NCBI RefSeq assembly: GCF_017468685.1
Contig: NZ_JAFUHT010000049.1
Location: forward strand, 1 to 56,222
Source: Methanobrevibacter sp.
GTDB taxonomy: Archaea > Methanobacteriota > Methanobacteria > Methanobacteriales > Methanobacteriaceae
DNA: 56,222 nt
Reading direction: 5' to 3'
Part shown: one piece after another, positions 1-56,222 of the stretch
Position numbering within the stretch: position 1 is the first letter of the stretch
How the letters are laid out: each line of letters opens with the position of its first letter
Program-made: the position numbers and the translations under genes
Notes under the pieces: model-generated
What the model was told of the DNA's origin: nothing
The model's input: the letters and a program-made list of their open reading frames with translations, nothing else
Databases searched by the model: none

Positions 1-213
1 ACTTTAAAATCTGAAGGAAAAGCTTTGGCTAAAAAGAAAATCACTTTAACTGTCAAAGGTAAAACTTTCAAAGCTAAAACCAATTCAAAAGGTGTGGCTA
101 CAATTAAAGTTAAACTTAATAAAAGAGGAACTTTCAAGTACAAAGTGAAATTCGCTGGTGATGGAGCTTACAAAGCAATCAGTAAAAAAGGTAAAATTGT
201 AATCAAAAAATAG
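1..213 (+). CDS. Adhesin-like surface protein, C-terminal fragment (cut by window edge)
   Basis: The reading frame is open from base 1 and ends with TAG at 211-213, so this is the 3' end of a longer gene; the TTG at 25 is an internal codon, not a start. The 70 visible residues are very Lys-rich and form an Ig-like beta-sandwich pattern (KGKTFKAKTNSKG, then FAGDGAYKA, then KKGKIVIKK). The same module ends the adhesins at 350-4117 and 47829-53099, which supports the call. In such proteins the basic C-terminal domain is thought to hold the protein on the pseudomurein wall; that role is inference. The stop codon sits inside a terminator hairpin. Confidence 0.85.
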   Translation, partial: TLKSEGKALAKKKITLTVKGKTFKAKTNSKGVATIKVKLNKRGTFKYKVKFAGDGAYKAISKKGKIVIKK

Positions 214-240
214 GGATTAATTTCTCTATTTTATTTTTTT
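208..240 (+). terminator. Intrinsic terminator hairpin overlapping the stop codon
   Basis: A 9-bp stem (208-216 with 223-231, one G-U pair) is followed by a run of T to 240. The TAG stop of the upstream adhesin lies in the left arm. Nearly the same hairpin follows the next adhesin at 4112-4135. Confidence 0.65.
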
Positions 241-349
241 TTAAGATTTTCTCATTTTTTCAAACTTTTTGGAAAAACTTATATTATTATTTTTAATAAA
301 TATATTATCTAAATAATAAAATATTATTAAAAATTATTAAGGTAGGACA

Positions 350-3300
350 ATGATTAATAAAAAATTTTTTCTAATTATTTTAACATTTGTTCTCATCATT
401 AATGTTAGTATGGTCTTTGCTGAAGACACTAATGATTTAAATCAAACTACTGATGATACGGACATATTATCTATTGATGATGAGAGTGTTGGCTTGCAGG
501 AGATTGAATCGTCTTCTGTCGATGAAAAATTATCTGATTCTCATGAAGATATTTTAAAAGATGGGGTCATAAGCGACGACATCCCTCTTGTTGAGAAAGG
601 TGTTGTTTCAGGAGGTGTGGATTTAACAGCTACACATCCATGGGCGCCTAGTGATAGTGTTAACGGTAATCACGGTGGAATAACTTATTTAATACCGTCA
701 GAAGCCACTGACATTAAGTTCGCATATGTTTATGTTAATATTTATGCGGGAAGTGCACAGCCAACTTATGATATAATTGCAAATACTACTATAACCACTG
801 CTAATGCCACTTCTACTCATTCAGAATATTTATGGTATCCAAATGGGGTAATTGACGGTACAAGATTTGTTTTAAATGATTATATAGATAAAGTCTATTC
901 TGATTATATGATCTTTTATAATATAACAGATATTGTTCAAGGATTGAATGGGACTTCAGTGTCTGTTGATGTTCTTTCCCTGCCTGGAAGCAAACAATTC
1001 GACGGCAGAATTAAGTTGGTATCTTTAATTCTTGCATATGATGATGGTGATGATGATGAGGTCTTCTACCAGTTCAATGCAGGTCAAGCATGGACTAATG
1101 CCAAGACCGGTGTTTCTTTTGATGCAGGTGAAATTGAATTAGGGGAAAATGGTAAAGCAACTCTTACAAATATTGGACTTTCAAGCAATGATGCGTTTTA
1201 TGAGTTGAATGGTATGCCTCTAATTTCTCAGGAGGATTATGGAGATGTTTACATTGATGGAAGTTATTACCAATATCACGAGTGGGATTTAACTGACCTA
1301 TTTGAACCTGAGTTTTATTTGGAATGCACAGCCAGTTCTTCCGGATGGGCTTCATTTAAAGAAGCCATGTCCCTTTTGGTCGTTGACAACAGCTTTTATT
1401 CTAGAGATGATGCTGGTAGCGATGAACTCTCATTCAGAACAGAGTATTCATTAGGTACCACTCCAATCATCCTTGTTTATGCAGGTACCAATAATACCAT
1501 AACAGCTTCCGTTAAAGTGAATAACGCAGGAAATTATAACCTTAAGTTATTGGCTGATGGTGTGGAAGTGGATAGCGTTAACGTTAATTTGCAAAAATTG
1601 GTGGCTACAACCGTTCATCTCACTGATCCTACAATCAGGGCTGTTGATAAAAACACTGATTATAAGGCAAATCATGATAAAACTAATTACACTTTATTAT
1701 TGTATTATGATGGGGAAATAGTCAATTCGTTTTCAAGTCTCATTCCGGTTCTCTACAATGGTCTTTTAAGTAAAGATCTCGCATATGAATCAGGTTATGA
1801 CATTCCATTCTCATACAATGCTTCAATCACTGGAGATATTGTAGTTGATGTTAAAGATGAGAACACATACTTGAATAGAAAAGATTTAAACAGAACAGAT
1901 GTTTGGAATCTGGAATTGCCTAGCGGTTCTAATCTTGTTAGGGCATTTATTTATGTTCCTTATAATTACTATATTCCAAATTATCTCAATAACATTACTG
2001 AAGATGAAAATCTGATTGAGGCCACATTCAACGGAAACAAATTGAACGTATGCGGATATTATAGGGATCAATCCAATATTCTTCATGCATTTACAACTGA
2101 ATATCCTTATGCAGTATATGGATATGGTGTTTTCATTTATGATGTGACTGACTATCTTAGAAATGGTGACAATACATTGTTCCTCAAGAAATTTGATGAA
2201 TATCCTGCATTAAATCCAAGCACCCTGGTATACATGTATAACATGACAGGTAGCGATACTGTAAAATTTATTTATATAGACAATACTGCAGATATTCTTG
2301 AAAACTCTTACAATGTGGCCAACAGGCCAGTCGAATTGAATACCAGATTCAATGTCAGTTCCGAATTGGTTCAATCTGCGGACCTTTACGTTTTTGCTGC
2401 AACAGACGATTCCGGTGATGATGCATACATTGTTTTTAATGGTGAAAAAACCAAATGGACAATTGAAGGCAGACAAACCTCTTTTAAAAAGTTAAATATT
2501 AAAAGAACAGTTAAGGATATCAACAATGTCACTGTTGGTGCCTATTCCAATATGCCGGGGTACAGAATCTTTGCATTGCAGCAAATAATGGTGTTAACCA
2601 AAAAAATACAGACTTCTGTTTCTTCAATAAACACTGAATATGATAATGTTGTCTTTGCGGGCAATTCTAACAAAGTATACATCGAAATTAAAAACACAAG
2701 AAGTGGCGAGTTTACAGTTAAGCTGTATGCGGATGATGTCTTCATAGGTTCACAGGATATTATTCTAAATGGAAAAAGCACTACAATATCATTAATTGAC
2801 CCAACAATCAGGCCGATTGATGAAAATACAGTTTATGGTGCTACTAATGATAAAGTCAACTACACTGCTCAAATAATATTCAATGGGGAAAAGATTAGTT
2901 CATATTCAATTAATGCTCCTATATTATATGATGGTTACTTGGGAAAAGATTTATCCTATCCTTCAAATGCATTTAATCCTTTCTTTAATGGAACAATAAC
3001 CGGAGATATTGTAATTGATATCAAGGATTACAATTCCTATCTGGATAATTACGGCACTTCCAGGACAGATGCATGGACTGTAACCTTGCCTGCCAATTCC
3101 GCCCTTGTAAAATCATTAATATATGTGCCTTATAATTACTTCAACCCTAATGAAGGATTAACCGAAAATTTAAGCATGTTTTCAACAAGATTCAATGATG
3201 TTGAAATAACTCCTATTATGCTGTACAGGGATCAAATCAACTTTGGAAGAGAAGCTGACTATGGATATGGTGTCTTGGTTTATGATGTAAGCCAATTAAT

Positions 3301-4117
3301 TAAGGCAGGTTCCAATTCATTTGCTTTAACTAAAAAATCAAACATTCCATTTGTTTATCCGTCAACCCTAATTTATATGTACAATACAACAGGAAGCAAA
3401 ACCATTAAGGATGTTTACATTTCAAATGATGCAGATTTGCTCTCTTTCGTTGATTTCAATGATTTGAATAGGGAAGTTAAGGTGGATTCTGTATTTAATG
3501 TTAACTCTAGTGGGAAAGTAGATGCTAAACTGTATATTTTTGCTGCTGGTGCTCAAAAGGGTGAAGGTAATGTTATTTTCAATAACATGTTAAATGAAGA
3601 TGTTTGGAATGGAAATTCCAATTCCACAGATTTGTATGTCTTAGATGTCACCAATTCAATTGGGGATGCCAATTCAGTATCATTTATTTCAACCAATTCT
3701 TATTTATTGGCATTGCAACAGATTATTGTAATTACTAAAGAAGCTCCTAAGGAGGACGATACTTCTACAAACACTACTCCGGGAGATTCCACTAATCCTG
3801 ATACCAATAAACAAGGCACTGCTAAAGTAACCAAAAAAGCAACTAAAATAACTGCTAAAAAGAAAAAATTCAAGGCAAAAACCAAAATTAAAAAATACTC
3901 AATTACCTTAAAATCCGGTAATAAAGCTGTTAAAAAGGTTAAAGTTACTATTAAAATAGGTAAGAAAACTTACACTGCAAAAACCAACAGTAAGGGTAAA
4001 GCAACCTTTAAAATTAAGAAACTAACCAAAAAAGGCAAATATAATGCAGTTATTAAGTTTAAAGGAAACAGTGCTTACAAAGCATCAAGTAAAAAAGTGA
4101 AAATAACTATTAAATAG
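350..4117 (+). CDS. Large secreted adhesin-like protein with three DUF3344-type repeats
   Basis: A 1255-residue exported surface protein. Residues 1-25 form a signal peptide (KK, hydrophobic core, cleavage near VFA-ED). After an acidic linker come three related blocks of about 300-350 residues, starting near residues 85, 480 and 860. Blocks two and three share ITGDIVVDVKD/ITGDIVIDIKD, then DVWNLELP/DAWTVTLP, then FIYVPYNYY/LIYVPYNYF, and each ends in a short CARDB-like strand segment (LLADGVEVDSV; LYADDVFIGSQ). This pattern matches DUF3344 of methanogen surface proteins. The last ~95 residues are a Lys-rich Ig-like domain. N-x-S/T sequons are frequent. There is no C-terminal membrane anchor. 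The start has AAGGTAGGACA just upstream and a TATA-like stretch near 297-309. Ligand unknown. Confidence 0.88.
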   Translation: MINKKFFLIILTFVLIINVSMVFAEDTNDLNQTTDDTDILSIDDESVGLQEIESSSVDEKLSDSHEDILKDGVISDDIPLVEKGVVSGGVDLTATHPWAPSDSVNGNHGGITYLIPSEATDIKFAYVYVNIYAGSAQPTYDIIANTTITTANATSTHSEYLWYPNGVIDGTRFVLNDYIDKVYSDYMIFYNITDIVQGLNGTSVSVDVLSLPGSKQFDGRIKLVSLILAYDDGDDDEVFYQFNAGQAWTNAKTGVSFDAGEIELGENGKATLTNIGLSSNDAFYELNGMPLISQEDYGDVYIDGSYYQYHEWDLTDLFEPEFYLECTASSSGWASFKEAMSLLVVDNSFYSRDDAGSDELSFRTEYSLGTTPIILVYAGTNNTITASVKVNNAGNYNLKLLADGVEVDSVNVNLQKLVATTVHLTDPTIRAVDKNTDYKANHDKTNYTLLLYYDGEIVNSFSSLIPVLYNGLLSKDLAYESGYDIPFSYNASITGDIVVDVKDENTYLNRKDLNRTDVWNLELPSGSNLVRAFIYVPYNYYIPNYLNNITEDENLIEATFNGNKLNVCGYYRDQSNILHAFTTEYPYAVYGYGVFIYDVTDYLRNGDNTLFLKKFDEYPALNPSTLVYMYNMTGSDTVKFIYIDNTADILENSYNVANRPVELNTRFNVSSELVQSADLYVFAATDDSGDDAYIVFNGEKTKWTIEGRQTSFKKLNIKRTVKDINNVTVGAYSNMPGYRIFALQQIMVLTKKIQTSVSSINTEYDNVVFAGNSNKVYIEIKNTRSGEFTVKLYADDVFIGSQDIILNGKSTTISLIDPTIRPIDENTVYGATNDKVNYTAQIIFNGEKISSYSINAPILYDGYLGKDLSYPSNAFNPFFNGTITGDIVIDIKDYNSYLDNYGTSRTDAWTVTLPANSALVKSLIYVPYNYFNPNEGLTENLSMFSTRFNDVEITPIMLYRDQINFGREADYGYGVLVYDVSQLIKAGSNSFALTKKSNIPFVYPSTLIYMYNTTGSKTIKDVYISNDADLLSFVDFNDLNREVKVDSVFNVNSSGKVDAKLYIFAAGAQKGEGNVIFNNMLNEDVWNGNSNSTDLYVLDVTNSIGDANSVSFISTNSYLLALQQIIVITKEAPKEDDTSTNTTPGDSTNPDTNKQGTAKVTKKATKITAKKKKFKAKTKIKKYSITLKSGNKAVKKVKVTIKIGKKTYTAKTNSKGKATFKIKKLTKKGKYNAVIKFKGNSAYKASSKKVKITIK

Positions 4118-4147
4118 AGATTTATTTCTCTATTTATTCTATTTTTT
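4112..4147 (+). terminator. Intrinsic terminator of the DUF3344 adhesin
   Basis: A perfect 9-bp stem, AAATAGAGA (4112-4120) with TCTCTATTT (4127-4135), is followed by T-rich DNA. The TAG stop (4115-4117) lies in the left arm. Confidence 0.7.
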
Positions 4148-4185
4148 AATAAAATATTTTAATTGATTTGGCTAAAACTATCTTC

Positions 4186-4761
4186 ATGAAAGTTTTTGGA
4201 ATCTGTGCAAGTCCCCGTAAGAGCACAACAGAATATATTTTAACACAGGCACTAAAAAAATTAAATTGTGAAACAGAAATGTTTACATGTAATGGTAAAG
4301 ATTTAAAGCCATGTCTTCATTGTGACTATTGTCTTGAAAACAAGAAATGCATCATACAGGACGATATGGGTGAGGTATATGAGAATCTTCAAAGCGCTGA
4401 CGGAATCATTCTGGCAACTCCCGTGCAATCCGGATCAATATCAGCAAACCTCTCAATAATTATGGACAGGACACGGGCATTGGAAGCTATTGATTATAAT
4501 TTGCTAAGAGGAAAAATCGGAATGAGCATTGCAGTTGGAGGGGACCGAACCGGCGGGCAGGATTTCGCCCACATGTCAAATATAACTTACTTCATGATAC
4601 ATGGTATCATTCCTGTCAGTGGAGGACCATTCGGTTCCAATTTGGGAGCATCTTTCTGGTCACAGGATTCAATAGATGAAATTAAAAAAGACGAGTATGG
4701 AATGGAGTCATTAAACAGGACTTTGCGGGAATTTGAAAATTTCCTAAATAAATATATTTAA
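4186..4761 (+). CDS. Iron-sulfur flavoprotein (NADPH-dependent FMN reductase family)
   Basis: A 191-residue flavodoxin-fold protein. The N-terminal beta strand and FMN phosphate loop are visible (VFGICASPRKSTTEYI). A compact cysteine motif follows: Cys43-x2-Cys46-x2-Cys49-x5-Cys55. This is the spacing of the [4Fe-4S] site in archaeal Isf proteins, which pass electrons between ferredoxin and FMN and have been linked to O2/peroxide detoxification in methanogens. Residues TPVQSGSISANLSIIMDRT form the second flavin loop. I place the start at the ATG at 4186; the in-frame TTG at 4168 has no better signal. A TATA-like stretch (about 4148-4160) lies ~26-30 bases upstream, so the mRNA may be leaderless. 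Physiological partner unknown. Confidence 0.8.
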   Translation: MKVFGICASPRKSTTEYILTQALKKLNCETEMFTCNGKDLKPCLHCDYCLENKKCIIQDDMGEVYENLQSADGIILATPVQSGSISANLSIIMDRTRALEAIDYNLLRGKIGMSIAVGGDRTGGQDFAHMSNITYFMIHGIIPVSGGPFGSNLGASFWSQDSIDEIKKDEYGMESLNRTLREFENFLNKYI

Positions 4762-4810
4762 ATATCAAAATCAATTTATATTAATAATAACTGATTTTTA
4801 AGGTTAGATT

Positions 4811-6370
4811 ATGGCAAATAAGTTAGTAAGGGGTAGTTTGATAATTCTTATAGGTAACATTATCTTCCGTTTGGGAGGTTATGTCTATCGTTTTTTAATG
4901 GCGATACTCCTAGGGCCTACCGCTTATGGTATTTTGGGAATTACTCTGCCGTTTCAAGGAATTTTCCAGACATTATCTGCAGGAGGTCTTCCTCCAGCTA
5001 TTGCAAAATATGTTGCGGAATATGAAGCCGTTGATGAAAAGGATATGGCTCGTCAAACCATCTATACGGCCTTGAAGATAATGGTATTTCTGGGACTGTT
5101 CTTTGGAGTGCTGATGATATTTGTTGTAGCACCTTGGCTTGCCTACAACTATCTTGGAAAGCCTGCTGCATTGGTTCCTTTGCAGATTGTCGGTTTAATC
5201 ACTCCTTTCAGTGTTATTGTTGGCGCTTTTAGAGGAGCATTCCAGGGAGTTTACAAGATGGAGTATATTGTATATACTCGTGCTGTTGAGCAACTCGGTA
5301 TGATTTTATGTGCTACTGCATTTGTCTTAATTGGTCTTTCAACCGTGGGGGCATTGTGGGGTACTGTTTTAGGTTATTCCCTATCAGTTGTTGCTGCAGT
5401 ATATATTTTCAAATTCCATATGGGCAAATACATTCCAAAAGCTAGTGATGATTTTATTTTTACCAGAAAAGACGAGTTAAAACTTGCAGGAACCTTAGTT
5501 AAGTTTTCAATACCTGTTATTATCACTGCTATTGCAGAAATGCTTATCTATAACATTTGTACCATTGTTATGGGCAGATTTTTAACCTTTGCTGACATAG
5601 GATTTTTCGCTGCGGCCGATCCTATAGCACGTTTGCCGTTAATCATATCCATTTCCATTGCAACTACAATTTTACCTGCTTCATCCGAGGCTTTCAAGCT
5701 TAAGGATACCAGTTCTTTGCAAAAATATGTTTCTGAAGCTTATAAATTGTCATTGTTGTTTGTTGTTCCGATGTGTGTTGGCCTGGCGCTCTTTGCTTCC
5801 CCTACATTAAGGATTTTGTACTTTAAGAATCCGGCTTATGTTGCAGGGGCATCAGCACTGGCAATCCTGTCAATCGGTATGACATTCTATTCAATATTTG
5901 CTATTTCAACCAGTATCATTCAGGGTATTGGTAATCCAAGAATTCCAATGTATATTTTAGTTGGCGGAGCAATTGTTACCGGTGTCTTGAATTGGATTAT
6001 GGTTCCTACCATGGGTATTGCAGGCGGTGCACTCGCTACCAGTATCGCATGCTTGCTGATGATGATTCCATGTGTGTATTTTGTATTCAGGTTAACTAAA
6101 ACAAAGTCACCAACAGCTTCAATCGTTAAAATAATTGTTGCGTCATTGATTATGGGTGTTTTTGCATTTTTCATTCCAAAAACCACATTATGGTTATTCC
6201 CAGGAATCTTTGCATGTGTTGTAGTTTATTTCTTTGCATTGATATTGGTCAAATTCTTCCAAAAGGATGATATCGAAAGCTTAAGAAGGTTTTCATCTAA
6301 ATTCGGACCATTGGCTAAGATTGCAGATAAGCTTTTAAATTTCGTTGAAAAATTGGAATTCAGAGACTGA
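4811..6370 (+). CDS. Polysaccharide/lipid-linked oligosaccharide flippase (MOP superfamily, SpoVB/Wzx-like)
   Basis: A 519-residue integral membrane protein with about 14 hydrophobic segments spread over its whole length, typical of the MOP superfamily. The N-terminus (RGSLIILIGNIIFRLGGYVYR, then LLGPTAYGILG) is the usual first-helix pair of the polysaccharide-synthesis/SpoVB group. Members flip undecaprenyl-linked sugars or wall precursors. In a pseudomurein-walled methanogen the likely cargo is a wall or glycan intermediate; that is inference. The start has AAGGTTAGATT just before the ATG. The gene stands alone: 49 bases separate it from the flavoprotein and 118 from the regulator. Confidence 0.85.
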   Translation: MANKLVRGSLIILIGNIIFRLGGYVYRFLMAILLGPTAYGILGITLPFQGIFQTLSAGGLPPAIAKYVAEYEAVDEKDMARQTIYTALKIMVFLGLFFGVLMIFVVAPWLAYNYLGKPAALVPLQIVGLITPFSVIVGAFRGAFQGVYKMEYIVYTRAVEQLGMILCATAFVLIGLSTVGALWGTVLGYSLSVVAAVYIFKFHMGKYIPKASDDFIFTRKDELKLAGTLVKFSIPVIITAIAEMLIYNICTIVMGRFLTFADIGFFAAADPIARLPLIISISIATTILPASSEAFKLKDTSSLQKYVSEAYKLSLLFVVPMCVGLALFASPTLRILYFKNPAYVAGASALAILSIGMTFYSIFAISTSIIQGIGNPRIPMYILVGGAIVTGVLNWIMVPTMGIAGGALATSIACLLMMIPCVYFVFRLTKTKSPTASIVKIIVASLIMGVFAFFIPKTTLWLFPGIFACVVVYFFALILVKFFQKDDIESLRRFSSKFGPLAKIADKLLNFVEKLEFRD

Positions 6371-6488
6371 TTTTTCGATATGAATTTTTTTTTGAAATTA
6401 TTTTCGAGTTTAATAATTTGAATCAAATAGTAAATTTATTTAAATAAGATAAATAAATATATTATCATTATATTTCGGGGGATTTTAT

Positions 6489-7181
6489 ATGACTGATGTG
6501 AGTGCAGGTGTTGAATATAAGATTAATGTAGACGGCAACTCATTTTTGCTTGACAGTAAAAAATACAATTTGTTAGAATCTATTTTAGAAACAGGTTCTC
6601 TAACAGCAGCTGCTAAGGAAATAAATGTTTCTTATAGAACTGCATTAAATTATATTGAAAAAATCGAGTCAACACTTGATGTTAAAGTTGTAAATACCAC
6701 TAAAGGTGGAAAAGGCGGAGGTGGAGGAACCTCATTAACTGAAGAGGGTTACTCTATCCTAAAAGAATGTAAAAAGATTAATGCTATTATGGAACTTCAC
6801 AAAGATGTGAATGAGATTGAAGCTGAAATTGTGGATATTAATGATGTCAAAGGCGTAATGACCATTAAGATGAATGAGTTTGAGATTAATGCTCCATTAA
6901 ATAGGAATTATGAAGTTGGCGATCATATACTGGCTTTAATCAGTTATGACAATATCTTTTTGATGCTGGAACCACAAACCTCAAGTATTCGTAATATTTT
7001 AAAAGGCCAAATTGTTGAAATGAAACTTGAAGGCGAAATCATTCGTGTTAAGGTCAATGTTGGCGGCGTTATTTTATGCAGTGACATTACAGTTTCAGCG
7101 GAAAAAGAATTGAATCTCAATATTGGTAAGGAAATTTATATTGGATTTAAGGCTATGTCTGTTGCTACTTTAAAGTTATAG
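6489..7181 (+). CDS. ModE-type transcriptional regulator (winged HTH plus two TOBE-like domains)
   Basis: A 230-residue protein. Residues ~15-85 form a LysR/ModE-like winged helix: GSLTAAAKEINVSYRTALNY is the HTH, followed by the Gly-rich GGKGGGGG wing and SLTEEG, as in ModE. Residues ~108-160 and ~168-228 are two small beta-barrel (TOBE-type) segments that bind molybdate or tungstate in ModE proteins. It therefore probably senses an oxyanion needed for tungsto- or molybdopterin enzymes such as formylmethanofuran dehydrogenase. No transporter genes lie nearby, so the ligand is not shown by context. An SD-like GGGGG (6477-6481) precedes the ATG. The ferredoxin gene follows within 10 bases and is probably cotranscribed. 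Confidence 0.82.
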   Translation: MTDVSAGVEYKINVDGNSFLLDSKKYNLLESILETGSLTAAAKEINVSYRTALNYIEKIESTLDVKVVNTTKGGKGGGGGTSLTEEGYSILKECKKINAIMELHKDVNEIEAEIVDINDVKGVMTIKMNEFEINAPLNRNYEVGDHILALISYDNIFLMLEPQTSSIRNILKGQIVEMKLEGEIIRVKVNVGGVILCSDITVSAEKELNLNIGKEIYIGFKAMSVATLKL

Positions 7182-7190
7182 GTGATTATC

Positions 7191-7394
7191 ATGCCGTTGC
7201 AGATTTTAGTTGATGAGGAGAAATGTATTGGTTGCGGAGAGTGTGCGGAGATTTGCCCCAAGTCTGCTAAAATTTGGAAAGTTGACAGGGTTGCACATAT
7301 ATTGGATTTGAGATATTGTCATGTCTGTACAATATGTGCAATGAAATGCCCTACAGATTGCATTACAATTATACGTCCGGGTGAAGATGCCTGA
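7191..7394 (+). CDS. Ferredoxin, 2x[4Fe-4S]
   Basis: A 67-residue polyferredoxin-type electron carrier with two complete Cys-x2-Cys-x2-Cys-x3-Cys motifs (CIGCGECAEIC and CHVCTICAMKC), each followed by Pro. It shuttles low-potential electrons in the cytoplasm; the partner enzyme is not shown. I use the ATG at 7191 because AGGTGAT (7180-7186) sits exactly 4 bases before it. The GTG at 7182 lies inside that SD and would add only three residues. It is tightly coupled to the upstream ModE-like gene. Confidence 0.9.
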   Translation: MPLQILVDEEKCIGCGECAEICPKSAKIWKVDRVAHILDLRYCHVCTICAMKCPTDCITIIRPGEDA

Positions 7395-7433
7395 ATTATT
7401 GAAGCTAAAATTAATTATTTTATAGGTTAGATC

Positions 7434-8012
7434 ATGTCAAGAATTTCAAATCTTTCAAGAAAAACATCAGAAACTGATATTACAGTAAAAATGAATTTGG
7501 ATGGTAAGGGAGTTTATAACATATCCACTGGTGTAAACTTCTTTAATCACATGTTGGAATCATTTTCCAAGCATTCCATGATTGATTTGGGCATCAAAGC
7601 AGTGGGAGATGTTGAAATTGATGACCACCACACTATTGAAGATGTGGGAATTATTTTAGGTGAGGCGTTTCTAGAGGCTATTGGCGATAAGAAGGGCATA
7701 AAAAGAATGGCCCATGCAATTGTTCCGATGGATGAATCCGTATCCACTGTTGCAGTTGATATAAGCGGCCGCAGCTATTGCAACATGAAATTGGATTTTA
7801 AAAATGAAAAGATAGGTGACATGACCTCCGATATTGTCATTCACTTTTTTGAGTCATTCGCTTCCAGTGCAAAATTAAACATTTACGGTACAGTTGAAGG
7901 TGCAAACGATCACCACAAGGCTGAAGCGGTATTCAAGGCATTTGCAAAGGCTTTAAAGGAAGCTATTAAAATAGAGCATGATCAGATTCCTTCTACAAAA
8001 GGAGTCATATAA
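7434..8012 (+). CDS. hisB: Imidazoleglycerol-phosphate dehydratase
   Basis: HisB catalyses dehydration of imidazoleglycerol phosphate to imidazoleacetol phosphate, step six of histidine synthesis. At 192 residues it has the length of the monofunctional archaeal/fungal type. Both metal-binding signatures are present: [11 protein letters not shown] near residue 63 and [14 protein letters not shown] near residue 162, which bind Mn and form the active site in the 24-mer. The N-terminus ([15 protein letters not shown]) is typical. GGTTAGATC precedes the ATG. Other his genes in the window (hisI and hisS at 27859-29565) are 20 kb away, so the pathway is scattered. Confidence 0.95.
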
Positions 8013-8033
8013 CTCCTTTTTTAATTTTTTCAA
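7997..8033 (+). terminator. hisB terminator
   Basis: The stem AAAAGGAGT (7997-8005) pairs with ACTCCTTTT (8012-8020), followed by a T-rich run. The hisB stop codon lies within the hairpin. Confidence 0.7.
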
Positions 8034-8227
8034 CTTGATTAAATCGTTAAATAATTAAATTCTATTAAATTGGGCCTAATTATATTTTAGTTTTATTTAT
8101 TGAAGTTTTTTTTAGGACTGTTATTTCTTTTCTGATTTTCTTGTTATTTTAACTAGTTTATTTTATTTTAAATTATTTTTTTTTTAATTTCATGTAAATT
8201 GTTTTTACTTTGGAATATTGACTTAAA

Positions 8228-8270
8228 CTTGTAAAATTGCTTTCATTTACAACAAAAACTATTTAAAATC
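8228..8270 (+). promoter_or_regulatory. Palindromic site next to BRE/TATA; copy A of an element also at 53236
   Basis: TTGTAAA and TTTACAA form 7-bp inverted arms around a 10-base spacer (8229-8252). They are followed at once by a BRE/TATA-like CAAAAACTATTTAAA. About 40 bases here match the sequence before the AAA-ATPase gene at 53339 with only a few differences. This suggests a shared DNA-binding regulator acting at the promoter. No intact gene starts at the expected distance; the nearest is the antitoxin at 8514. Confidence 0.55.
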
Positions 8271-8478
8271 TAAAATTGAATGTTTTGCTTGATATTTGTT
8301 TATATTATTCTAAATAAGAATATATTCAAATTAATGGGAGGTATAAATAATCTCTTAATCGGCTTAAAGAATATATTATCGGTGTTTTAAAAAATAAAGA
8401 AATTATTGTGAGGTATAGTTAATTGAAGAGTTTTGATATTAATGAGGTATTGTTCAAGATTATGGAAACTTATTTATA

Positions 8479-8493
8479 GTATACTGAGTATAC
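8479..8493. promoter_or_regulatory. Putative operator of the toxin-antitoxin operon
   Basis: A perfect 7-bp inverted repeat with one central base, GTATACT-G-AGTATAC, lies 20 bases before the antitoxin start. RelB-type antitoxins usually bind such a palindrome to repress their own operon; binding here is inference. Confidence 0.55.
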
Positions 8494-8513
8494 CATATAT
8501 TTGAGGAATCAAA

Positions 8514-8777
8514 ATGATGACTAAAACTATTAAAATATCCGAAAAAACACATAAATTATTGTCTGAACTTGCATCTAAAAATGAAACTTTCAATGATGTA
8601 ATCTCTTTTTTAATCAATTATTATTATGAAAATGAAGAGTTTAGTGATGAAGAAGCGAAATATTACAATGAGCAAATCGAAAAATTTGAAAATGGAAACA
8701 GGGATGATGTATCTAAAGTCACTTTATCTGATTTAGAAAAACGAATATCAAAATTAGAAAAAGAGCTTAAAAAATGA
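8514..8777 (+). CDS. Antitoxin of a type II toxin-antitoxin pair (RelB/RHH-like)
   Basis: An 87-residue acidic protein. The N-terminal ~40 residues (KTIKISEKTHKLLSELASKNETFNDVI) are the strand-helix-helix of an archaeal ribbon-helix-helix antitoxin. The C-terminal half is charged and coiled-coil-like (LEKRISKLEKELKK), suitable for wrapping the toxin. The stop overlaps the toxin start by 4 bases (ATGA), the usual coupled arrangement. TTGAGGA about 8 bases upstream serves as SD; ATG 8514 and 8517 are equally possible. A palindrome at 8479-8493 is the likely autoregulatory operator. Confidence 0.8.
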   Translation: MMTKTIKISEKTHKLLSELASKNETFNDVISFLINYYYENEEFSDEEAKYYNEQIEKFENGNRDDVSKVTLSDLEKRISKLEKELKK

Positions 8778-9049
8778 CATATGAATTATTTGAACATGAC
8801 CGTGTAAAAAAATTTTTCAAAAAACACAAAAAAGACAAAGCATTACTATTAAGGATTACTAAAAAATATTTTGAGATTTTAAATAATCCGTATCATTCAG
8901 AATTCATCGAATTAAATAGTGTTAAATGCCCTAAATGCCATAGGGCCAGGGTTGGAAATTATAGAATAATTTTTTATGTTTCCGATAATCATCATCAAAT
9001 TGAAATTATTGATATAATCAAACGTAAAACTGATTATAGATTATTTTAA
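8774..9049 (+). CDS. RelE/ParE-superfamily toxin
   Basis: A 91-residue basic protein with the RelE-like layout: two N-terminal helices rich in Lys (FEHDRVKKFFKKHKKDKALLLRI), then the antiparallel sheet with the conserved RARVGNYRIIFYV and a C-terminal KRKTDYRLF. RelE members cleave mRNA on the ribosome; ParE members poison gyrase. The basic residues R-A-R...Y-R and the C-terminal Y-R favour RelE-type RNase activity, but this is not certain. An unusual Cys-x2-Cys (VKCPKCH) precedes the RARVG strand. It overlaps the antitoxin by 4 bases, so it is cotranscribed. Confidence 0.82.
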   Translation: MTYELFEHDRVKKFFKKHKKDKALLLRITKKYFEILNNPYHSEFIELNSVKCPKCHRARVGNYRIIFYVSDNHHQIEIIDIIKRKTDYRLF

Positions 9050-9164
9050 ATATTTTTTTAATTCTTAGGAATTATATCAAAATATTTTCATGTTACTCTT
9101 TTTAACAAATAAAATGATTTAAGGTATATTTTAACATAGTGAGGGCATCGTTAATTGGTGATGT

Positions 9165-9205
9165 TTAAAAAATAAAAAAATGAAAGTAGCAAAATTATGC
9201 TACTT
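9165..9205 (-). terminator. mtd terminator
   Basis: The inverted repeat AAGTAGCA (9184-9191) / TGCTACTT (9198-9205) lies at the mtd stop codon. On the minus strand it is followed by a long T-rich run. Confidence 0.75.
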
Positions 9206-10031
9206 ATTCTGGTTTAGAGATTAAGTCTGTTTTACAACCTGGGTTTCCTTCTTTCATGTGAGGGGTTCTTAAAACAGTATCATTTGCTTTTTCAATGTCT
9301 CTTGCTTCTTGAGCTAATTTAGCAGCGCATGCAGCAATTTCGTGAGCAGCAGCTACTAAAGGAATGAAGTTTTCGTAACCTTTGGTCATGAAACATCCTT
9401 TCATGTCTAAGTTTGCAACGGATCCAGCCATTTCGTATGCAGCAATAGCTTTTGCTTTTGCGTATGGGTTTGCAAATCCGCCAGCTTCTGCAGCTTTTTC
9501 AGCAGTAATAATGAGTTTAGGTAATTCGATTTCACCTGCTTCTGCTTGTGCGATTACGTCGTCAATGGTTTTTTGGACTAATCTTAATGCACCGGTTTCA
9601 GCGAGTACTTTTAAGATGTCAGAGTTGAAAATAGCCATTTCAGTTGGGTCTAACCATTCTCTTTTTGCACCAATCATTGGGTCAGACATTACAATAATGT
9701 AACCTAAGCCTTGTTCGTCCATTTCATCTTTTTTACCTTTACCAGGTGCGTCACCAACGATGATAGCAGGGATGTCTTTTTCAGATAATAATTCTCTTGC
9801 TTTAGCTGGTCCAGGTGCTCCTGGGTTTGGGCTAATGAAGATTGCAAAATCAGGTTCGAAAGCGTCTATTTTAGGAACAACGTCTTCGACTTGTTCTGGG
9901 TTCATTTTTGCTCCAGATCCAAAGGTTCTTACATCGATGTTTGGTCTGTCTGCTCTTTCGTCTAACAAAAGGTCAATTACTGGTGAAGTACCAATATTAC
10001 CACTTTTAATAATAGCAATTTTAACTACCAT
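9204..10031 (-). CDS. mtd: F420-dependent methylenetetrahydromethanopterin dehydrogenase
   Basis: Mtd reversibly reduces methenyl-H4MPT to methylene-H4MPT with reduced F420, a central step of CO2 reduction to methane. The 275-residue length and the whole sequence fit the family: N-terminal VVKIAIIKSGNIGTSPVIDLLLDERADR, then SPNPGAPGPAKARELL, VMSDPMIGAKREWLDPTEMA and a C-terminal region near HMKEGNPGCK. It is a cytoplasmic homohexamer in characterised homologues. The SD AAGGAGAT lies just before the ATG. It is monocistronic: its terminator overlaps the stop, and a 250-base gap with the tRNA lies upstream. Its codons are conspicuously uniform, as expected for a highly expressed methanogenesis gene. 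Confidence 0.97.
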   Translation of the reverse strand: MVVKIAIIKSGNIGTSPVIDLLLDERADRPNIDVRTFGSGAKMNPEQVEDVVPKIDAFEPDFAIFISPNPGAPGPAKARELLSEKDIPAIIVGDAPGKGKKDEMDEQGLGYIIVMSDPMIGAKREWLDPTEMAIFNSDILKVLAETGALRLVQKTIDDVIAQAEAGEIELPKLIITAEKAAEAGGFANPYAKAKAIAAYEMAGSVANLDMKGCFMTKGYENFIPLVAAAHEIAACAAKLAQEARDIEKANDTVLRTPHMKEGNPGCKTDLISKPE

Positions 10032-10287
10032 AATTTTATCTCCTTATTTGATAATTAATTCTTTAATCAGAAAACTATTTAAATTTTATTATTTGAAAAT
10101 TTTAATCATTAATTATTTTTTTATCTAAATAATGTTCAATGAAATAAAAGTAATATTAAATAGTTGAATATTGTATAAAATAAGTTGAATTCTTTGATAG
10201 AAGAAGTAAATCATGTTCAAAAAATATGCACGATACAAACCTAAAATAATCATGTATTTTGATGAAATTTTTAAAAATAGAATTGAG

Positions 10288-10359
10288 TGGTTCCGACGAG
10301 ACTCGAACTCGTGATCCCCTCCTTGTAAGGGAGGTATCATACCACTAGACCACGGAACC
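10288..10359 (-). tRNA. tRNA-Val (anticodon TAC)
   Basis: A cloverleaf folds on the minus strand. The acceptor stem pairs GGTTCCG with CGGAACC, with discriminator A. The D-arm GTCTAGTGGTATGAT is present. The anticodon stem CCTCC/GGAGG closes the loop CTTACAA, giving anticodon TAC (codon GTA). The T-arm contains GAGTTCGAGTCTC. The 3' CCA is not encoded, and there is no intron. Confidence 0.95.
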
Positions 10360-10480
10360 AACAAACATTATTATGAATTTACTATTATATAAAACTTTCT
10401 ATTTTTCAAATTTCAACTAAGAAAATTTTATAAAATACTTACTATATATTAATTATTATAATAAAAAATGATGTGATAAA

Positions 10481-11404
10481 ATGGCTTGGGATGACAAAGC
10501 AACAAAAGTATGGGTAGATGGTGAATTCGTAGAATGGAAAGATGCAAATATATCAGTACTCTCACACGTAGTTCACTATGGAACAAGTGTATTTGAAGGT
10601 ATAAGAGCATACTCAAATGAAAAAGGAGTAGCTGTATACCGTCTTGAAGAACATGTCCAAAGATTATTTGACTCAGCAAAAATATACAAAATGGACATAC
10701 CATTCACTCAAGAGGAAATTGCAGAAGCAATACTTGAAACAGTTCGCATAAATGGCCTAAACGGATGTTACATCCGTCCAATAGTATTTAGAGGATATGG
10801 AGAACTTGGAGTAAACCCATTAGGATGTCCTGTTAATGTTGCAATTGCTGCATGGGAATGGGGATCATATCTTGGTGAAGAAGGAATGGAAAACGGAGTA
10901 GACATTGGTGTATCATCATGGAGAAAACCGGCACCGGACACTTTCCCTACACTTGCAAAATGTGGAGCAAACTACATGAACTCACAACTTGCAAAACTCG
11001 AAGCAATCGACAACGGATTTGATGAAGCAATCATGCTTGACTATGAAGGACACGTTTCAGAAGGAAGTGGAGAAAACATATTCTTAGTTGAAGGAGAAAC
11101 ATTACACACTCCTACAATGGCATCATCTAACCTCAGAGGAATTACAAGAGACTCCATCATGACTATCGCTCGTGATTTAGGCTATGAAGTAGTTGAAGAA
11201 ACAATCTCAAGAGAAAGATTATACATTGCAGATGAAGTATTCTTCACAGGAACTGCAGCTGAAGTAACTCCAATCCGTTCAATCGATCACAGAACAATAG
11301 GAATCGGAAAAAGAGGGCCTGTCTCAGAAAAAATACAAAAAGCATTCTTTGATATTGTAGAAGCTAAAGTAGAAGACAAATATGATTGGTTAACTTACAT
11401 CTAA
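10481..11404 (+). CDS. ilvE: Branched-chain amino acid aminotransferase
   Basis: IlvE is a fold-type IV PLP aminotransferase that makes Ile, Leu and Val from their 2-oxo acids with glutamate. The 307-residue length is typical. Visible motifs are [13 protein letters not shown] near residue 31, the PLP-lysine region [15 protein letters not shown] near residue 155, and the cofactor-binding [12 protein letters not shown] and [28 protein letters not shown] fits the start. The next gene, uppP, begins 12 bases after the stop, so the two are probably cotranscribed although functionally unrelated. Confidence 0.95.
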
Positions 11405-11416
11405 GCGGTGTAGAAT

Positions 11417-12250
11417 ATGGATATACTTCAGGGAATTATTATCGGCATAGTTCAGGGATTGACTGAATTCCTGCCGGTCAGTAGTTCAGCGCACTTAGTT
11501 TTTATTCAAAATCTTTTAGGTGTTGAAAGCTCTCTTGCTTTCGATACATTCCTTCACTTAGGAACCTTAATAGCAGTATTGTGGTTTTTCAGGTATGATA
11601 TTTACAAAATGCTTAAATCATGGTGGTTAAGTATTGGAGATATCTTGCAAGGAAGATTTAAGGAAGGCTTTTACGATGACCCTTACAAGAGACTTGCATG
11701 GTATGTAATTCTTGCAACAGTTCCTGTCGGCATTGTTGGAGTGCTGTTTGAAGACTCTGTAGATGCATTGTTTGCAGGTGCATTATATGTTCCGGCTTTC
11801 TTTTTGTTTGTAACAGGTACTATTTTGTATTTGTCTCAAAGAATGACCAGCGGTGAGATAAATTACAATACAATAACTAAAAAAGAAGCATTATTCATGG
11901 GACTGGGTCAAGCTTGTGCAATATTGCCTGGACTTTCACGTTCAGGTACAACAATCGCAGCAGGTTTAACAATAGGTCTTGATAAGGAATTTGCAGCAAA
12001 ATTCAGTTTTATATTATCAATTCCTGCGATTTTCGGTGCATTCGTATTACAACTAAAAGATATAGGTTCTGCATTGGATGTAAACTTCCTTCCGGTATTT
12101 TTAGGTTTTATTGCAGCTATTATTGCAGGATACTTGGCTATCAAGTGGATGCTTGACTTGATACAGAATAGAAGCTTGGATATTTTTGCATATTATTGCT
12201 GGTTGATGGGTATAATAGTATTTATGGGTTCAATTGCCCATATATTCTAA
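11417..12250 (+). CDS. uppP: Undecaprenyl-diphosphatase
   Basis: UppP (BacA) dephosphorylates undecaprenyl diphosphate to recycle the lipid carrier used for wall and glycan precursors. The 277-residue membrane protein shows both active-site motifs: LTEFLPVSSSAHLV near residue 15 (catalytic Glu and Ser) and LPGLSRSGTTIAAGLTIG near residue 174 (catalytic Arg). About eight hydrophobic segments are visible. Methanogens with pseudomurein use undecaprenyl-linked intermediates, so it fits with the flippase (4811) and the Mur-type ligases (20000-22886). GGTG precedes the ATG at normal distance. Confidence 0.94.
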   Translation: MDILQGIIIGIVQGLTEFLPVSSSAHLVFIQNLLGVESSLAFDTFLHLGTLIAVLWFFRYDIYKMLKSWWLSIGDILQGRFKEGFYDDPYKRLAWYVILATVPVGIVGVLFEDSVDALFAGALYVPAFFLFVTGTILYLSQRMTSGEINYNTITKKEALFMGLGQACAILPGLSRSGTTIAAGLTIGLDKEFAAKFSFILSIPAIFGAFVLQLKDIGSALDVNFLPVFLGFIAAIIAGYLAIKWMLDLIQNRSLDIFAYYCWLMGIIVFMGSIAHIF

Positions 12251-12285
12251 ATTATATCTTTTCTTTTTTTAAAAAACAGATTTAA

Positions 12286-12408
12286 AAATATTAATATAAA
12301 GTTAGAAAGATTCTAACTTAATATTAAACCCCTATAATTAATAAGTTATAACAAATAATTTCTTCTAGAATACATTCAGTTATTTTGATGTTATATATAT
12401 TTTTGGAT
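12286..12408 (-). repeat. Copy 1 of a ~125-base repeat, candidate minus-strand small RNA
   Basis: This copy shares two blocks with 12493-12625. One is TTAATATAAAGTTAGAA-AGA-TTCTAAC, whose 7-bp hairpin is at 12301-12317. The other is TTATATATATTTTTGGATA at 12391-12409. Read on the minus strand, the second block is a BRE/TATA (CCAAAAATATATATAA). A conserved GAATGTA lies about 25 bases downstream (12371-12377), as expected for a start site. The hairpin followed by T-rich DNA would end a transcript of about 90 bases. A plus-strand reading (TATA TTAATATAAA, then an operator) is also possible. Confidence 0.5.
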
Positions 12409-12492
12409 ACAATCCGAGAGTTAAAAAACTAACTACATGATATTTTAGAATAAGTAATGTATTAAACTATATTGTTATCAAAAATAGATTTT

Positions 12493-12625
12493 AAATGTTA
12501 ATATAAAGTTAGAAAGATTCTAACTCAATATTAACTCCCCATAAATTTAACAAGTATTACAGAAAAATTCTTGTAACATTTGTACATTCCTTTATTTGTT
12601 TTATTGTTATATATATTTTTGGATA
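12493..12625 (-). repeat. Copy 2 of the ~125-base repeat, candidate minus-strand small RNA
   Basis: It has the same architecture as copy 1: hairpin GTTAGAAAGATTCTAAC at 12508-12524, TATA block at 12607-12625 and GAATGTA (minus) at 12583-12589. The middle diverges between copies but keeps a C/G block (CCCCATAAATT at 12537-12547; in copy 1 AACCCCTATAATTAA). That block is complementary to the leader of the small ORF at 12705-12788. An internal imperfect hairpin (TTACAGAAAAATTCTTGTAA) is present only here. Confidence 0.5.
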
Positions 12626-12704
12626 TGTATCTGAAAGCAGAAAATCTTACCAAAAGTTAAATTCTAAACTTTAAATTTTTTGTCGTTCAACTACGGTTAC
12701 ATTT

Positions 12705-12788
12705 TTAGCAAAATTTTTCTATAATGATGGTGATGAGTCGTAATAAGGTTATTATTAATATGATTAATAATTCTGTCTTTTTACTCAA
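12705..12788 (-). CDS. Small hydrophobic peptide ORF, candidate membrane toxin or small membrane protein
   Basis: A 27-codon ORF that starts with TTG (12786-12788). The peptide has a charged N-terminus (MSKKTE), a Leu/Ile-rich transmembrane stretch of about 17 residues with a single Arg, then EKFC at the end. AAGGTGAT (12793-12800) lies 4 bases before the start, the same SD geometry as the ferredoxin gene. A TATA-like stretch (minus AAAAATTATATATTATATG) lies ~100 bases upstream. Size and composition resemble type I toxins and small holin-like peptides, but AT-rich DNA yields Ile/Leu-rich ORFs by chance, so coding is not proven. The leader is complementary to the two repeat copies at 12286-12625. 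Confidence 0.45.
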   Translation of the reverse strand: MSKKTELLIILIITLLRLITIIIEKFC

Positions 12789-13036
12789 ATTAATCACCTT
12801 TTAATTTATGGGGTTGATTTAATTTTCAGCAAGCAAAAGCTTTTAGGACTAGTTCAATTGTATATTATGTATCATATAATATATAATTTTTCTATTTATC
12901 AATTTTAAACTCTTTAAACTGTATAATATTGTTTTTACTTCGTTTTTTACATTAAAAAAGAAATATTGTAATCATTGTAAAAAATTTAAGTAATTGTGTT
13001 AAAACAAGTAAATGATGGTTAATATAAAAATAAGAG

Positions 13037-13057
13037 TAGAGATTAAATAAATCTCTA
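13037..13057 (-). terminator. cobT terminator
   Basis: The 8-bp inverted repeat TAGAGATT/AATCTCTA overlaps the minus-strand stop codon of cobT and is followed by T-rich sequence on that strand. Confidence 0.65.
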
Positions 13058-14119
13058 TTTGCAAACTTTTTCGATTTTTTTTCTTAATCTTTCAACGGAA
13101 TTTCCCAAAACCAGTGCAGTATACATTGCGCCGCCGGCACCTGCACCTTCCTTGACAAATCCTTTCAGGTAGTTTTTCAATCCTTCATGTTCTGATTCTT
13201 CAAACCTTGGATCAACCACGTTCACAGTGATATTGTCGTCAATTTGGTTTAAAATGCCAAATAAATCAGCGGTTTCATCAGCGGCTACAAATACGGTTGT
13301 TGCAAGATTTATTCTTGAAAAGTCAAATGTTGGTTGAATCGATTTGATAACAGCACAGGTTGCAGCCATTTGTGTTCCTCCAGCTAAAATAATTGGAATG
13401 TCTGATCCAATAACTAATCCTGCAATTGCCGGAATAGTAGGATCTCCTACTGCACCGATTGCCTGCATTGCATCAGCCTCTCCAGGTTTTATTCCTGCAT
13501 TTTCAAGTCCTTCATTTACGGTTTTTGACTTTAAATCATGAGGATTATGGGGCATGCTGCCGCTTACCTTCTCATTTGCTTCATAACCCAGTGCCTTTAG
13601 AACTCCAAGCGCTGTTGTTGTTCCTGCAGCGATACTTTCACCAATAATTAGCATTTCATGTCTTTGTGACAGTTCATTACCTAAATCCTTTGCATTTTCA
13701 AAGATTTCCAATGGGTTAAGAACACCTTTTCCGGTTCTTATGTCTCTTCCGTATTCGCTGCCCAAATTAACGTATTCGACGTCAGGTTTGATTTTTGATC
13801 CTGCATCAACTATTACAAAGGGGGTTTCTGAAACTTGAAGTGCTGCTTTTGTAAGTCTTGCAGGAGTTGGTGCTGCTGCATCTCCAACTACAGTTTCTGC
13901 AGGTGCTTCACAGCATCTTACTTCTCCCAATACCATAAATTCAGCATCACTTGCAGGTGTGTATTCGGTCAGGTCGGCTGAGGGTCCTGCCCCTGAAATT
14001 CCTTCTATTAATGAGGTTTCTGTAGTGCCTATTGTAAGTAAGAATACAGCTTCATCTTCCACTTCTTGCAATTTTTCTGTTAATTCACTTGAGCCGTATG
14101 TTGTTACACCATCAATCAT
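13055..14119 (-). CDS. cobT: Archaeal CobT: nicotinate mononucleotide-dependent phosphoribosyltransferase (UPF0284 type)
   Basis: This family activates the lower ligand base (or alpha-ribazole precursor) in cobamide assembly. Methanogens need cobamides for Mtr. The 354-residue length matches. Supporting motifs are FLLTIGTTETSLIEGISGAGP, ADLTEYTPASDAEFM, IVDAGSKIKPDVEY, GESIAAGTTTALGVL, GDPTIPAIAGL and ILAGGTQMAA, in that order and typical of the archaeal branch. I choose ATG 14119: AAGGTGA lies 5 bases before it. The GTG at 14128 is part of that SD. The start overlaps the stop of the upstream gene at 14112 by 8 bases, so translation is coupled. Confidence 0.88.
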   Translation of the reverse strand: MIDGVTTYGSSELTEKLQEVEDEAVFLLTIGTTETSLIEGISGAGPSADLTEYTPASDAEFMVLGEVRCCEAPAETVVGDAAAPTPARLTKAALQVSETPFVIVDAGSKIKPDVEYVNLGSEYGRDIRTGKGVLNPLEIFENAKDLGNELSQRHEMLIIGESIAAGTTTALGVLKALGYEANEKVSGSMPHNPHDLKSKTVNEGLENAGIKPGEADAMQAIGAVGDPTIPAIAGLVIGSDIPIILAGGTQMAATCAVIKSIQPTFDFSRINLATTVFVAADETADLFGILNQIDDNITVNVVDPRFEESEHEGLKNYLKGFVKEGAGAGGAMYTALVLGNSVERLRKKIEKVCK

Positions 14120-14612
14120 TGTTTTCACCTTGTTTTTTCAATAAATCTATAATTATCTTATTTTGGTTAATAATCTTTTTGTTTTGAAGCATGATTTTCT
14201 TTAACATTTCTTCTTGTGTCAATTCATTGTCGGTTTTAAATGTCTGACCGTCTCTTGCTCTTGCAGGGATTCTTATTTGTTCTTTTGGAGGTAACTTATC
14301 ACTGTCCCCTTTTGGTGGAATAACTCCTCTGGAAGCGCTGTCCTCTTTTGAGACAAAATCCACATATCTGTGTGTCACCTTGTTTTTTCCACGTTCATCT
14401 AAAAGCTCCATCAATCTGTTGTCAACATTTTCAACACCAACCAACTCTTCCTGCTCCACTTCATGAATCAATCGTTTCTGAATGTTGTATGCATTGTAAA
14501 TTGGTATTCCTCGTGTTTTGCATTCGTTTTTAAACATGTCGTGGATGTTGATGTCACCGGTTAGCTGTTTCACTCTTTTTTGTTCTAAAGTATTAGCACT
14601 ATAAAATCCCAT
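14112..14612 (-). CDS. Uncharacterised protein translationally coupled to cobT
   Basis: I do not recognise this 166-residue protein. It is highly charged with no signal peptide or membrane segment. Residues 1-110 look globular (VDNRLMELLDERGKNKVTHRYVDF is mostly helical). A Pro-rich stretch (PPKGDSDKLPPKEQIRIPARARDG) follows, then a C-terminal coiled coil (EEMLKKIMLQNKKIINQNKIIIDLLKK). Its stop overlaps the cobT start by 8 bases. An SD (AAAGTGA) precedes its ATG. Coupling to cobT suggests a role near cobamide synthesis, or simple cotranscription; the sequence itself gives no function. Confidence 0.75.
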   Translation of the reverse strand: MGFYSANTLEQKRVKQLTGDINIHDMFKNECKTRGIPIYNAYNIQKRLIHEVEQEELVGVENVDNRLMELLDERGKNKVTHRYVDFVSKEDSASRGVIPPKGDSDKLPPKEQIRIPARARDGQTFKTDNELTQEEMLKKIMLQNKKIINQNKIIIDLLKKQGENND

Positions 14613-14703
14613 GTTTTCACTTTTGTTTTTTGAAATTAAAAAATATTTTTATATTCTATTAGTATAACATATTATATTAATTAAATTTTTTTCAGTGATT
14701 ATT

Positions 14704-16293
14704 TTGATAAGTTTAGGAATTGAAGGAACAGCGGAAAAAACCGGTGTAGGCATAGTTGACAGTGACGGCAATATTCTGGCGATGGCTGGAAAACAGTTGT
14801 ATCCAGAAGAAGGTGGAATTCACCCCCGTTTGGCTGCCGAACACCATGCAGAGTGGATTCCTAAACTGATACCTCAGGCTTTGGATGAATCCGGTCTTAA
14901 ATATTCAGATATCGATTTGATTTCATTTTCACAGGGTCCTGGATTGGGGCCGGCCTTAAGAATTGTGGCAACTTCAGCTAGAAGTCTTGCATTGTCACTT
15001 AAAAAACCAATTATTGGTGTAAATCACTGTATAGGGCATGTTGAAGTTGGAAAACTGGATACTGGTGCGGTAAATCCTGTGGCTTTATATGTAAGTGGAG
15101 GCAACAGTCAGGTAATCGCTTATGAAAGTGGAAGATACAGAATATTCGGTGAAACATTGGATATTGCAGTCGGCAATTGTCTTGACCACTTCGGCCGTGA
15201 AACCGGTCTGGGGCATCCTGGTGGGCCGGTAATAGAAAAATTGGCGAAAAAAGGTTCATATGTTGATTTGCCGTATATCGTAAAGGGAATGGATTTTTCT
15301 TTTTCAGGATTATTGTCAGCGGCATTAAGAGAAGCAGAGAAAGGAACTCCAATGGAGGATGTTTGCTTTTCACTTCAGGAAACTGCTTTTTCAATGCTTG
15401 TTGAAGTAACTGAGCGTGCTCTGTCACACACTCAAAAGGATGAGGTAATGCTGTGCGGGGGGGTTTCAGCCAATTCAAGGTTGCGTGAAATGCTCAAAAC
15501 AATGTCTGAGGAGCATGGAGCTAAATTCTATATGCCTGAAATGAAGCTCTGCGGGGACAATGGTGTCATGATTGCGTGGCTTGGACTTTTGATGTGTAAT
15601 GAGTTCGGACCGATGGATTTAAAGGATACCAATATCATTCAAAAATTCCGTACTGATGAAGTGGATATTCCATGGATAGACAATACAAAGACCTATCTCG
15701 AACTGCCTGTGGAGTTCATCGCTAAAGGTGCTGAGTCAAACATTGTTAAAAGTGAGTATCTAGGTGAAAGGGCAGTCATTAAAGATCGTATTCCAAAAGG
15801 CTACAGAATCCCTGAAATTGATAATAAAATCAGAAAGGCAAGATGTAAAGAGGAAGCTAAACTATTGAGTGATGCCAAAAGGGCTGGTGTTAAAACACCA
15901 GTTTTATATGATGTTAATTTGGCGGATAAATCCCTTACTATGGAAGAGATTTGTGGAGTAATGCTTAAAGAAGTAATTGATGAAGATTTGGCATTCAGAC
16001 TTGGCTGTGAAATTTCCAAACTGCATTCTGCTGATATTATTCATGGTGACATTACAACTTCTAATATATTATTTGATGATGGTAAACTTGTTTTCATTGA
16101 TTTTGGACTTGGAAGATACTCACAATTAAAAGAGGATAAGGCTGTTGATTTACTTGTTTTAAAAAAATCTTTGCAGAGTATTGATTATAATCTTGCTGTC
16201 AAATATTTTGATTTGGTATTAAAAGGTTATGATGATGATTCAATACTTAAAGTAATAAATGATATTGAATCTAGAGGAAGATATGCTCATTAG
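14704..16293 (+). CDS. Fused Kae1-Bud32: tRNA N6-threonylcarbamoyladenosine synthase / atypical protein kinase
   Basis: This is the bifunctional KEOPS subunit. Residues 1-~325 are Kae1 (SLGIEGTAEKTGVGIVD, metal-binding His108-x3-His112 in NHCIGHVE, GGNSQV, GETLDIAVGN), which transfers threonylcarbamoyl to A37 of ANN-decoding tRNAs. Residues ~340-529 are the Bud32 kinase/ATPase (invariant Lys in RAVIKDRIPKGYR, HGDITTSNILF near residue 447, IDFGLGRYS near 466). This fusion is normal in several euryarchaea. I use TTG 14704 (MISLGIEGT): AGTGAT lies 4 bases before it and homologues start there, while the GTG at 14695 is part of that SD. It leads a same-strand run with rdgB and rpsO. Confidence 0.95.
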   Translation: MISLGIEGTAEKTGVGIVDSDGNILAMAGKQLYPEEGGIHPRLAAEHHAEWIPKLIPQALDESGLKYSDIDLISFSQGPGLGPALRIVATSARSLALSLKKPIIGVNHCIGHVEVGKLDTGAVNPVALYVSGGNSQVIAYESGRYRIFGETLDIAVGNCLDHFGRETGLGHPGGPVIEKLAKKGSYVDLPYIVKGMDFSFSGLLSAALREAEKGTPMEDVCFSLQETAFSMLVEVTERALSHTQKDEVMLCGGVSANSRLREMLKTMSEEHGAKFYMPEMKLCGDNGVMIAWLGLLMCNEFGPMDLKDTNIIQKFRTDEVDIPWIDNTKTYLELPVEFIAKGAESNIVKSEYLGERAVIKDRIPKGYRIPEIDNKIRKARCKEEAKLLSDAKRAGVKTPVLYDVNLADKSLTMEEICGVMLKEVIDEDLAFRLGCEISKLHSADIIHGDITTSNILFDDGKLVFIDFGLGRYSQLKEDKAVDLLVLKKSLQSIDYNLAVKYFDLVLKGYDDDSILKVINDIESRGRYAH

Positions 16294-16336
16294 ATGACCA
16301 TCAATTATAATAAAAATCATCATCATAATTAAAATC

Positions 16337-16888
16337 ATGATAACATTTATAACTGGTAACGAACATAAAGTAAAAGAAGCAGAGAATATTTTCAAAGATT
16401 ATGGCATTGAACTTGAGCATATTGATTTGGGTTACGAAGAACCCCAAGGAACTCTTGAGGAAGTGGCTCTATCAGGCGCAAAATATGCTAGCCGTAAGCT
16501 TGACAAACCTGTGATTGTTGAAGATGCTGGTTTATTCATTAAGGCTTTAAATGGATTTCCGGGAACATATTCACATTATGTTCAAGATACTATTGGAAAT
16601 GAAGGAATTTTAAAGCTATTGAAAGATACTGATGACCGTTATGCCGAATTCAGGTCAGTTATTGGGTACTGTGCCCCCAATTCTGAGCCCAAGACTTTTT
16701 TAGGCAAGGTCGAAGGTGAAATCGCAGTTGATGAGAGAGGAGATTTGGGATTTGCATTTGATCCTTTATTTTATGTTCCAAGTCTGGACAAGACTTTCGG
16801 AGAACTTACAACTAGTGAGAAAAACCAGTTTTCACATAGAAAAAATTCATTGAAGAAATTTATCGAATGGTATTCTAGTCAAGAATAA
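16337..16888 (+). CDS. rdgB: XTP/dITP diphosphatase (RdgB/HAM1 family)
   Basis: It hydrolyses non-canonical purine triphosphates (dITP, XTP) and so keeps deaminated bases out of nucleic acids. The 183-residue length fits. The substrate P-loop [16 protein letters not shown] is at the N-terminus, followed by [23 protein letters not shown] (catalytic Asp) and [14 protein letters not shown] and [10 protein letters not shown] near the C-terminus, all family hallmarks. No strong SD precedes the ATG, but the protein starts where homologues do. It lies 43 bases after kae1-bud32. Confidence 0.94.
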
Positions 16889-16950
16889 CTTTATTTTCTG
16901 TTTATTATTGGGCTTATTTAATATTTAAAAAATTTAAAGAGGTTTATATT

Positions 16951-17349
16951 ATGGCAAGACCAGAATGGGTAACTTATAGTGATGAAGAAATTGAAGAAAT
17001 GATTTTAAAATTCAACAGAGAAGGTAAAAGTACTTCCGAAATCGGTATTATCTTAAGAGACCAATACGGAATTCCATCAGTTAAAGATGTGACCGGTGAA
17101 AGAATCACCCAAATCTTAAAAAGAAATGATCAAGCTGGTGAATACCCAGAAGACTTATTAAACTTAATCAAAAGAGCTGTAAACATCAGAGACCACTTAG
17201 AAGAAAATCCTAAAGATTTACACTCTAAAAGAGGATTAACTATCATTGAAGCAAGAATCAGAAAATTAGCTTCTTACTATGTAAGTGAAGGCGAATTACC
17301 TGAAGGATGGAGATATAATCCAAAAGAAGCAGCACTCCTTGTTAAATAG
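16951..17349 (+). CDS. rps15: 30S ribosomal protein S15 (uS15)
   Basis: The 132-residue archaeal/eukaryotic-type uS15 with its N-terminal extension ([17 protein letters not shown]), then [18 protein letters not shown] and the helical rRNA-binding part [26 protein letters not shown]. It binds the central domain of 16S rRNA during small-subunit assembly. AGAGGTTTAT precedes the ATG. The recJ-like gene starts inside its 3' end, so the two are cotranscribed. Confidence 0.97.
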
Positions 17350-18673
17350 GGCTAGTGAAGCTACCAGTATGCTCAAAGAGCATATTGAAAATGATAGTGT
17401 TATAAGATTAATTTCTCATAACGATGCTGATGGTATATCAGCTGCAGCAGTTATAGCCAATGCTTTAGCTGAGGAAGATGTTCAGTTCCACACAACAATT
17501 ATTCCACGGTTAAAGGAAGATATAGTAAATCAACTCAGGTCAGAGAAATATGATTTATTTATCTTCTCAGATATGGGTAGTCCATTTATTAAGGAATTTA
17601 ACACATATAAGCATGATGTTATAGTTGCTGACCACCACCAAGTGGACGATACTGCTTCTGAAAGCAATGTGGTCCACATCAACCCTCATTTGTTTGAAAT
17701 TGATGGGAGTCGTGATTTATGCGGAGCAGGTTCAGCTTATCTTGCCGTGCGTGATTTGGACAAAAAGCATCTTGCTTATTTTGCTCTTGTAGGTGCATTT
17801 GGTGATATGCAAGGCCAAGATGGTTTTACCGGTGTCAATCAGTTGATTTTAAATGATGCACTTGAAAGTGGTACAGTTGAAGTTCATGAAGGATTAAAGA
17901 TTGTATCTAAAGCTTCTGAACCTATTTTCAAATCTTTAGCTTACACTTTTTCACCGCCACTGCCAGGGATAAGTGGGGATTTGGAAGGTTCTCAGGAATT
18001 TCTTGAAAGAATGAATTTGTCTTATGGAATCAAGTTCACAGATATGGAAGATGAAGAAAAGGACCTTCTTAAAGACGCGCTTATGGAAATCAATCCGGAA
18101 ATTTTCGGTGATTGTTATACAGTTCCGAAAGAAACTCCATTATTGCGTGACTTGGAGGAGTATTCTTATATCCTTGATGCTTGTGGTAAAAACAAAAAAC
18201 AGGGTTTAGGTTTAAGTATTGCACTTGGAGAACGTGACCAGGCATTGGATGCTGCTTTAAGACTTCAACGCCAATATCGTGACCAAATAGTAAAAGGTCT
18301 TGAATGGATTAAACGCGAAGGTGCCCAACAATTAAATGCCATCCAGTATTTATATTCTGAGGATAAGGTTTTAAAATCTGTAATGGGTACAATTGCAAGT
18401 ATTGGATTGTCTGTTAAATTATTAGATGATTCAAAACCTGTCATTGGAATGTCTAGACTTCACAAGGACATTAAAATATCTGGCAGAACCACCCGTGATA
18501 TGGTGGCAAATGGAGTTAATTTGGGCAAAGCCCTTAAAGATTCATCAAATAACTTTATGGGAACTGGCGGAGGTCATGACATTGCAGCCGGTGCAATGAT
18601 ACCATATGAAGCAAAAGATCAATTCCTGCACTTAGTGGATGAGATGGTTGAATATCAATTAAATAATGATTAA
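17339..18673 (+). CDS. RecJ-like single-stranded DNA exonuclease, DHH superfamily
   Basis: An archaeal RecJ/GAN-type phosphoesterase of about 444 residues. The Mn-binding motifs are seen in order: [23 protein letters not shown] and the C-terminal DHHA1 signature [13 protein letters not shown]. Archaeal homologues degrade single-stranded DNA or RNA and some associate with GINS at the replication fork. The start is uncertain. TTG 17339 gives [16 protein letters not shown], the pattern of homologues, and overlaps rps15 by 11 bases. ATG 17369 is the alternative; the frame is open back to 17285 inside rps15. The acnX gene follows directly. Confidence 0.9.
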
Positions 18674-18674
18674 C

Positions 18675-19862
18675 ATGTATTTGACAAAAGAAGAACAAGA
18701 AATGTGTGATGGTGAATATGGAGAAACCATCCGTAAAAGTATGGATATTTTAGTGGCATTGGGTGATATTTACGGTGCTTCTAAACTGGTTGACATTACT
18801 TCAGCACAGGTATCTGGTGTTTCTTATAAAACAATTGGAGAAGCAGGTCTTGAATACTTGCAGGATCTGGCGCAGGATGGAAGTGGAAAAGCAACTATTA
18901 ATGCTTCACTGAATCCTCCAGGCACTGATTTGGACAATTGGAAGGAGTTGGGTTTTCCAGAATACTTTGCAATTAAGCAGAATGAGATTGTAGATGCTTA
19001 TGCCAATCTGGGAATTGCGAAAACATGTACATGTACTCCTTATTTGGTTGGTAATGTTCCAAGATTTAGAGACCATGTGTCATGGTCCGAATCATCTGCT
19101 GTAGCCTATGTCAATTCTGTAATTGGTGCTCGCAGTAATCGTGAAGGCGGTCCGGCAGCTCTTGCAGCAGCTATTGTTGGAAAAACTCCGCTTTATGGAT
19201 TCCATCTAGATCAGAACCGTAAAGCTAATTTGGTTGTTGATGTTACAACTGAATTGTCTGGTGCAGATTTTGGAGCATTAGGTTATATAATAGGTAAATT
19301 TGTTGGAGGAGGAATACCTTACTTTAAACTCCAGAACACTCCAAATAATAACAATTTAAAAACTTTGGGAGCGGCACTGGCATCCTCAGGTTCTGTTGCA
19401 CTTTATCATGTTGAAGATGTAACTCCTGAATTTAATAATAATCATGTTGAAGAAATTGAGGATATAATGTTCATAACTGATAAGGAAATTACTGAAACTC
19501 GTGAATCATTAACTACAACTGATAAGGAAATTGATTTAGTTTGTTTAGGTTGTCCTCATGCATCACTTGAAGAAATTAAGGAAGTTGCATCTGTTGTTAA
19601 AGGTAAAACTATTAAAAATAAGCTATGGATTTGCACATCTGTTAGTGTAAAGGCTACTGCTGATAGGATGGGTTACACTCAAATAATCGAAGCTGCAGGT
19701 GGAAATATTGTGTGTGACACTTGTATGGTTGTGGCTCCAATTGAAGAGATGGGCTTTGAAGTAATTGGAGTAAACTCTGCAAAGGCAGCAAATTATGTTC
19801 CGTCTATGTGCGGTCTTGATGTTGTATATGGAGACGTAGAAAATCTTATTCAGTTTGAATAA
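18675..19862 (+). CDS. Phosphomevalonate dehydratase large subunit (aconitase X family)
   Basis: AcnX proteins of archaea dehydrate phosphomevalonate to trans-anhydromevalonate phosphate in the modified mevalonate pathway, giving isoprenoid lipids. The 395-residue protein shows the family pattern: [15 protein letters not shown] at the N-terminus, [14 protein letters not shown], the Cys-containing [11 protein letters not shown] (iron-sulfur ligand region), [28 protein letters not shown], and [15 protein letters not shown] plus CDTCMVV toward the end. The small swivel subunit is not in this window. I use ATG 18675, preceded by ATGATTAAC in the usual SD geometry; ATG 18666 overlaps the recJ stop. 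Confidence 0.9.
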
Positions 19863-19999
19863 GGTTTTAATTTCTTTTTTTCTAATTTTTAATTAATTTT
19901 ATTTTTTTATATAATTTTTCATTTAATCAGTTTTTCCAAAACATTAAATTTAATAAAATCTATAAATTATACTAATAGAATTTTAGAGGATGCTTTTTT

Positions 20000-21385
20000 A
20001 TGAATTATTTAGTTGTTGGTGCTGGAAATGCTAGTAGGCCTGTTGCAAGATTGCTTAACTATTTAGGTCATGATGTTGTTATAACTGATTTAAAAGATAT
20101 TTCAGAGTTTAAAATTGAATTCCAGCGAAGCTTAATTGAAATGGAAAAGGAAGGCGTTACATTAGACATGGCCAATAAAAATCCGTCTGTTGATGGTTTT
20201 GATGCTGTTTATATGCCTCCTACTTTACCTGACTCTGCACCAATAGCTAAAATGATTAAAAATTCAGATTTAAAAGTATTGTCTAATGAAGAATTCTCAA
20301 CAATCGTCAATGATTTAATTCCAGTTGATATAATCGGTATAACTGGTACAATGGGTAAGACAACAACTACATATATTACAACAAGTTTATTTAAGCAGGC
20401 AGGTTACAATGTTTGGTCTTGCTCCTCATTAGTAAATAATCTGGTCAGTGAAGCTATTATTGAGGGTATTGTTAAAGGCAGGGCTGATAATTGTGACATT
20501 GCAATTTTTGAACTTCCTCATGGAACTATCGGTCTTTTGGATAGATTGGATATAAAGATTGGTCTTTTAACTAATATTGCTGAAGATCACTTGTCTGAAT
20601 TTGGCGGTTCCTTGGAGCTTTATCAGCAAAGAAAATTAATCCTGGAAAGTATGAGTGAAACATTCATCGCAAACCGCTCCTGCTTTGATATCATAAATCC
20701 TAAAAGAGGCGATGCATTATATTATGCTTTGGATGAAAATGTTGATTTTAAAGGCATCATCGGTGATGAATCTTTAACCATAGAACATGGTGGAGAATCT
20801 TTCACAACACCCTTCTACATGATGAGCTACTTTTTTGAAAACTCAGTTGCTGCCAGTGCAATAGCTTTAACGTATGGTGTTAAAAAAGAGGATATTATTG
20901 ATGCATTAACTGATTTTAAAGGTTTACCTGCACACATGGATGATGTAGGTATCTATAATGGAAGAAAAGTCATATTGGATTCAGCATTTTTATACGATGG
21001 GATGAAAATCACACTTGATTACTTTAAGGATGAAAGCGTAGTGCTGTTCTTGGACCATTTTGACACACTGTCTGTGAGAGACAAGGCAGAAGTTGGTCAG
21101 CTTGTAAGCAATTATAATTTAAAATGTGTAATAGCCAGTGGTTTTAATGAAGTAACACAAACTGTTGAAATCGAAGCAGCACAAGAAATCCTTGATGCAA
21201 TAACAAATCCTGATATCGAAAAAGTAGCAGTTGATGACATTGAAATTGCTGCCCAAGAGACATTCAAATACTCAAAACCGGGAGACATTATATTGCACAT
21301 GGGACCACTTATAGCATATGACAGACTGACTACTGTGGATAAGATTATGAAAGGACTTGAAAAAGGGGTTAAAAAATATGAATAA
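20000..21385 (+). CDS. Mur ligase family protein (MurD-like), probable pseudomurein peptide ligase or F430 synthetase
   Basis: A 461-residue ATP-dependent amide ligase. Residues 1-~95 form a Rossmann-like N-terminal domain (NYLVVGAGNASRPVARLLNY). The central ATPase has the P-loop GITGTMGKTTTTY near residue 114, the conserved LTNIAEDHLSEFGG, and the carbamate-lysine segment YQQRKLIL. A C-terminal domain starts at about residue 300. In Methanobacteriales this fold is used by pseudomurein peptide ligases and by CfbE (coenzyme F430 synthetase); sequence alone does not separate these for me. AGAGGATG serves as SD. It overlaps the next Mur ligase gene by 8 bases, so they are made together, which favours one pathway. 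Confidence 0.75.
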   Translation: MNYLVVGAGNASRPVARLLNYLGHDVVITDLKDISEFKIEFQRSLIEMEKEGVTLDMANKNPSVDGFDAVYMPPTLPDSAPIAKMIKNSDLKVLSNEEFSTIVNDLIPVDIIGITGTMGKTTTTYITTSLFKQAGYNVWSCSSLVNNLVSEAIIEGIVKGRADNCDIAIFELPHGTIGLLDRLDIKIGLLTNIAEDHLSEFGGSLELYQQRKLILESMSETFIANRSCFDIINPKRGDALYYALDENVDFKGIIGDESLTIEHGGESFTTPFYMMSYFFENSVAASAIALTYGVKKEDIIDALTDFKGLPAHMDDVGIYNGRKVILDSAFLYDGMKITLDYFKDESVVLFLDHFDTLSVRDKAEVGQLVSNYNLKCVIASGFNEVTQTVEIEAAQEILDAITNPDIEKVAVDDIEIAAQETFKYSKPGDIILHMGPLIAYDRLTTVDKIMKGLEKGVKKYE

Positions 21386-22886
21386 AAATAAAACCTTTGG
21401 AGTTATAGGTGTTTGCGGAGCAAACGGTAATTTAATAGCAAGAATACTAAAACAAAGAGGGTATAATGTTGTTGGAACAGACATAACATTCAAAAAAGAC
21501 TGCCGATTTTCAAAATCTCTCGAAGGCTATGACATTGAAGTGTTTTATGGTCAAACACCTGAAGCTTTCTTTAAAAAAGTTGATTATATTATCCCACCAT
21601 TAAGTCTATCAAAAGATTCCGAATTATTAAAAAATTGTGAAAAGCCAATTTTGACATTGTCTGAAGTAATTGATATGATAAAACCTGAAAAACCAGTATT
21701 TGGAATTACAGGAACCAACGGTAAAACAACCTCCACAACTCTTCTTAAAAAGATTGCATATGATAACGGAATAAAACCATGTGAGCATGAACTTGAAGGC
21801 ATGCAGGGAAATGCAGAGTTCATTCCAATCCTGCAGTCCAGACTCAATGGGGATGTTGGAATTTTAGAAGTCGGAACATTCGGAGTTCCGGGAACTGTCG
21901 GAAGAATTGTTAAAAATACTGAAATGTCCGGCGGTTTAATAACTAACATTACACCTGACCATTTAAATGACCTTGGAAGCTTTATGGATTATGCCAATGT
22001 AAAAGGGGAATTCATTGAAGAGCTTGGATTGGGTCAGCTAATCGTAAATGGTCATGATCCGACAATAATGGGACTTTTACGTGAACTGGACTTTAAAGGG
22101 GAAGTAATCACATTCGGAGTGGATGAGCTGCCGGATTCAATTGGGATGAAAGAATGTGTCTGTGGGCGTGAAGTGGCCGTAAAAGAAATAATTTCAGGTT
22201 GCGGATACTATTTCTGTCAATGCGGTGTAACAACACCACAAGTGGACTACATTGCAACAAATGTTGACTTGCCAAATCGTACATTTGACCTGCACACTCC
22301 AACAGAAAAATTAACAGTGAAAATGGGTGTTGACGGTCTTCACAATGTTTATAATCTGACTGGAGTAATCATTGCCGCACACAAGTTTTTAGATTTGCCT
22401 TATGATAAGATATTACCTACAATTGCAAGTTTCACTGGTGTAAGTGGAAGAATGGAGGAAGTTGGTAAAGTAAAAGGCAAAGATATTTTTGTTGATTATG
22501 CACATAATCCTGCAGGTGTTGAAACTGTATTAAAAGAGTTTAAAAAATTATTTGGAGATTTTACAACAGTTATCACAGTTTCATCAGAATCAGGATACAG
22601 AGGAGATATCGATATATTTAACAGCGTTCTCAAATTCTCAAAGTTCATAGTGCCTGCTTCTGTTGCTTCTCAAAAGATTGCAGTTGAAAAATTAAAATCC
22701 AATCCTAAACTAAATGATAGAATCTTTTTAAACCATGTTGACGATTTTGTTAAAACTTCTACATTAGGTGCATCTGAAGAGGAAGTCCGTGATGGATTAA
22801 GAAAGGCATTAAATCTGGATTGTGAAATGGTAATTGCAATCGGTGAGGCTGCAACCAAATTTAAATCTATTGTTTTTGACTTGTAA
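21378..22886 (+). CDS. Mur ligase family protein with a five-cysteine insertion, probable pseudomurein peptide ligase
   Basis: A 502-residue MurE/F-like ligase. It has an N-terminal Rossmann segment (GVIGVCGANGNLIARIL), P-loop GITGTNGKTTSTTLL near residue 111, EVGTFGVPGTVGRI, TNITPDHLNDLGSFMDYANVK, and the C-terminal domain signature SGRMEEVG...VDYAHNPAGVETVL. Between domains is an insertion with Cys260-x-Cys262, Cys275-x4-Cys280-x-Cys282, likely a structural zinc or metal knuckle. Bacterial Mur ligases lack it. I use ATG 21378 rather than the TTG at 21357. It overlaps the preceding ligase by 8 bases. Role in stem-peptide assembly is inferred from fold and organism. Confidence 0.78.
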   Translation: MNKNKTFGVIGVCGANGNLIARILKQRGYNVVGTDITFKKDCRFSKSLEGYDIEVFYGQTPEAFFKKVDYIIPPLSLSKDSELLKNCEKPILTLSEVIDMIKPEKPVFGITGTNGKTTSTTLLKKIAYDNGIKPCEHELEGMQGNAEFIPILQSRLNGDVGILEVGTFGVPGTVGRIVKNTEMSGGLITNITPDHLNDLGSFMDYANVKGEFIEELGLGQLIVNGHDPTIMGLLRELDFKGEVITFGVDELPDSIGMKECVCGREVAVKEIISGCGYYFCQCGVTTPQVDYIATNVDLPNRTFDLHTPTEKLTVKMGVDGLHNVYNLTGVIIAAHKFLDLPYDKILPTIASFTGVSGRMEEVGKVKGKDIFVDYAHNPAGVETVLKEFKKLFGDFTTVITVSSESGYRGDIDIFNSVLKFSKFIVPASVASQKIAVEKLKSNPKLNDRIFLNHVDDFVKTSTLGASEEEVRDGLRKALNLDCEMVIAIGEAATKFKSIVFDL

Positions 22887-22943
22887 TACTTTTCAAATGC
22901 TCTCTCTTAACCTTTTTAAATAATGTTAAATACATATGATACT

Positions 22944-25262
22944 ATGGCTAGCTACATTAATCATCCACTACTCAAAAAAGATGCAATCGAATCAAGATTA
23001 TATCAGCAGATTCTTGCGGGAGATGTATTAAAGAAAGGAAATACTATGGTAGTTGCACCTACTGCTTTAGGTAAAACAATCGTAGCAATACTTGTAGCAG
23101 CAGACAGATTAAACAAAGTCAAAAACTCAAAAGTACTTGTTTTGGCACCTTCCAAACCATTGGCCATTCAGCATGAGGAAAGCTTTAAGGAATTCATCAC
23201 ATTGCCATGCACTTCAATTACAGGAGCTGTCAAAACTGATGAACGTGTTAAAAGATGGGAAGAGTCAAGAATAATTTCAGCAACACCACAAACAGTTGAA
23301 TCAGACCTGTTGAATGGCAGGTACGATTTAAGCAATGTGTCATTGATAGTATTTGATGAATGCCATCATGGGGTTGGATCATATTCATATGTTTATTTGG
23401 CATCAAGATATGTTCAGGAATCCAATTTCAATCTTATTTTAGGCCTTACAGCTTCTCCAGGTTCGGATAAGTATAAAATCAAGGAAGTTTGTGAAAACCT
23501 TTATATTCAAAATATCGTGGTTAAAACTGAAGATGATGCTGATGTTAAGCCTTATTTTAATCCGGTAGAAATTGAATGGGTTAAAATCAAGATGAGCAGT
23601 GAACTCCAAAAAATTAAGGAAAATATCGACAAAGCACTTAAGATAAGACTTAAAGCCTTAAAGAATATGGGTATTATTAAAACAGTTTCAGTTACAAAAG
23701 TTGATATTTTAAAGGCAAGAGGCAGAGTTCAAGGGGAAATTGCTCGCTCGGCCAATCCTGATAAGGATTTGTTTCAGGCAATATCTATTTTAAGTGCAGT
23801 AATTAATGTTCAGCATGCTCAGGAGCTGATTGAAACTCAAGGGGTTCAAACATTCAATAAATATATTGACCGTTTGCGTAAAAAGAAAACAAAAGCTGCT
23901 AAATCATTGATGTGGGATGAAAATTTTTCCCGTGCAATATCTCTTGCTAAAAAAGCTGAGCATCATGGATGGGAGCATCCGAAACTCAGGGAAGTCACTA
24001 AAATCTTAAAGCAGGAATTAGGTGACAATGGTCAGACTAAATTAACCACTTCCAGATTTGATGATAAAAGCGATGAATCAGCATCCAAAGTAATTGTATT
24101 TACACAATATCGTGACACACTTGAAATGATTCATCAAAAGCTTGAAAAAGAGGGAATCAAATCAGCTAAATTCTTTGGTCAGGCTTCCAAGGATGGTGAA
24201 AAAGGCCTTACACAAAAACAGCAAAAGGCTATAATAAAATCCTTTAGAATGGGAGAATATGATGTATTATTGTCAACAAGTGTGGCTGAAGAGGGTATTG
24301 ACATACCTGCAGTTGATCTGGTAGTGTTATATGAGCCGGTACCTTCTGAAGTACGTATGATTCAAAGAAGAGGCAGAACCGGTCGTAAAAGAACTGGACG
24401 AGTAAAAGTGTTAATTACAGAAGGAACACGTGATGAAGGTTATTACTGGTCAAGTATGCGCAAGGAAGACAGGATGAAAAATCAGTTAATTGATCCTGAC
24501 GTTCTGGAGGAATTGAATGCCTCTGCAATCGAGAGAATGGAAAATCAAAAAAACATTAAGGTTGTTGAAAGGCCAAAAGAGGAAAATGATTTTCCAATTG
24601 TTTATGCTGATTCACGTGAAGGCAATTCTAAGGTTATAAGACATTTGAGTGAAATGGAAATAGATGTCAAGGTTCGCTCCATGGCTGTTGCAGATTATCA
24701 GGTAAGCGATGAGGTGGCAATTGAGAGAAAAACTGCTAAGGATTTTGTTGACTCAATAGTTGATAAAAGATTATTCAAGCAGGCCAAGGAACTGTCTGAA
24801 GAGTTCAAGCATCCTATTTTAATTCTTGAAGGAGATGATTTATTTACTGGTTTTATTAATCCGAATGCCATTCGGGGGTCTATGGCATCAATAGCAATTG
24901 ATTTTGGAATTAGTATTCTTCCAACAAGAAATGCACAGGATACTGCAGCTATGATTAAACGGATTGCAGTTCGTGAACAGAATGGTGAGAGAACTCCTAT
25001 TCAGATTCGTACAGATAAAAAACCGGTCAGCTTGATGGAGCAGCAATTGTTTATCATCGAATCCCTACCGAATATTGGGCCGGTCAATGCTAAAAATTTA
25101 TTGAAACACTTTGGTAGTGTCGATAAAGTACTTAATGCTTCCGAAACTCAGCTTCAGGAAGTTGAAGGTATCGGTAAAAAAACAGCTCATGACATTAGAA
25201 AGGTAATTGAGTCCAAATATCTGTATTTTGAAAAGGAAATTAAGGAAAAAAAACTTCTTTAG
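22944..25262 (+). CDS. hef: Hef: XPF-family helicase/fork-structure-specific nuclease
   Basis: Hef processes stalled replication forks: the N-terminal SF2 helicase resembles FANCM and the C-terminal half is an XPF/Mus81 nuclease. Helicase motifs are seen: Walker A APTALGKT near residue 38, DECH near 138, and QRRGRTGR near 474. The ERCC4 nuclease follows (YADSREGNSKVIRHL, then VAIERKTAKDFVDS with the catalytic E-R-K) and a tandem helix-hairpin-helix (LPNIGPVNAKNLL, VEGIGKKTAHDI). Full length ~772 residues. ATG 22944 (MASYINHPLL) matches homologues, and a TATA-like TTTTTAAATA lies ~26 bases upstream; the alternative ATG is 22923. The 3' end overlaps the convergent isomerase gene by 4 bases. Confidence 0.95.
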   Translation: MASYINHPLLKKDAIESRLYQQILAGDVLKKGNTMVVAPTALGKTIVAILVAADRLNKVKNSKVLVLAPSKPLAIQHEESFKEFITLPCTSITGAVKTDERVKRWEESRIISATPQTVESDLLNGRYDLSNVSLIVFDECHHGVGSYSYVYLASRYVQESNFNLILGLTASPGSDKYKIKEVCENLYIQNIVVKTEDDADVKPYFNPVEIEWVKIKMSSELQKIKENIDKALKIRLKALKNMGIIKTVSVTKVDILKARGRVQGEIARSANPDKDLFQAISILSAVINVQHAQELIETQGVQTFNKYIDRLRKKKTKAAKSLMWDENFSRAISLAKKAEHHGWEHPKLREVTKILKQELGDNGQTKLTTSRFDDKSDESASKVIVFTQYRDTLEMIHQKLEKEGIKSAKFFGQASKDGEKGLTQKQQKAIIKSFRMGEYDVLLSTSVAEEGIDIPAVDLVVLYEPVPSEVRMIQRRGRTGRKRTGRVKVLITEGTRDEGYYWSSMRKEDRMKNQLIDPDVLEELNASAIERMENQKNIKVVERPKEENDFPIVYADSREGNSKVIRHLSEMEIDVKVRSMAVADYQVSDEVAIERKTAKDFVDSIVDKRLFKQAKELSEEFKHPILILEGDDLFTGFINPNAIRGSMASIAIDFGISILPTRNAQDTAAMIKRIAVREQNGERTPIQIRTDKKPVSLMEQQLFIIESLPNIGPVNAKNLLKHFGSVDKVLNASETQLQEVEGIGKKTAHDIRKVIESKYLYFEKEIKEKKLL

Positions 25263-25267
25263 AAGTT
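25252..25267. terminator. Bidirectional terminator shared by hef and the convergent isomerase gene
   Basis: The palindrome AACTTCT-TT-AGAAGTT contains both stop codons and has T-rich sequence on each side for each direction. Confidence 0.65.
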
Positions 25268-26008
25268 CTTTTTCATATAATCATAACTTTTTTTGATGGA
25301 ATCGTAGTCATTTACTTCGAGTATGTAGATGCCATTGAAGTTTTTACTCTCTAAAGTGTTGACTATATCATTTAATTTAATTGAGCCTTCACCTAATGGT
25401 AGGTGTGCATCATCATCACCAAAATTATCATGGATATGTATGTGTTTAATTGAATCAAAAATCATCTCGTCTGGGGAAAATCCTGCATGGTTTGCATGAC
25501 CGATATCTAGTGTCATATAAAGTCCGTTATTTTCAAGAAATTCATTCAGTTCAACCATGTCACTGAAAAGCATGCTTGGGAAATTTGGCATATTCTCAAA
25601 AGTGGTCAATACGCCTAAATCCTCACCATACTTGCCAAGTTCAATCATAGATTCTTTTGCAAAAGCATTGACTTCATTTTTAAAGAACTTGTTTGGAAGA
25701 AATGATGTAACTCCCGGATGAATCACGACTGCTTCAGCATCAATTTCATTTGCAAGGTCTATTGACTTTTTAATCTGTTTTAGACTGTTCAGTCTGGACT
25801 CATCCTGAAGACTTGCAATATTGACATCCATGAATGGTGCATGAATTGAATATTTTAAATCAAAACTTTCCAGCATGTCGGAAGTTATATTTTCACAAGG
25901 GTATTGATGGACCAGTTCGGCATAATCCAATCCTAAAGTTTCAATGTATTCCAGTGTATTTTCCAAACTGTATTCTATTCCGGCTAGTGTTGATGCTCCA
26001 ATTTTCAT
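25259..26008 (-). CDS. Sugar phosphate isomerase/epimerase-like TIM barrel (AP endonuclease family 2)
   Basis: A 249-residue xylose-isomerase-like TIM barrel. It has strand-end motifs with metal ligands: IHPGV, TFENMP (Glu), TLDIGHANHAG (Asp/His), IKHIHIHDNFGDDDAHLPLGEGSI and a C-terminal LEVND. These are typical of the AP_endonuc_2 superfamily, which includes sugar isomerases, epimerases and Nfo-type nucleases. It lacks the full zinc set and length of Nfo, so a sugar isomerase or epimerase is likelier; substrate unknown. ATG 26008 is chosen because TGTGAT lies 4 bases before it. It is last in the hisS-hisI-PINA operon. Confidence 0.8.
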   Translation of the reverse strand: MKIGASTLAGIEYSLENTLEYIETLGLDYAELVHQYPCENITSDMLESFDLKYSIHAPFMDVNIASLQDESRLNSLKQIKKSIDLANEIDAEAVVIHPGVTSFLPNKFFKNEVNAFAKESMIELGKYGEDLGVLTTFENMPNFPSMLFSDMVELNEFLENNGLYMTLDIGHANHAGFSPDEMIFDSIKHIHIHDNFGDDDAHLPLGEGSIKLNDIVNTLESKNFNGIYILEVNDYDSIKKSYDYMKKNF

Positions 26009-26013
26009 ATTAA

Positions 26014-27858
26014 TCACATTTTTTGAACTGCAGTAATTTCTAATCCCATTTCAATTGCTTCTATAATGAAATCAGATAATTCAATTCCTCTTTTAATTTT
26101 GATTTCTCCCTTTTTGGAAGTTGTTGCGGTTAGAAGGTATTCTCCGTTAATTTGTATGTCGAAGTTTTTGCGACCATTGTCACGGCCAAGTTCCAAAATC
26201 AGTTGCTTTTTGGTATGTAATATGTCCACTTCAAATGGTGTCTTATTAACAGGTTTTGATTCTATTACCTCAACACCCAAACTTATTCCAATCATCTCTT
26301 CAATTTCAGCTATTCTTTTGCCGTTTTTCCCGATAATTTTTGGAATGAATTCTTCTGGAATGTAAATATTTGCTCTTTCAGGTGAAATGACTTCAACATC
26401 AACCTTTGCCTTTTTAGGAACTAGTTTTTTGACTTTTCTTAATATTTCTCTTTCAGCGATTCTGTCGACAGAGGATTTGTAATTTTCTTCTTCATTAGAT
26501 CCGTTTACAAGGTCAATGTCCATTACAATAGTCTGTTCACCATATGTGTAGATTTCATTTTTGAGCTCACCTGTTTCAAAATCACGCACTTCAATAACAG
26601 GTCTTGCAAGGTCTGCCTCTTTCATTCCGGTTGGAACCTTAACAGTCATTTTAGTCTCATATACACTTCTAACTTCACCATCTTCAATATAAATGCTTGT
26701 ATCAACTATTGATGGAATCACTCCCAATTCCACTCTTGAAGCGATTCTCTGGATTGCATCAATCGGTCTTGTAGCATGAACTACACCAATCATTCCAACA
26801 CCTGCAAGCCTCATATCTGCAAAGATGTTGAAATCAGTGTTTTTTCTTAACTCATCGTAAATGGTATAGTCAGGTCTTACAAGTAATAAAACATCAGCTG
26901 TATTTTCCATGCTTCCCTCAAGGGGTGCATATTGTGTGATTTCATCAGGCAGTTGCAGGTCACGCGGGGATTCCATAGTCTTTACAACTTTATTTAATTT
27001 TGAGGAGTAGTATTTACCTATTGCCTGTACAAAAGTGGATTTACCCGCACCCGGTGAACCTGATATGAGAATTCCTTCAGCATTATTTCTTATTCTTTCC
27101 AGTAACTTATCGGATAAATGGTATTCATTTAAATCAATATTAGCAACCGGTCTAACAGCTGTAATTTCCAATGCTTCAGAAAAAGGAGGATATGCTATTG
27201 AAATACGGTACTCTCTTGACTGAACAACATATGAACCTTCTTTATCAGATTCCAAATAGGTTTTAGGATCACTTTTGGCACGGTCAAGAATCTCATCAAC
27301 TATTTCTTTAAGTTCACTGTAAGTATATGCCTTTTCATTTAGAATGTCAAAGTCAATGTGGCCTGGGCGGCCTTTTTTAGCCATTGGCACTACATTTTCC
27401 TTTAGATGAATGGACATTGTGTCATCATCAAAGTATTTCTCGATTGATAATGGCTTTAAACTAAATTCCTGTTTATAATAATAAACGGGGATTCCTTGTG
27501 CTTTTGCGGTTTCAGCCTGAACCTTGTCATTTGTAAGCAGTGTTCCCATTTCACTTCTTGCAACATCACGAATAATTGAGTCAATTTCACCGCTTTTAGC
27601 ATATTTTATATCATAATTTGTTGGTCTTTTTCCTTTAAAGCTCACTGCAAGTTCACCTTCATCCTGAAGGGCCTGTAGTTTCTGAAGCTCCTTTAAACCT
27701 TTGCGTCCTTCTGAGCGATTGGCATTCGCCTGGTGTTCAAGTTCGCATACAACTGCTTCAGGCACAATGATTTCAGGATAATCAAGATTACTTTCTTCAA
27801 CAATCTTGCTTACTGCACCTATGATTACTGCACTTGTATCGGGGATTATACATTTCAT
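26014..27858 (-). CDS. PINA-type protein: PIN domain, VirB11-like ATPase and KH domain
   Basis: A 614-residue archaeal multidomain protein. Residues 1-~130 are a PIN nuclease-like domain (IPDTSAVIIGA, then DSIIRDVARSEMGTLLTND with acidic residues). Residues ~190-450 form a type II/IV secretion-like ATPase (ISGSPGAGKSTF, then DVLLLVRPDYTIYDELR, and GMIGVVHATRPIDAIQR). Residues ~500-545 are a KH domain (IIGKNGKRIAEIEEMIG). Homologues in Sulfolobus (PINA) form hexamers that act on branched DNA; role here by homology. It starts directly after hisI stops and ends 5 bases before the isomerase ATG. Confidence 0.9.
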   Translation of the reverse strand: MKCIIPDTSAVIIGAVSKIVEESNLDYPEIIVPEAVVCELEHQANANRSEGRKGLKELQKLQALQDEGELAVSFKGKRPTNYDIKYAKSGEIDSIIRDVARSEMGTLLTNDKVQAETAKAQGIPVYYYKQEFSLKPLSIEKYFDDDTMSIHLKENVVPMAKKGRPGHIDFDILNEKAYTYSELKEIVDEILDRAKSDPKTYLESDKEGSYVVQSREYRISIAYPPFSEALEITAVRPVANIDLNEYHLSDKLLERIRNNAEGILISGSPGAGKSTFVQAIGKYYSSKLNKVVKTMESPRDLQLPDEITQYAPLEGSMENTADVLLLVRPDYTIYDELRKNTDFNIFADMRLAGVGMIGVVHATRPIDAIQRIASRVELGVIPSIVDTSIYIEDGEVRSVYETKMTVKVPTGMKEADLARPVIEVRDFETGELKNEIYTYGEQTIVMDIDLVNGSNEEENYKSSVDRIAEREILRKVKKLVPKKAKVDVEVISPERANIYIPEEFIPKIIGKNGKRIAEIEEMIGISLGVEVIESKPVNKTPFEVDILHTKKQLILELGRDNGRKNFDIQINGEYLLTATTSKKGEIKIKRGIELSDFIIEAIEMGLEITAVQKM

Positions 27859-28266
27859 TTAATACACATCTTCTGGATTAACAAGTCTTTCTAAGATAAT
27901 TTCCAAATCTTCATCATTTAAATTATCAATATCAATTTCATTGTCGGTTTTAAGGCGTCTAAAGAAGCATGATTCATATCCTTCATGGCATGCTGCACCG
28001 GTCTGGGTGATTTTTAGGATGATAGCATCCATGTCACAGTCAACAAGGATTTCATGAACTTCCTGGAAATGACCAGAGGATTCTCCTTTAAGCCATAACT
28101 TGTTTCTTGAAGTGCTCCAGTAATGTGCATTTCCTGTTTCAATGGTCTTAATCAATGCTTCTTTGTTCATATTTGCAAGCATTAATATCTCATTGGTTTC
28201 AGCATCTTGTGCAATTGCAGTAATCACTGGTATCCCATTGATTTCATGTCTAAAATTAATGTTCAT
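27859..28266 (-). CDS. hisI: Phosphoribosyl-AMP cyclohydrolase
   Basis: HisI opens the adenine ring of PR-AMP, step three of histidine synthesis. The 135-residue monofunctional form has the signature stretch [12 protein letters not shown], the [18 protein letters not shown] active-site region, and zinc/Mg ligands VDCDMDAI and the Cys pair in [14 protein letters not shown]. It lies 3 bases after hisS, an arrangement that links histidine synthesis to tRNA-His charging. Confidence 0.96.
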
Positions 28267-28269
28267 AAT

Positions 28270-29565
28270 TTATTCTCCTTTCAAGTAACTTACAATATTT
28301 TCAATGTTAACCAATTCCTGATCGCCACTAACCATATCCTTAACGGTAACTTTTCCTTCAGCCAAATCCTTTTCGCCGATGATAATCATTTTAGGAACTT
28401 TAATCTTATCAGCATAATTCATGAGCTTCTTGAATTTCTTGCCGTTCAAGTCAACATCCACCTTAATGTCGTTCTTTCTCAGATTTTGAGTTATTTCAAA
28501 TGCTTTCAGGCGAACATCCTTTGAGATTGGTGCAACATAAGCATCAAGGTATGGCGGTAACTCTTCCTTGTCGGTTAACTCCTCAATCGCATTCATAAGT
28601 CTGTCAAAACCAAGTGCAAAACCGGTTGATTCAACTTCCTGACCTCCGAAGACCTTGACAAGGGAGTATGATCCTCCGCCGCAGATTTGCTTTTGGGCAC
28701 CGAGCTCTGGAACATATATCTCAAACACGATTCCTGTGTAGTAGTCAAGTCCACGGGCAACACCTAAGTTTAAAGTGTAATTTTCAACCTGGAAAGCATC
28801 CAGTAGACTGATTAATTCTTTTAATTCTTCTAATGATTCATTTGGCTCTTCATATGGTGCAATCAAATCTTCAACTTCACCGATGATTGATTTGTCACCT
28901 ACCAAATCGATAAGTTTTAACAGGATTTGGTTAAGTTCGTCATTGTCGATGACTGGTTCATCGCCGCTTAATGACTCAATTAAAAGGTCTTTGTCTCCTT
29001 TGTCAATTACAACCATGATTTCCCTTTGGGTTTCAGTTGAAATGTCGAAGTGTTTGAAAAGGCCTCTGATGATTCCAAGGTGGTTTATGTTAACGTCAGC
29101 GGTTGTGATTCCTAATGATTGTATTGCATCACTGCATAGTGCAATGACTTCAGCTTCGCCCTGTGGGGTTTTAGCGCCGATCAGTTCACATCCGAATTGC
29201 CAGAACTGTCTGAACCTTCCCTTTTGAGGTCTTTCATATCTAAAGCAGCTTCCATAATAATATAATTTGATAGGCTTTGTGGAAGTCTTTTCCAACTCAT
29301 TTAAGTATAATCTTGCAACAGGAGCAGTGATTTCAGGTCTGAGAGTCAATTCACGGTCAGACTTGTCCTTGAAATTGTATAACTGGTCAACAATTTCCTC
29401 TCCTGATTTAGTAGTAAATAACTTTAATTCTTCAAATAATGGTGTTTTGATTTCCTGATAACCATAACTTTCAAATACTTTTCTCAAGGTACTTTCTGCT
29501 TGTTTTCTTTCTCTCATTTCTTCAAATAAGGAATCTCTTGTACCTCTTGGTCTTAAAAATTCCAT
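28270..29565 (-). CDS. hisS: Histidine-tRNA ligase
   Basis: Class II aminoacyl-tRNA synthetase, 431 residues. Motif 1 region is FESYGYQEIKTPLFEE, motif 2 is YYGSCFRYERPQKGRFRQFWQFG, and the His-binding loop is ARGLDYYTGIVFEIY. Motif 3 (ESTGFALGFDRLM) ends the catalytic core. The C-terminal ~95 residues are the alpha/beta anticodon-binding domain (DAYVAPISKDVRLKAFEI). AAGGAGC precedes the ATG. It is the first gene of a four-gene minus-strand operon (hisS, hisI, PINA, isomerase). Confidence 0.96.
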   Translation of the reverse strand: MEFLRPRGTRDSLFEEMRERKQAESTLRKVFESYGYQEIKTPLFEELKLFTTKSGEEIVDQLYNFKDKSDRELTLRPEITAPVARLYLNELEKTSTKPIKLYYYGSCFRYERPQKGRFRQFWQFGCELIGAKTPQGEAEVIALCSDAIQSLGITTADVNINHLGIIRGLFKHFDISTETQREIMVVIDKGDKDLLIESLSGDEPVIDNDELNQILLKLIDLVGDKSIIGEVEDLIAPYEEPNESLEELKELISLLDAFQVENYTLNLGVARGLDYYTGIVFEIYVPELGAQKQICGGGSYSLVKVFGGQEVESTGFALGFDRLMNAIEELTDKEELPPYLDAYVAPISKDVRLKAFEITQNLRKNDIKVDVDLNGKKFKKLMNYADKIKVPKMIIIGEKDLAEGKVTVKDMVSGDQELVNIENIVSYLKGE

Positions 29566-29754
29566 TTTAATGCTCCTTTTGATAATATTTATTATAATTA
29601 AATTATGGTTTTACAAAGTTATATAATCTTTGTATTATGCACTAATTTCAATATTGGTTTAAACATGTTATTTTACGATTTAACATAATTATTGATTTTA
29701 ATATAAAATATTAAGGGTAAAACTATTTAATATATAAAAAATATAGGTTATACT

Positions 29755-30336
29755 ATGGATATTGAGTATATTAAGAATAATTACAAATTTGAAACTTTGA
29801 CTTGTGAACATGATGTCTCTGGATTTGAAAGTGAATCTGAAGATTTAAACGAGTTTCTAAAAAACGATGCATTGAACCTTAAAATGATAAATTGAGCATT
29901 ACAAAATTAATCACCTGTGATAATGAACTTGTTGGTTATGTTTCTCTTTTGACGGATTCAATTCCTTTAAAAGATATTCGTGATGATAATCTTAAAAAGG
30001 ATATTAAAAAACAGTTAAATATTATAATAAAAAGAAAAAATTACCTGCAATTAAAATAGGGCGGTTAGCTATTGATAAGAAATATTCTAATGAAGGATTA
30101 GGTTCTGATGTGTTGGTGAATATTCTTTTCAATATTAAAAATATCGCTGAGACAAGTGTTGGCTTGTGGTTTGTTACGGTAGATGGCTATGCAAAAGCTT
30201 ATAAGTTCTATGTTGATTATAATTTTGTTAATTTGAAAAAAGATGACGAAAAATTGAGAAAAAACTAGATACAATTATAGAACGAAATCCTAATCAAACA
30301 TTCCTCTTGTATCTAGATTTAAAAAAACTAGAATAA
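29755..30336 (+). pseudogene. GNAT-family N-acetyltransferase, broken by frameshifts
   Basis: Three open segments in different frames add up to one GNAT protein of ~190 residues. The first starts at ATG 29755 (MDIEYIKNNYKFETL, FLKNDALN) and stops near 29895. The second carries LSITKLITCDNELVGYVSLL. The third holds the acetyl-CoA core (IKIGRLAIDKKYSNEGLG, then VTVDGYAKAYKFYVDYNF). A further one-base slip near 30265 rejoins a tail (TIIERNPNQTFLLYLDLKKLE) ending at 30336. Three single-base indels mean the gene is inactive unless there are sequencing errors. Small GNAT proteins of this type can be toxins; the neighbour at 30328 is compatible with that. Confidence 0.8.
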
Positions 30337-30468
30337 GACTTTTCTAGTTTCATCATATCTTTTTTTAAACTCTTTATCTTTTTTGGAAAGAGGTTCATTC
30401 ATCCTATTTAAAAATTCTGCAGCTTCTTTACCATATAATGTTGGAGTATCTGCAATAGGTTTTGCCAT
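30328..30468 (-). CDS. Small protein, possible antitoxin partner of the GNAT gene
   Basis: An intact 46-codon ORF with an excellent SD (GAGGTGAT, 3 bases before ATG 30468). The peptide begins MAKPIADTPTLYGKEAAEFL, followed by NRMNEPLSKKDKEFKKRYDE; it is helical and charged. I recall short proteins with a K-P-I-x-x-T-P-x-L-x-G-x-x-A-x-x-F pattern beside toxin-like genes in gut archaea and bacteria, but name no family with certainty. It is convergent with the broken GNAT gene and overlaps its last 9 bases. That it survives while the GNAT gene has decayed fits an antitoxin left behind. Confidence 0.65.
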   Translation of the reverse strand: MAKPIADTPTLYGKEAAEFLNRMNEPLSKKDKEFKKRYDETRKVLF

Positions 30469-30522
30469 AAAATCACCTCATTGTTTTTTTCATTTCTTAT
30501 TTTAATTCTTTTTATTTGAACC

Positions 30523-30546
30523 TCTCCGGCTTGAAGAAGCCGGAGA
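30523..30546 (-). repeat. Right-end (3') hairpin of the TnpB element
   Basis: A perfect 10-bp stem with loop GAAG (plus strand). It lies just downstream of tnpB, where the guide (omega) RNA scaffold of TnpB systems ends and the guide begins. The hairpin is therefore also a likely part of that RNA. Confidence 0.7.
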
Positions 30547-30549
30547 TTC

Positions 30550-31809
30550 TTAGGCCATACCTACTGTTTCGTCAAAGCATTTCCATTCATAAGTATATAT
30601 GAATTCTCCTTGACTAGTAGGCATGAAATCTACTAAGCATAGCACTATTGAACCAGTAGCGCGTACACCTTCGTCTAAAATATTTTTTGCCGCATTAACA
30701 TCTCTTGATAGGATGCTGTGGCAGTGTGGGCATTCCCATTCTCTTTCATCACGACCTAGACTATGATTTATTTCACCACAGACATTACATTTTTTACTGG
30801 AAGGGAACCATCGATCGATTTGTATAAATTCACGTCCATACCATCGTGCTTTGTATCGTATCATTTCAATGAGTTTTCCCCATCCGATTTCATGAATGCT
30901 TCTACTTAAATTACGTGAACGTATCATTCCCTTTATGTTTAGAGTCTCCATTGCTATGAATTTACAGTGTTTAACGATATTGTAGGATATTTTATGATAA
31001 TAATCGTTTACTACATTGTTTTTCTTGTTCTGCCATTTGTGGAGTTTTCGTAGGGTTTTTTTCCAGTTGGATCCGCCTTCTTTTTGACGTGAAAGTTTTT
31101 GTTGGTAATATTGTATTCTTCCGTTTATTCTTTTCAAATCAGGTTTAGATATGACTTTTCCGTTGGAAAAAGTTAGGAAGTCTGTTAATCCAACATCAAT
31201 GCCGACGTATAACTCTGGTGTGGAGAATTTTTCTCTTGGATGTATTTTTTCTAGTTCGTAGACTATGCAAACGAACCATTTTCCATTTTCTTTTAGGATA
31301 GTGGCTTCTTTGATTTTACCATCAATGTCACGTTTATATTTAACTTCAATGTATCCTAATTTGTTTAAACGTAATCGGTTGTCTTCCCATCGTATTGACT
31401 CTTTAATTCCGTCTTTGGTAGGATATTCGTTGTTTCTGATTGTAATGGATCCTACGGGATTGTCTTTAAGAGATTTGAATTTAGGACGTCCACTTCTTCC
31501 ACTATAGTATCCTTCATAGGCTTTTATTAGGCGGTCGGTGGATGCTTGTATGCAGGTGGATTCTGCTTTTTTAAGGAATTGTTTTTGTTTTTTTAGATTT
31601 TTAACAATTTTTTGTGTGTATGTGCGGTTGACTTTAGAGTTTTTGCCTATTGCAAATTCTTTGACTAGGTTTTCACGGTAAATACTGTATTCTAATGTTT
31701 TGTTGAATACATAACCTGTGGCACGCAAATTGAAATTTAATTCCCCTTCTAAATCCTCATCAGGGACAAACTCAATCTTATCAGTTAAAATAAAACTCTT
31801 ATCAACCAT
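30550..31809 (-). CDS. tnpB: TnpB, RNA-guided endonuclease of the IS200/IS605 family
   Basis: A 419-residue OrfB/TnpB protein. The RuvC catalytic residues appear in order: Asp in YVGIDVGLTDF near 205, Glu in AMETLNIKGM near 295, and Asp in HSILSRDVNAAKNI near 372. The four-Cys zinc ribbon CNVCGEIN...CPHCH separates the last two. The N-terminal region (RATGYVFNKTLEYSIYREN) and SGRPKFKSL are family-typical. TnpB is a transposon-encoded nuclease guided by an RNA from the element's right end. The frame is intact, so it may be active. No tnpA is adjacent. The start is ATG 31809. Confidence 0.92.
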   Translation of the reverse strand: MVDKSFILTDKIEFVPDEDLEGELNFNLRATGYVFNKTLEYSIYRENLVKEFAIGKNSKVNRTYTQKIVKNLKKQKQFLKKAESTCIQASTDRLIKAYEGYYSGRSGRPKFKSLKDNPVGSITIRNNEYPTKDGIKESIRWEDNRLRLNKLGYIEVKYKRDIDGKIKEATILKENGKWFVCIVYELEKIHPREKFSTPELYVGIDVGLTDFLTFSNGKVISKPDLKRINGRIQYYQQKLSRQKEGGSNWKKTLRKLHKWQNKKNNVVNDYYHKISYNIVKHCKFIAMETLNIKGMIRSRNLSRSIHEIGWGKLIEMIRYKARWYGREFIQIDRWFPSSKKCNVCGEINHSLGRDEREWECPHCHSILSRDVNAAKNILDEGVRATGSIVLCLVDFMPTSQGEFIYTYEWKCFDETVGMA

Positions 31810-32248
31810 AAATACTATTCCTTTACACTCTTTTTTTTAGACAAAGATGCTAATAATTTTTTTTATACATGAAAAAACATGATTTATTTTGATAAAATAT
31901 CAAAAACTGTTTTTTCCTATAACTTTATTTATATACTTTTATAATACAAGGAGTTTATCCAAGAGAGCACTTGAAAAGTAATCACATTTTTTTATATTGC
32001 AAAAAAATTCTAAAAATTAAAAACACTGCTTAAAAGTGCAATTCATCTCCGGCTTAAAGAAGCCGGAGAATTCTTACACAATAATGTTAAATAATTTATT
32101 ATTTTAATCATGTCAATTTTCTTGTTTAAATATTATAAGACATTATATTTCTTTAATTTTTATTTTACCAATTATTAATTCTTTTTTGAGATAATTTTTA
32201 ATTGACATGAGAAATAATTATATATTTTCATTACTTAACTATTATTAT
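31810..32248. other. Left part of the TnpB element and aroE promoter region
   Basis: AT-rich, with no gene seen. It contains the left hairpin (32046-32069), short inverted stretches near 31880-31930, and, after the element, a TATA-like AATTATATATTTTC near 32215-32228 that fits a leaderless aroE transcript starting at 32249. Confidence 0.45.
32046..32069 (-). repeat. Left-end (5') hairpin of the TnpB element
   Basis: Identical in its 10-bp stem to the hairpin at 30523-30546, with loop AAAG instead of GAAG. It marks the upstream boundary of the element. Confidence 0.7.
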
Positions 32249-33097
32249 ATGAATATTAAAGGAAGTACAAATATTGTAGGTCTGATAGGCCATCCTGTAG
32301 AACACAGTTTCTCACCGCCAATGCACAATGCTGCATTCAAGGCTCTGGACATGGATTATGCATATGTTGCATTTGATGTTGACCCGTCAAATCTGAAATC
32401 TGCAATTGAAGGTGCAAAATCATTAAACATTAAAGGATTCAATGTTACAATCCCTCATAAGATAGGTGTGATGGATTTTCTGGATGGAATCGACGAAGTT
32501 GCAGAATTGATCGGTGCAGTAAACACAATTGATTTTAAAGACATGAAAGGATATAATACAGATGGTATCGGTGCTGTTAAGGCTATTGAAGAGGTAACTT
32601 CAATCAAGGGTAAAAATATCGTTATTGCAGGTGCAGGCGGAGCATCAAGGGCGATTTCATTTTACATTGCAAAATATGGTGCGGATTCACTGACAATACT
32701 TAACAGAAACATTGATAAGGCACAGAAGTTAGCAAGGGATGTTTCAGAGTCAGGATTGATCGGCAATGTCAAATCAGATTCAATAAATGATATTAATTCA
32801 TATTTGGATGATGCAGATATTTTAATAAATACTACTCCGATTGGAATGCATCCGAATGTTGATGTTGAACCGATTGCAACTGCAGACCATCTGCATGAAG
32901 ACATGGCTGTATTTGATGCAGTCTATAATCCTAATGAAACTGTACTTTTAAAAGAAGCAATTAAAGCCGGTGCAAAACCAGTTTATGGCATTAAGATGCT
33001 GCTGTATCAAGGAGCGGAAAGTTTCAGAATATGGACTGGTGAAAACCCGCCGGTTGATGTGATGGAAAATGCTTTAAGGGATACTCTTAATTTGTAG
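32249..33097 (+). CDS. aroE: Shikimate dehydrogenase
   Basis: AroE reduces 3-dehydroshikimate with NADPH in aromatic amino acid synthesis. It is ~282 residues long. The shikimate-binding motif VGLIGHPVEHSFSPPMHN is at the N-terminus, the catalytic Lys lies in FNVTIPHKIGVM, and GYNTDGIGAVKA follows. The nucleotide loop is AGAGGASRAIS with NRNIDKA after it; the C-terminal IKMLLYQGAESFRIWTG is typical. I use ATG 32249 because homologues begin a few residues before VGLIGHP and a TATA-like box sits ~27 bases upstream. The frame extends to 32207. The next gene follows after 7 bases. Confidence 0.95.
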   Translation: MNIKGSTNIVGLIGHPVEHSFSPPMHNAAFKALDMDYAYVAFDVDPSNLKSAIEGAKSLNIKGFNVTIPHKIGVMDFLDGIDEVAELIGAVNTIDFKDMKGYNTDGIGAVKAIEEVTSIKGKNIVIAGAGGASRAISFYIAKYGADSLTILNRNIDKAQKLARDVSESGLIGNVKSDSINDINSYLDDADILINTTPIGMHPNVDVEPIATADHLHEDMAVFDAVYNPNETVLLKEAIKAGAKPVYGIKMLLYQGAESFRIWTGENPPVDVMENALRDTLNL

Positions 33098-33104
33098 TGA
33101 TAAT

Positions 33105-33788
33105 ATGGATTTTATGTTTGATATTTCTGGACTGGCAAGTGAGGAAGATAAATTCAGCTCATCAAAAAAGGATGTATTGAAATACCTGAAAATAATTGGT
33201 GTAGATACCAGATTCATATCTTATACTCCAAAAAAGATTTATATTAACAATTTGAGGTTTTCAAAGTTTTCAAGGACTCGTGAAGCCACCTTTAACAAGC
33301 AATATGGTGAAATTGAAGTTGTCAGGAACAAATTGTTTCAGAAAATATGTGCTAAATCATCAAAGGTGCTCTCCCTTGAGATAAAGCCAAATTCAAGAAT
33401 ACTGATGCCTGAGGATAATTTTATCATAGAGCTATTATTGGAACCCTATACCAGAAAATATGGGGTCGAGCTTGTTTATGAGGGAGAATATGATTTGAAA
33501 GTCAATCCGATAATTCTAGATGACCAAGTTAACAATATTTTTGAAGGAATCTTTAATGGTGAAGGTTTAAACTACAACCAGGATGAAAATGAGATTTATC
33601 CATTAATCAATGTTTCACTCGATTGGATTAATTCATTTTTAAAAATGGATAATCAAGAGATAATTGAAAAGCAAAATAAAAATGAATTGGCAAATTCATT
33701 TAGTGAGTTTTTAGATGATGTTGCCCCTCAGTATAAGGAGAATGTCTTAAGTGCTTCAGAATATATTGCTACAAAAAATAAAAATTAA
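33105..33788 (+). CDS. Uncharacterised conserved-looking protein cotranscribed with aroE
   Basis: I do not recognise this 227-residue protein. It has no signal peptide or membrane span and is rich in Lys, Asn and Glu. The middle (LQ-free core [36 protein letters not shown]) alternates strand and helix like a nucleotide- or metal-binding alpha/beta fold; a D-D-Q-V stretch and an acidic C-terminal third follow. AGTGAT lies 3 bases before ATG 33105. It is 7 bases after aroE and its stop overlaps the convergent rfcL stop by 4 bases. An ATPase-like or tRNA/nucleotide-related role is possible but not supported by a clear motif. Confidence 0.75.
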
Positions 33789-35284
33789 AAGCTGAAAAGT
33801 GTTGTTTGTTTAGTTGTTTCTTTCTTTTCAACTTTTTCTTCTTCAACTTCTTCAGGAACTTCCTCTTCAGCTATTTCCTCGCTTTCAGATTCTTCAATTC
33901 CTGGAATTTCAAACGGTAAATCATTATCTGTATTTTCTTCGGCTTCAGGAATGACATTAATCATCTGATTTTTAAGCTCTTCCGCACGTCTGTCACGTTC
34001 TTCAACTCTCATTTGAGCTTTACGTTTTTCCATTTTTGTTATAACTTTCTTAGGTATTTTTTTCTTTCTGAATACTTTGATTAGCTTTTCAGTTTCTTTT
34101 TCATCTTGTTCGTCAAAAAAACCTAAAAAGTCGGAAATTTCCCATGCAAGCTCGTCATCCTGAAACATTATTTCAAGATATGGAAACATTGAAACGGCTA
34201 CTCCACTTGAAACATGCATTTTTTCAAACATTTTTTCAGTAATTTTGTCACGTAAATTACGTTTTCCACGGTTGCGGCTCATAGTTGTAAATATTGTTGG
34301 GGTTTGGATTTTAGTGAATTTCTTATATGTTTCATGTTTGGAATTGCTCACACCTATTCCCATAAAATCGGTTGCATACTTCCAGTATCCATAGTGGCGG
34401 CTTCTATTGGTTCTTCCAAAAAACAAGTCCGCTTTTGAAATGTAGTCATATGCTTTTTTTATCTCATCAGCTTTCTTGTACTCTCTTGGAATGTTTTCTG
34501 CAATATATTCCATAACAAGTGTTGGGTCTTCTTCAATCCACATTGCTTCCTTAACATGTGCCGGAGTTTTACTTTTAAGCACGCCTGTAATTGCATTGAA
34601 AATATCTGACCTTGTATCTTTTGTCACGATATTTTCAACATCGCTGACCTTTAATGTGTGGTCTGAATCTGACAATGCCTGAAGTGTATTGATTGCTGAT
34701 CTCACATCTCCCTGTGATTTTACGGCAATTTCCTTTAACGCTGCCGGTTCTGCTTCAACACCTTCTGCTTTAGCTATTTTTCTTAAAAGTGCTGAAATGG
34801 AGTTCCAACGAGATTTTTTCATTTTAATTACTTGGCATTTTGGCTTGATTGATTGCAAACGTTTTGAGTAAAAATCATTGGCTATTAAAATCATAGGATG
34901 CTGTGATTTTTTGATTATCTCACCAATTGCCTTTACACCGCCTCTGTCGTTTGTTCCGTGTATTCCATCGACTTCATCAAGGATGATTAACTTGTATTCA
35001 TCACCGAATAATGATCTGGATGATGATGACTCGCCGATTGTGCTTTTGATAACATCCTGTGAACGTCTGTCACTTGCATTTAATTCAATATATTCTGAAA
35101 ACTCTTTTGCTATAATTAATGCCAATGTGGTTTTTCCGATTCCGGGAGGTCCAACTAGAAGCAATGGAATTTGCGGGTCATTGTTTTTCCATGCATCAAC
35201 CCAGTCTGTGATTATCTTAATCTCTTTTTTATTACCTACCACCTGTGATAGTTCCTGCGGTCGGTATTTGTCAGTCCATAACAT
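33785..35284 (-). CDS. rfcL: Replication factor C large subunit
   Basis: RfcL with RfcS forms the clamp loader that opens PCNA at primer ends. The 499-residue protein has the AAA+ motifs: Walker [10 protein letters not shown] near residue 45, Walker [13 protein letters not shown], and a Ser-Arg-type sensor region. A long Glu-rich acidic tail ([18 protein letters not shown]) ends in QTTLFSF, a classical PCNA-interacting (PIP) box at the extreme C-terminus. AAGGTAGAG precedes the ATG. It lies 10 bases downstream of rfcS in the same operon. Confidence 0.96.
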
Positions 35285-35294
35285 TTCTCTACCT

Positions 35295-36242
35295 TTATAA
35301 GAATTGGGTCAGTAGTGCCTCAAGCTGTATTCTTGGATTGGCTCCTTCTCTTATTCTGAAATCACATTCAGCTATTGCTTCAATTAAATCCATGTAAATG
35401 TTTGCGTCCATTTTGCCATCTATAACTCTTTTGGAAACGTCCTTATAAATCTGCTCTACCATATCTTCGCCACTGGTTCCCTGAAGCACCATTGTGTCTC
35501 TGAGCATGTTTCTTGCACCTAAAAAGTCTCCCATAAGTGCTTTATTAATCATATTTCCAATGTCTTGCGGTTTAGCTTTAGATACTACTTCATAAACAGA
35601 ATCTTCACTTATCGCTTCTCCTTCTGAAGCGGCAGCCTGCAATACATTGACTGCTTTTCTCATATCTCCTTCAGCAAAATAAACTATGCTTTCAAGACCT
35701 TTATCGGTTGATTCAAATCCTTCATTTTCGCAAATGAATTGGAGACGTTCCTTGATTTCTTCTGCTTTTAGTGGAGCGAATCTGAAAATTGCACATCTTG
35801 ATTGAATAGGGTCAATGATTTTTGATGAGTAGTTACATGAAAGTATAAATGAAGCGGTTTTGGTATACATTTCCATTTCACGACGAAGTGCATGCTGTGC
35901 GTCTTTTGTCATGTTGTCCACTTCATCCAGGAAAATAATTCTGAATGGTGCACCAACCGGTTTTAATCTACAGAAACTTTTAATCTGATTTCTTACTGTG
36001 TCAATTCCTCTTGCATCAGATGCATTTAATTCTAAAAAATTGTTTCTCCAGTATTCTCCAAGAATGGATTTTGCTAGTGCTAAGGCTGTGGTGGTTTTAC
36101 CGACACCTGCGGGACCTGTAAACATCAGGTTAGGCATACTTCCTTCGCCAACATATTTTTCTAGTCTTGCTACGATTTGCTTTTGTCCTACAATGTCTTC
36201 TAATTTTTGTGGTCTATATTTTTCTACCCATGGTCCGCTCAT
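35295..36242 (-). CDS. rfcS: Replication factor C small subunit
   Basis: The 315-residue clamp-loader AAA+ subunit, present in four copies in the archaeal RFC pentamer. Motifs are [17 protein letters not shown] (RFC box II), Walker [10 protein letters not shown], Walker [11 protein letters not shown], and the SRC arginine-finger motif in [16 protein letters not shown]-like sensor 2 is [20 protein letters not shown] lies 3 bases before the ATG. First gene of the rfcS-rfcL operon; a 148-base gap separates it from the divergent htpX start. Confidence 0.97.
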
Positions 36243-36390
36243 TTAATCACCATTTTATTATGATAATATTTATGTATAATGTGGTTAAATTATTTTTTGA
36301 TTAACTTTTTAAATATATGAAATCTAACTATTATATAATTAAAGTGAGCGTTTGGAAAGTAATGTTTTCAAAAAAATTAAGGTGTTAAAA

Positions 36391-37350
36391 ATGAGAGGAA
36401 CTTGGAAACTTAAATTAAGAATGTGGATAACTTCAATTTTAATGTTTACAATTGTTTATTTCCTAGTCATGCTGGCAGGATGGTACTTAGGTGTCAGAAG
36501 CTACATGATTTGGTTATTTGCAAGTTTAGTGATTGTATTTTTACAGTATTGGTTTGGACCGTCATTGGTAAAACGTTCAATGAATGTAAGGCCACTGTCA
36601 GAAGCTGAAGCACCTCACATACATCAGATGGTTGAGGAATTGGCTAATGAAGCAGGCATTAAAAAGCCAGAAATAGGATTGTCTGAAGTAAACATTCCAA
36701 ATGCATTTGCCTATGGAAGATCCAGCAGAAGCGGCCATATTGCAATCACCCGTCCAATATTGGGATTGCTTGACCGTGATGAGCTAAGGGCTGTTATCGG
36801 TCATGAAATGGGTCATATCAAACATAATGATATGATAGTGACTTCAGCTGTAAGTGTAATTCCTATGATTTGCTACTACATTGCATTATCATTCATGTTT
36901 TCAGGTGACCGTGATAATGGTGCAACAATTATTATTGGAATAGTCGGTTACCTATTCTATCTGATTGGTCAGCTATTGGTACTGTTTATTTCAAGAACTC
37001 GTGAATATTATGCAGATGAAGCCAGTGTGGAATTTGGAAATCGTCCTGCCGCTTTGGTATCAGCACTTTACAAATTGTCTTATGGTGCTGCAAGATGTGA
37101 TAATGATACCATATCTGATTTAAATACCAACAGAGCATTTTTTGTAAATGACATCAACAATGCACAAAATGATATCAATGATTTCAGACAAATTGACTTT
37201 GATGGCAACGGTAAAATCACTGATGATGAGTTAAGAAGGTTGGCTAATTCAGATGTAAAAATTTCTAAAAAGAATGGATTGATGGAACTTTTATCCACTC
37301 ACCCTGATTCACTTAAAAGAGTAAAAAGATTGGCGGAGCTAGAACCATGA
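36391..37350 (+). CDS. htpX: HtpX-type membrane zinc metalloprotease with an EF-hand-like loop
   Basis: A 319-residue M48B protease that degrades damaged membrane proteins. N-terminal transmembrane helices span ~10-60. The zinc site is VIGHEMGHIKHND (HExxH) and the third ligand Glu is in SRTREYYADEAS. Two further hydrophobic helices follow the zinc site. An unusual stretch at residues 269-280 reads DFDGNGKITDDE, a full 12-residue EF-hand calcium loop, in the lumenal or cytosolic C-terminal part. I use ATG 36391, which has AAGGTGTT 4 bases upstream; the TTG at 36352 has none. It overlaps trmI by 4 bases. Confidence 0.9.
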   Translation: MRGTWKLKLRMWITSILMFTIVYFLVMLAGWYLGVRSYMIWLFASLVIVFLQYWFGPSLVKRSMNVRPLSEAEAPHIHQMVEELANEAGIKKPEIGLSEVNIPNAFAYGRSSRSGHIAITRPILGLLDRDELRAVIGHEMGHIKHNDMIVTSAVSVIPMICYYIALSFMFSGDRDNGATIIIGIVGYLFYLIGQLLVLFISRTREYYADEASVEFGNRPAALVSALYKLSYGAARCDNDTISDLNTNRAFFVNDINNAQNDINDFRQIDFDGNGKITDDELRRLANSDVKISKKNGLMELLSTHPDSLKRVKRLAELEP

Positions 37351-38078
37351 AAATGATTCTTGATAAGCGTGGAAAAAAGTATGTTTTAAAACCAGGTGAG
37401 GAATTTCAAAGTGATCTTGGAATTATAAAAGCTGAGGTTTTGGATGAAGCACAAATTGGTGATGAGGTAAAAAGTCACCTTGACCATACATTTAAAATTA
37501 TGAAACCCAACATCAATGATTTCATAGACATTATGGACAGAAGATGTTCTATTCTTATTCAAAAAGATATAGGGCAGGTTTTAGCTCATTCTGGTTTGGG
37601 AGCAGGTTCAAGAGTGGTTGATGCAGGAACTGGTGCAGGTGCAATTGCACTTAATTTCGGCAACATTGTCGGACCGGATGGTGATGTGTTTACATATGAA
37701 ATCCGTGAAGACTTTGCAGAAGTTGCTCAAAAGAACATTGAAAACTTCGGAATCACAAATATTCATGTCAAAAACCAGAATATTAAGGATGGAATTGATG
37801 AAGATAACATTGATTTGGTATTTTTGGATTTACCGAAACCATTTGAGATATTTGAGGATGTTTTAGATGCGTTGAATGTTGGAGGATGGTTATGTGTCTA
37901 TGCTCCATATATCGATCAGGCTGAAACATCTTATCATGTAGCTAAAAAATTAGGTTTTTATGATATAGAAATATTTGAAACTTTAGAACGTGGTTTGGAA
38001 GTTCGCCAACAGGGTGTAAGGCCAAAAACACGTATGGTTGGCCATAGCGGATATCTTATGTTTGCAAGAAAATTATAG
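37347..38078 (+). CDS. trmI: tRNA (adenine-N1)-methyltransferase, TrmI family
   Basis: TrmI uses SAM to form m1A at positions 57/58 of the T-loop in archaeal tRNAs. The 243-residue protein has an N-terminal beta-domain (KRGKKYVLKPGEEFQSDLG), the tetramer/TrmI signature RRCSILIQKDIGQVLAHSGLG, SAM motif I VVDAGTGAGAIAL, YEIREDFAEVAQKN, and motif IV LVFLDLPKP. The C-terminal VRPKTRMVGHSGYLMFARK is diagnostic. It starts within the last codons of htpX (ATGA overlap). Confidence 0.94.
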   Translation: MKMILDKRGKKYVLKPGEEFQSDLGIIKAEVLDEAQIGDEVKSHLDHTFKIMKPNINDFIDIMDRRCSILIQKDIGQVLAHSGLGAGSRVVDAGTGAGAIALNFGNIVGPDGDVFTYEIREDFAEVAQKNIENFGITNIHVKNQNIKDGIDEDNIDLVFLDLPKPFEIFEDVLDALNVGGWLCVYAPYIDQAETSYHVAKKLGFYDIEIFETLERGLEVRQQGVRPKTRMVGHSGYLMFARKL

Positions 38079-38168
38079 CTTATATTTAATTAATTTTAGC
38101 TATAATTATTTACTATTTTTATTATTATTTAAAACAATATCTATAATCTAGGCAAAAAAAGTAAAATA

Positions 38169-38182
38169 ATGGAATAGAATAC

Positions 38183-38191
<9 letters not shown>
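38169..38191 (-). terminator. leuS terminator
   Basis: A perfect 9-bp inverted repeat, ATGGAATAG/CTATTCCAT, overlaps the leuS stop and is followed by a T-rich run on the minus strand. Confidence 0.7.
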
Positions 38192-41038
<2,847 letters not shown>

Positions 41039-41048
41039 TAAATCACCA

Positions 41049-41819
41049 TTAAATTATTGTTTTTTTAGGACTTTCAGGAACTTTGCTTTTATGTTCGCTC
41101 CTGATAACTTTTGTAATAATCATATCAACATCATCTATTGGAATATTTAATTTTTGAGCAATTTCAGCATTTTTCATATCTTTTTCAGTATATGAATATA
41201 GAATTTGATCAATTAAATCGTAACTCATTCCAATTTCTTCTTCATCAGTTTGATTGTTCCATAAACCTGCTCTTGGAGGTTTTTCAATGATTTCCTGTGG
41301 AACATTTAAATATTCAGCCAATTTGTAAACATCATTTTTGTATAAATCTCCAATAGGTTCAATATCACATGCTCCATCACCGTATTTGGTAAAGTAACCA
41401 ATTAGAATTTCACTTTTATTACCTGTTCCACTTACAAGGTAATTGTTGGCATTTGCATAATAATAAATGATGGACATTCTGATTCTGGCTTTAAGGTTTC
41501 CAATAGCAAGTTCTGATTCTTCAAGCTGTGTCATTGACAAATATTCATTTAAAATGCTGTCAATAGCTATTTCTTTATAATCAATACCTAATCCCTGTGC
41601 TATTGTAATTCCATGAAGCTTGTCTTCTGTTGGTGTAGTAGTGGATGGCATAATGATTCCGAATACCTTATCCTTACCTAATGCTTCACATGCAAGGTAT
41701 GCTGCAAGAGTAGAGTCAATTCCTCCACTTAAACCAACAATAACTCCATTAGTATTGGCTTCAGCGACTTTTGCTTGGATAAAGTTCACAATGTCATTTT
41801 TAGTTTTTTCTAAATTCAA
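41049..41819 (-). CDS. nadE: NH3-dependent NAD+ synthetase
   Basis: The 256-residue adenine-nucleotide alpha hydrolase amidates deamido-NAD with ammonia. The PP-loop [13 protein letters not shown] is near residue 31. [33 protein letters not shown], a diagnostic block, follows, as does PPRAGLW in the C-terminal half. It lacks the N-terminal glutaminase domain, as usual in archaea. It is first in a nadE-leuS pair and divergent from the NTF2-like gene. Confidence 0.95.
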
Positions 41820-41902
41820 TTCTGGAATATTACTAATATTATCACCAACCTATTCATTCATACATTAAATAATATATACTTTTTAATTTATAATAGTATA
41901 GT

Positions 41903-42295
41903 ATGAGTGTAGAAGTTATTTGTGAAAAATCATTTAGTAATGCTGATAAGGAAATATTGGATAGATTTATCGAGTTTCAAAAGGCTTTGATTTTAAAGGA
42001 TGATGAAAAGTTAAATGAAATTCTTATGGATGATTATGAATTGGTTCATATGTCAGGAAAAACACAATCCAAAGAGGAATTCATCTCTGAGGTGATGGAT
42101 GGAACACTTAATTATTTCAAATCAGTGATTGAAGAGCCTACTATTCTTCATGATGATGATTCTTCAGCCACATTAATTGCAGATGTCACATTGACTGCTC
42201 GTGTTTATGGACTTCATGGCAAATGGACATTGAATACTGTTGCAAGTTTTAGAAAAATAGATGGAATATGGTATTTCGGTAATTGGGATAATTAA
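41903..42295 (+). CDS. NTF2-like fold protein (SnoaL/DUF4440 type)
   Basis: A 130-residue protein. The N-terminal helices (ADKEILDRFIEFQKALILKDDEKLNEILMDDYELVHMSG) and the curved sheet (SATLIADVTLTARVYGLHGKWTLNTVASFRKIDGIWYFGNW) fit the cone-shaped NTF2 fold of SnoaL-like and DUF4440 proteins. Members bind or turn over small ligands; the substrate is unknown. Single gene. A TATA-like TTTTTAATTTATAATAG (41880-41896) lies right before the ATG at 41903, consistent with a very short or absent leader. Confidence 0.75.
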   Translation: MSVEVICEKSFSNADKEILDRFIEFQKALILKDDEKLNEILMDDYELVHMSGKTQSKEEFISEVMDGTLNYFKSVIEEPTILHDDDSSATLIADVTLTARVYGLHGKWTLNTVASFRKIDGIWYFGNWDN

Positions 42296-42727
42296 CTGTT
42301 TTATGAATATTTATCTAAAATATAATTTCATTAATAACTAACTTTAAATAGTATAAAACATTAATAGTTTTAGTAACTAAAAGTAAGAAATAGGATTTTC
42401 GATTACTTACCACTTTTCCGTGGACAATTTATAGAATAATGTATTGTCATCACCAATTATAAAATTTTGCTTTTTGTTTTCAACAAGTTTGGATATTCAT
42501 AAAAACATAAAGAACATAAAAAAATTTTATGATTCTTATGTTTCTTATGTTTTCATTAATCAATAGAGGTTTTCATAACCAATTTCTTAATGGAAAATAT
42601 TTTCAGTGTTAACGTAAACATTCTACCTGATTTTCGATTTCATTAATTAAACATTTTTTGAAGAGGGATATTAATAAAATCGAGGTTATAAAAAAAATTT
42701 AATTGATGGTGATGGATTTAAAGTAGT
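42296..42727. other. 430-base gap with no intact gene; structured elements
   Basis: No ORF supported by an SD. It holds the candidate structured RNA described at 42365-42560, a repeated ATTTTCGATT (near 42392 and 42632), and the lost 3' end of the adhesin downstream of 42728. Confidence 0.4.
42365..42560 (+). ncRNA. Candidate structured non-coding RNA or regulatory stem-loops
   Basis: A TATA-like TTTAAATAGTATAAA (about 42342-42356) is followed by a perfect palindrome TTTTAGT-A-ACTAAAA (42368-42382), a short GC hairpin CCAC/GTGG near 42411-42424, and an imperfect ~20-bp stem-loop at 42502-42553 built from AACATAA/TTATGTT repeats. This order resembles a promoter, operator and terminated small transcript. 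No protein is encoded. Evidence is structural only. Confidence 0.3.
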
Positions 42728-45700
42728 TTATTTGACTGTTATGGTATTGGTGTTTTTCTGTTTGCCATAACTTGTTTTGATTTTGTATTTTCCTTTTTTA
42801 AGGTTTTTGACTTTGATTTTAGCTATTCCTTTTTATTGGTTTTAGCCTTGTATTTTTTTCCGTTGATTTTAAATGTTATTTTCTTGTTTTTGAGTTTCTT
42901 TCCGTTTTTGTTTAAAAGCTTTGCAGTGTATGTTAGTGTTTTTCCCTTTTTGATTTTCTTGTTTTTTGTTATTAATGTTGGTTTTACTGTGATCTTGTTT
43001 GAAACCTTTATGTTTTTATAGGTTGATGTGATAGTGTATTTGCCTGCTTTAAGACTGAGTTTTAGTGTTGCATAACCCTGGCTGTCGGTTTTTACCTGTA
43101 CTGTGTTTTTGTTGATTTTTATGTTTATGATTTCTCCTTTTACTGGTTGGTTGTTGTTGGTGAGTCTTATTTTGTAGTATTTGGTGGCTCCATAGTACTG
43201 CACTATGTTAGTGTTTCCGGTTATCTTGTAGTTGTTTTTTGCAACGTTGAATGTTCCGGTGGTGTTTGCGTATGTTAAAAGTTGTGTTCCTGGATAAATT
43301 GCATTGAATGTGTATTGGCCGGTTTTAAACTCGCCGAGGTTTCTTGATCCCACACCATCGGTTATTATGACCTTGTAGTATTGGCCGTTTATTTCAAGTA
43401 TGACGTTATCGTTGATTTTTTCATCACTGGTCAATGTTGCATAAACCATCAGGTCATCGTCCTGGCTGACGTTTGGAATTTGTACAGTGATTTTTACAGG
43501 AACTTTCACAGTCAGTGTTTTAGTGACTGTTGTAGTGTTGTATGTCGCTTTTGCGGTGTATGTTCCTGCACTCACCTTTACCGGATAGTATATGGTTCCG
43601 TTTTCATCGGTTTTTAAAGTTATTGTCTGGTTGTTGAACTCCAATGTGATGTCAGTGTATTCGTAAGGATTTTCTCCAATGTCTTTTAGGATTATTCTGA
43701 TATATCCTTCCTGATTTGACAGTAGTGTTGTTGTCTCAAGTGTCATCTGTGGTTTACCGTCTAGGAATTTTGTGGCACTCCAGTTGCTTATTGAATAATA
43801 GTTGTCACCGTTGTAGTGGATGTATATGTAGTTAGTTCCTCTTTTGAACTTGACAGAGGTGGTGATTTCGCCCTCTGTGAGGTTCAATATTGTCAGGTCG
43901 TTGTTAATGTATATTCCCACTTCTCCGGTGCAGTTTCTGTAGTTGGTTTGGATATGGATGATTCCGGTCAGGTTTTCATTGAATGTTATCTCCACGTTTA
44001 ACTTTGAAGTTATTCTTGCCACGCTGAATGTGGTTGTGGCATTGGACGGAAGATATTTATTATCACCCAAGTAGTAGATGTTAACTTGATATGTTCCCTC
44101 TTTTAAGTCTGTAATTGTAATCGGTGTAATGGTTTTGTTTATAAATATTGTCTGATTGACTCCATTGATTTCAAGTATCGCTTCGCCTCTAACATCACCT
44201 GGAGTGATGGTGATGTTTACTGTGGCTGTGGCTTCACCTTCCTTGACATCTCTGCTTGACAGAGTAATGTTTGTTGTGTATCTGCTTACGATGAAGAGTG
44301 TGCTTGCACTTCCGCCGAGGTAGTATTCGTCCTCTTCAAATATTACGGTAGCATTCCATATTCCTTCCTCAAAGTTTTTAGGATTAAGTGTTCTTGATCC
44401 TTGAGTGTCTGCAAGGAATTTACGAACTTTATCTCCTTTAGTTAAGTATAAATATCCCTTTAACATTGCAGTATCCGGTGCTACTGTTATTGTTATCTCA
44501 CCCTTCTGATCAACTTTGATTTCTTTAGCAGTTATTGTAATGTTTGTTGGAATCTTATGAACAGTAAACGGATAATATTGATTTATAACTCTAAAATAGT
44601 CATCATCACCGTTGTAGTCTATTCTCATGGTATAATTTGCCGGTTTTAATGTTTCATTTATTGTGTAGTTGCACTCACCATCCGTTAGGTTTAGTGTGAC
44701 TTTTTTGTTGTTATATGTTAATGTTATGTTTCCTGTCGGTGTTGTGTTTCCAGTTATTTTCACATGGAAGGTGATGTTATTCCCGTCATTGTATGTGATA
44801 TTGTTGTAGGTAACGGTCATTTCTGGGTATTCTTTTCCTATATCAACTATTGCAGTGTTTTTATGGTTTAGGATGTTTGCATATATTGTGTATATTGCTT
44901 TGATATGTGTGTAGTTGAAGTTGAATGTGTATTTGTCTTTTAAAAGGAGGGTAATATTGACATATTCTCCGTTTTCGTTGATTGTTGTTATTGTTGCGTT
45001 CAATCCTGGTGTTAAGAGTTTGTTCCAGTCATTAAATTCAATTTTATCAACTCCATTGGTTAGAGCGAGTGTTAGTGTAATGTTTTTGTTTTCGTTGAGT
45101 TTGATTGGGCAGTATTCATATTCAAATGAGGGAATGAAATAGTAATTTGTTTCAGCGTTTTTTATGATGCTGCTTGGATTTAAGCAGTAAAAATTATAGT
45201 TTATTGTTGATGTTCCGATATTAAATAAGAAACTTTGAGGGGAATGTCTTCCGCTTGCAGTATCAAAGCCAATATAAATTTCTGTGTTTAATAGATAACT
45301 GTACATTACAGTTATCTTTCCATTATTGTATATGTTAAATGATCCCTCTCCTCCATAATGTTCATTCCACACAGGTGTGTTATTGTCAAAGATACATCCC
45401 GATAGTTCCATGTTCCCATTATTTTTAATAGTTCCATAATATACCTTCCAATTACCATTACTTCCGGGAGTTATTTTATTGTCTTTGATTATTGTTTTTG
45501 TGATTGTAGCTTTTCCAGTTTCACTATTTGATATCACTCCGGCATACACATTTGTAATGTAGGTGAATACCTCTCCAGTGGGTTGTTCTACATATTTTGT
45601 TATATGTATTGGGTAGTGTGGTGTGTTGTTTATAATTTGACTATTGTTTATTGTCATTATTCCACTATTATGTATTCCAGTACCTGCTCCCTGAGCGAAT

Positions 45701-47586
45701 CCTGATGTGGAACTGCATTTGCTTATTATTGTATTATTCATGATTAGTGTTCCTTCATTACATATTCCTCCACCATAACCTGTAACGATTTTTGATTCTG
45801 TTATTGTGGAATTGTTTATGTTGCATTTTCCGGTGGTATAAATTGAACCTCCCTTTTTCATTTCACTGATTGTTCCTTTTGATTGGCTGTTATTGAATAT
45901 TGAATTTTCAATACTTAGTTGGTTTATATTGTATATTGTTCCTCCGTTGCTTCCGGTTATTGTATGGAATGTTGTGTTGGTTATTGTTAAGTTGTTGGTA
46001 TTGTATATTGCTCCTCCGTCATTTCCAGTGATGCTTTTGAAAAATGTGTTGATTATGGTGGTTTGTTTGGTGTTGTATATTGCTCCTCCATTGTTTCCAG
46101 TTATTGTATGGAATGTTGTGCCATTTATTCTACATTCATTGGTGTTATATATTGCTCCGCCATTTCTGCCTTGAATATTTTTGAATGATGTGTTGGTTAT
46201 TGTTAAGTTATTGGTATTGTATATTGCTCCTCCTTCAAAAGATCTGCTTGTTTTTTCATAGGAAATGGATGTGAAACTATTATCTAATCTTTGGATATAC
46301 TGTGTTTTGTAGGATAGTATGTTGGATACTGTTATGTTTTCTAATTGAGCATTATTTATTTCACAAATTCCATCATTATATATTGTTCTAAAGTTTATAT
46401 TTATGAATTTAGAGGAATTGATGATTATTTTGTTTTTATTAACAATTACTCCATCCCATGTTATATTTTTATTGTTAGTAGTTATTTGGTGTAATTCAAT
46501 GTTTTTCAGTGTTGTATTTTTCAATATTAATGTTTTGGTATTGTAGATTAATCCATTTTCAGGAATATCTTCAATGTTGAATGTGAAGCTATTGCATGTT
46601 TTTGTAGTGTTTTTGATTATTGTGTTTTCAACTTGTAATTCTCCGTTGTTGATTATTATTCTTCCAATATTATTGTTGAAATTGTTATTTGTTATTTTAA
46701 GGTTTCCATGATTCTTTATTATGTAATCAGTGAGGATATTGGTGAAAGTGAGGTTTATTAATGCAACCTTTGCTTGTGGGTTTATTTTAAATATTGTTCC
46801 ATGTTCCATTCCATTGATAACACAGTTTTCACCAATTATTGTAATATTTTTATCAATAGTAATCGTTATATTTTCATCATTTAAGAAAGTAATGTTGTTT
46901 AAATGGATTATACTATTTGTTGGTGCATCATTTATTGCTTTTTTCAAGTATTTCAATTGATTGGTCCAATTTTCGTTAGAGTAATTAATATTGTTGATGA
47001 GTATTGTATTGTTTTTCAAAGTGTTCAGGTTTATGTTTTTTTGTTCTTCAAAACTTAATGTATTGGAGTTTATCTGAAGCAATGTTGCCTGTAATTCTGT
47101 TTTATCTTTTACTGTGTAAGCGAATGAAGTATCTAATGTTTGATGGGCATTTTCGATATATTCTAGATTCTGGTCGGAAATCTTGATTGTTTTAATTATT
47201 GTACTGTTTTCATAAATTTGTATTTGGCATTTGTTATAATGGCTTTGAGACATGTATAAATCCCAGTCTAAATGGAGGTTAATTGTAACATTTTGTGTAG
47301 TGCTTGATGATGAAGAATTTTTAACTGTTAATGTTAATTGAGTATTGTATACTGCCCCGTTTGAATAGTCCAAATAGCTTAAGGGGGGGTCTTGATTTTC
47401 ATTTATCTTGAGAGGTGTTTCTGTGTTGTTTTGTGGTGTTTCTAGGATACTTTGATCTTCATTAATTGATGTTAAGTTTTCATTTATATCATTTATATTT
47501 GTGTTATTTTCTGTTGCATGTATACTTGTCATTGTTGCCAACATTAGTAAAATTAGAATGATTAATATGTATTTTTTCAATTTCAT
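42728..47586 (-). CDS. Giant adhesin-like protein: beta-helix plus Ig-like repeats, frameshifted near the 3' end
   Basis: A 1587-residue exported protein, open from ATG 47586 to a premature TAG at 42823. Residues 1-24 are a signal peptide (KKYILIILILLMLATMTSIHA). Residues ~210-800 form a right-handed beta-helix of N-x-x-I-x-N-T/S repeats, including five 24-residue GGAIYNT units. Residues ~890-1490 are about seven Ig-like (Big_3-type) domains. The Lys-rich C-terminal domain breaks off after KTNKKE. One base missing in the G/A run near 42826-42830 accounts for this: the next frame reads on as IAKIKVKNLKKGKYKI...NTITVK and stops at 42728. So the usual terminal domain was intact before a one-base deletion. 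GGAG precedes the ATG. Confidence 0.85.
45874..46233 (-). repeat. Five tandem 72-base units inside the adhesin
   Basis: Each unit codes 24 residues beginning GG(A/T)IYN(T/I), with ITGN-type turns near the end (…FHTITGNN, …FKSITGND). DNA identity between units is visibly high, as expected of recent slippage or recombination. Each unit would add about one or two rungs to the beta-helix. Confidence 0.75.
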
Positions 47587-47828
47587 TTTTATTTTTCTCC
47601 ATCATGTTTTCTGCAGATACATATTTAATTACAATATGTTTTATATTTAGTTAGGATAACTTTATATATTTTTTACTATAAATAATATTTCATTAGAATA
47701 ATTATCAACTATATTTGATTAAGGTTATGGGGTTTGATAATTTTTTTCTAATGATAAAATTAATTGTTTGATGTAAAAGGGGTTATTTTGCATTAGATTT
47801 TGATATTTGAGAATAAAGGAGAAATAAT
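47587..47828. promoter_or_regulatory. Divergent promoter region between two giant adhesins
   Basis: A 242-base AT-rich gap separates oppositely oriented adhesins. TATA-like stretches near 47661-47671 (TTTATATATTTT) could serve either gene. SD sequences are AAAGGAG before ATG 47829 and GGAG before the minus-strand ATG. No hairpin or repeat is obvious. Confidence 0.45.
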
Positions 47829-50800
47829 ATGAAGTGTCATAAAATATTAATTTCTTTAGTTTTCATCATGTTTCTTGTAGGAATCACTTGTGTTTCTGCA
47901 GAAGACATTGATGATATAAGTGATTTGTCATCTAATGATGCAGATGATGTACTTTCTGTGGATGAATCATTGGATGATAATCTGGCTGTTGAAGAGAGTG
48001 ATTTGTTATCAGATCCAACTTCTGCAACTGTTGATAGTTGGTCAGGATTATCTGGTGCAGTTAATAGTAAGGATATTGTTTATATTAACTCAAGTTTTGC
48101 ACCAGGTAATCAAATACAATTCACTCGTAGTGTAACTGTTATTGGATCTTCTGGCAATTATATTGGTGGAAGTGATTCAAATCATATTGCAAGTTACAGC
48201 AACATTCCTTTTTATACAACTAGTGCTGTAACTGTAACTTTGAAAAACATTAAATTCCAAAATTGTGGTGGAAACATCTTCATGCAATTTAACGGAAATG
48301 GTAATTATATAGTTGAAAACTGTACTTTTGAAAACATTACAGCAAATGGTGACCACCAAGCAGTTTTATATTTAAGTTTAGGTAACTGTAACATTACAAA
48401 TTGTACTTTTGAAAAATGTACAACAAGTTATGGTACTGTAAGTAATTACAATTCAGGAAGCGTAAATGCGGTCCATATGACTGTTAGAGGCACAACTTTT
48501 AAAGACAATTATGCAAGCGTTGAACCTGGTGCAATTAATAACTGTGGTCAATTAATTGTCTATGATTCTGTATTTGAAAATAATGAAGCGGCTTGGTGGG
48601 CTGGAGCAATACATACTCATTATAATGCTAATACCACTATTGTCCGTTCAAACTTTAAAAATAACATTGCAGGATGGAACGGTGGAGCATTATATTCTTA
48701 CAGTTATTTGACTGTAATTGATTCTAACTTCACAGGTAATGAGGCACACGGGTCCAATGGTGGGGCTATTGCTGCAAGTTACTATATGAGCAGACCTTAT
48801 GTTACTATTGAAAATTGTGAATTTGATAGTAATATTGCTTCTGGCAGTGGAGGTGCAATTTCCTTTGGTGCAGGCACTATTAGTGTTGAAAATTCAAGAT
48901 TCAATGATAATGTTGCATCTAGTGGTACTGGTGGTGCAATTTCCTTGGGTACTGCCACTGCTAATGTGAATAGTTGTAATTTCACATGCAATCATGCTAG
49001 TGCCAGAGGCGGTGCAATTTATGCTAGTGGTGCAGGTACTTTAAATGTCAATTATTCAAATTTTGTAAACAACACAGGTAGTGAAGGTAATGATATTGCA
49101 TATTATTACACTGCTAAAAAAACTAATAAAGCATTTTTAAATTATGATTATAATGAATTCTGGGGCGTAAATAATGCTTCAGGATCAATATATGCTTATA
49201 ACACTCAATATTTAAATCATAATCCTGGAAATAATAATGTTTTCCATGATATTAGTGAATACGTAACTCCTGGTGAAGAAAATACAACTAACGATACCAA
49301 TGGGTCTTCTGGTACCATTATTGTTCCGGATAGTTTTAATGGTGTTCAATTGTGGAATGCTAGTTTAAGTGGTGCTTTAGGTGGTACTCCTCTTGTTAGT
49401 GGTGAAAGAATATATGTTCCTAATGGTCAGGCGATTTATTGTTTAAATATTACTAATGGTGATTTATTATGGAATGTTTCATCTGAATGGGGTTATTTCC
49501 ATGAGTTAGGTTTACATAATGGTGTTCTTGTTGCTCCTTGTGCATGGGATAAATTCTACATGTTTGATGCAGTTACTGGTAGTGAAATCCAACCTGCTAG
49601 TAATATATATCAGGCTTCTAGTTATTATGCTCCTGCAATTGATGGAAATACAATTTATGTAAGTAGTGAATATCCTTATGGTGTGAATAATAATTCTTGG
49701 ATAGCTGTTATTAAGTATGAGAATAATGTTTATTCTTATGTTGGAAGTATTTTGGAAATTAATAATGCTTCTAGTGCTTTGATTTCTCAACCTATTGTTC
49801 GTAATGGTTATCTCTGGGTTAATACTATAAATGGTTTAATGTGTGTAGATTTATCAACAAATACTTCCAGTATTGTTTTAACTAATACAGTTGGTAAACC
49901 TGTTGTTGGTGGAGACATTATATATGTTTTAACTAGTGACAATCACATTTGTGGTGTAGATTCTAGTGGTAGTGTTGTTAAAAATATCACAGTTAATGAA
50001 TCAGATGTTGTTGGCACTACTTTAGCAATTAATAGTGCAAATACTATTTTGTACACCGTTTCAGCAAATGGATTTATTTATCGTGTAACAATTAGTTCAG
50101 GCAATATTGTTCGTAGCATTCAAGTAAATCCTGTTTCTTCTGCATTAACTATTGGTAGTGATGGTTATTTATATATTGGTGATGATGCAGGAATATTTTG
50201 GGTTATTAACATATTTAAAGATGGAACTTGGAAAAATGAAGTAATATGGGCATTCAATGCTTCTTCACCAATACATGGAGCGCCAATAATTGATGAGGGT
50301 ATTGTTTATATTGGGACCGATGATACAATTTATGCGGTATCTGAGTCTTCAAGTAGTTTATATTCCCTAAATCAGAATGGAGTATATGCTCGTAATGGAG
50401 AAATTTCTCTTAAAAATCAATTATTAGGTATGGGAAGTAATGAAATTCTTAAAGAGAATTTAGTTCCCGGGAAAGATAAGTATACTACTTATCCTAAAGA
50501 AAACACCGTATTTTATCTTAATGAAGGAGTTTATACTATAAAATCTTTTAGGATTGGTGGGGAGGTATTGTATGATGAGGATTATGAAGAGATTGGTGTA
50601 GATAATAAAAATAATATTACTGTTAGGCCTAATGGAAACGATGTAGTGATTATAAAATTTGTTAAACAAAGTGCTGCTACCGAAACAGTAAGGTTTTGGC
50701 GTGGTGAGAATTTCATCATGGAAAATCTAAAATTTACTTCAGATGTACCACTTTCGTCTGATAATCTTATGGGATCATATAATTGTAAAAATGTTATGAT

Positions 50801-53099
50801 TAATAATTGTACCTTTGAAAACATAGACAATAAAGGGATTATTTTTAAAATTTTTGATGGAACCTCAAATATTACTTTTAAAAATTGTAAATTTATTAAT
50901 TGTACCTGTAATAGTTTAATTTCAACTGCGAACAACAACTGTAATGACATAAATTTATTAAATTGTATTGTTGAAAATTTCACTGGAAAAAAATCTGATA
51001 GTAGTAGTTTTATATTTAATGGTGGATCAAATATTTATTTAGAAAATAATACTTTTAATAATAATAATTCTATTGCTATTTCTGGAGGAAAAATTGTTTC
51101 TGAAGTATCATTTAATGTTTTAACTAATCAAGTAACATTAAATACACAAAGTGATATTTTTATTGAGTTATTGGATGATAATAATAATCATATTCATTCT
51201 TCTGCATTTAAATTCATTGTTGATGATGGTGAACCTGTAGCTCCTACTAGTTTTGATAAAACTACTGGACTTTATAAATTAACTTATACTCCAACAAAAA
51301 CTGGCAAAATTCCAGTTTCAATCCAATGTAGTAATGTTGTATTGGATGAGGTAACTCCTGTTGACATTCTTGTTGTAGAATCTCCGGAATTAACAATTAA
51401 TGCAACAGATTCTATTATCTACGGAGCTACTGCAGTATATGTTAATGCTACTTTAAAAGAGGACATCAATGGTGAAAACGTAACTTTCACTCTTTTAAAA
51501 GGCAGCACTGTTATTGATTCTGTAAATGCTACAGTTACTAATGGTTTTGCTAATGCTACATTCAACCAAAAATTGTCTTATGGAAGTCACACTCTCAGTG
51601 TAAGTTATTCAGGTAACAATAATTATGGTGCAGCATCTGATTCCAAAACTTTCACTGTTAATCAAGCTACTCCAGATATTAAGGTAGAAGTTAATCCAGT
51701 TATTGGCGTTGGTAATCCTGTTGTAGTTACAATTACTTTGCCAGAAGATATTACTGGAGAATTTGAAATTATTGGTATTGCACGTAATACCTCTGGCCAT
51801 GCAGTTAATGCAAAACAAAATATTCAAATTAATAGCACTGTTTTAACCATAGTATTTAATGAAACTATTCCTGTAGATGAGTATTGGATTTGGTATACTT
51901 ATCCTGGTGATGCAAACTACAAAAAAGTTACTATCAGTAATATAAAAGATCAACATGAGGGTGCTGCTGAATTTAAAGTTGTGAAAAACAATCCTACTTT
52001 AAATATTACTCATTCAACCCCCGTTCTTAATGAAAATGTCACTATTACAGTTACCATGAACAAGGACATTAATGAGGATGTTAATGTAACTATTAATAAT
52101 CTTGACCCTGTAGTTAAACAGGTTGTTAATGGTAGTTTAGTATTTAATATTACCAATGCTCCTTATGGACCTCAAAACATTACTGTAAGCTTTGCAGGTA
52201 ATGATAAGTATAATGCAACTAAAAACAACACTTACTTCTTTGTAGGCAAGTTTGATGTTAACTTAAAAATTACTGCTGATGCAATCACTTATGGTGAACC
52301 TTTGGTTGTTATGGTTAATGCTAATAAGGATTTCAATGGGGAAGTCTTTGTTAAAATAGGCAATACCACAAAACCTGTTGATGTAGTTGAAGGTAAAGGT
52401 AATGCTACATTTACTAACTTAACTGCAGGTGAATACTTCATCAATGCCACTTTCACTGAAGATGAAACTTTCTATGCAGACAGTGCAAACACTACTGCTA
52501 CCGTTAAAGGTGTTGAAGTTCCTGCTGATAAAGCAATCAGTACTAATGTACCAGCAAACACAAAATCACCTACCTTCAGCATCAAATTAGAAAAAGATGC
52601 TACAGGTACTTTCACAGTCAATATTGACAATGGTAAGATTGTCAAGACTGCTGAGTTAAAAGATGGTGCTGCAAGCATTACTGTTGCTGATTTGGCTGCC
52701 GGTGATCACACAATTAGTGTTTCATACTCAGGTGATGGCAAGTATGCTCCAATCACCCAAAACACTACTTTAAACATCAAAGAACCGGTCAAACCAACTA
52801 CTAAGGTTACTAAAAAGGCTACCAAGATTGTTGCTAAAAAGAAAACTTTCAAGGCTAAAGTTAAAGTTAAGAAATATACTATAACTTTAAAATCTGGCAA
52901 GACACTCCTTAAGAAGGTTAAGGTTACTTTGAAAGTTAAGGGCAAAACCTATAAGGCAACCACCAACAATAAAGGTAAGGCTACCTTTAAGATTAAGAAC
53001 TTGAAGAAAAAAGGTACCTATAAGGCTGTTATTAAGTTCAAAGGAAACAAGAACTATAAGGCAAGCAGTAAAAAAGTTAAAATTAAAGTTAAAAAATAG
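47829..53099 (+). CDS. Giant adhesin-like protein combining beta-helix, PQQ-like beta-propeller and Ig-like domains
   Basis: A 1756-residue exported surface protein. Signal peptide ~1-24 (KILISLVFIMFLVGITCVSA). Residues ~60-430 form a right-handed beta-helix with ENCTFEN, GGAI(S/Y) and NSRFNDN turns. Residues ~500-835 form a PQQ/quinoprotein-like beta-propeller: GVQLWNASLSG, ERIYVPNGQAIYCLNITNGDLLWNVS, DAVTGSEI and GIVYIGTDDTIYAV. Each blade repeats the W-x-x-x and I-Y-C-L-N/D pattern. A second beta-helix segment is at ~985-1090. Five or six Ig-like domains follow (~1185-1660). The last ~95 residues are the Lys-rich wall-domain seen in other adhesins here. AAAGGAG precedes the ATG. A terminator follows the stop. 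Confidence 0.88.
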   Translation: MKCHKILISLVFIMFLVGITCVSAEDIDDISDLSSNDADDVLSVDESLDDNLAVEESDLLSDPTSATVDSWSGLSGAVNSKDIVYINSSFAPGNQIQFTRSVTVIGSSGNYIGGSDSNHIASYSNIPFYTTSAVTVTLKNIKFQNCGGNIFMQFNGNGNYIVENCTFENITANGDHQAVLYLSLGNCNITNCTFEKCTTSYGTVSNYNSGSVNAVHMTVRGTTFKDNYASVEPGAINNCGQLIVYDSVFENNEAAWWAGAIHTHYNANTTIVRSNFKNNIAGWNGGALYSYSYLTVIDSNFTGNEAHGSNGGAIAASYYMSRPYVTIENCEFDSNIASGSGGAISFGAGTISVENSRFNDNVASSGTGGAISLGTATANVNSCNFTCNHASARGGAIYASGAGTLNVNYSNFVNNTGSEGNDIAYYYTAKKTNKAFLNYDYNEFWGVNNASGSIYAYNTQYLNHNPGNNNVFHDISEYVTPGEENTTNDTNGSSGTIIVPDSFNGVQLWNASLSGALGGTPLVSGERIYVPNGQAIYCLNITNGDLLWNVSSEWGYFHELGLHNGVLVAPCAWDKFYMFDAVTGSEIQPASNIYQASSYYAPAIDGNTIYVSSEYPYGVNNNSWIAVIKYENNVYSYVGSILEINNASSALISQPIVRNGYLWVNTINGLMCVDLSTNTSSIVLTNTVGKPVVGGDIIYVLTSDNHICGVDSSGSVVKNITVNESDVVGTTLAINSANTILYTVSANGFIYRVTISSGNIVRSIQVNPVSSALTIGSDGYLYIGDDAGIFWVINIFKDGTWKNEVIWAFNASSPIHGAPIIDEGIVYIGTDDTIYAVSESSSSLYSLNQNGVYARNGEISLKNQLLGMGSNEILKENLVPGKDKYTTYPKENTVFYLNEGVYTIKSFRIGGEVLYDEDYEEIGVDNKNNITVRPNGNDVVIIKFVKQSAATETVRFWRGENFIMENLKFTSDVPLSSDNLMGSYNCKNVMINNCTFENIDNKGIIFKIFDGTSNITFKNCKFINCTCNSLISTANNNCNDINLLNCIVENFTGKKSDSSSFIFNGGSNIYLENNTFNNNNSIAISGGKIVSEVSFNVLTNQVTLNTQSDIFIELLDDNNNHIHSSAFKFIVDDGEPVAPTSFDKTTGLYKLTYTPTKTGKIPVSIQCSNVVLDEVTPVDILVVESPELTINATDSIIYGATAVYVNATLKEDINGENVTFTLLKGSTVIDSVNATVTNGFANATFNQKLSYGSHTLSVSYSGNNNYGAASDSKTFTVNQATPDIKVEVNPVIGVGNPVVVTITLPEDITGEFEIIGIARNTSGHAVNAKQNIQINSTVLTIVFNETIPVDEYWIWYTYPGDANYKKVTISNIKDQHEGAAEFKVVKNNPTLNITHSTPVLNENVTITVTMNKDINEDVNVTINNLDPVVKQVVNGSLVFNITNAPYGPQNITVSFAGNDKYNATKNNTYFFVGKFDVNLKITADAITYGEPLVVMVNANKDFNGEVFVKIGNTTKPVDVVEGKGNATFTNLTAGEYFINATFTEDETFYADSANTTATVKGVEVPADKAISTNVPANTKSPTFSIKLEKDATGTFTVNIDNGKIVKTAELKDGAASITVADLAAGDHTISVSYSGDGKYAPITQNTTLNIKEPVKPTTKVTKKATKIVAKKKTFKAKVKVKKYTITLKSGKTLLKKVKVTLKVKGKTYKATTNNKGKATFKIKNLKKKGTYKAVIKFKGNKNYKASSKKVKIKVKK

Positions 53100-53140
53100 A
53101 TGAATAACTCATCTATTTTCTTTTTTTATTTTTTTATATT
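53093..53140 (+). terminator. Terminator of the giant adhesin
   Basis: An 11-bp perfect inverted repeat (53093-53103 with 53109-53119; arm AAATAGATGA) contains the stop codon and precedes a T-rich run. Confidence 0.75.
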
Positions 53141-53235
53141 AATTTATATTTTATTTCGGGCATTATTTTGTTCTATTTTTTAATTATTTGATTAATAAAT
53201 TTATTATACTATCTTTTAAGCAAAAGTTGTCTGAA

Positions 53236-53274
53236 CTTGTAAAATTGATTTCATTTGCAAGCGAAATTATTTAA
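53236..53274 (+). promoter_or_regulatory. Palindrome plus BRE/TATA promoter of the AAA-ATPase module; copy B of the element at 8228
   Basis: Arms CTTGTAAA (53236-53243) and TTTGCAAG (53254-53261; one G-T mismatch) flank a 10-base spacer. Directly after lies CGAAATTATTTAAA (53262-53275), a good archaeal BRE and TATA. The expected start site is near 53300, 25 bases before the SD GGAGGTGAT of the ATPase gene. The same ~40 bases occur at 8228-8270. Confidence 0.6.
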
Positions 53275-53338
53275 ACAATAAGTTATAAATTGTAATTCAG
53301 TGAAATATTTTTTTACATGAATGATTGGAGGTGATGGT

Positions 53339-54739
53339 ATGGTTAATGATTTGAAGATTAAAAATTTCGGTCCAATCAAAAGTGCAGATTTTAGCATTGC
53401 TCCTTTGACCATCTTTGTCGGACCTAATGCTTCGGGTAAGTCTTATGCTACTCTTTTAATGCATTCGTTGCTAAATCCATTTAATCGGAATATTGATTCT
53501 CAACTTAATTCAGTCAAATCTTTGGAGTACTTGCTTGATGGGGATGGCGACCTTTTCAATGAGTTTAATGAGAATTTTATAAATTATTTGGGGTCTGATT
53601 TTGATTTTTCTGAAATGTCTTTTGAATTTCCGAGTGATAAATTTAACAGGTTGCTTGAATTAGGTGTCGGTAGATTTTACACAGAATCAGTTGAAAATAA
53701 GCTGAAAAGTAATTTTGACAGTTCCCTGGATAATCTTAATAATGTGGTTTTGAATGATTCGTTTAATTTGGAATTTAATGGCATTCATTTTAGAAATGAA
53801 AATAATCATTTGGTAGTGGATGGTTTGCTTGATGCAATTGGGGAGATTAAAATTGAAAATGAGAATTTGATATTGGGTGTTTCAAGAAAAAATGGTAATG
53901 TTGTGATTACTTTGAATCCTATTGCATTGCATTTGAATACCATTAAAAATGAGTATATTCCTTCAATTATTTATGGAATCATATCGGAGGTTTTAATTTA
54001 TAATTTGATAAGTAATTCTTATTATATTCCTGCTTCAAGCTATGCAATATCTAATGATTTAAATGATAATTTATCTAAACAGATTAATGGTGATTTCAAG
54101 GCATCTAAAATAGATAAGGAATTGATGTCATTGCTTTTGAATAATAAGTCTTCTGGCGAAGGATTTTTTAAAAGTATTGCTGTTAAAATGAGTGTGGAAA
54201 TTTTTGGTGGCATTCTTGACTTTAAGGATGTTGATGAGGGTATAAAATTCATTGACACTCAAAACAATGTGGAATTTGATTTCAATTCTGTTTCATCATC
54301 AATAAAGGAATTGGCTCCTTTTATAAAATATTTGTCTGATTTGTCAAGAGAAAATGATACTGTAATCATTGAAGAGCCAGAAAATCATCTTCATCCAAAA
54401 AATCAAAGAATTCTTGTTAAATATTTGGTGGAATTAATCAACCGTGGATTGAATATAATATTGAATACTCATAGTGATTATATTCTGGAGCAGTTTAATA
54501 ATTTCATCAGACTGGGTGGGGTCGATGAGGATAAATTAAATCAGTTGAATTATTCCACTAAACACGTCCTTGACCATGAAGACATTAGAATATATAACTT
54601 TAAAAAGGAATCTGATTATCTGTTTGAAGCGGATTTGGTTGATGTTAATGAAACAGGTTTTGTTGATGAGAATTTCTCTAAAATCACTGATGAATTATAT
54701 GATGAATCTGTAGACATCATTGATTCAATGAAGAGGTGA
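53339..54739 (+). CDS. AAA-type (AAA_15/AAA_21) ATPase, probable defence-module component
   Basis: A 466-residue ABC-like/SMC-fold ATPase. The N-terminal MVNDLKIKNFGPIKSADFSI and Walker A VGPNASGKSYA (residues ~30-39) are typical of AAA_15/AAA_21 proteins. A long helical insertion follows. The C-terminal part has Walker B VIIEEPENHLHP near 342 and the histidine switch LNTHSDYILEQF. Such ATPases occur in OLD-like, RloA and abortive-infection systems. I choose ATG 53339 because GGAGGTGAT sits 3 bases before it; the ATG at 53321 lies upstream of that SD. The partner gene starts 6 bases after its stop, so they form one operon. Confidence 0.85.
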   Translation: MVNDLKIKNFGPIKSADFSIAPLTIFVGPNASGKSYATLLMHSLLNPFNRNIDSQLNSVKSLEYLLDGDGDLFNEFNENFINYLGSDFDFSEMSFEFPSDKFNRLLELGVGRFYTESVENKLKSNFDSSLDNLNNVVLNDSFNLEFNGIHFRNENNHLVVDGLLDAIGEIKIENENLILGVSRKNGNVVITLNPIALHLNTIKNEYIPSIIYGIISEVLIYNLISNSYYIPASSYAISNDLNDNLSKQINGDFKASKIDKELMSLLLNNKSSGEGFFKSIAVKMSVEIFGGILDFKDVDEGIKFIDTQNNVEFDFNSVSSSIKELAPFIKYLSDLSRENDTVIIEEPENHLHPKNQRILVKYLVELINRGLNIILNTHSDYILEQFNNFIRLGGVDEDKLNQLNYSTKHVLDHEDIRIYNFKKESDYLFEADLVDVNETGFVDENFSKITDELYDESVDIIDSMKR

Positions 54740-54745
54740 TTTATT

Positions 54746-55234
54746 GTGATAAGGAAGTTTCTTCAAAGATACTACTCAAACAAGAGCTGTAAGATTGATA
54801 AGATTTTTACAAATAACTGTAAGGAGAATAATTGTAAAATAAGCAATGTTTCTCAGGATAATGTTATTTTGGACGGGGATGAGATTGAAAAATGTTTGAC
54901 CAAGCATCTGAAAAACTCTGCAGATTGAATTATTATTTCATCCAATGGCAATGAATTGACAATTGTTGTTTGTGAATTGTCTAAAGGAAAGCGCAATCCG
55001 GAAGTGATAAAAAGAAAAATGGAACATACAAGCAATCATATTGCAGATATTCTTAAAGGCTCTGAATTTGAAATTGTGCATTTCAGGTGTTGTTTTGTCG
55101 GCAAGTATGAGGATATTTATAAGGGTGTTATGAAAAAGAAATCGCCGGTTGTTAGAATCTCAAATTTGAAAATGCATAATATTGTTATTGATCGTTTTGA
55201 TTGCGGTGTTTCTTTTGATAAGTTGTGCTTATAA
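54746..55234 (+). pseudogene. Partner protein of the AAA-ATPase, interrupted by an in-frame TGA
   Basis: The frame starts at GTG 54746 (AGGTGAT 5 bases upstream) and runs 60 codons to TGA 54926-54928. It then continues in the same frame for another 101 codons to 55234. The joined product of ~161 residues has DEIEKCLTKHLKNSAD before the stop, then IIISSNGNELTIVVCELSKGKR after it, and HTSNHIADIL. The strand-turn-strand with D...E-L-x-K resembles a PD-(D/E)xK-type nuclease core; the spacing is imperfect, so this is a weak guess. A single base change (for example TGT or TGG to TGA) explains the break. Selenocysteine is unlikely in this lineage. Confidence 0.7.
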
Positions 55235-55484
55235 TCCATTTGCCTTTTCAAAAATCAGTTTTTTATTTTTCAAATCATTTATTTTATTTTCTTTTTAATT
55301 TATTTCACAGGTTTTAAATCAATACTCTATTTAATTGATAGTTTATTTAAATATTTTCAGTTGGGATTTGCCTTAAAAAGGGAATTAAACCATATTTTAA
55401 TAAAATATATATTTTACTTTAAACATACTGTTAAATGTATTTTAATTTTTATTAAAATAGTTTTATAATGTAGATGTGTGGGAG
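55235..55484. other. 250-base intergenic region with promoter of the last adhesin
   Basis: T-rich runs end the upstream module (55245-55310). A TATA-like AAAATATATATTTT near 55402-55415 probably drives the adhesin at 55485; its SD GGAGGTGA is at 55481-55488. Nothing else is seen. Confidence 0.45.
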
Positions 55485-56222
55485 GTGAGAAAGATAAGAA
55501 AACCTATTAGGATACTGTTGTTGTCATTATTGATTATGATTGTCATGGTGGGTGCAGTTCAGGCTGAAGACAATACTACAGATTCTGTTTCAGCGAATTC
55601 TACCGAATTGAACGTTAAAAGTGAAGTTCAAACGCTTTCAGCCGAACCCGACTCACCGGATTTGGTGTTCAATATCACAAGCGATAACGTCGATGATTAT
55701 TTTGTAAGGGGGACCTTGAAGTCCACTTACTCATATGCTAACCTGTTCATATCCGAGGATATGGAGGATCTTGGCATATTGACAATCAGGGCAAACAATG
55801 TGACAATAAACGGCAACAATCATACATTGAAAAACACCTTTTTCAGCATTGAGTCTACCGGCGTTACATTGAACAATCTGACACTCTGTTTGACTGAAAG
55901 CGATGAGGATAATGATTATGCGGCCATTGACCTTTGGAAGGCAAGCGGCACTACAATAAGCAATGTGAACATTGAATTTAACGCTACACGTGACACCAGC
56001 GCCTACGGAATCTATTCACAGGGAACCAGATACTCACTAATCAATAACCTGAAAATAATCAACACTACAGTCAACATCACTGGTGATAACCGTGCTGAAG
56101 GACGTGTCTATGGTATAAGGATGGAATATTCTCCAAATGCAGTACTTGAAAACAATACGATTAATGCCAATTTGCCTTTGCACACGGTTGCGTTCAGGGG
56201 TACCACTGCAGACCTGGACTCT
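55485..56222 (+). CDS. Adhesin-like surface protein, N-terminal part (runs off the window)
   Basis: The frame stays open to the window edge (246 codons). The N-terminus is a signal peptide: RKIRKPIRILLLSLLIMIVMVGAVQA-ED. After an S/T/E-rich spacer it enters beta-helix-type repeats (ITIRANNVTINGNN-like rungs, then NVNIEFNAT and NNLKIINTT). The start is uncertain. SD GGAGGTGA (55481-55488) overlaps the GTG at 55485. The position 5 bases after the SD holds ATA (55494), a rare start, and another GTG lies at 55476. Composition is noticeably richer in G+C than the neighbouring adhesins (CTG, GGC, GAC codons), which could reflect transfer. Confidence 0.8.
   Translation, partial: MRKIRKPIRILLLSLLIMIVMVGAVQAEDNTTDSVSANSTELNVKSEVQTLSAEPDSPDLVFNITSDNVDDYFVRGTLKSTYSYANLFISEDMEDLGILTIRANNVTINGNNHTLKNTFFSIESTGVTLNNLTLCLTESDEDNDYAAIDLWKASGTTISNVNIEFNATRDTSAYGIYSQGTRYSLINNLKIINTTVNITGDNRAEGRVYGIRMEYSPNAVLENNTINANLPLHTVAFRGTTADLDS

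What the first reader, a model, noticed from the sequence alone, without database searches (positions are those of the whole stretch)
8228..8270. A palindrome-plus-promoter element shared by two accessory loci 45 kb apart
About 40 bases (arms TTGTAAA/TTTACAA, spacer, then BRE/TATA with ATTTAAA) recur at 53236-53275 with few changes. One copy drives the AAA-ATPase defence-like module; the other precedes a decayed region and a toxin-antitoxin pair. A common regulator of mobile or defence genes is a plausible reading.
Basis: partly seen in the sequence, partly recalled or inferred. Interest (0 to 1): 0.6.

Follow-up and report, generated by a model that had tools for sequence, protein, structure and literature searches.

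The report
Tandem 19-bp operator arrays in methanogens
The two look-alike promoter pieces are members of a previously undescribed family of strictly 19-base, head-to-tail repeated DNA sites that sit just upstream of the promoters of some 25 accessory genes (toxin-antitoxin, CRISPR cas2-cas1, antiviral-type ATPases and others) in gut methanogens, and so point to one unknown regulator that switches them together.

Summary
In detail: a 26-mer core plus TATA box occurs at 8227-8267 and 53235-53275, with 0 expected by chance. The palindrome reading does not hold. Each copy is the promoter-proximal end of an array of 19-bp direct repeats (about NTTTGTAAAATTGCTTTCA), followed in the best-preserved copies by TTTNNAAC and a TATA box 11-16 bp on. 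The window's genome (a Methanobrevibacter) has roughly 27 such arrays; the reversed control pattern finds none. 59 of 66 genomes of the genus and about half of a sister genus carry them; other Methanobacteriales essentially do not. In an unbiased spacing test, 138 of 148 unit pairs lie exactly 19 or 38 bp apart. Most arrays here face a same-strand gene: cas2-cas1, two AAA_15/21 ATPases, Bro-N, HEPN, ParE-type toxin-antitoxin, RNA repair, a nuclease, MarR and a genus-specific JAMM-like family (17 of 29 homologues have an array, against 7 of 143 other genes). Best explanation: operator/UAS arrays for one cooperative, unidentified regulator, probably an activator acting next to BRE/TATA. A common regulator is supported; exclusive control of defence or mobile genes is not. 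A MarR candidate fits poorly.

The parts
8189..8207 (+). degenerate outer repeat unit, copy 1 (TTCATGTAAATTGTTTTTA)
   Evidence: sequence; in phase with the next unit by 19 bp; below scoring threshold
8208..8226 (+). repeat unit, copy 1 (CTTTGGAATATTGACTTAA)
   Evidence: weight-matrix hit 12, 19 bp before the next unit; two-unit pattern 8209-8245, expected 0
8227..8245 (+). promoter-proximal repeat unit, copy 1 (ACTTGTAAAATTGCTTTCA)
8246..8253 (+).
   Evidence: TTTNNAA directly after the last unit in 24/74 arrays against 0.8% control
8254..8267 (+). BRE-like AAAAAC and TATA box TATTTAAA (8260-8267)
   Evidence: sequence; TATA 14 bp after last unit, as in other arrays
8472..8500 (+). palindrome TAGTATACT-G-AGTATACCATA over a second TATA box: likely the TA operon's own promoter/operator
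   Evidence: inverted repeat, conserved in TA orthologues L273-L281
8514..8777 (+). antitoxin-like gene, DUF7557
   Evidence: Pfam PF24434 2.6e-7
8774..9049 (+). ParE-family toxin-like gene
   Evidence: Pfam PF05016 6e-6
53216..53234 (+). degenerate repeat unit, copy 2 (TTAAGCAAAAGTTGTCTGA)
   Evidence: profile hit 53217-53253 E=4.6e-5 in the genome search
53235..53253 (+). promoter-proximal repeat unit, copy 2 (ACTTGTAAAATTGATTTCA)
53254..53275 (+). TTTGCAAG junction, BRE-like CGAAAT, TATA box TATTTAAA (53268-53275)
   Evidence: sequence
53321..54739 (+). AAA_15/AAA_21 ATPase, PD-T4-4_A/NsnB-like (likely start 53339 after GGAGGTGAT)
   Evidence: Pfam 1.9e-21; PADLOC PD-T4-4_A 1.1e-38
54746..55234 (+). 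second gene of the module, interrupted by an in-frame TGA at 54926-54928
   Evidence: ORFs 54746-54928 and 54956-55234 in one frame; no Pfam or PADLOC match

Best explanation
The element is an operator/UAS array. Head-to-tail 19-bp sites (1-5 in this genus, up to 17 in the M. ruminantium-like genome) bind a multimeric DNA-binding regulator side by side and cooperatively. The last site ends 11-16 bp before the TATA box, so the bound protein sits next to BRE-bound TFB/TBP and most likely helps recruit them to the promoter; repression is less likely but possible. A set of roughly 25 accessory genes in this genome would thus respond together to one signal, probably stress or invasion. Shown: the arrays, their rigid period and polarity, the promoter position in many arrays, genus-wide occurrence and repeated association with certain gene families. 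Inferred: that one protein binds them, cooperativity, activation, and the signal.
For: Genome-wide: 43 two-unit matches in G000 against 0 for the reversed control; 97 profile hits at E<=1, about 30 of them strong. Genus: 59 of 66 genomes and 515 matches, controls 0. Period: 95 of 97 neighbouring units at 19 bp and 2 at 38; in a spacing-free search 114 at 19, 24 at 38 and 10 of 148 at all other allowed distances (hand count). Only one polarity. Position: in most G000 arrays TTTNNAAC, TATA and a same-strand gene start follow. Recurrent targets across species: JAMM-like family 17/29 with array, 10 of them 82-85 bp from the start codon, against 7/143 other genes, P=8e-11; array-like promoters before TA orthologues L273-L278; Bro-N, Rpn-like, AAA and cas2 cases. 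Precedent: EarA binds 1-4 tandem sites directly upstream of BRE and is needed for transcription (PMC5512572, PMC10665913).
Against: No expression or binding data. No regulator found: the only candidate met, a MarR orthologue, is missing from the complete genome G011 and from G002 although both have arrays, and 26 of 30 MarR loci have no array. Conservation is patchy: cas2 3/30, AAA ATPase 2/12, and TA 3/11 by the strict test, 6/11 only by a loose one. In the M. ruminantium-like genome several arrays face their promoter in the reverse orientation, and some arrays lie behind gene ends with no evident promoter. The promoter statistics lean on arrays found with a 19-bp two-unit seed.
Confidence: 0.7

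Rival explanations
1. Neutral minisatellite: tandem repeats that grew by slippage and were scattered by transposition, without regulatory role.
For: Methanobrevibacter ruminantium and M. olleyae are known to be unusually rich in tandem repeats (PMC6749651); arrays in G070 show 57-bp higher-order repeats (3 x 19).
Against: Units within one array differ while core and 19-bp period stay fixed across genera; arrays in G000 sit at a fixed distance before TATA boxes and point at gene starts; the same gene families carry arrays in different species.
Confidence: 0.12
2. Chromatin element: A-tract arrays that position or exclude archaeal histones or an H-NS-like silencer over acquired genes, rather than a specific transcription factor.
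For: AT-rich A4T2 cores; many targets look acquired (IS605 TnpB, integrase, defence genes).
Against: Conserved G and TNA positions and a single polarity imply sequence reading; essentially absent from other Methanobacteriales, which as far as I know also have histones; targets include MntP, thiC-adjacent and pilin genes.
Confidence: 0.1
3. Simple inverted-repeat operator TTGTAAA-N10-TTTACAA bound by a symmetric dimer.
For: Perfect arms in copy 1; TTTNNAA follows the last unit in 24/74 arrays.
Against: TTTRCAA in only 3/74 arrays; arms-only pattern at chance level in the window; tandem units dominate.
Confidence: 0.04
4. Small part of a mobile element or recent duplication.
For: Some arrays precede TnpB or integrase genes; two arrays in G000 C30 precede an intact and a decayed cas2.
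Against: Flanks of the two window copies are unrelated; no match in 2.9 million viral contigs with three exact patterns; arrays differ in sequence and length from site to site.
Confidence: 0.04

Closest known systems
EarA sites upstream of the fla/arl promoter (Methanococcus, Pyrococcus; PMC5512572, PMC10665913)
   Same: One to four short sites in tandem, directly upstream of BRE/TATA at fixed distance; activator thought to recruit TFB.
   Different: EarA sites are 6-8 bp (A(C/G)(C/G)TACA(T/C)), at one operon; here 19-bp units, up to 17 copies, at tens of loci per genome; no EarA was tested.
Ptr2 and TFB-RF1 activator sites (described in PMC5512572)
   Same: Upstream activating sites next to BRE/TATA; Ptr2 binds several sites.
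   Different: Other sequences, few targets, no long arrays.
BldC operators (Streptomyces; PMC5859096)
   Same: Head-to-tail direct repeats of variable number with AATT cores bound by a cooperative filament; many target genes.
   Different: 9-bp site per protomer, bacterial MerR-like protein, bacterial promoters; no BldC homologue was sought here.
Tandem repeats (satellites) of Methanobrevibacter (PMC6749651)
   Same: Repeat-rich M. ruminantium and M. olleyae genomes; the arrays here may be among those counted.
   Different: That survey gives no 19-bp family, no promoter link and no function in its main text.

Membership tests
Archaeal upstream activating site next to BRE (EarA/Ptr2/TFB-RF1 kind) | Site lies directly upstream of BRE/TATA at a fixed distance | tested here: met
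   TATA-like box 11-16 bp after last unit in 27 of 33 arrays with a recognised box; 20 of 53 arrays had none by the pattern used
Archaeal upstream activating site next to BRE (EarA/Ptr2/TFB-RF1 kind) | Known cognate activator and its consensus (e.g. EarA TACA motif) | tested here: not met
   Unit consensus NTTTGTAAAATTGCTTTCA has no TACA motif
Archaeal upstream activating site next to BRE (EarA/Ptr2/TFB-RF1 kind) | Transcription depends on the site | not testable with these tools
   no expression data
BldC-type cooperative direct-repeat operator | Head-to-tail direct repeats in variable number | tested here: met
BldC-type cooperative direct-repeat operator | 9-bp repeats AATTXXXX(C) bound by BldC | tested here: not met
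   period 19 bp; BldC homologue not sought
   TTTRCAA in 3/74; arms-only pattern 9 found, 6 expected
MarR-family operator | Regulator gene co-occurs with the sites and is itself preceded by one | tested here: not met
   genus-level match and weak association (P=0.0009, confounded by genome completeness), but G011 and G002 have arrays without it and only 4/30 MarR loci carry an array
Neutral satellite | No constraint on position or period relative to genes | tested here: not met

The most novel reading that the evidence does not exclude
Methanobrevibacter has a lineage-specific global stress or defence regulon run by one filament-forming transcription factor on 19-bp tandem arrays. It would switch on CRISPR adaptation, defence ATPases, toxin-antitoxin genes, RNA repair and small hydrophobic peptides together, somewhat like a bacterial SOS response.
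Probability: 0.25. Interest if true: 0.85.

Novelty: new variant of a known kind. Interest (0 to 1): 0.64.

Why it matters
Very little is known about gene regulation in the dominant human-gut and rumen methanogens. A sharply defined operator with tens of copies per genome gives a direct way to fish out its regulator. It would also show whether archaea coordinate defence, toxin-antitoxin and repair genes through one switch. The unit serves as a marker for finding further members of the set, including the unknown JAMM-like family and short hydrophobic peptides.

Tried and rejected
Palindrome operator: rejected. Duplication of flanking DNA: rejected. MarR (L010/L126) as the regulator: weak association only; counter-examples G011, G002, G072, G076. 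Viral origin: three exact scans of viral contigs found nothing. Conserved array at cas2 and at the window ATPase across the order: 3/30 and 2/12, not significant. Structure of the JAMM-like family: AlphaFold2 pLDDT 85, best PDB match a BRCC36-type JAMM protein at E=0.02 with TM 0.24, only a hint. Remnant of a gene in 8283-8459: no match in blastn against the fetched loci. Literature searches found no description of the element, but only open-access papers are held.

Full report
Observation. The two copies are real. The 26-mer ACTTGTAAAATTGMTTTCATTTRCAA is found exactly at 8227-8252 and 53235-53260 and never in 100 shuffles. Both copies continue to a TATTTAAA box that starts 14 bp after the last unit, and the flanks are unrelated. 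The arms TTGTAAA/TTTACAA are perfect only in copy 1, and the arms-only pattern is at chance level.

What it is. A search of the genome and 60 relatives with 3 mismatches showed further copies in relatives; several lie in short tandem arrays. Aligning them gave a 19-bp unit, NTTTGTAAAATTGCTTTCA, with a near-invariant GWAAAATTG core. Two units 19 bp apart (up to 3 mismatches) occur 43 times in the window's genome, and the reversed control pattern occurs 0 times. In 150 genomes of the order (2 mismatches) nearly every genome of the window's genus and about half of one sister genus have them, the rest essentially none (59 of 66 genomes and 515 matches in the genus). An exact two-unit pattern scanned over 84,980 species hit only three Methanobrevibacter assemblies. 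One genome of the sister genus has a single contig of 2,937,203 bp, which from memory is the size of M. ruminantium M1. Its arrays have 5-17 units.

The period is the strongest feature. Neighbouring units lie at 19 bp in 95 cases and 38 bp in 2; strong units lie at 19, 38, 57, 76 or 95 bp with two exceptions, and never on opposite strands. These counts come from loci partly found with a 19-bp seed. A search free of that bias, GTAAAATTG-N4..34-GWAAAATTG in 67 genomes, gave 148 pairs; by hand count 114 are at 19 bp, 24 at 38 bp and 10 at all other distances.

Position. In G000 about 27 arrays were read with their surroundings. By my reading some 23 have the order array, TTTNNAAC or a relative of it, AT-rich spacer or BRE, TATA box, then a gene on the same strand, usually within 50-230 bp. 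Exceptions are arrays by IdsA, thiC and a CTP-synthase-like gene, and single units inside genes. In the sister genus several arrays stand in reverse orientation before a promoter, so orientation is not fixed there.

Genes behind the arrays in G000: cas2-cas1 and a decayed cas2 copy; the window AAA ATPase (PD-T4-4_A-like) and a second one (HEC-01A-like) with a HEC-01B-like partner; Bro-N/PDC-S13, HEPN, ERCC4-HHH nuclease, a weak RNA-ligase match, RlaP, MarR; MntP by my own reading of its sequence; the window TA pair. A paralogous family with an invariant E, HxHP and PSxxN pattern resembles a JAMM motif. In other genomes: DUF4143 ATPase, McrB-like AAA, RhuM-like, Rpn-like (by eye), SDH protease, TnpB, integrase. 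Ten other window genes gave one protein with PADLOC matches below 1e-10, in a helicase-like domain; this is too small a background for a formal enrichment test.

Conservation of the link. Homologues of the JAMM-like family occur only in this genus (33 genomes). 17 of 29 have an array upstream, all in the forward orientation and 10 of them 82-85 bp from the start codon, against 7 of 143 other genes in the same set of loci (P=8e-11). TA orthologues in six relatives show units followed by AACAAAAACTWTATTTA-type promoters at a similar distance, though the strict detector accepts only 3 of 11 and a loose one 6 of 11. For cas2 (3/30), the window ATPase (2/12) and MarR (4/30) the association is sporadic.

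The TA locus. In front of the antitoxin gene lies a second TATA box inside a palindrome, TAGTATACT-G-AGTATACCATA, conserved in the orthologues. The likely reading is an autoregulated TA promoter plus an upstream array promoter.

Mechanism. In archaea activators typically bind upstream of BRE and recruit TBP or TFB; EarA does so through one to four tandem sites at a fixed distance (PMC5512572, PMC10665913). The arrays have that position, so activation is the first guess. Filling of head-to-tail sites in variable number has a bacterial precedent in BldC (PMC5859096). Which protein binds is unknown. A MarR orthologue restricted to the same genera was tested and fits poorly.

Novelty. Open-access papers on M. 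ruminantium report many tandem repeats but no such family or function (PMC6749651), and the M1 genome paper has no hit for promoters or transcriptional regulation and mentions repeats only in other senses (PMC2812497). As a kind, tandem upstream sites are known; a lineage-wide, strictly periodic family with tens of targets per genome appears new.

Noticed in passing
window 54746-55234: Gene after the AAA ATPase is interrupted by an in-frame TGA at 54926-54928; the two-gene module is probably inactive here or the partner is a pseudogene.
   Followed up: partly
L192-L195 (M. ruminantium-like genome G070): Arrays stand before genes for hydrophobic peptides of 33-40 residues (e.g. MKNINNDLLKDSLEFLKDNSEKILKYSLEILKIFILLMK), resembling small membrane toxins or stress peptides.
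   Followed up: partly
L242-L271, alignment A3: Genus-restricted family, often with a hydrophobic N-terminus, with invariant E...HxHP...PSxxN (JAMM-like); no Pfam family for the members tested; best fold match BRCC36-type at E=0.02.
   Followed up: partly
G000 C30:63877-64145 (L131 around 8286): Second, decayed copy of cas2 with its own array and promoter, about 4.8 kb from the intact cas2-cas1.
   Followed up: partly
L147 799-855; L164 693-749 and 2193-2249: Arrays followed by a conserved AATATNGATTNACATTAACNT stretch, in two cases next to thiC in reverse orientation, in two species.
   Followed up: no
L049, L064, L162, L166: Arrays followed by a conserved GTAATGGCTAATCATAG element, in L162 and L166 near integrase-like genes.
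   Followed up: no
L135 3231-4247 and L154 797-2011: Proteasome-like genes (by eye, no Pfam match) in two genera, both with arrays upstream.
   Followed up: no

What the first reader, a model, noticed from the sequence alone, without database searches (positions are those of the whole stretch)
12286..12813. Possible archaeal type I toxin-antitoxin locus: tiny hydrophobic ORF with twin complementary small RNAs
On the minus strand, two repeat copies (12286-12408, 12493-12625) each look like a complete small-RNA gene. If transcribed, copy 2 contains AATTTATGGGG. That is an exact 11-base complement of CCCCATAAATT (12803-12813, minus) in the leader of the 27-codon hydrophobic ORF, a few bases before its Shine-Dalgarno. 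Copy 1 matches the same site imperfectly (AACCCC-TATAATTAA against AACCCC-ATAAATTAA). An antisense RNA covering a ribosome-binding site of a small membrane peptide is the design of bacterial type I systems; I know of no established archaeal case. Sequence and complementarity are seen; transcription and toxicity are inferred.
Basis: partly seen in the sequence, partly recalled or inferred. Interest (0 to 1): 0.78.

Follow-up and report, generated by a model that had tools for sequence, protein, structure and literature searches.

The report
RNA-silenced membrane peptide module in archaea
A methane-producing archaeon carries a tiny gene for a greasy membrane peptide next to a small RNA gene that can base-pair just in front of it, and fourteen related copies keep that match while changing its letters, which makes it a strong candidate for a kind of toxin-antidote system otherwise known from bacteria.

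Summary
The locus belongs to a ~380-nt module: leader, Shine-Dalgarno (SD), 24-27-aa hydrophobic ORF, then on the same strand an sRNA unit with archaeal-type promoter, 5' hairpin, antisense block and terminator hairpin. Fourteen complete modules lie in 12 of 67 genomes of the window's genus; the peptide profile found none in 19 other genera of the phylum (151 genomes). The block matches the leader 2-6 nt before the SD at 161 of 168 positions, although leaders differ at 6.3 of 12 positions on average; 12 of 12 pairs show compensatory double changes, about 44 events on a tree. The ORF is under purifying selection (pN/pS 0.39), and codons 18-20 form a conserved anti-SD. sRNA-only loci outnumber peptide-only loci 8 to 1. 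The window's second sRNA copy looks like a degenerate duplicate, as AgrA is to AgrB. Best reading: an archaeal type I toxin-antitoxin-like system with same-strand layout. Transcription and toxicity are untested.

The parts
12879..12886 (-). TATA-like box of the peptide mRNA promoter (TTATATAT), starting 31 nt before the conserved 5' palindrome
   Evidence: Sequence; AT-rich TATA-like boxes are at the corresponding place in the other modules. Promoter function inferred.
12789..12855 (-). 5' leader: GAACTAGTCC palindrome at the probable 5' end, AAAGCTTTTGCTTGC element, antisense target, SD
   Evidence: Aligned in 14 modules, A4; 64-67 nt from palindrome to start codon. The 5' end is inferred.
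12802..12813 (-). Antisense target block CCCCATAAATTA, ending 3 nt before the SD GGTG
   Evidence: 11 of 12 paired with sRNA copy 2; covarying in the family.
12794..12798 (-). Shine-Dalgarno GGTGA
   Evidence: GGTG in 14 of 14 modules; can pair with the anti-SD in the ORF.
12705..12788 (-). ORF, TTG start, 27 codons: MSKKTELLIILIITLLRLITIIIEKFC
   Evidence: 14 complete modules; pN < pS in 91 of 91 pairs, mean ratio 0.39; profile E = 1.2e-11 (this sequence is itself in the profile).
12729..12738 (-). Anti-SD inside the ORF, ACTCATCACC (last base of codon 17 and codons 18-20), complementary to SD GGTGA and start-region TGAGT
   Evidence: Helices 100% and 97.1% of cells paired; Leu18 is CTC in 12 of 14 while 0 of 75 other Leu codons are CTC.
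12629..12704 (-). Conserved post-ORF region, complementary to the leader element (possible 5'-3' long-distance pairing)
   Evidence: Helices 96.8% and 91.7% of cells paired; cognate-versus-swapped test weak, p = 0.010.
12607..12631 (-). sRNA copy 2 promoter: degenerate form of the TGATACGTATCA palindrome, A-rich BRE-like stretch, TATA box (12607-12614)
   Evidence: Aligned in 14 modules, A5. Exact TGATACGTATCANAA occurs 11 times in 67 genomes, 11 of 11 at places where sRNA model R1 matches; the window's copy is not the exact form. Promoter function inferred.
12479..12592 (-). sRNA copy 2, the cognate antisense RNA (ends approximate): 5' hairpin SL1, antisense block 12537-12548, terminator hairpin SL2 12498-12534
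   Evidence: Model hit 12479-12631, E = 2.7e-11 (this sequence is itself in the model); folding.
12272..12414 (-). sRNA copy 1, without a peptide ORF of its own; decayed duplicate with imperfect match to the leader
   Evidence: Model hit E = 8.2e-5 (not in the model); duplex -17.2 against -23.0 kcal/mol for copy 2.

Best explanation
The locus is a chromosomal type I toxin-antitoxin-like module of a methanogenic archaeon. The mRNA encodes a 24-27-aa cationic, hydrophobic, probably membrane-inserting peptide. Its SD and start region are held closed by an anti-SD at codons 17-20 and perhaps further by pairing between leader and 3' region. A neighbouring same-strand sRNA gene with its own promoter makes an RNA of about 100 nt in which a block of 12 or so nt, between two hairpins, pairs with the leader just 5' of the SD and blocks ribosome loading (and perhaps triggers cleavage). 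When sRNA falls, or the mRNA refolds or is processed, peptide is made and harms or stalls the cell, most likely by acting on the membrane. In the window, copy 2 is the working antitoxin and copy 1 a degenerate duplicate. Shown here by sequence evolution: the peptide is a real coding gene, the sRNA/leader complementarity is maintained by selection, the anti-SD codons are under synonymous constraint, and the sRNA unit occurs independently of the ORF. Inferred: transcription, translational block, toxicity, trigger and biological role.
For: Pairing: 161 of 168 positions paired in cognate pairs, cognate best or tied for 14 of 14 leaders and uniquely best for 10; 0 of 200000 permutations. Covariation: 12 of 12 pairs change on both sides; score 0.782 against 0.252 shuffled and 0.09-0.20 when slid; 44 compensatory double events against 10 others on a tree built without the blocks. 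Coding: pN/pS 0.39, 91 of 91 pairs. RNA-level lock: CTC ATC ACC codons, SD/anti-SD helices. sRNA architecture: SL1 mean z -2.5, 13 of 14 negative. sRNA as separate gene: 23 sRNA copies in 17 of 67 genomes (14 of the 23 built the model), 8 without peptide ORF. Asymmetric loss: 8 sRNA-only loci against 1 peptide-only locus with a diverged peptide (L147), p = 0.039. Three modules in one genome (G059) carry different matched blocks. Bacterial parallels: PMC4147584 (passages), PMC3567139 (passages).
Against: No expression or toxicity data. By duplex energy the cognate partner is best in only 9 of 14 rows and 11 of 14 columns: five leaders do as well or better with another module's sRNA (window with L146, -19.0 against -18.1; L009a with L150, -15.9 against -14.7; L011a ties with L009a at -15.6; L145 with L016, -19.8 against -16.1; L151 with L016, -18.3 against -17.5), and the L012 leader pairs with the window's sRNA at -24.0 against -24.3 for its own. 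In a set of 9 dissimilar blocks 1 of 200000 permutations equalled the observed sum, which may be the identity permutation. In 5 of 14 folded sRNAs only 3 of 12 block bases are unpaired. The SD/anti-SD and 5'-3' helices hardly covary (2 of 25 pairs with double changes, 133 of 500 shuffles reach that) and the structure was derived from the same alignment. The decay asymmetry rests on 9 loci found with different detectors; two of the eight sRNA-only loci (G013:C46, G014:C26) are near identical, and counting them once gives 7 to 1 (two-sided binomial 0.07, worked by hand). Three peptides match nothing in Pfam, so function rests on analogy. The family is limited to one genus in what was searched.
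Confidence: 0.76

Rival explanations
1. Antisense-regulated small membrane peptide that is not a toxin: the sRNA tunes a useful stress or membrane peptide. Same RNA mechanism, different purpose.
For: The pairing and coding evidence is equally compatible; toxicity was not tested; 7 of 14 modules sit at one chromosomal place, directly after hdrA, as a housekeeping gene might.
Against: Patchy presence (12 of 67 genomes), a probable double lock on translation, coexisting modules with separate specificities, and sRNA-only loci outnumbering peptide-only loci 8 to 1 are what a harmful product would give.
Confidence: 0.17
2. Only one long transcript: the 'sRNA' is the 3' UTR of the peptide mRNA and the block pairs with its own leader in cis to close the start site.
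For: Same strand and order in 14 of 14 modules; pairing in cis would covary the same way.
Against: Conserved palindrome/TATA unit directly before the sRNA part; sRNA units without an upstream ORF, two of which (near identical) keep TATA and hairpin after an unrelated gene (G013:C46, G014:C26).
Confidence: 0.05
3. A mobile repeat (MITE-like) whose hairpins and internal complementarity are by-products of inverted repeats.
For: Repeat unit of about 140 nt with a hairpin, two copies in the window; modules at different chromosomal sites.
Against: One locus only in its own genome, the other 43 matches being 50 nt or shorter; the complementarity is locus-specific and covaries; the ORF is conserved as protein.
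Confidence: 0.015
4. Chance: an ORF-like stretch and a fortuitous 11-nt complement.
For: AT-rich intergenic sequence makes short ORFs and short matches common (one search lists many short ORFs).
Against: Conserved in 14 modules with compensatory changes.
Confidence: 0.005

Closest known systems
DinQ / AgrB (with AgrA), Escherichia coli type I toxin-antitoxin
   Same: 27-aa single-membrane-span peptide; sRNA complementary to the toxin RNA; two sRNA copies, one well matched (30 of 31) and one degenerate (25 of 31), the authors presuming tandem duplication (PMC3567139, passages).
   Different: There the sRNAs are transcribed opposite to dinQ; here they are on the same strand, downstream. Sequence relation was not tested. 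Archaeal-type promoters here. DinQ toxicity is experimental; here it is not.
TisB / IstR-1, ShoB/OhsC, Zor/Orz (divergent, non-overlapping type I loci)
   Same: Antitoxin pairs with the toxin's 5' UTR; in tisB the SD is closed in structure and the sRNA competes with the ribosome at a standby site (PMC4147584, passages).
   Different: Divergent rather than same-strand genes; long 5' UTRs, processed in tisB; here the leader is 64-67 nt and the target lies 2-6 nt from the SD.
Hok/Sok and AapA1/IsoA1 (mRNA folding features recalled, not read here)
   Same: Toxin mRNA locked by SD sequestration and 5'-3' pairing; small membrane peptide (recalled).
   Different: Antitoxin encoded on the opposite strand over the toxin gene (recalled); here a separate gene with short complementarity.
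MsoT1/MsoA1, Microcystis aeruginosa (2025)
   Same: Candidate that extends type I systems beyond the previously known phyla (PMC12390103, abstract and passages).
   Different: Bacterial; [quoted passage not shown] no family-wide covariation in the passages I saw.
sRNA162 of Methanosarcina mazei
   Same: Archaeal sRNA targeting mRNAs by pairing (PMC3510493; title, start of abstract, one passage).
   Different: Not presented as a toxin-antitoxin pair; the one mention of type I systems is a comparison with a bacterial case.

Membership tests
Type I toxin-antitoxin system | Small (<60 aa) hydrophobic toxin ORF | tested here: met
   24-27 aa, net charge +1 to +4, mean hydrophobicity of the core 0.46-0.75, conserved as protein.
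Type I toxin-antitoxin system | Antitoxin is a non-coding RNA complementary to the toxin mRNA | tested here: met
   Complementarity maintained and covarying in 14 of 14 modules; that the RNA exists is inferred.
Type I toxin-antitoxin system | Toxin mRNA self-locked by SD sequestration (frequent, not universal) | tested here: met
   Anti-SD at codons 17-20: synonymous constraint and helices 97-100% paired; support is conservation, hardly covariation.
Type I toxin-antitoxin system | RNA antitoxin is transcribed and represses the peptide | not testable with these tools
   Only conserved promoter-like and terminator-like elements.
Type I toxin-antitoxin system | Peptide is toxic when unrepressed | not testable with these tools
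   Indirect only: sRNA-only 8, peptide-only 1.
Type I as searched by TAfinder 2.0 / TADB 3.0 | Toxin gene and antitoxin RNA on opposite strands | tested here: not met
   Same strand in 14 of 14 modules; criterion read in PMC10767807 (passages).
DinQ/AgrB family | Sequence homology of the peptide | not tested
   No DinQ sequence was compared; the likeness is architectural.
Known Rfam RNA families | Match to a curated covariance model | tested here: not met
   For 11400-13200 one hit, snoR28 on the plus strand, E = 2.3 and below gathering; four relative loci gave 0 at E <= 0.5.

The most novel reading that the evidence does not exclude
An archaeal type I toxin-antitoxin family, undescribed as far as my paper searches show, that uses a same-strand tandem layout which a current type I finder excludes, and whose antisense specificity diversifies under selection so that several modules can coexist in one genome with little cross-talk. 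It would mean that SD-locking plus leader-blocking RNA control of membrane peptides arose in, or reached, the Archaea.
Probability: 0.65. Interest if true: 0.92.

Novelty: new variant of a known kind. Interest (0 to 1): 0.88.

Why it matters
A 2025 paper states that type I systems were known only from Proteobacteria, Firmicutes and Tenericutes and adds a cyanobacterial case (PMC12390103, passages). An archaeal family with family-wide covariation would extend the kind to another domain, show that searches demanding opposite strands (PMC10767807, passages) miss a whole layout, and give an experimentally easy case: 14 natural sRNA/target pairs to swap. It also gives a candidate growth inhibitor native to methanogens and a clean model of archaeal sRNA control at the SD.

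Tried and rejected
Rfam: nothing credible. Pfam with three of the peptides: nothing. Viral contigs with the peptide profile: 69 stretches matched a pattern, none confirmed. Peptide profile beyond the genus: family, 138 genomes of 17 genera and phylum, 151 genomes of 20 genera; hits only in the window's genus. The sRNA model was searched only in the genus: the family search failed. Phage and plasmid collections were not searched.

Weak peptide hits G003:C13, G059:C72, G065:C105, G048:C3 (E 0.014-0.019) were read and discarded: four of four have stops inside and none shows the module layout. The hits weaker than E 0.02 were not read. Of the DNA hits that are not modules I read G012:C16, G056:C4, G059:C9 and G043:C3: hairpin-like or repeat matches; the remaining weak ones were not read one by one.

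Rows left out of the 14-module tests: L011's second ORF (G013; lost its leader, so no target block) and L147 (G043:C204; E 0.014, diverged peptide, no sRNA found). In one search one of two identical blocks (L011a, same as L009a) was dropped, leaving 13; MAFFT shifted two rows (L013, L145), which lowers the count. For the measure 'pairs with a change on both sides' the shuffles themselves averaged 7.5 of 12 and 1 of 500 reached 12; the other four measures were reached by 0 of 500.

One search crashed and one search used a wrong anchor (block start too early in 8 of 14 modules); it still gave cognate 9.9 against swapped 8.3 of 12 and 0 of 200000 permutations, but 67 of 200000 in its 8-block subset. 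One search corrected the anchor and moved the window's block by one base. Its register is the best available in cognate and swapped pairs alike; searches use cognate-best registers and so lean towards pairing. The tree has no support values shown, and its Fisher tests treat related codons as independent.

The 5'-3' long-distance pairing: complementary in the modules, but the swap test is weak (z -2.3, p 0.010) and 2 of its 15 pairs have double changes; kept as possible only. Amphipathic helix for the peptide: hydrophobic moment above the shuffled mean in 14 of 14 but p < 0.05 in 4 of 14; not relied on. RNAalifold on the sRNA alignment found the terminator hairpin only, with no double changes; SL1 was seen by folding single sequences, with an assumed 5' end; L017 was the one with positive z. 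No structure prediction was run: the peptides are under the 30-aa minimum.

Paper searches for an archaeal type I system; capped listings and abstract starts, passages where named. None listed one; the library is open-licence PMC only. Passages of PMC6563280 and PMC12654330 mention archaeal TA systems in general and no archaeal type I case.

Full report
Setting. The window is a Methanobrevibacter-type contig: the adjoining gene at 11417-12250 (UppP-like, name recalled) is 95% identical over its full length to that of a genome bin labelled M. thaueri. The finding lies between that gene and a convergent UPF0284/CobT-like gene at 13055-14128 (name recalled).

Observation. The two repeats, the promoter-like and terminator-like elements on the minus strand, the 27-codon ORF and the complementary site are all present. 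The repeat occurs at one place only in its own genome; the other 43 matches are 50 nt or shorter. In 67 genomes of the genus (the window's own included) a DNA search gave matches in 25 at E <= 0.001, some of them chance; several extend over leader, ORF and sRNA. A profile of 11 peptides found 15 ORFs at E < 1e-5 in 12 of 67 genomes, four of them not used in the profile; each of those four has a downstream sRNA with its own matching block. Two of the four loci had already been touched by the DNA search (G059:C4, G056:C47).

Family. Fourteen complete modules in 12 genomes share order and spacing: leader of 64-67 nt, ORF, 70-82 nt to the palindrome/TATA unit, sRNA. Start codons are ATG in 8 and TTG in 6. 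Codons 2-24 show mean pS 0.53 and pN 0.20, with pN < pS in 91 of 91 pairs; the synonymous constraint described below lowers pS, so the ratio is conservative.

Pairing. The 12 leader bases after the conserved TAAATCA-like anchor end 2-6 nt before GGTG. In the sRNA the partner block lies 8-12 nt before the AGTTAG-like part of the terminator stem. Cognate pairs are paired at 161 of 168 positions although two leaders differ on average at 6.3 of 12 positions. With free register the cognate sRNA is best or tied for 14 of 14 leaders and uniquely best for 10. By duplex energy it is best in 9 rows and 11 columns of 14; the exceptions are listed under evidence against. On 13 distinct blocks 94.2% of cells pair, 12 of 12 pairs show changes on both sides, and sliding by one to three bases drops pairing to 41-52%. 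Parsimony on a tree built from ORF, post-ORF and sRNA-promoter sequence, without the blocks, gives 44 Watson-Crick to Watson-Crick double changes and 10 others. In G059 three modules coexist with different blocks; cognate energies (-14.7, -16.8, -16.1) exceed the six cross pairs (-5.4 to -12.2).

Second RNA-level signal. RNAalifold on the mRNA alignment closes GGUGA of the SD and UGAGU of the start region with ACUCAUCACC inside the ORF; these helices are 100% and 97.1% paired, against 31-51% for the whole structure when slid. The matching codons resist synonymous change: Leu18 is CTC in 12 of 14 while 0 of 75 other Leu codons are CTC (p 4e-13); Ile19 is ATC in 13 of 14 against 9 of 82 elsewhere (p 2e-9). 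A leader/3'-region pairing is predicted as well, with 96.8% and 91.7% of cells paired, but its covariation is thin, so I treat it as possible.

The sRNA. Folding gives a 5' hairpin with energy below shuffled in 13 of 14 (mean z -2.5), then the block, then the terminator hairpin. The block is mostly unpaired (7-10 of 12) in 9 of 14 folds and mostly paired in 5. A covariance model found 23 copies in 17 of 67 genomes: the 14 it was built from, one after the leaderless ORF of G013, and 8 without ORF. Of those 8, three at the hdrA site (G055, G054, G010) are decayed to different degrees; two, near identical, in G013:C46 and G014:C26 keep TATA and hairpin after an unrelated gene; one is the window's copy 1; one is G043:C190, whose contig starts 92 nt upstream but lacks the post-ORF region there; one is the second of G056:C47, which lacks the promoter part. 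One peptide-only locus was found (G043:C204, E 0.014), with a diverged peptide and a broken sRNA region. The asymmetry 8:1 (two-sided p 0.039) or 7:1 (0.07, by hand) fits a product that is harmful alone, but the number is small.

Genomic position. Seven of 14 modules directly follow hdrA (L011a, L012, L016, L017, L146, L150, L151). Four more sit beside genes that border that site in relatives: L013 and L015 by glyA, L009a and L009b by the gene that follows the module in G012. L145 lies elsewhere (gene names recalled). The window's genome and G044 have the module at the uppP site instead, and their hdrA sites are empty. L041 shows an empty uppP site and L039 keeps only the terminator hairpin there. 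Presence is thus patchy, with moves, gains or losses between sites. The exact pattern TGATACGTATCANAA occurs 11 times in 67 genomes, 11 of 11 at sRNA promoters of this family; looser forms were not searched.

Mechanism and comparison. The anatomy matches bacterial type I loci in which the toxin mRNA is self-locked and a separate sRNA blocks ribosome loading in the leader: tisB/IstR-1 and its divergent relatives (PMC4147584, passages), and above all dinQ with agrB and the degenerate agrA (PMC3567139, passages). It differs in the same-strand layout, which TADB 3.0's finder excludes for type I (PMC10767807, passages), and in the domain of life. I searched open-licence papers for an archaeal type I system and the capped listings showed none; a 2025 paper restricts known cases to three bacterial phyla plus its own cyanobacterial one (PMC12390103, passages).

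Verdict. The RNA complementarity and the coding nature of the ORF are about as firm as comparative genomics makes them. Calling the peptide a toxin is inference from anatomy, patchy presence and loss asymmetry. I therefore say that it works like a type I system with high likelihood, and hold membership open until transcription and toxicity are shown.

Noticed in passing
G013:C46:61718-61858 (L181) and G014:C26:4764-4904 (L173): Near-identical stand-alone sRNAs of the same family with TATA and terminator after an AzlD-like gene (name recalled), without a peptide ORF; may be orphan antitoxins or act on another target.
   Followed up: partly
G055:C1:96870-97015, G054:C3:555-697, G010:C29:748-878: Decaying sRNA remnants downstream of hdrA with the peptide ORF gone, as if the toxin is lost first and the antitoxin decays later.
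   Followed up: partly
12846-12855 (minus) and the same place in relatives: Palindrome at the probable 5' end of the peptide mRNA whose arms vary together (GACTAGTC, GGACTTGTCC, GGTTAACC, GGCCTAGGCC, GACCGGTC): perhaps a small 5' hairpin or a dimer contact.
   Followed up: no
12607-12631 and relatives: TGATACGTATCA palindrome directly before the sRNA TATA box; the exact 15-base pattern was found only in this family in 67 genomes. Possible site of a dedicated regulator.
   Followed up: partly
G013:C56:66601-66678 (L011): Tandem second ORF whose leader and SD are missing, apparently through recombination between neighbouring modules, with its sRNA still there.
   Followed up: partly
L158 (G056:C4), about 29988-30032: A hairpin like the sRNA's terminator (AAAGTTAG...CTAACTTT) directly after an unrelated gene, so this stem may also serve as an ordinary terminator.
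   Followed up: no
window 30550-31809 (minus): ORF looking like an IS605-type TnpB/OrfB protein (recalled, no family search), with no TnpA-like neighbour noticed among the ORFs of 100 aa or more.
   Followed up: no
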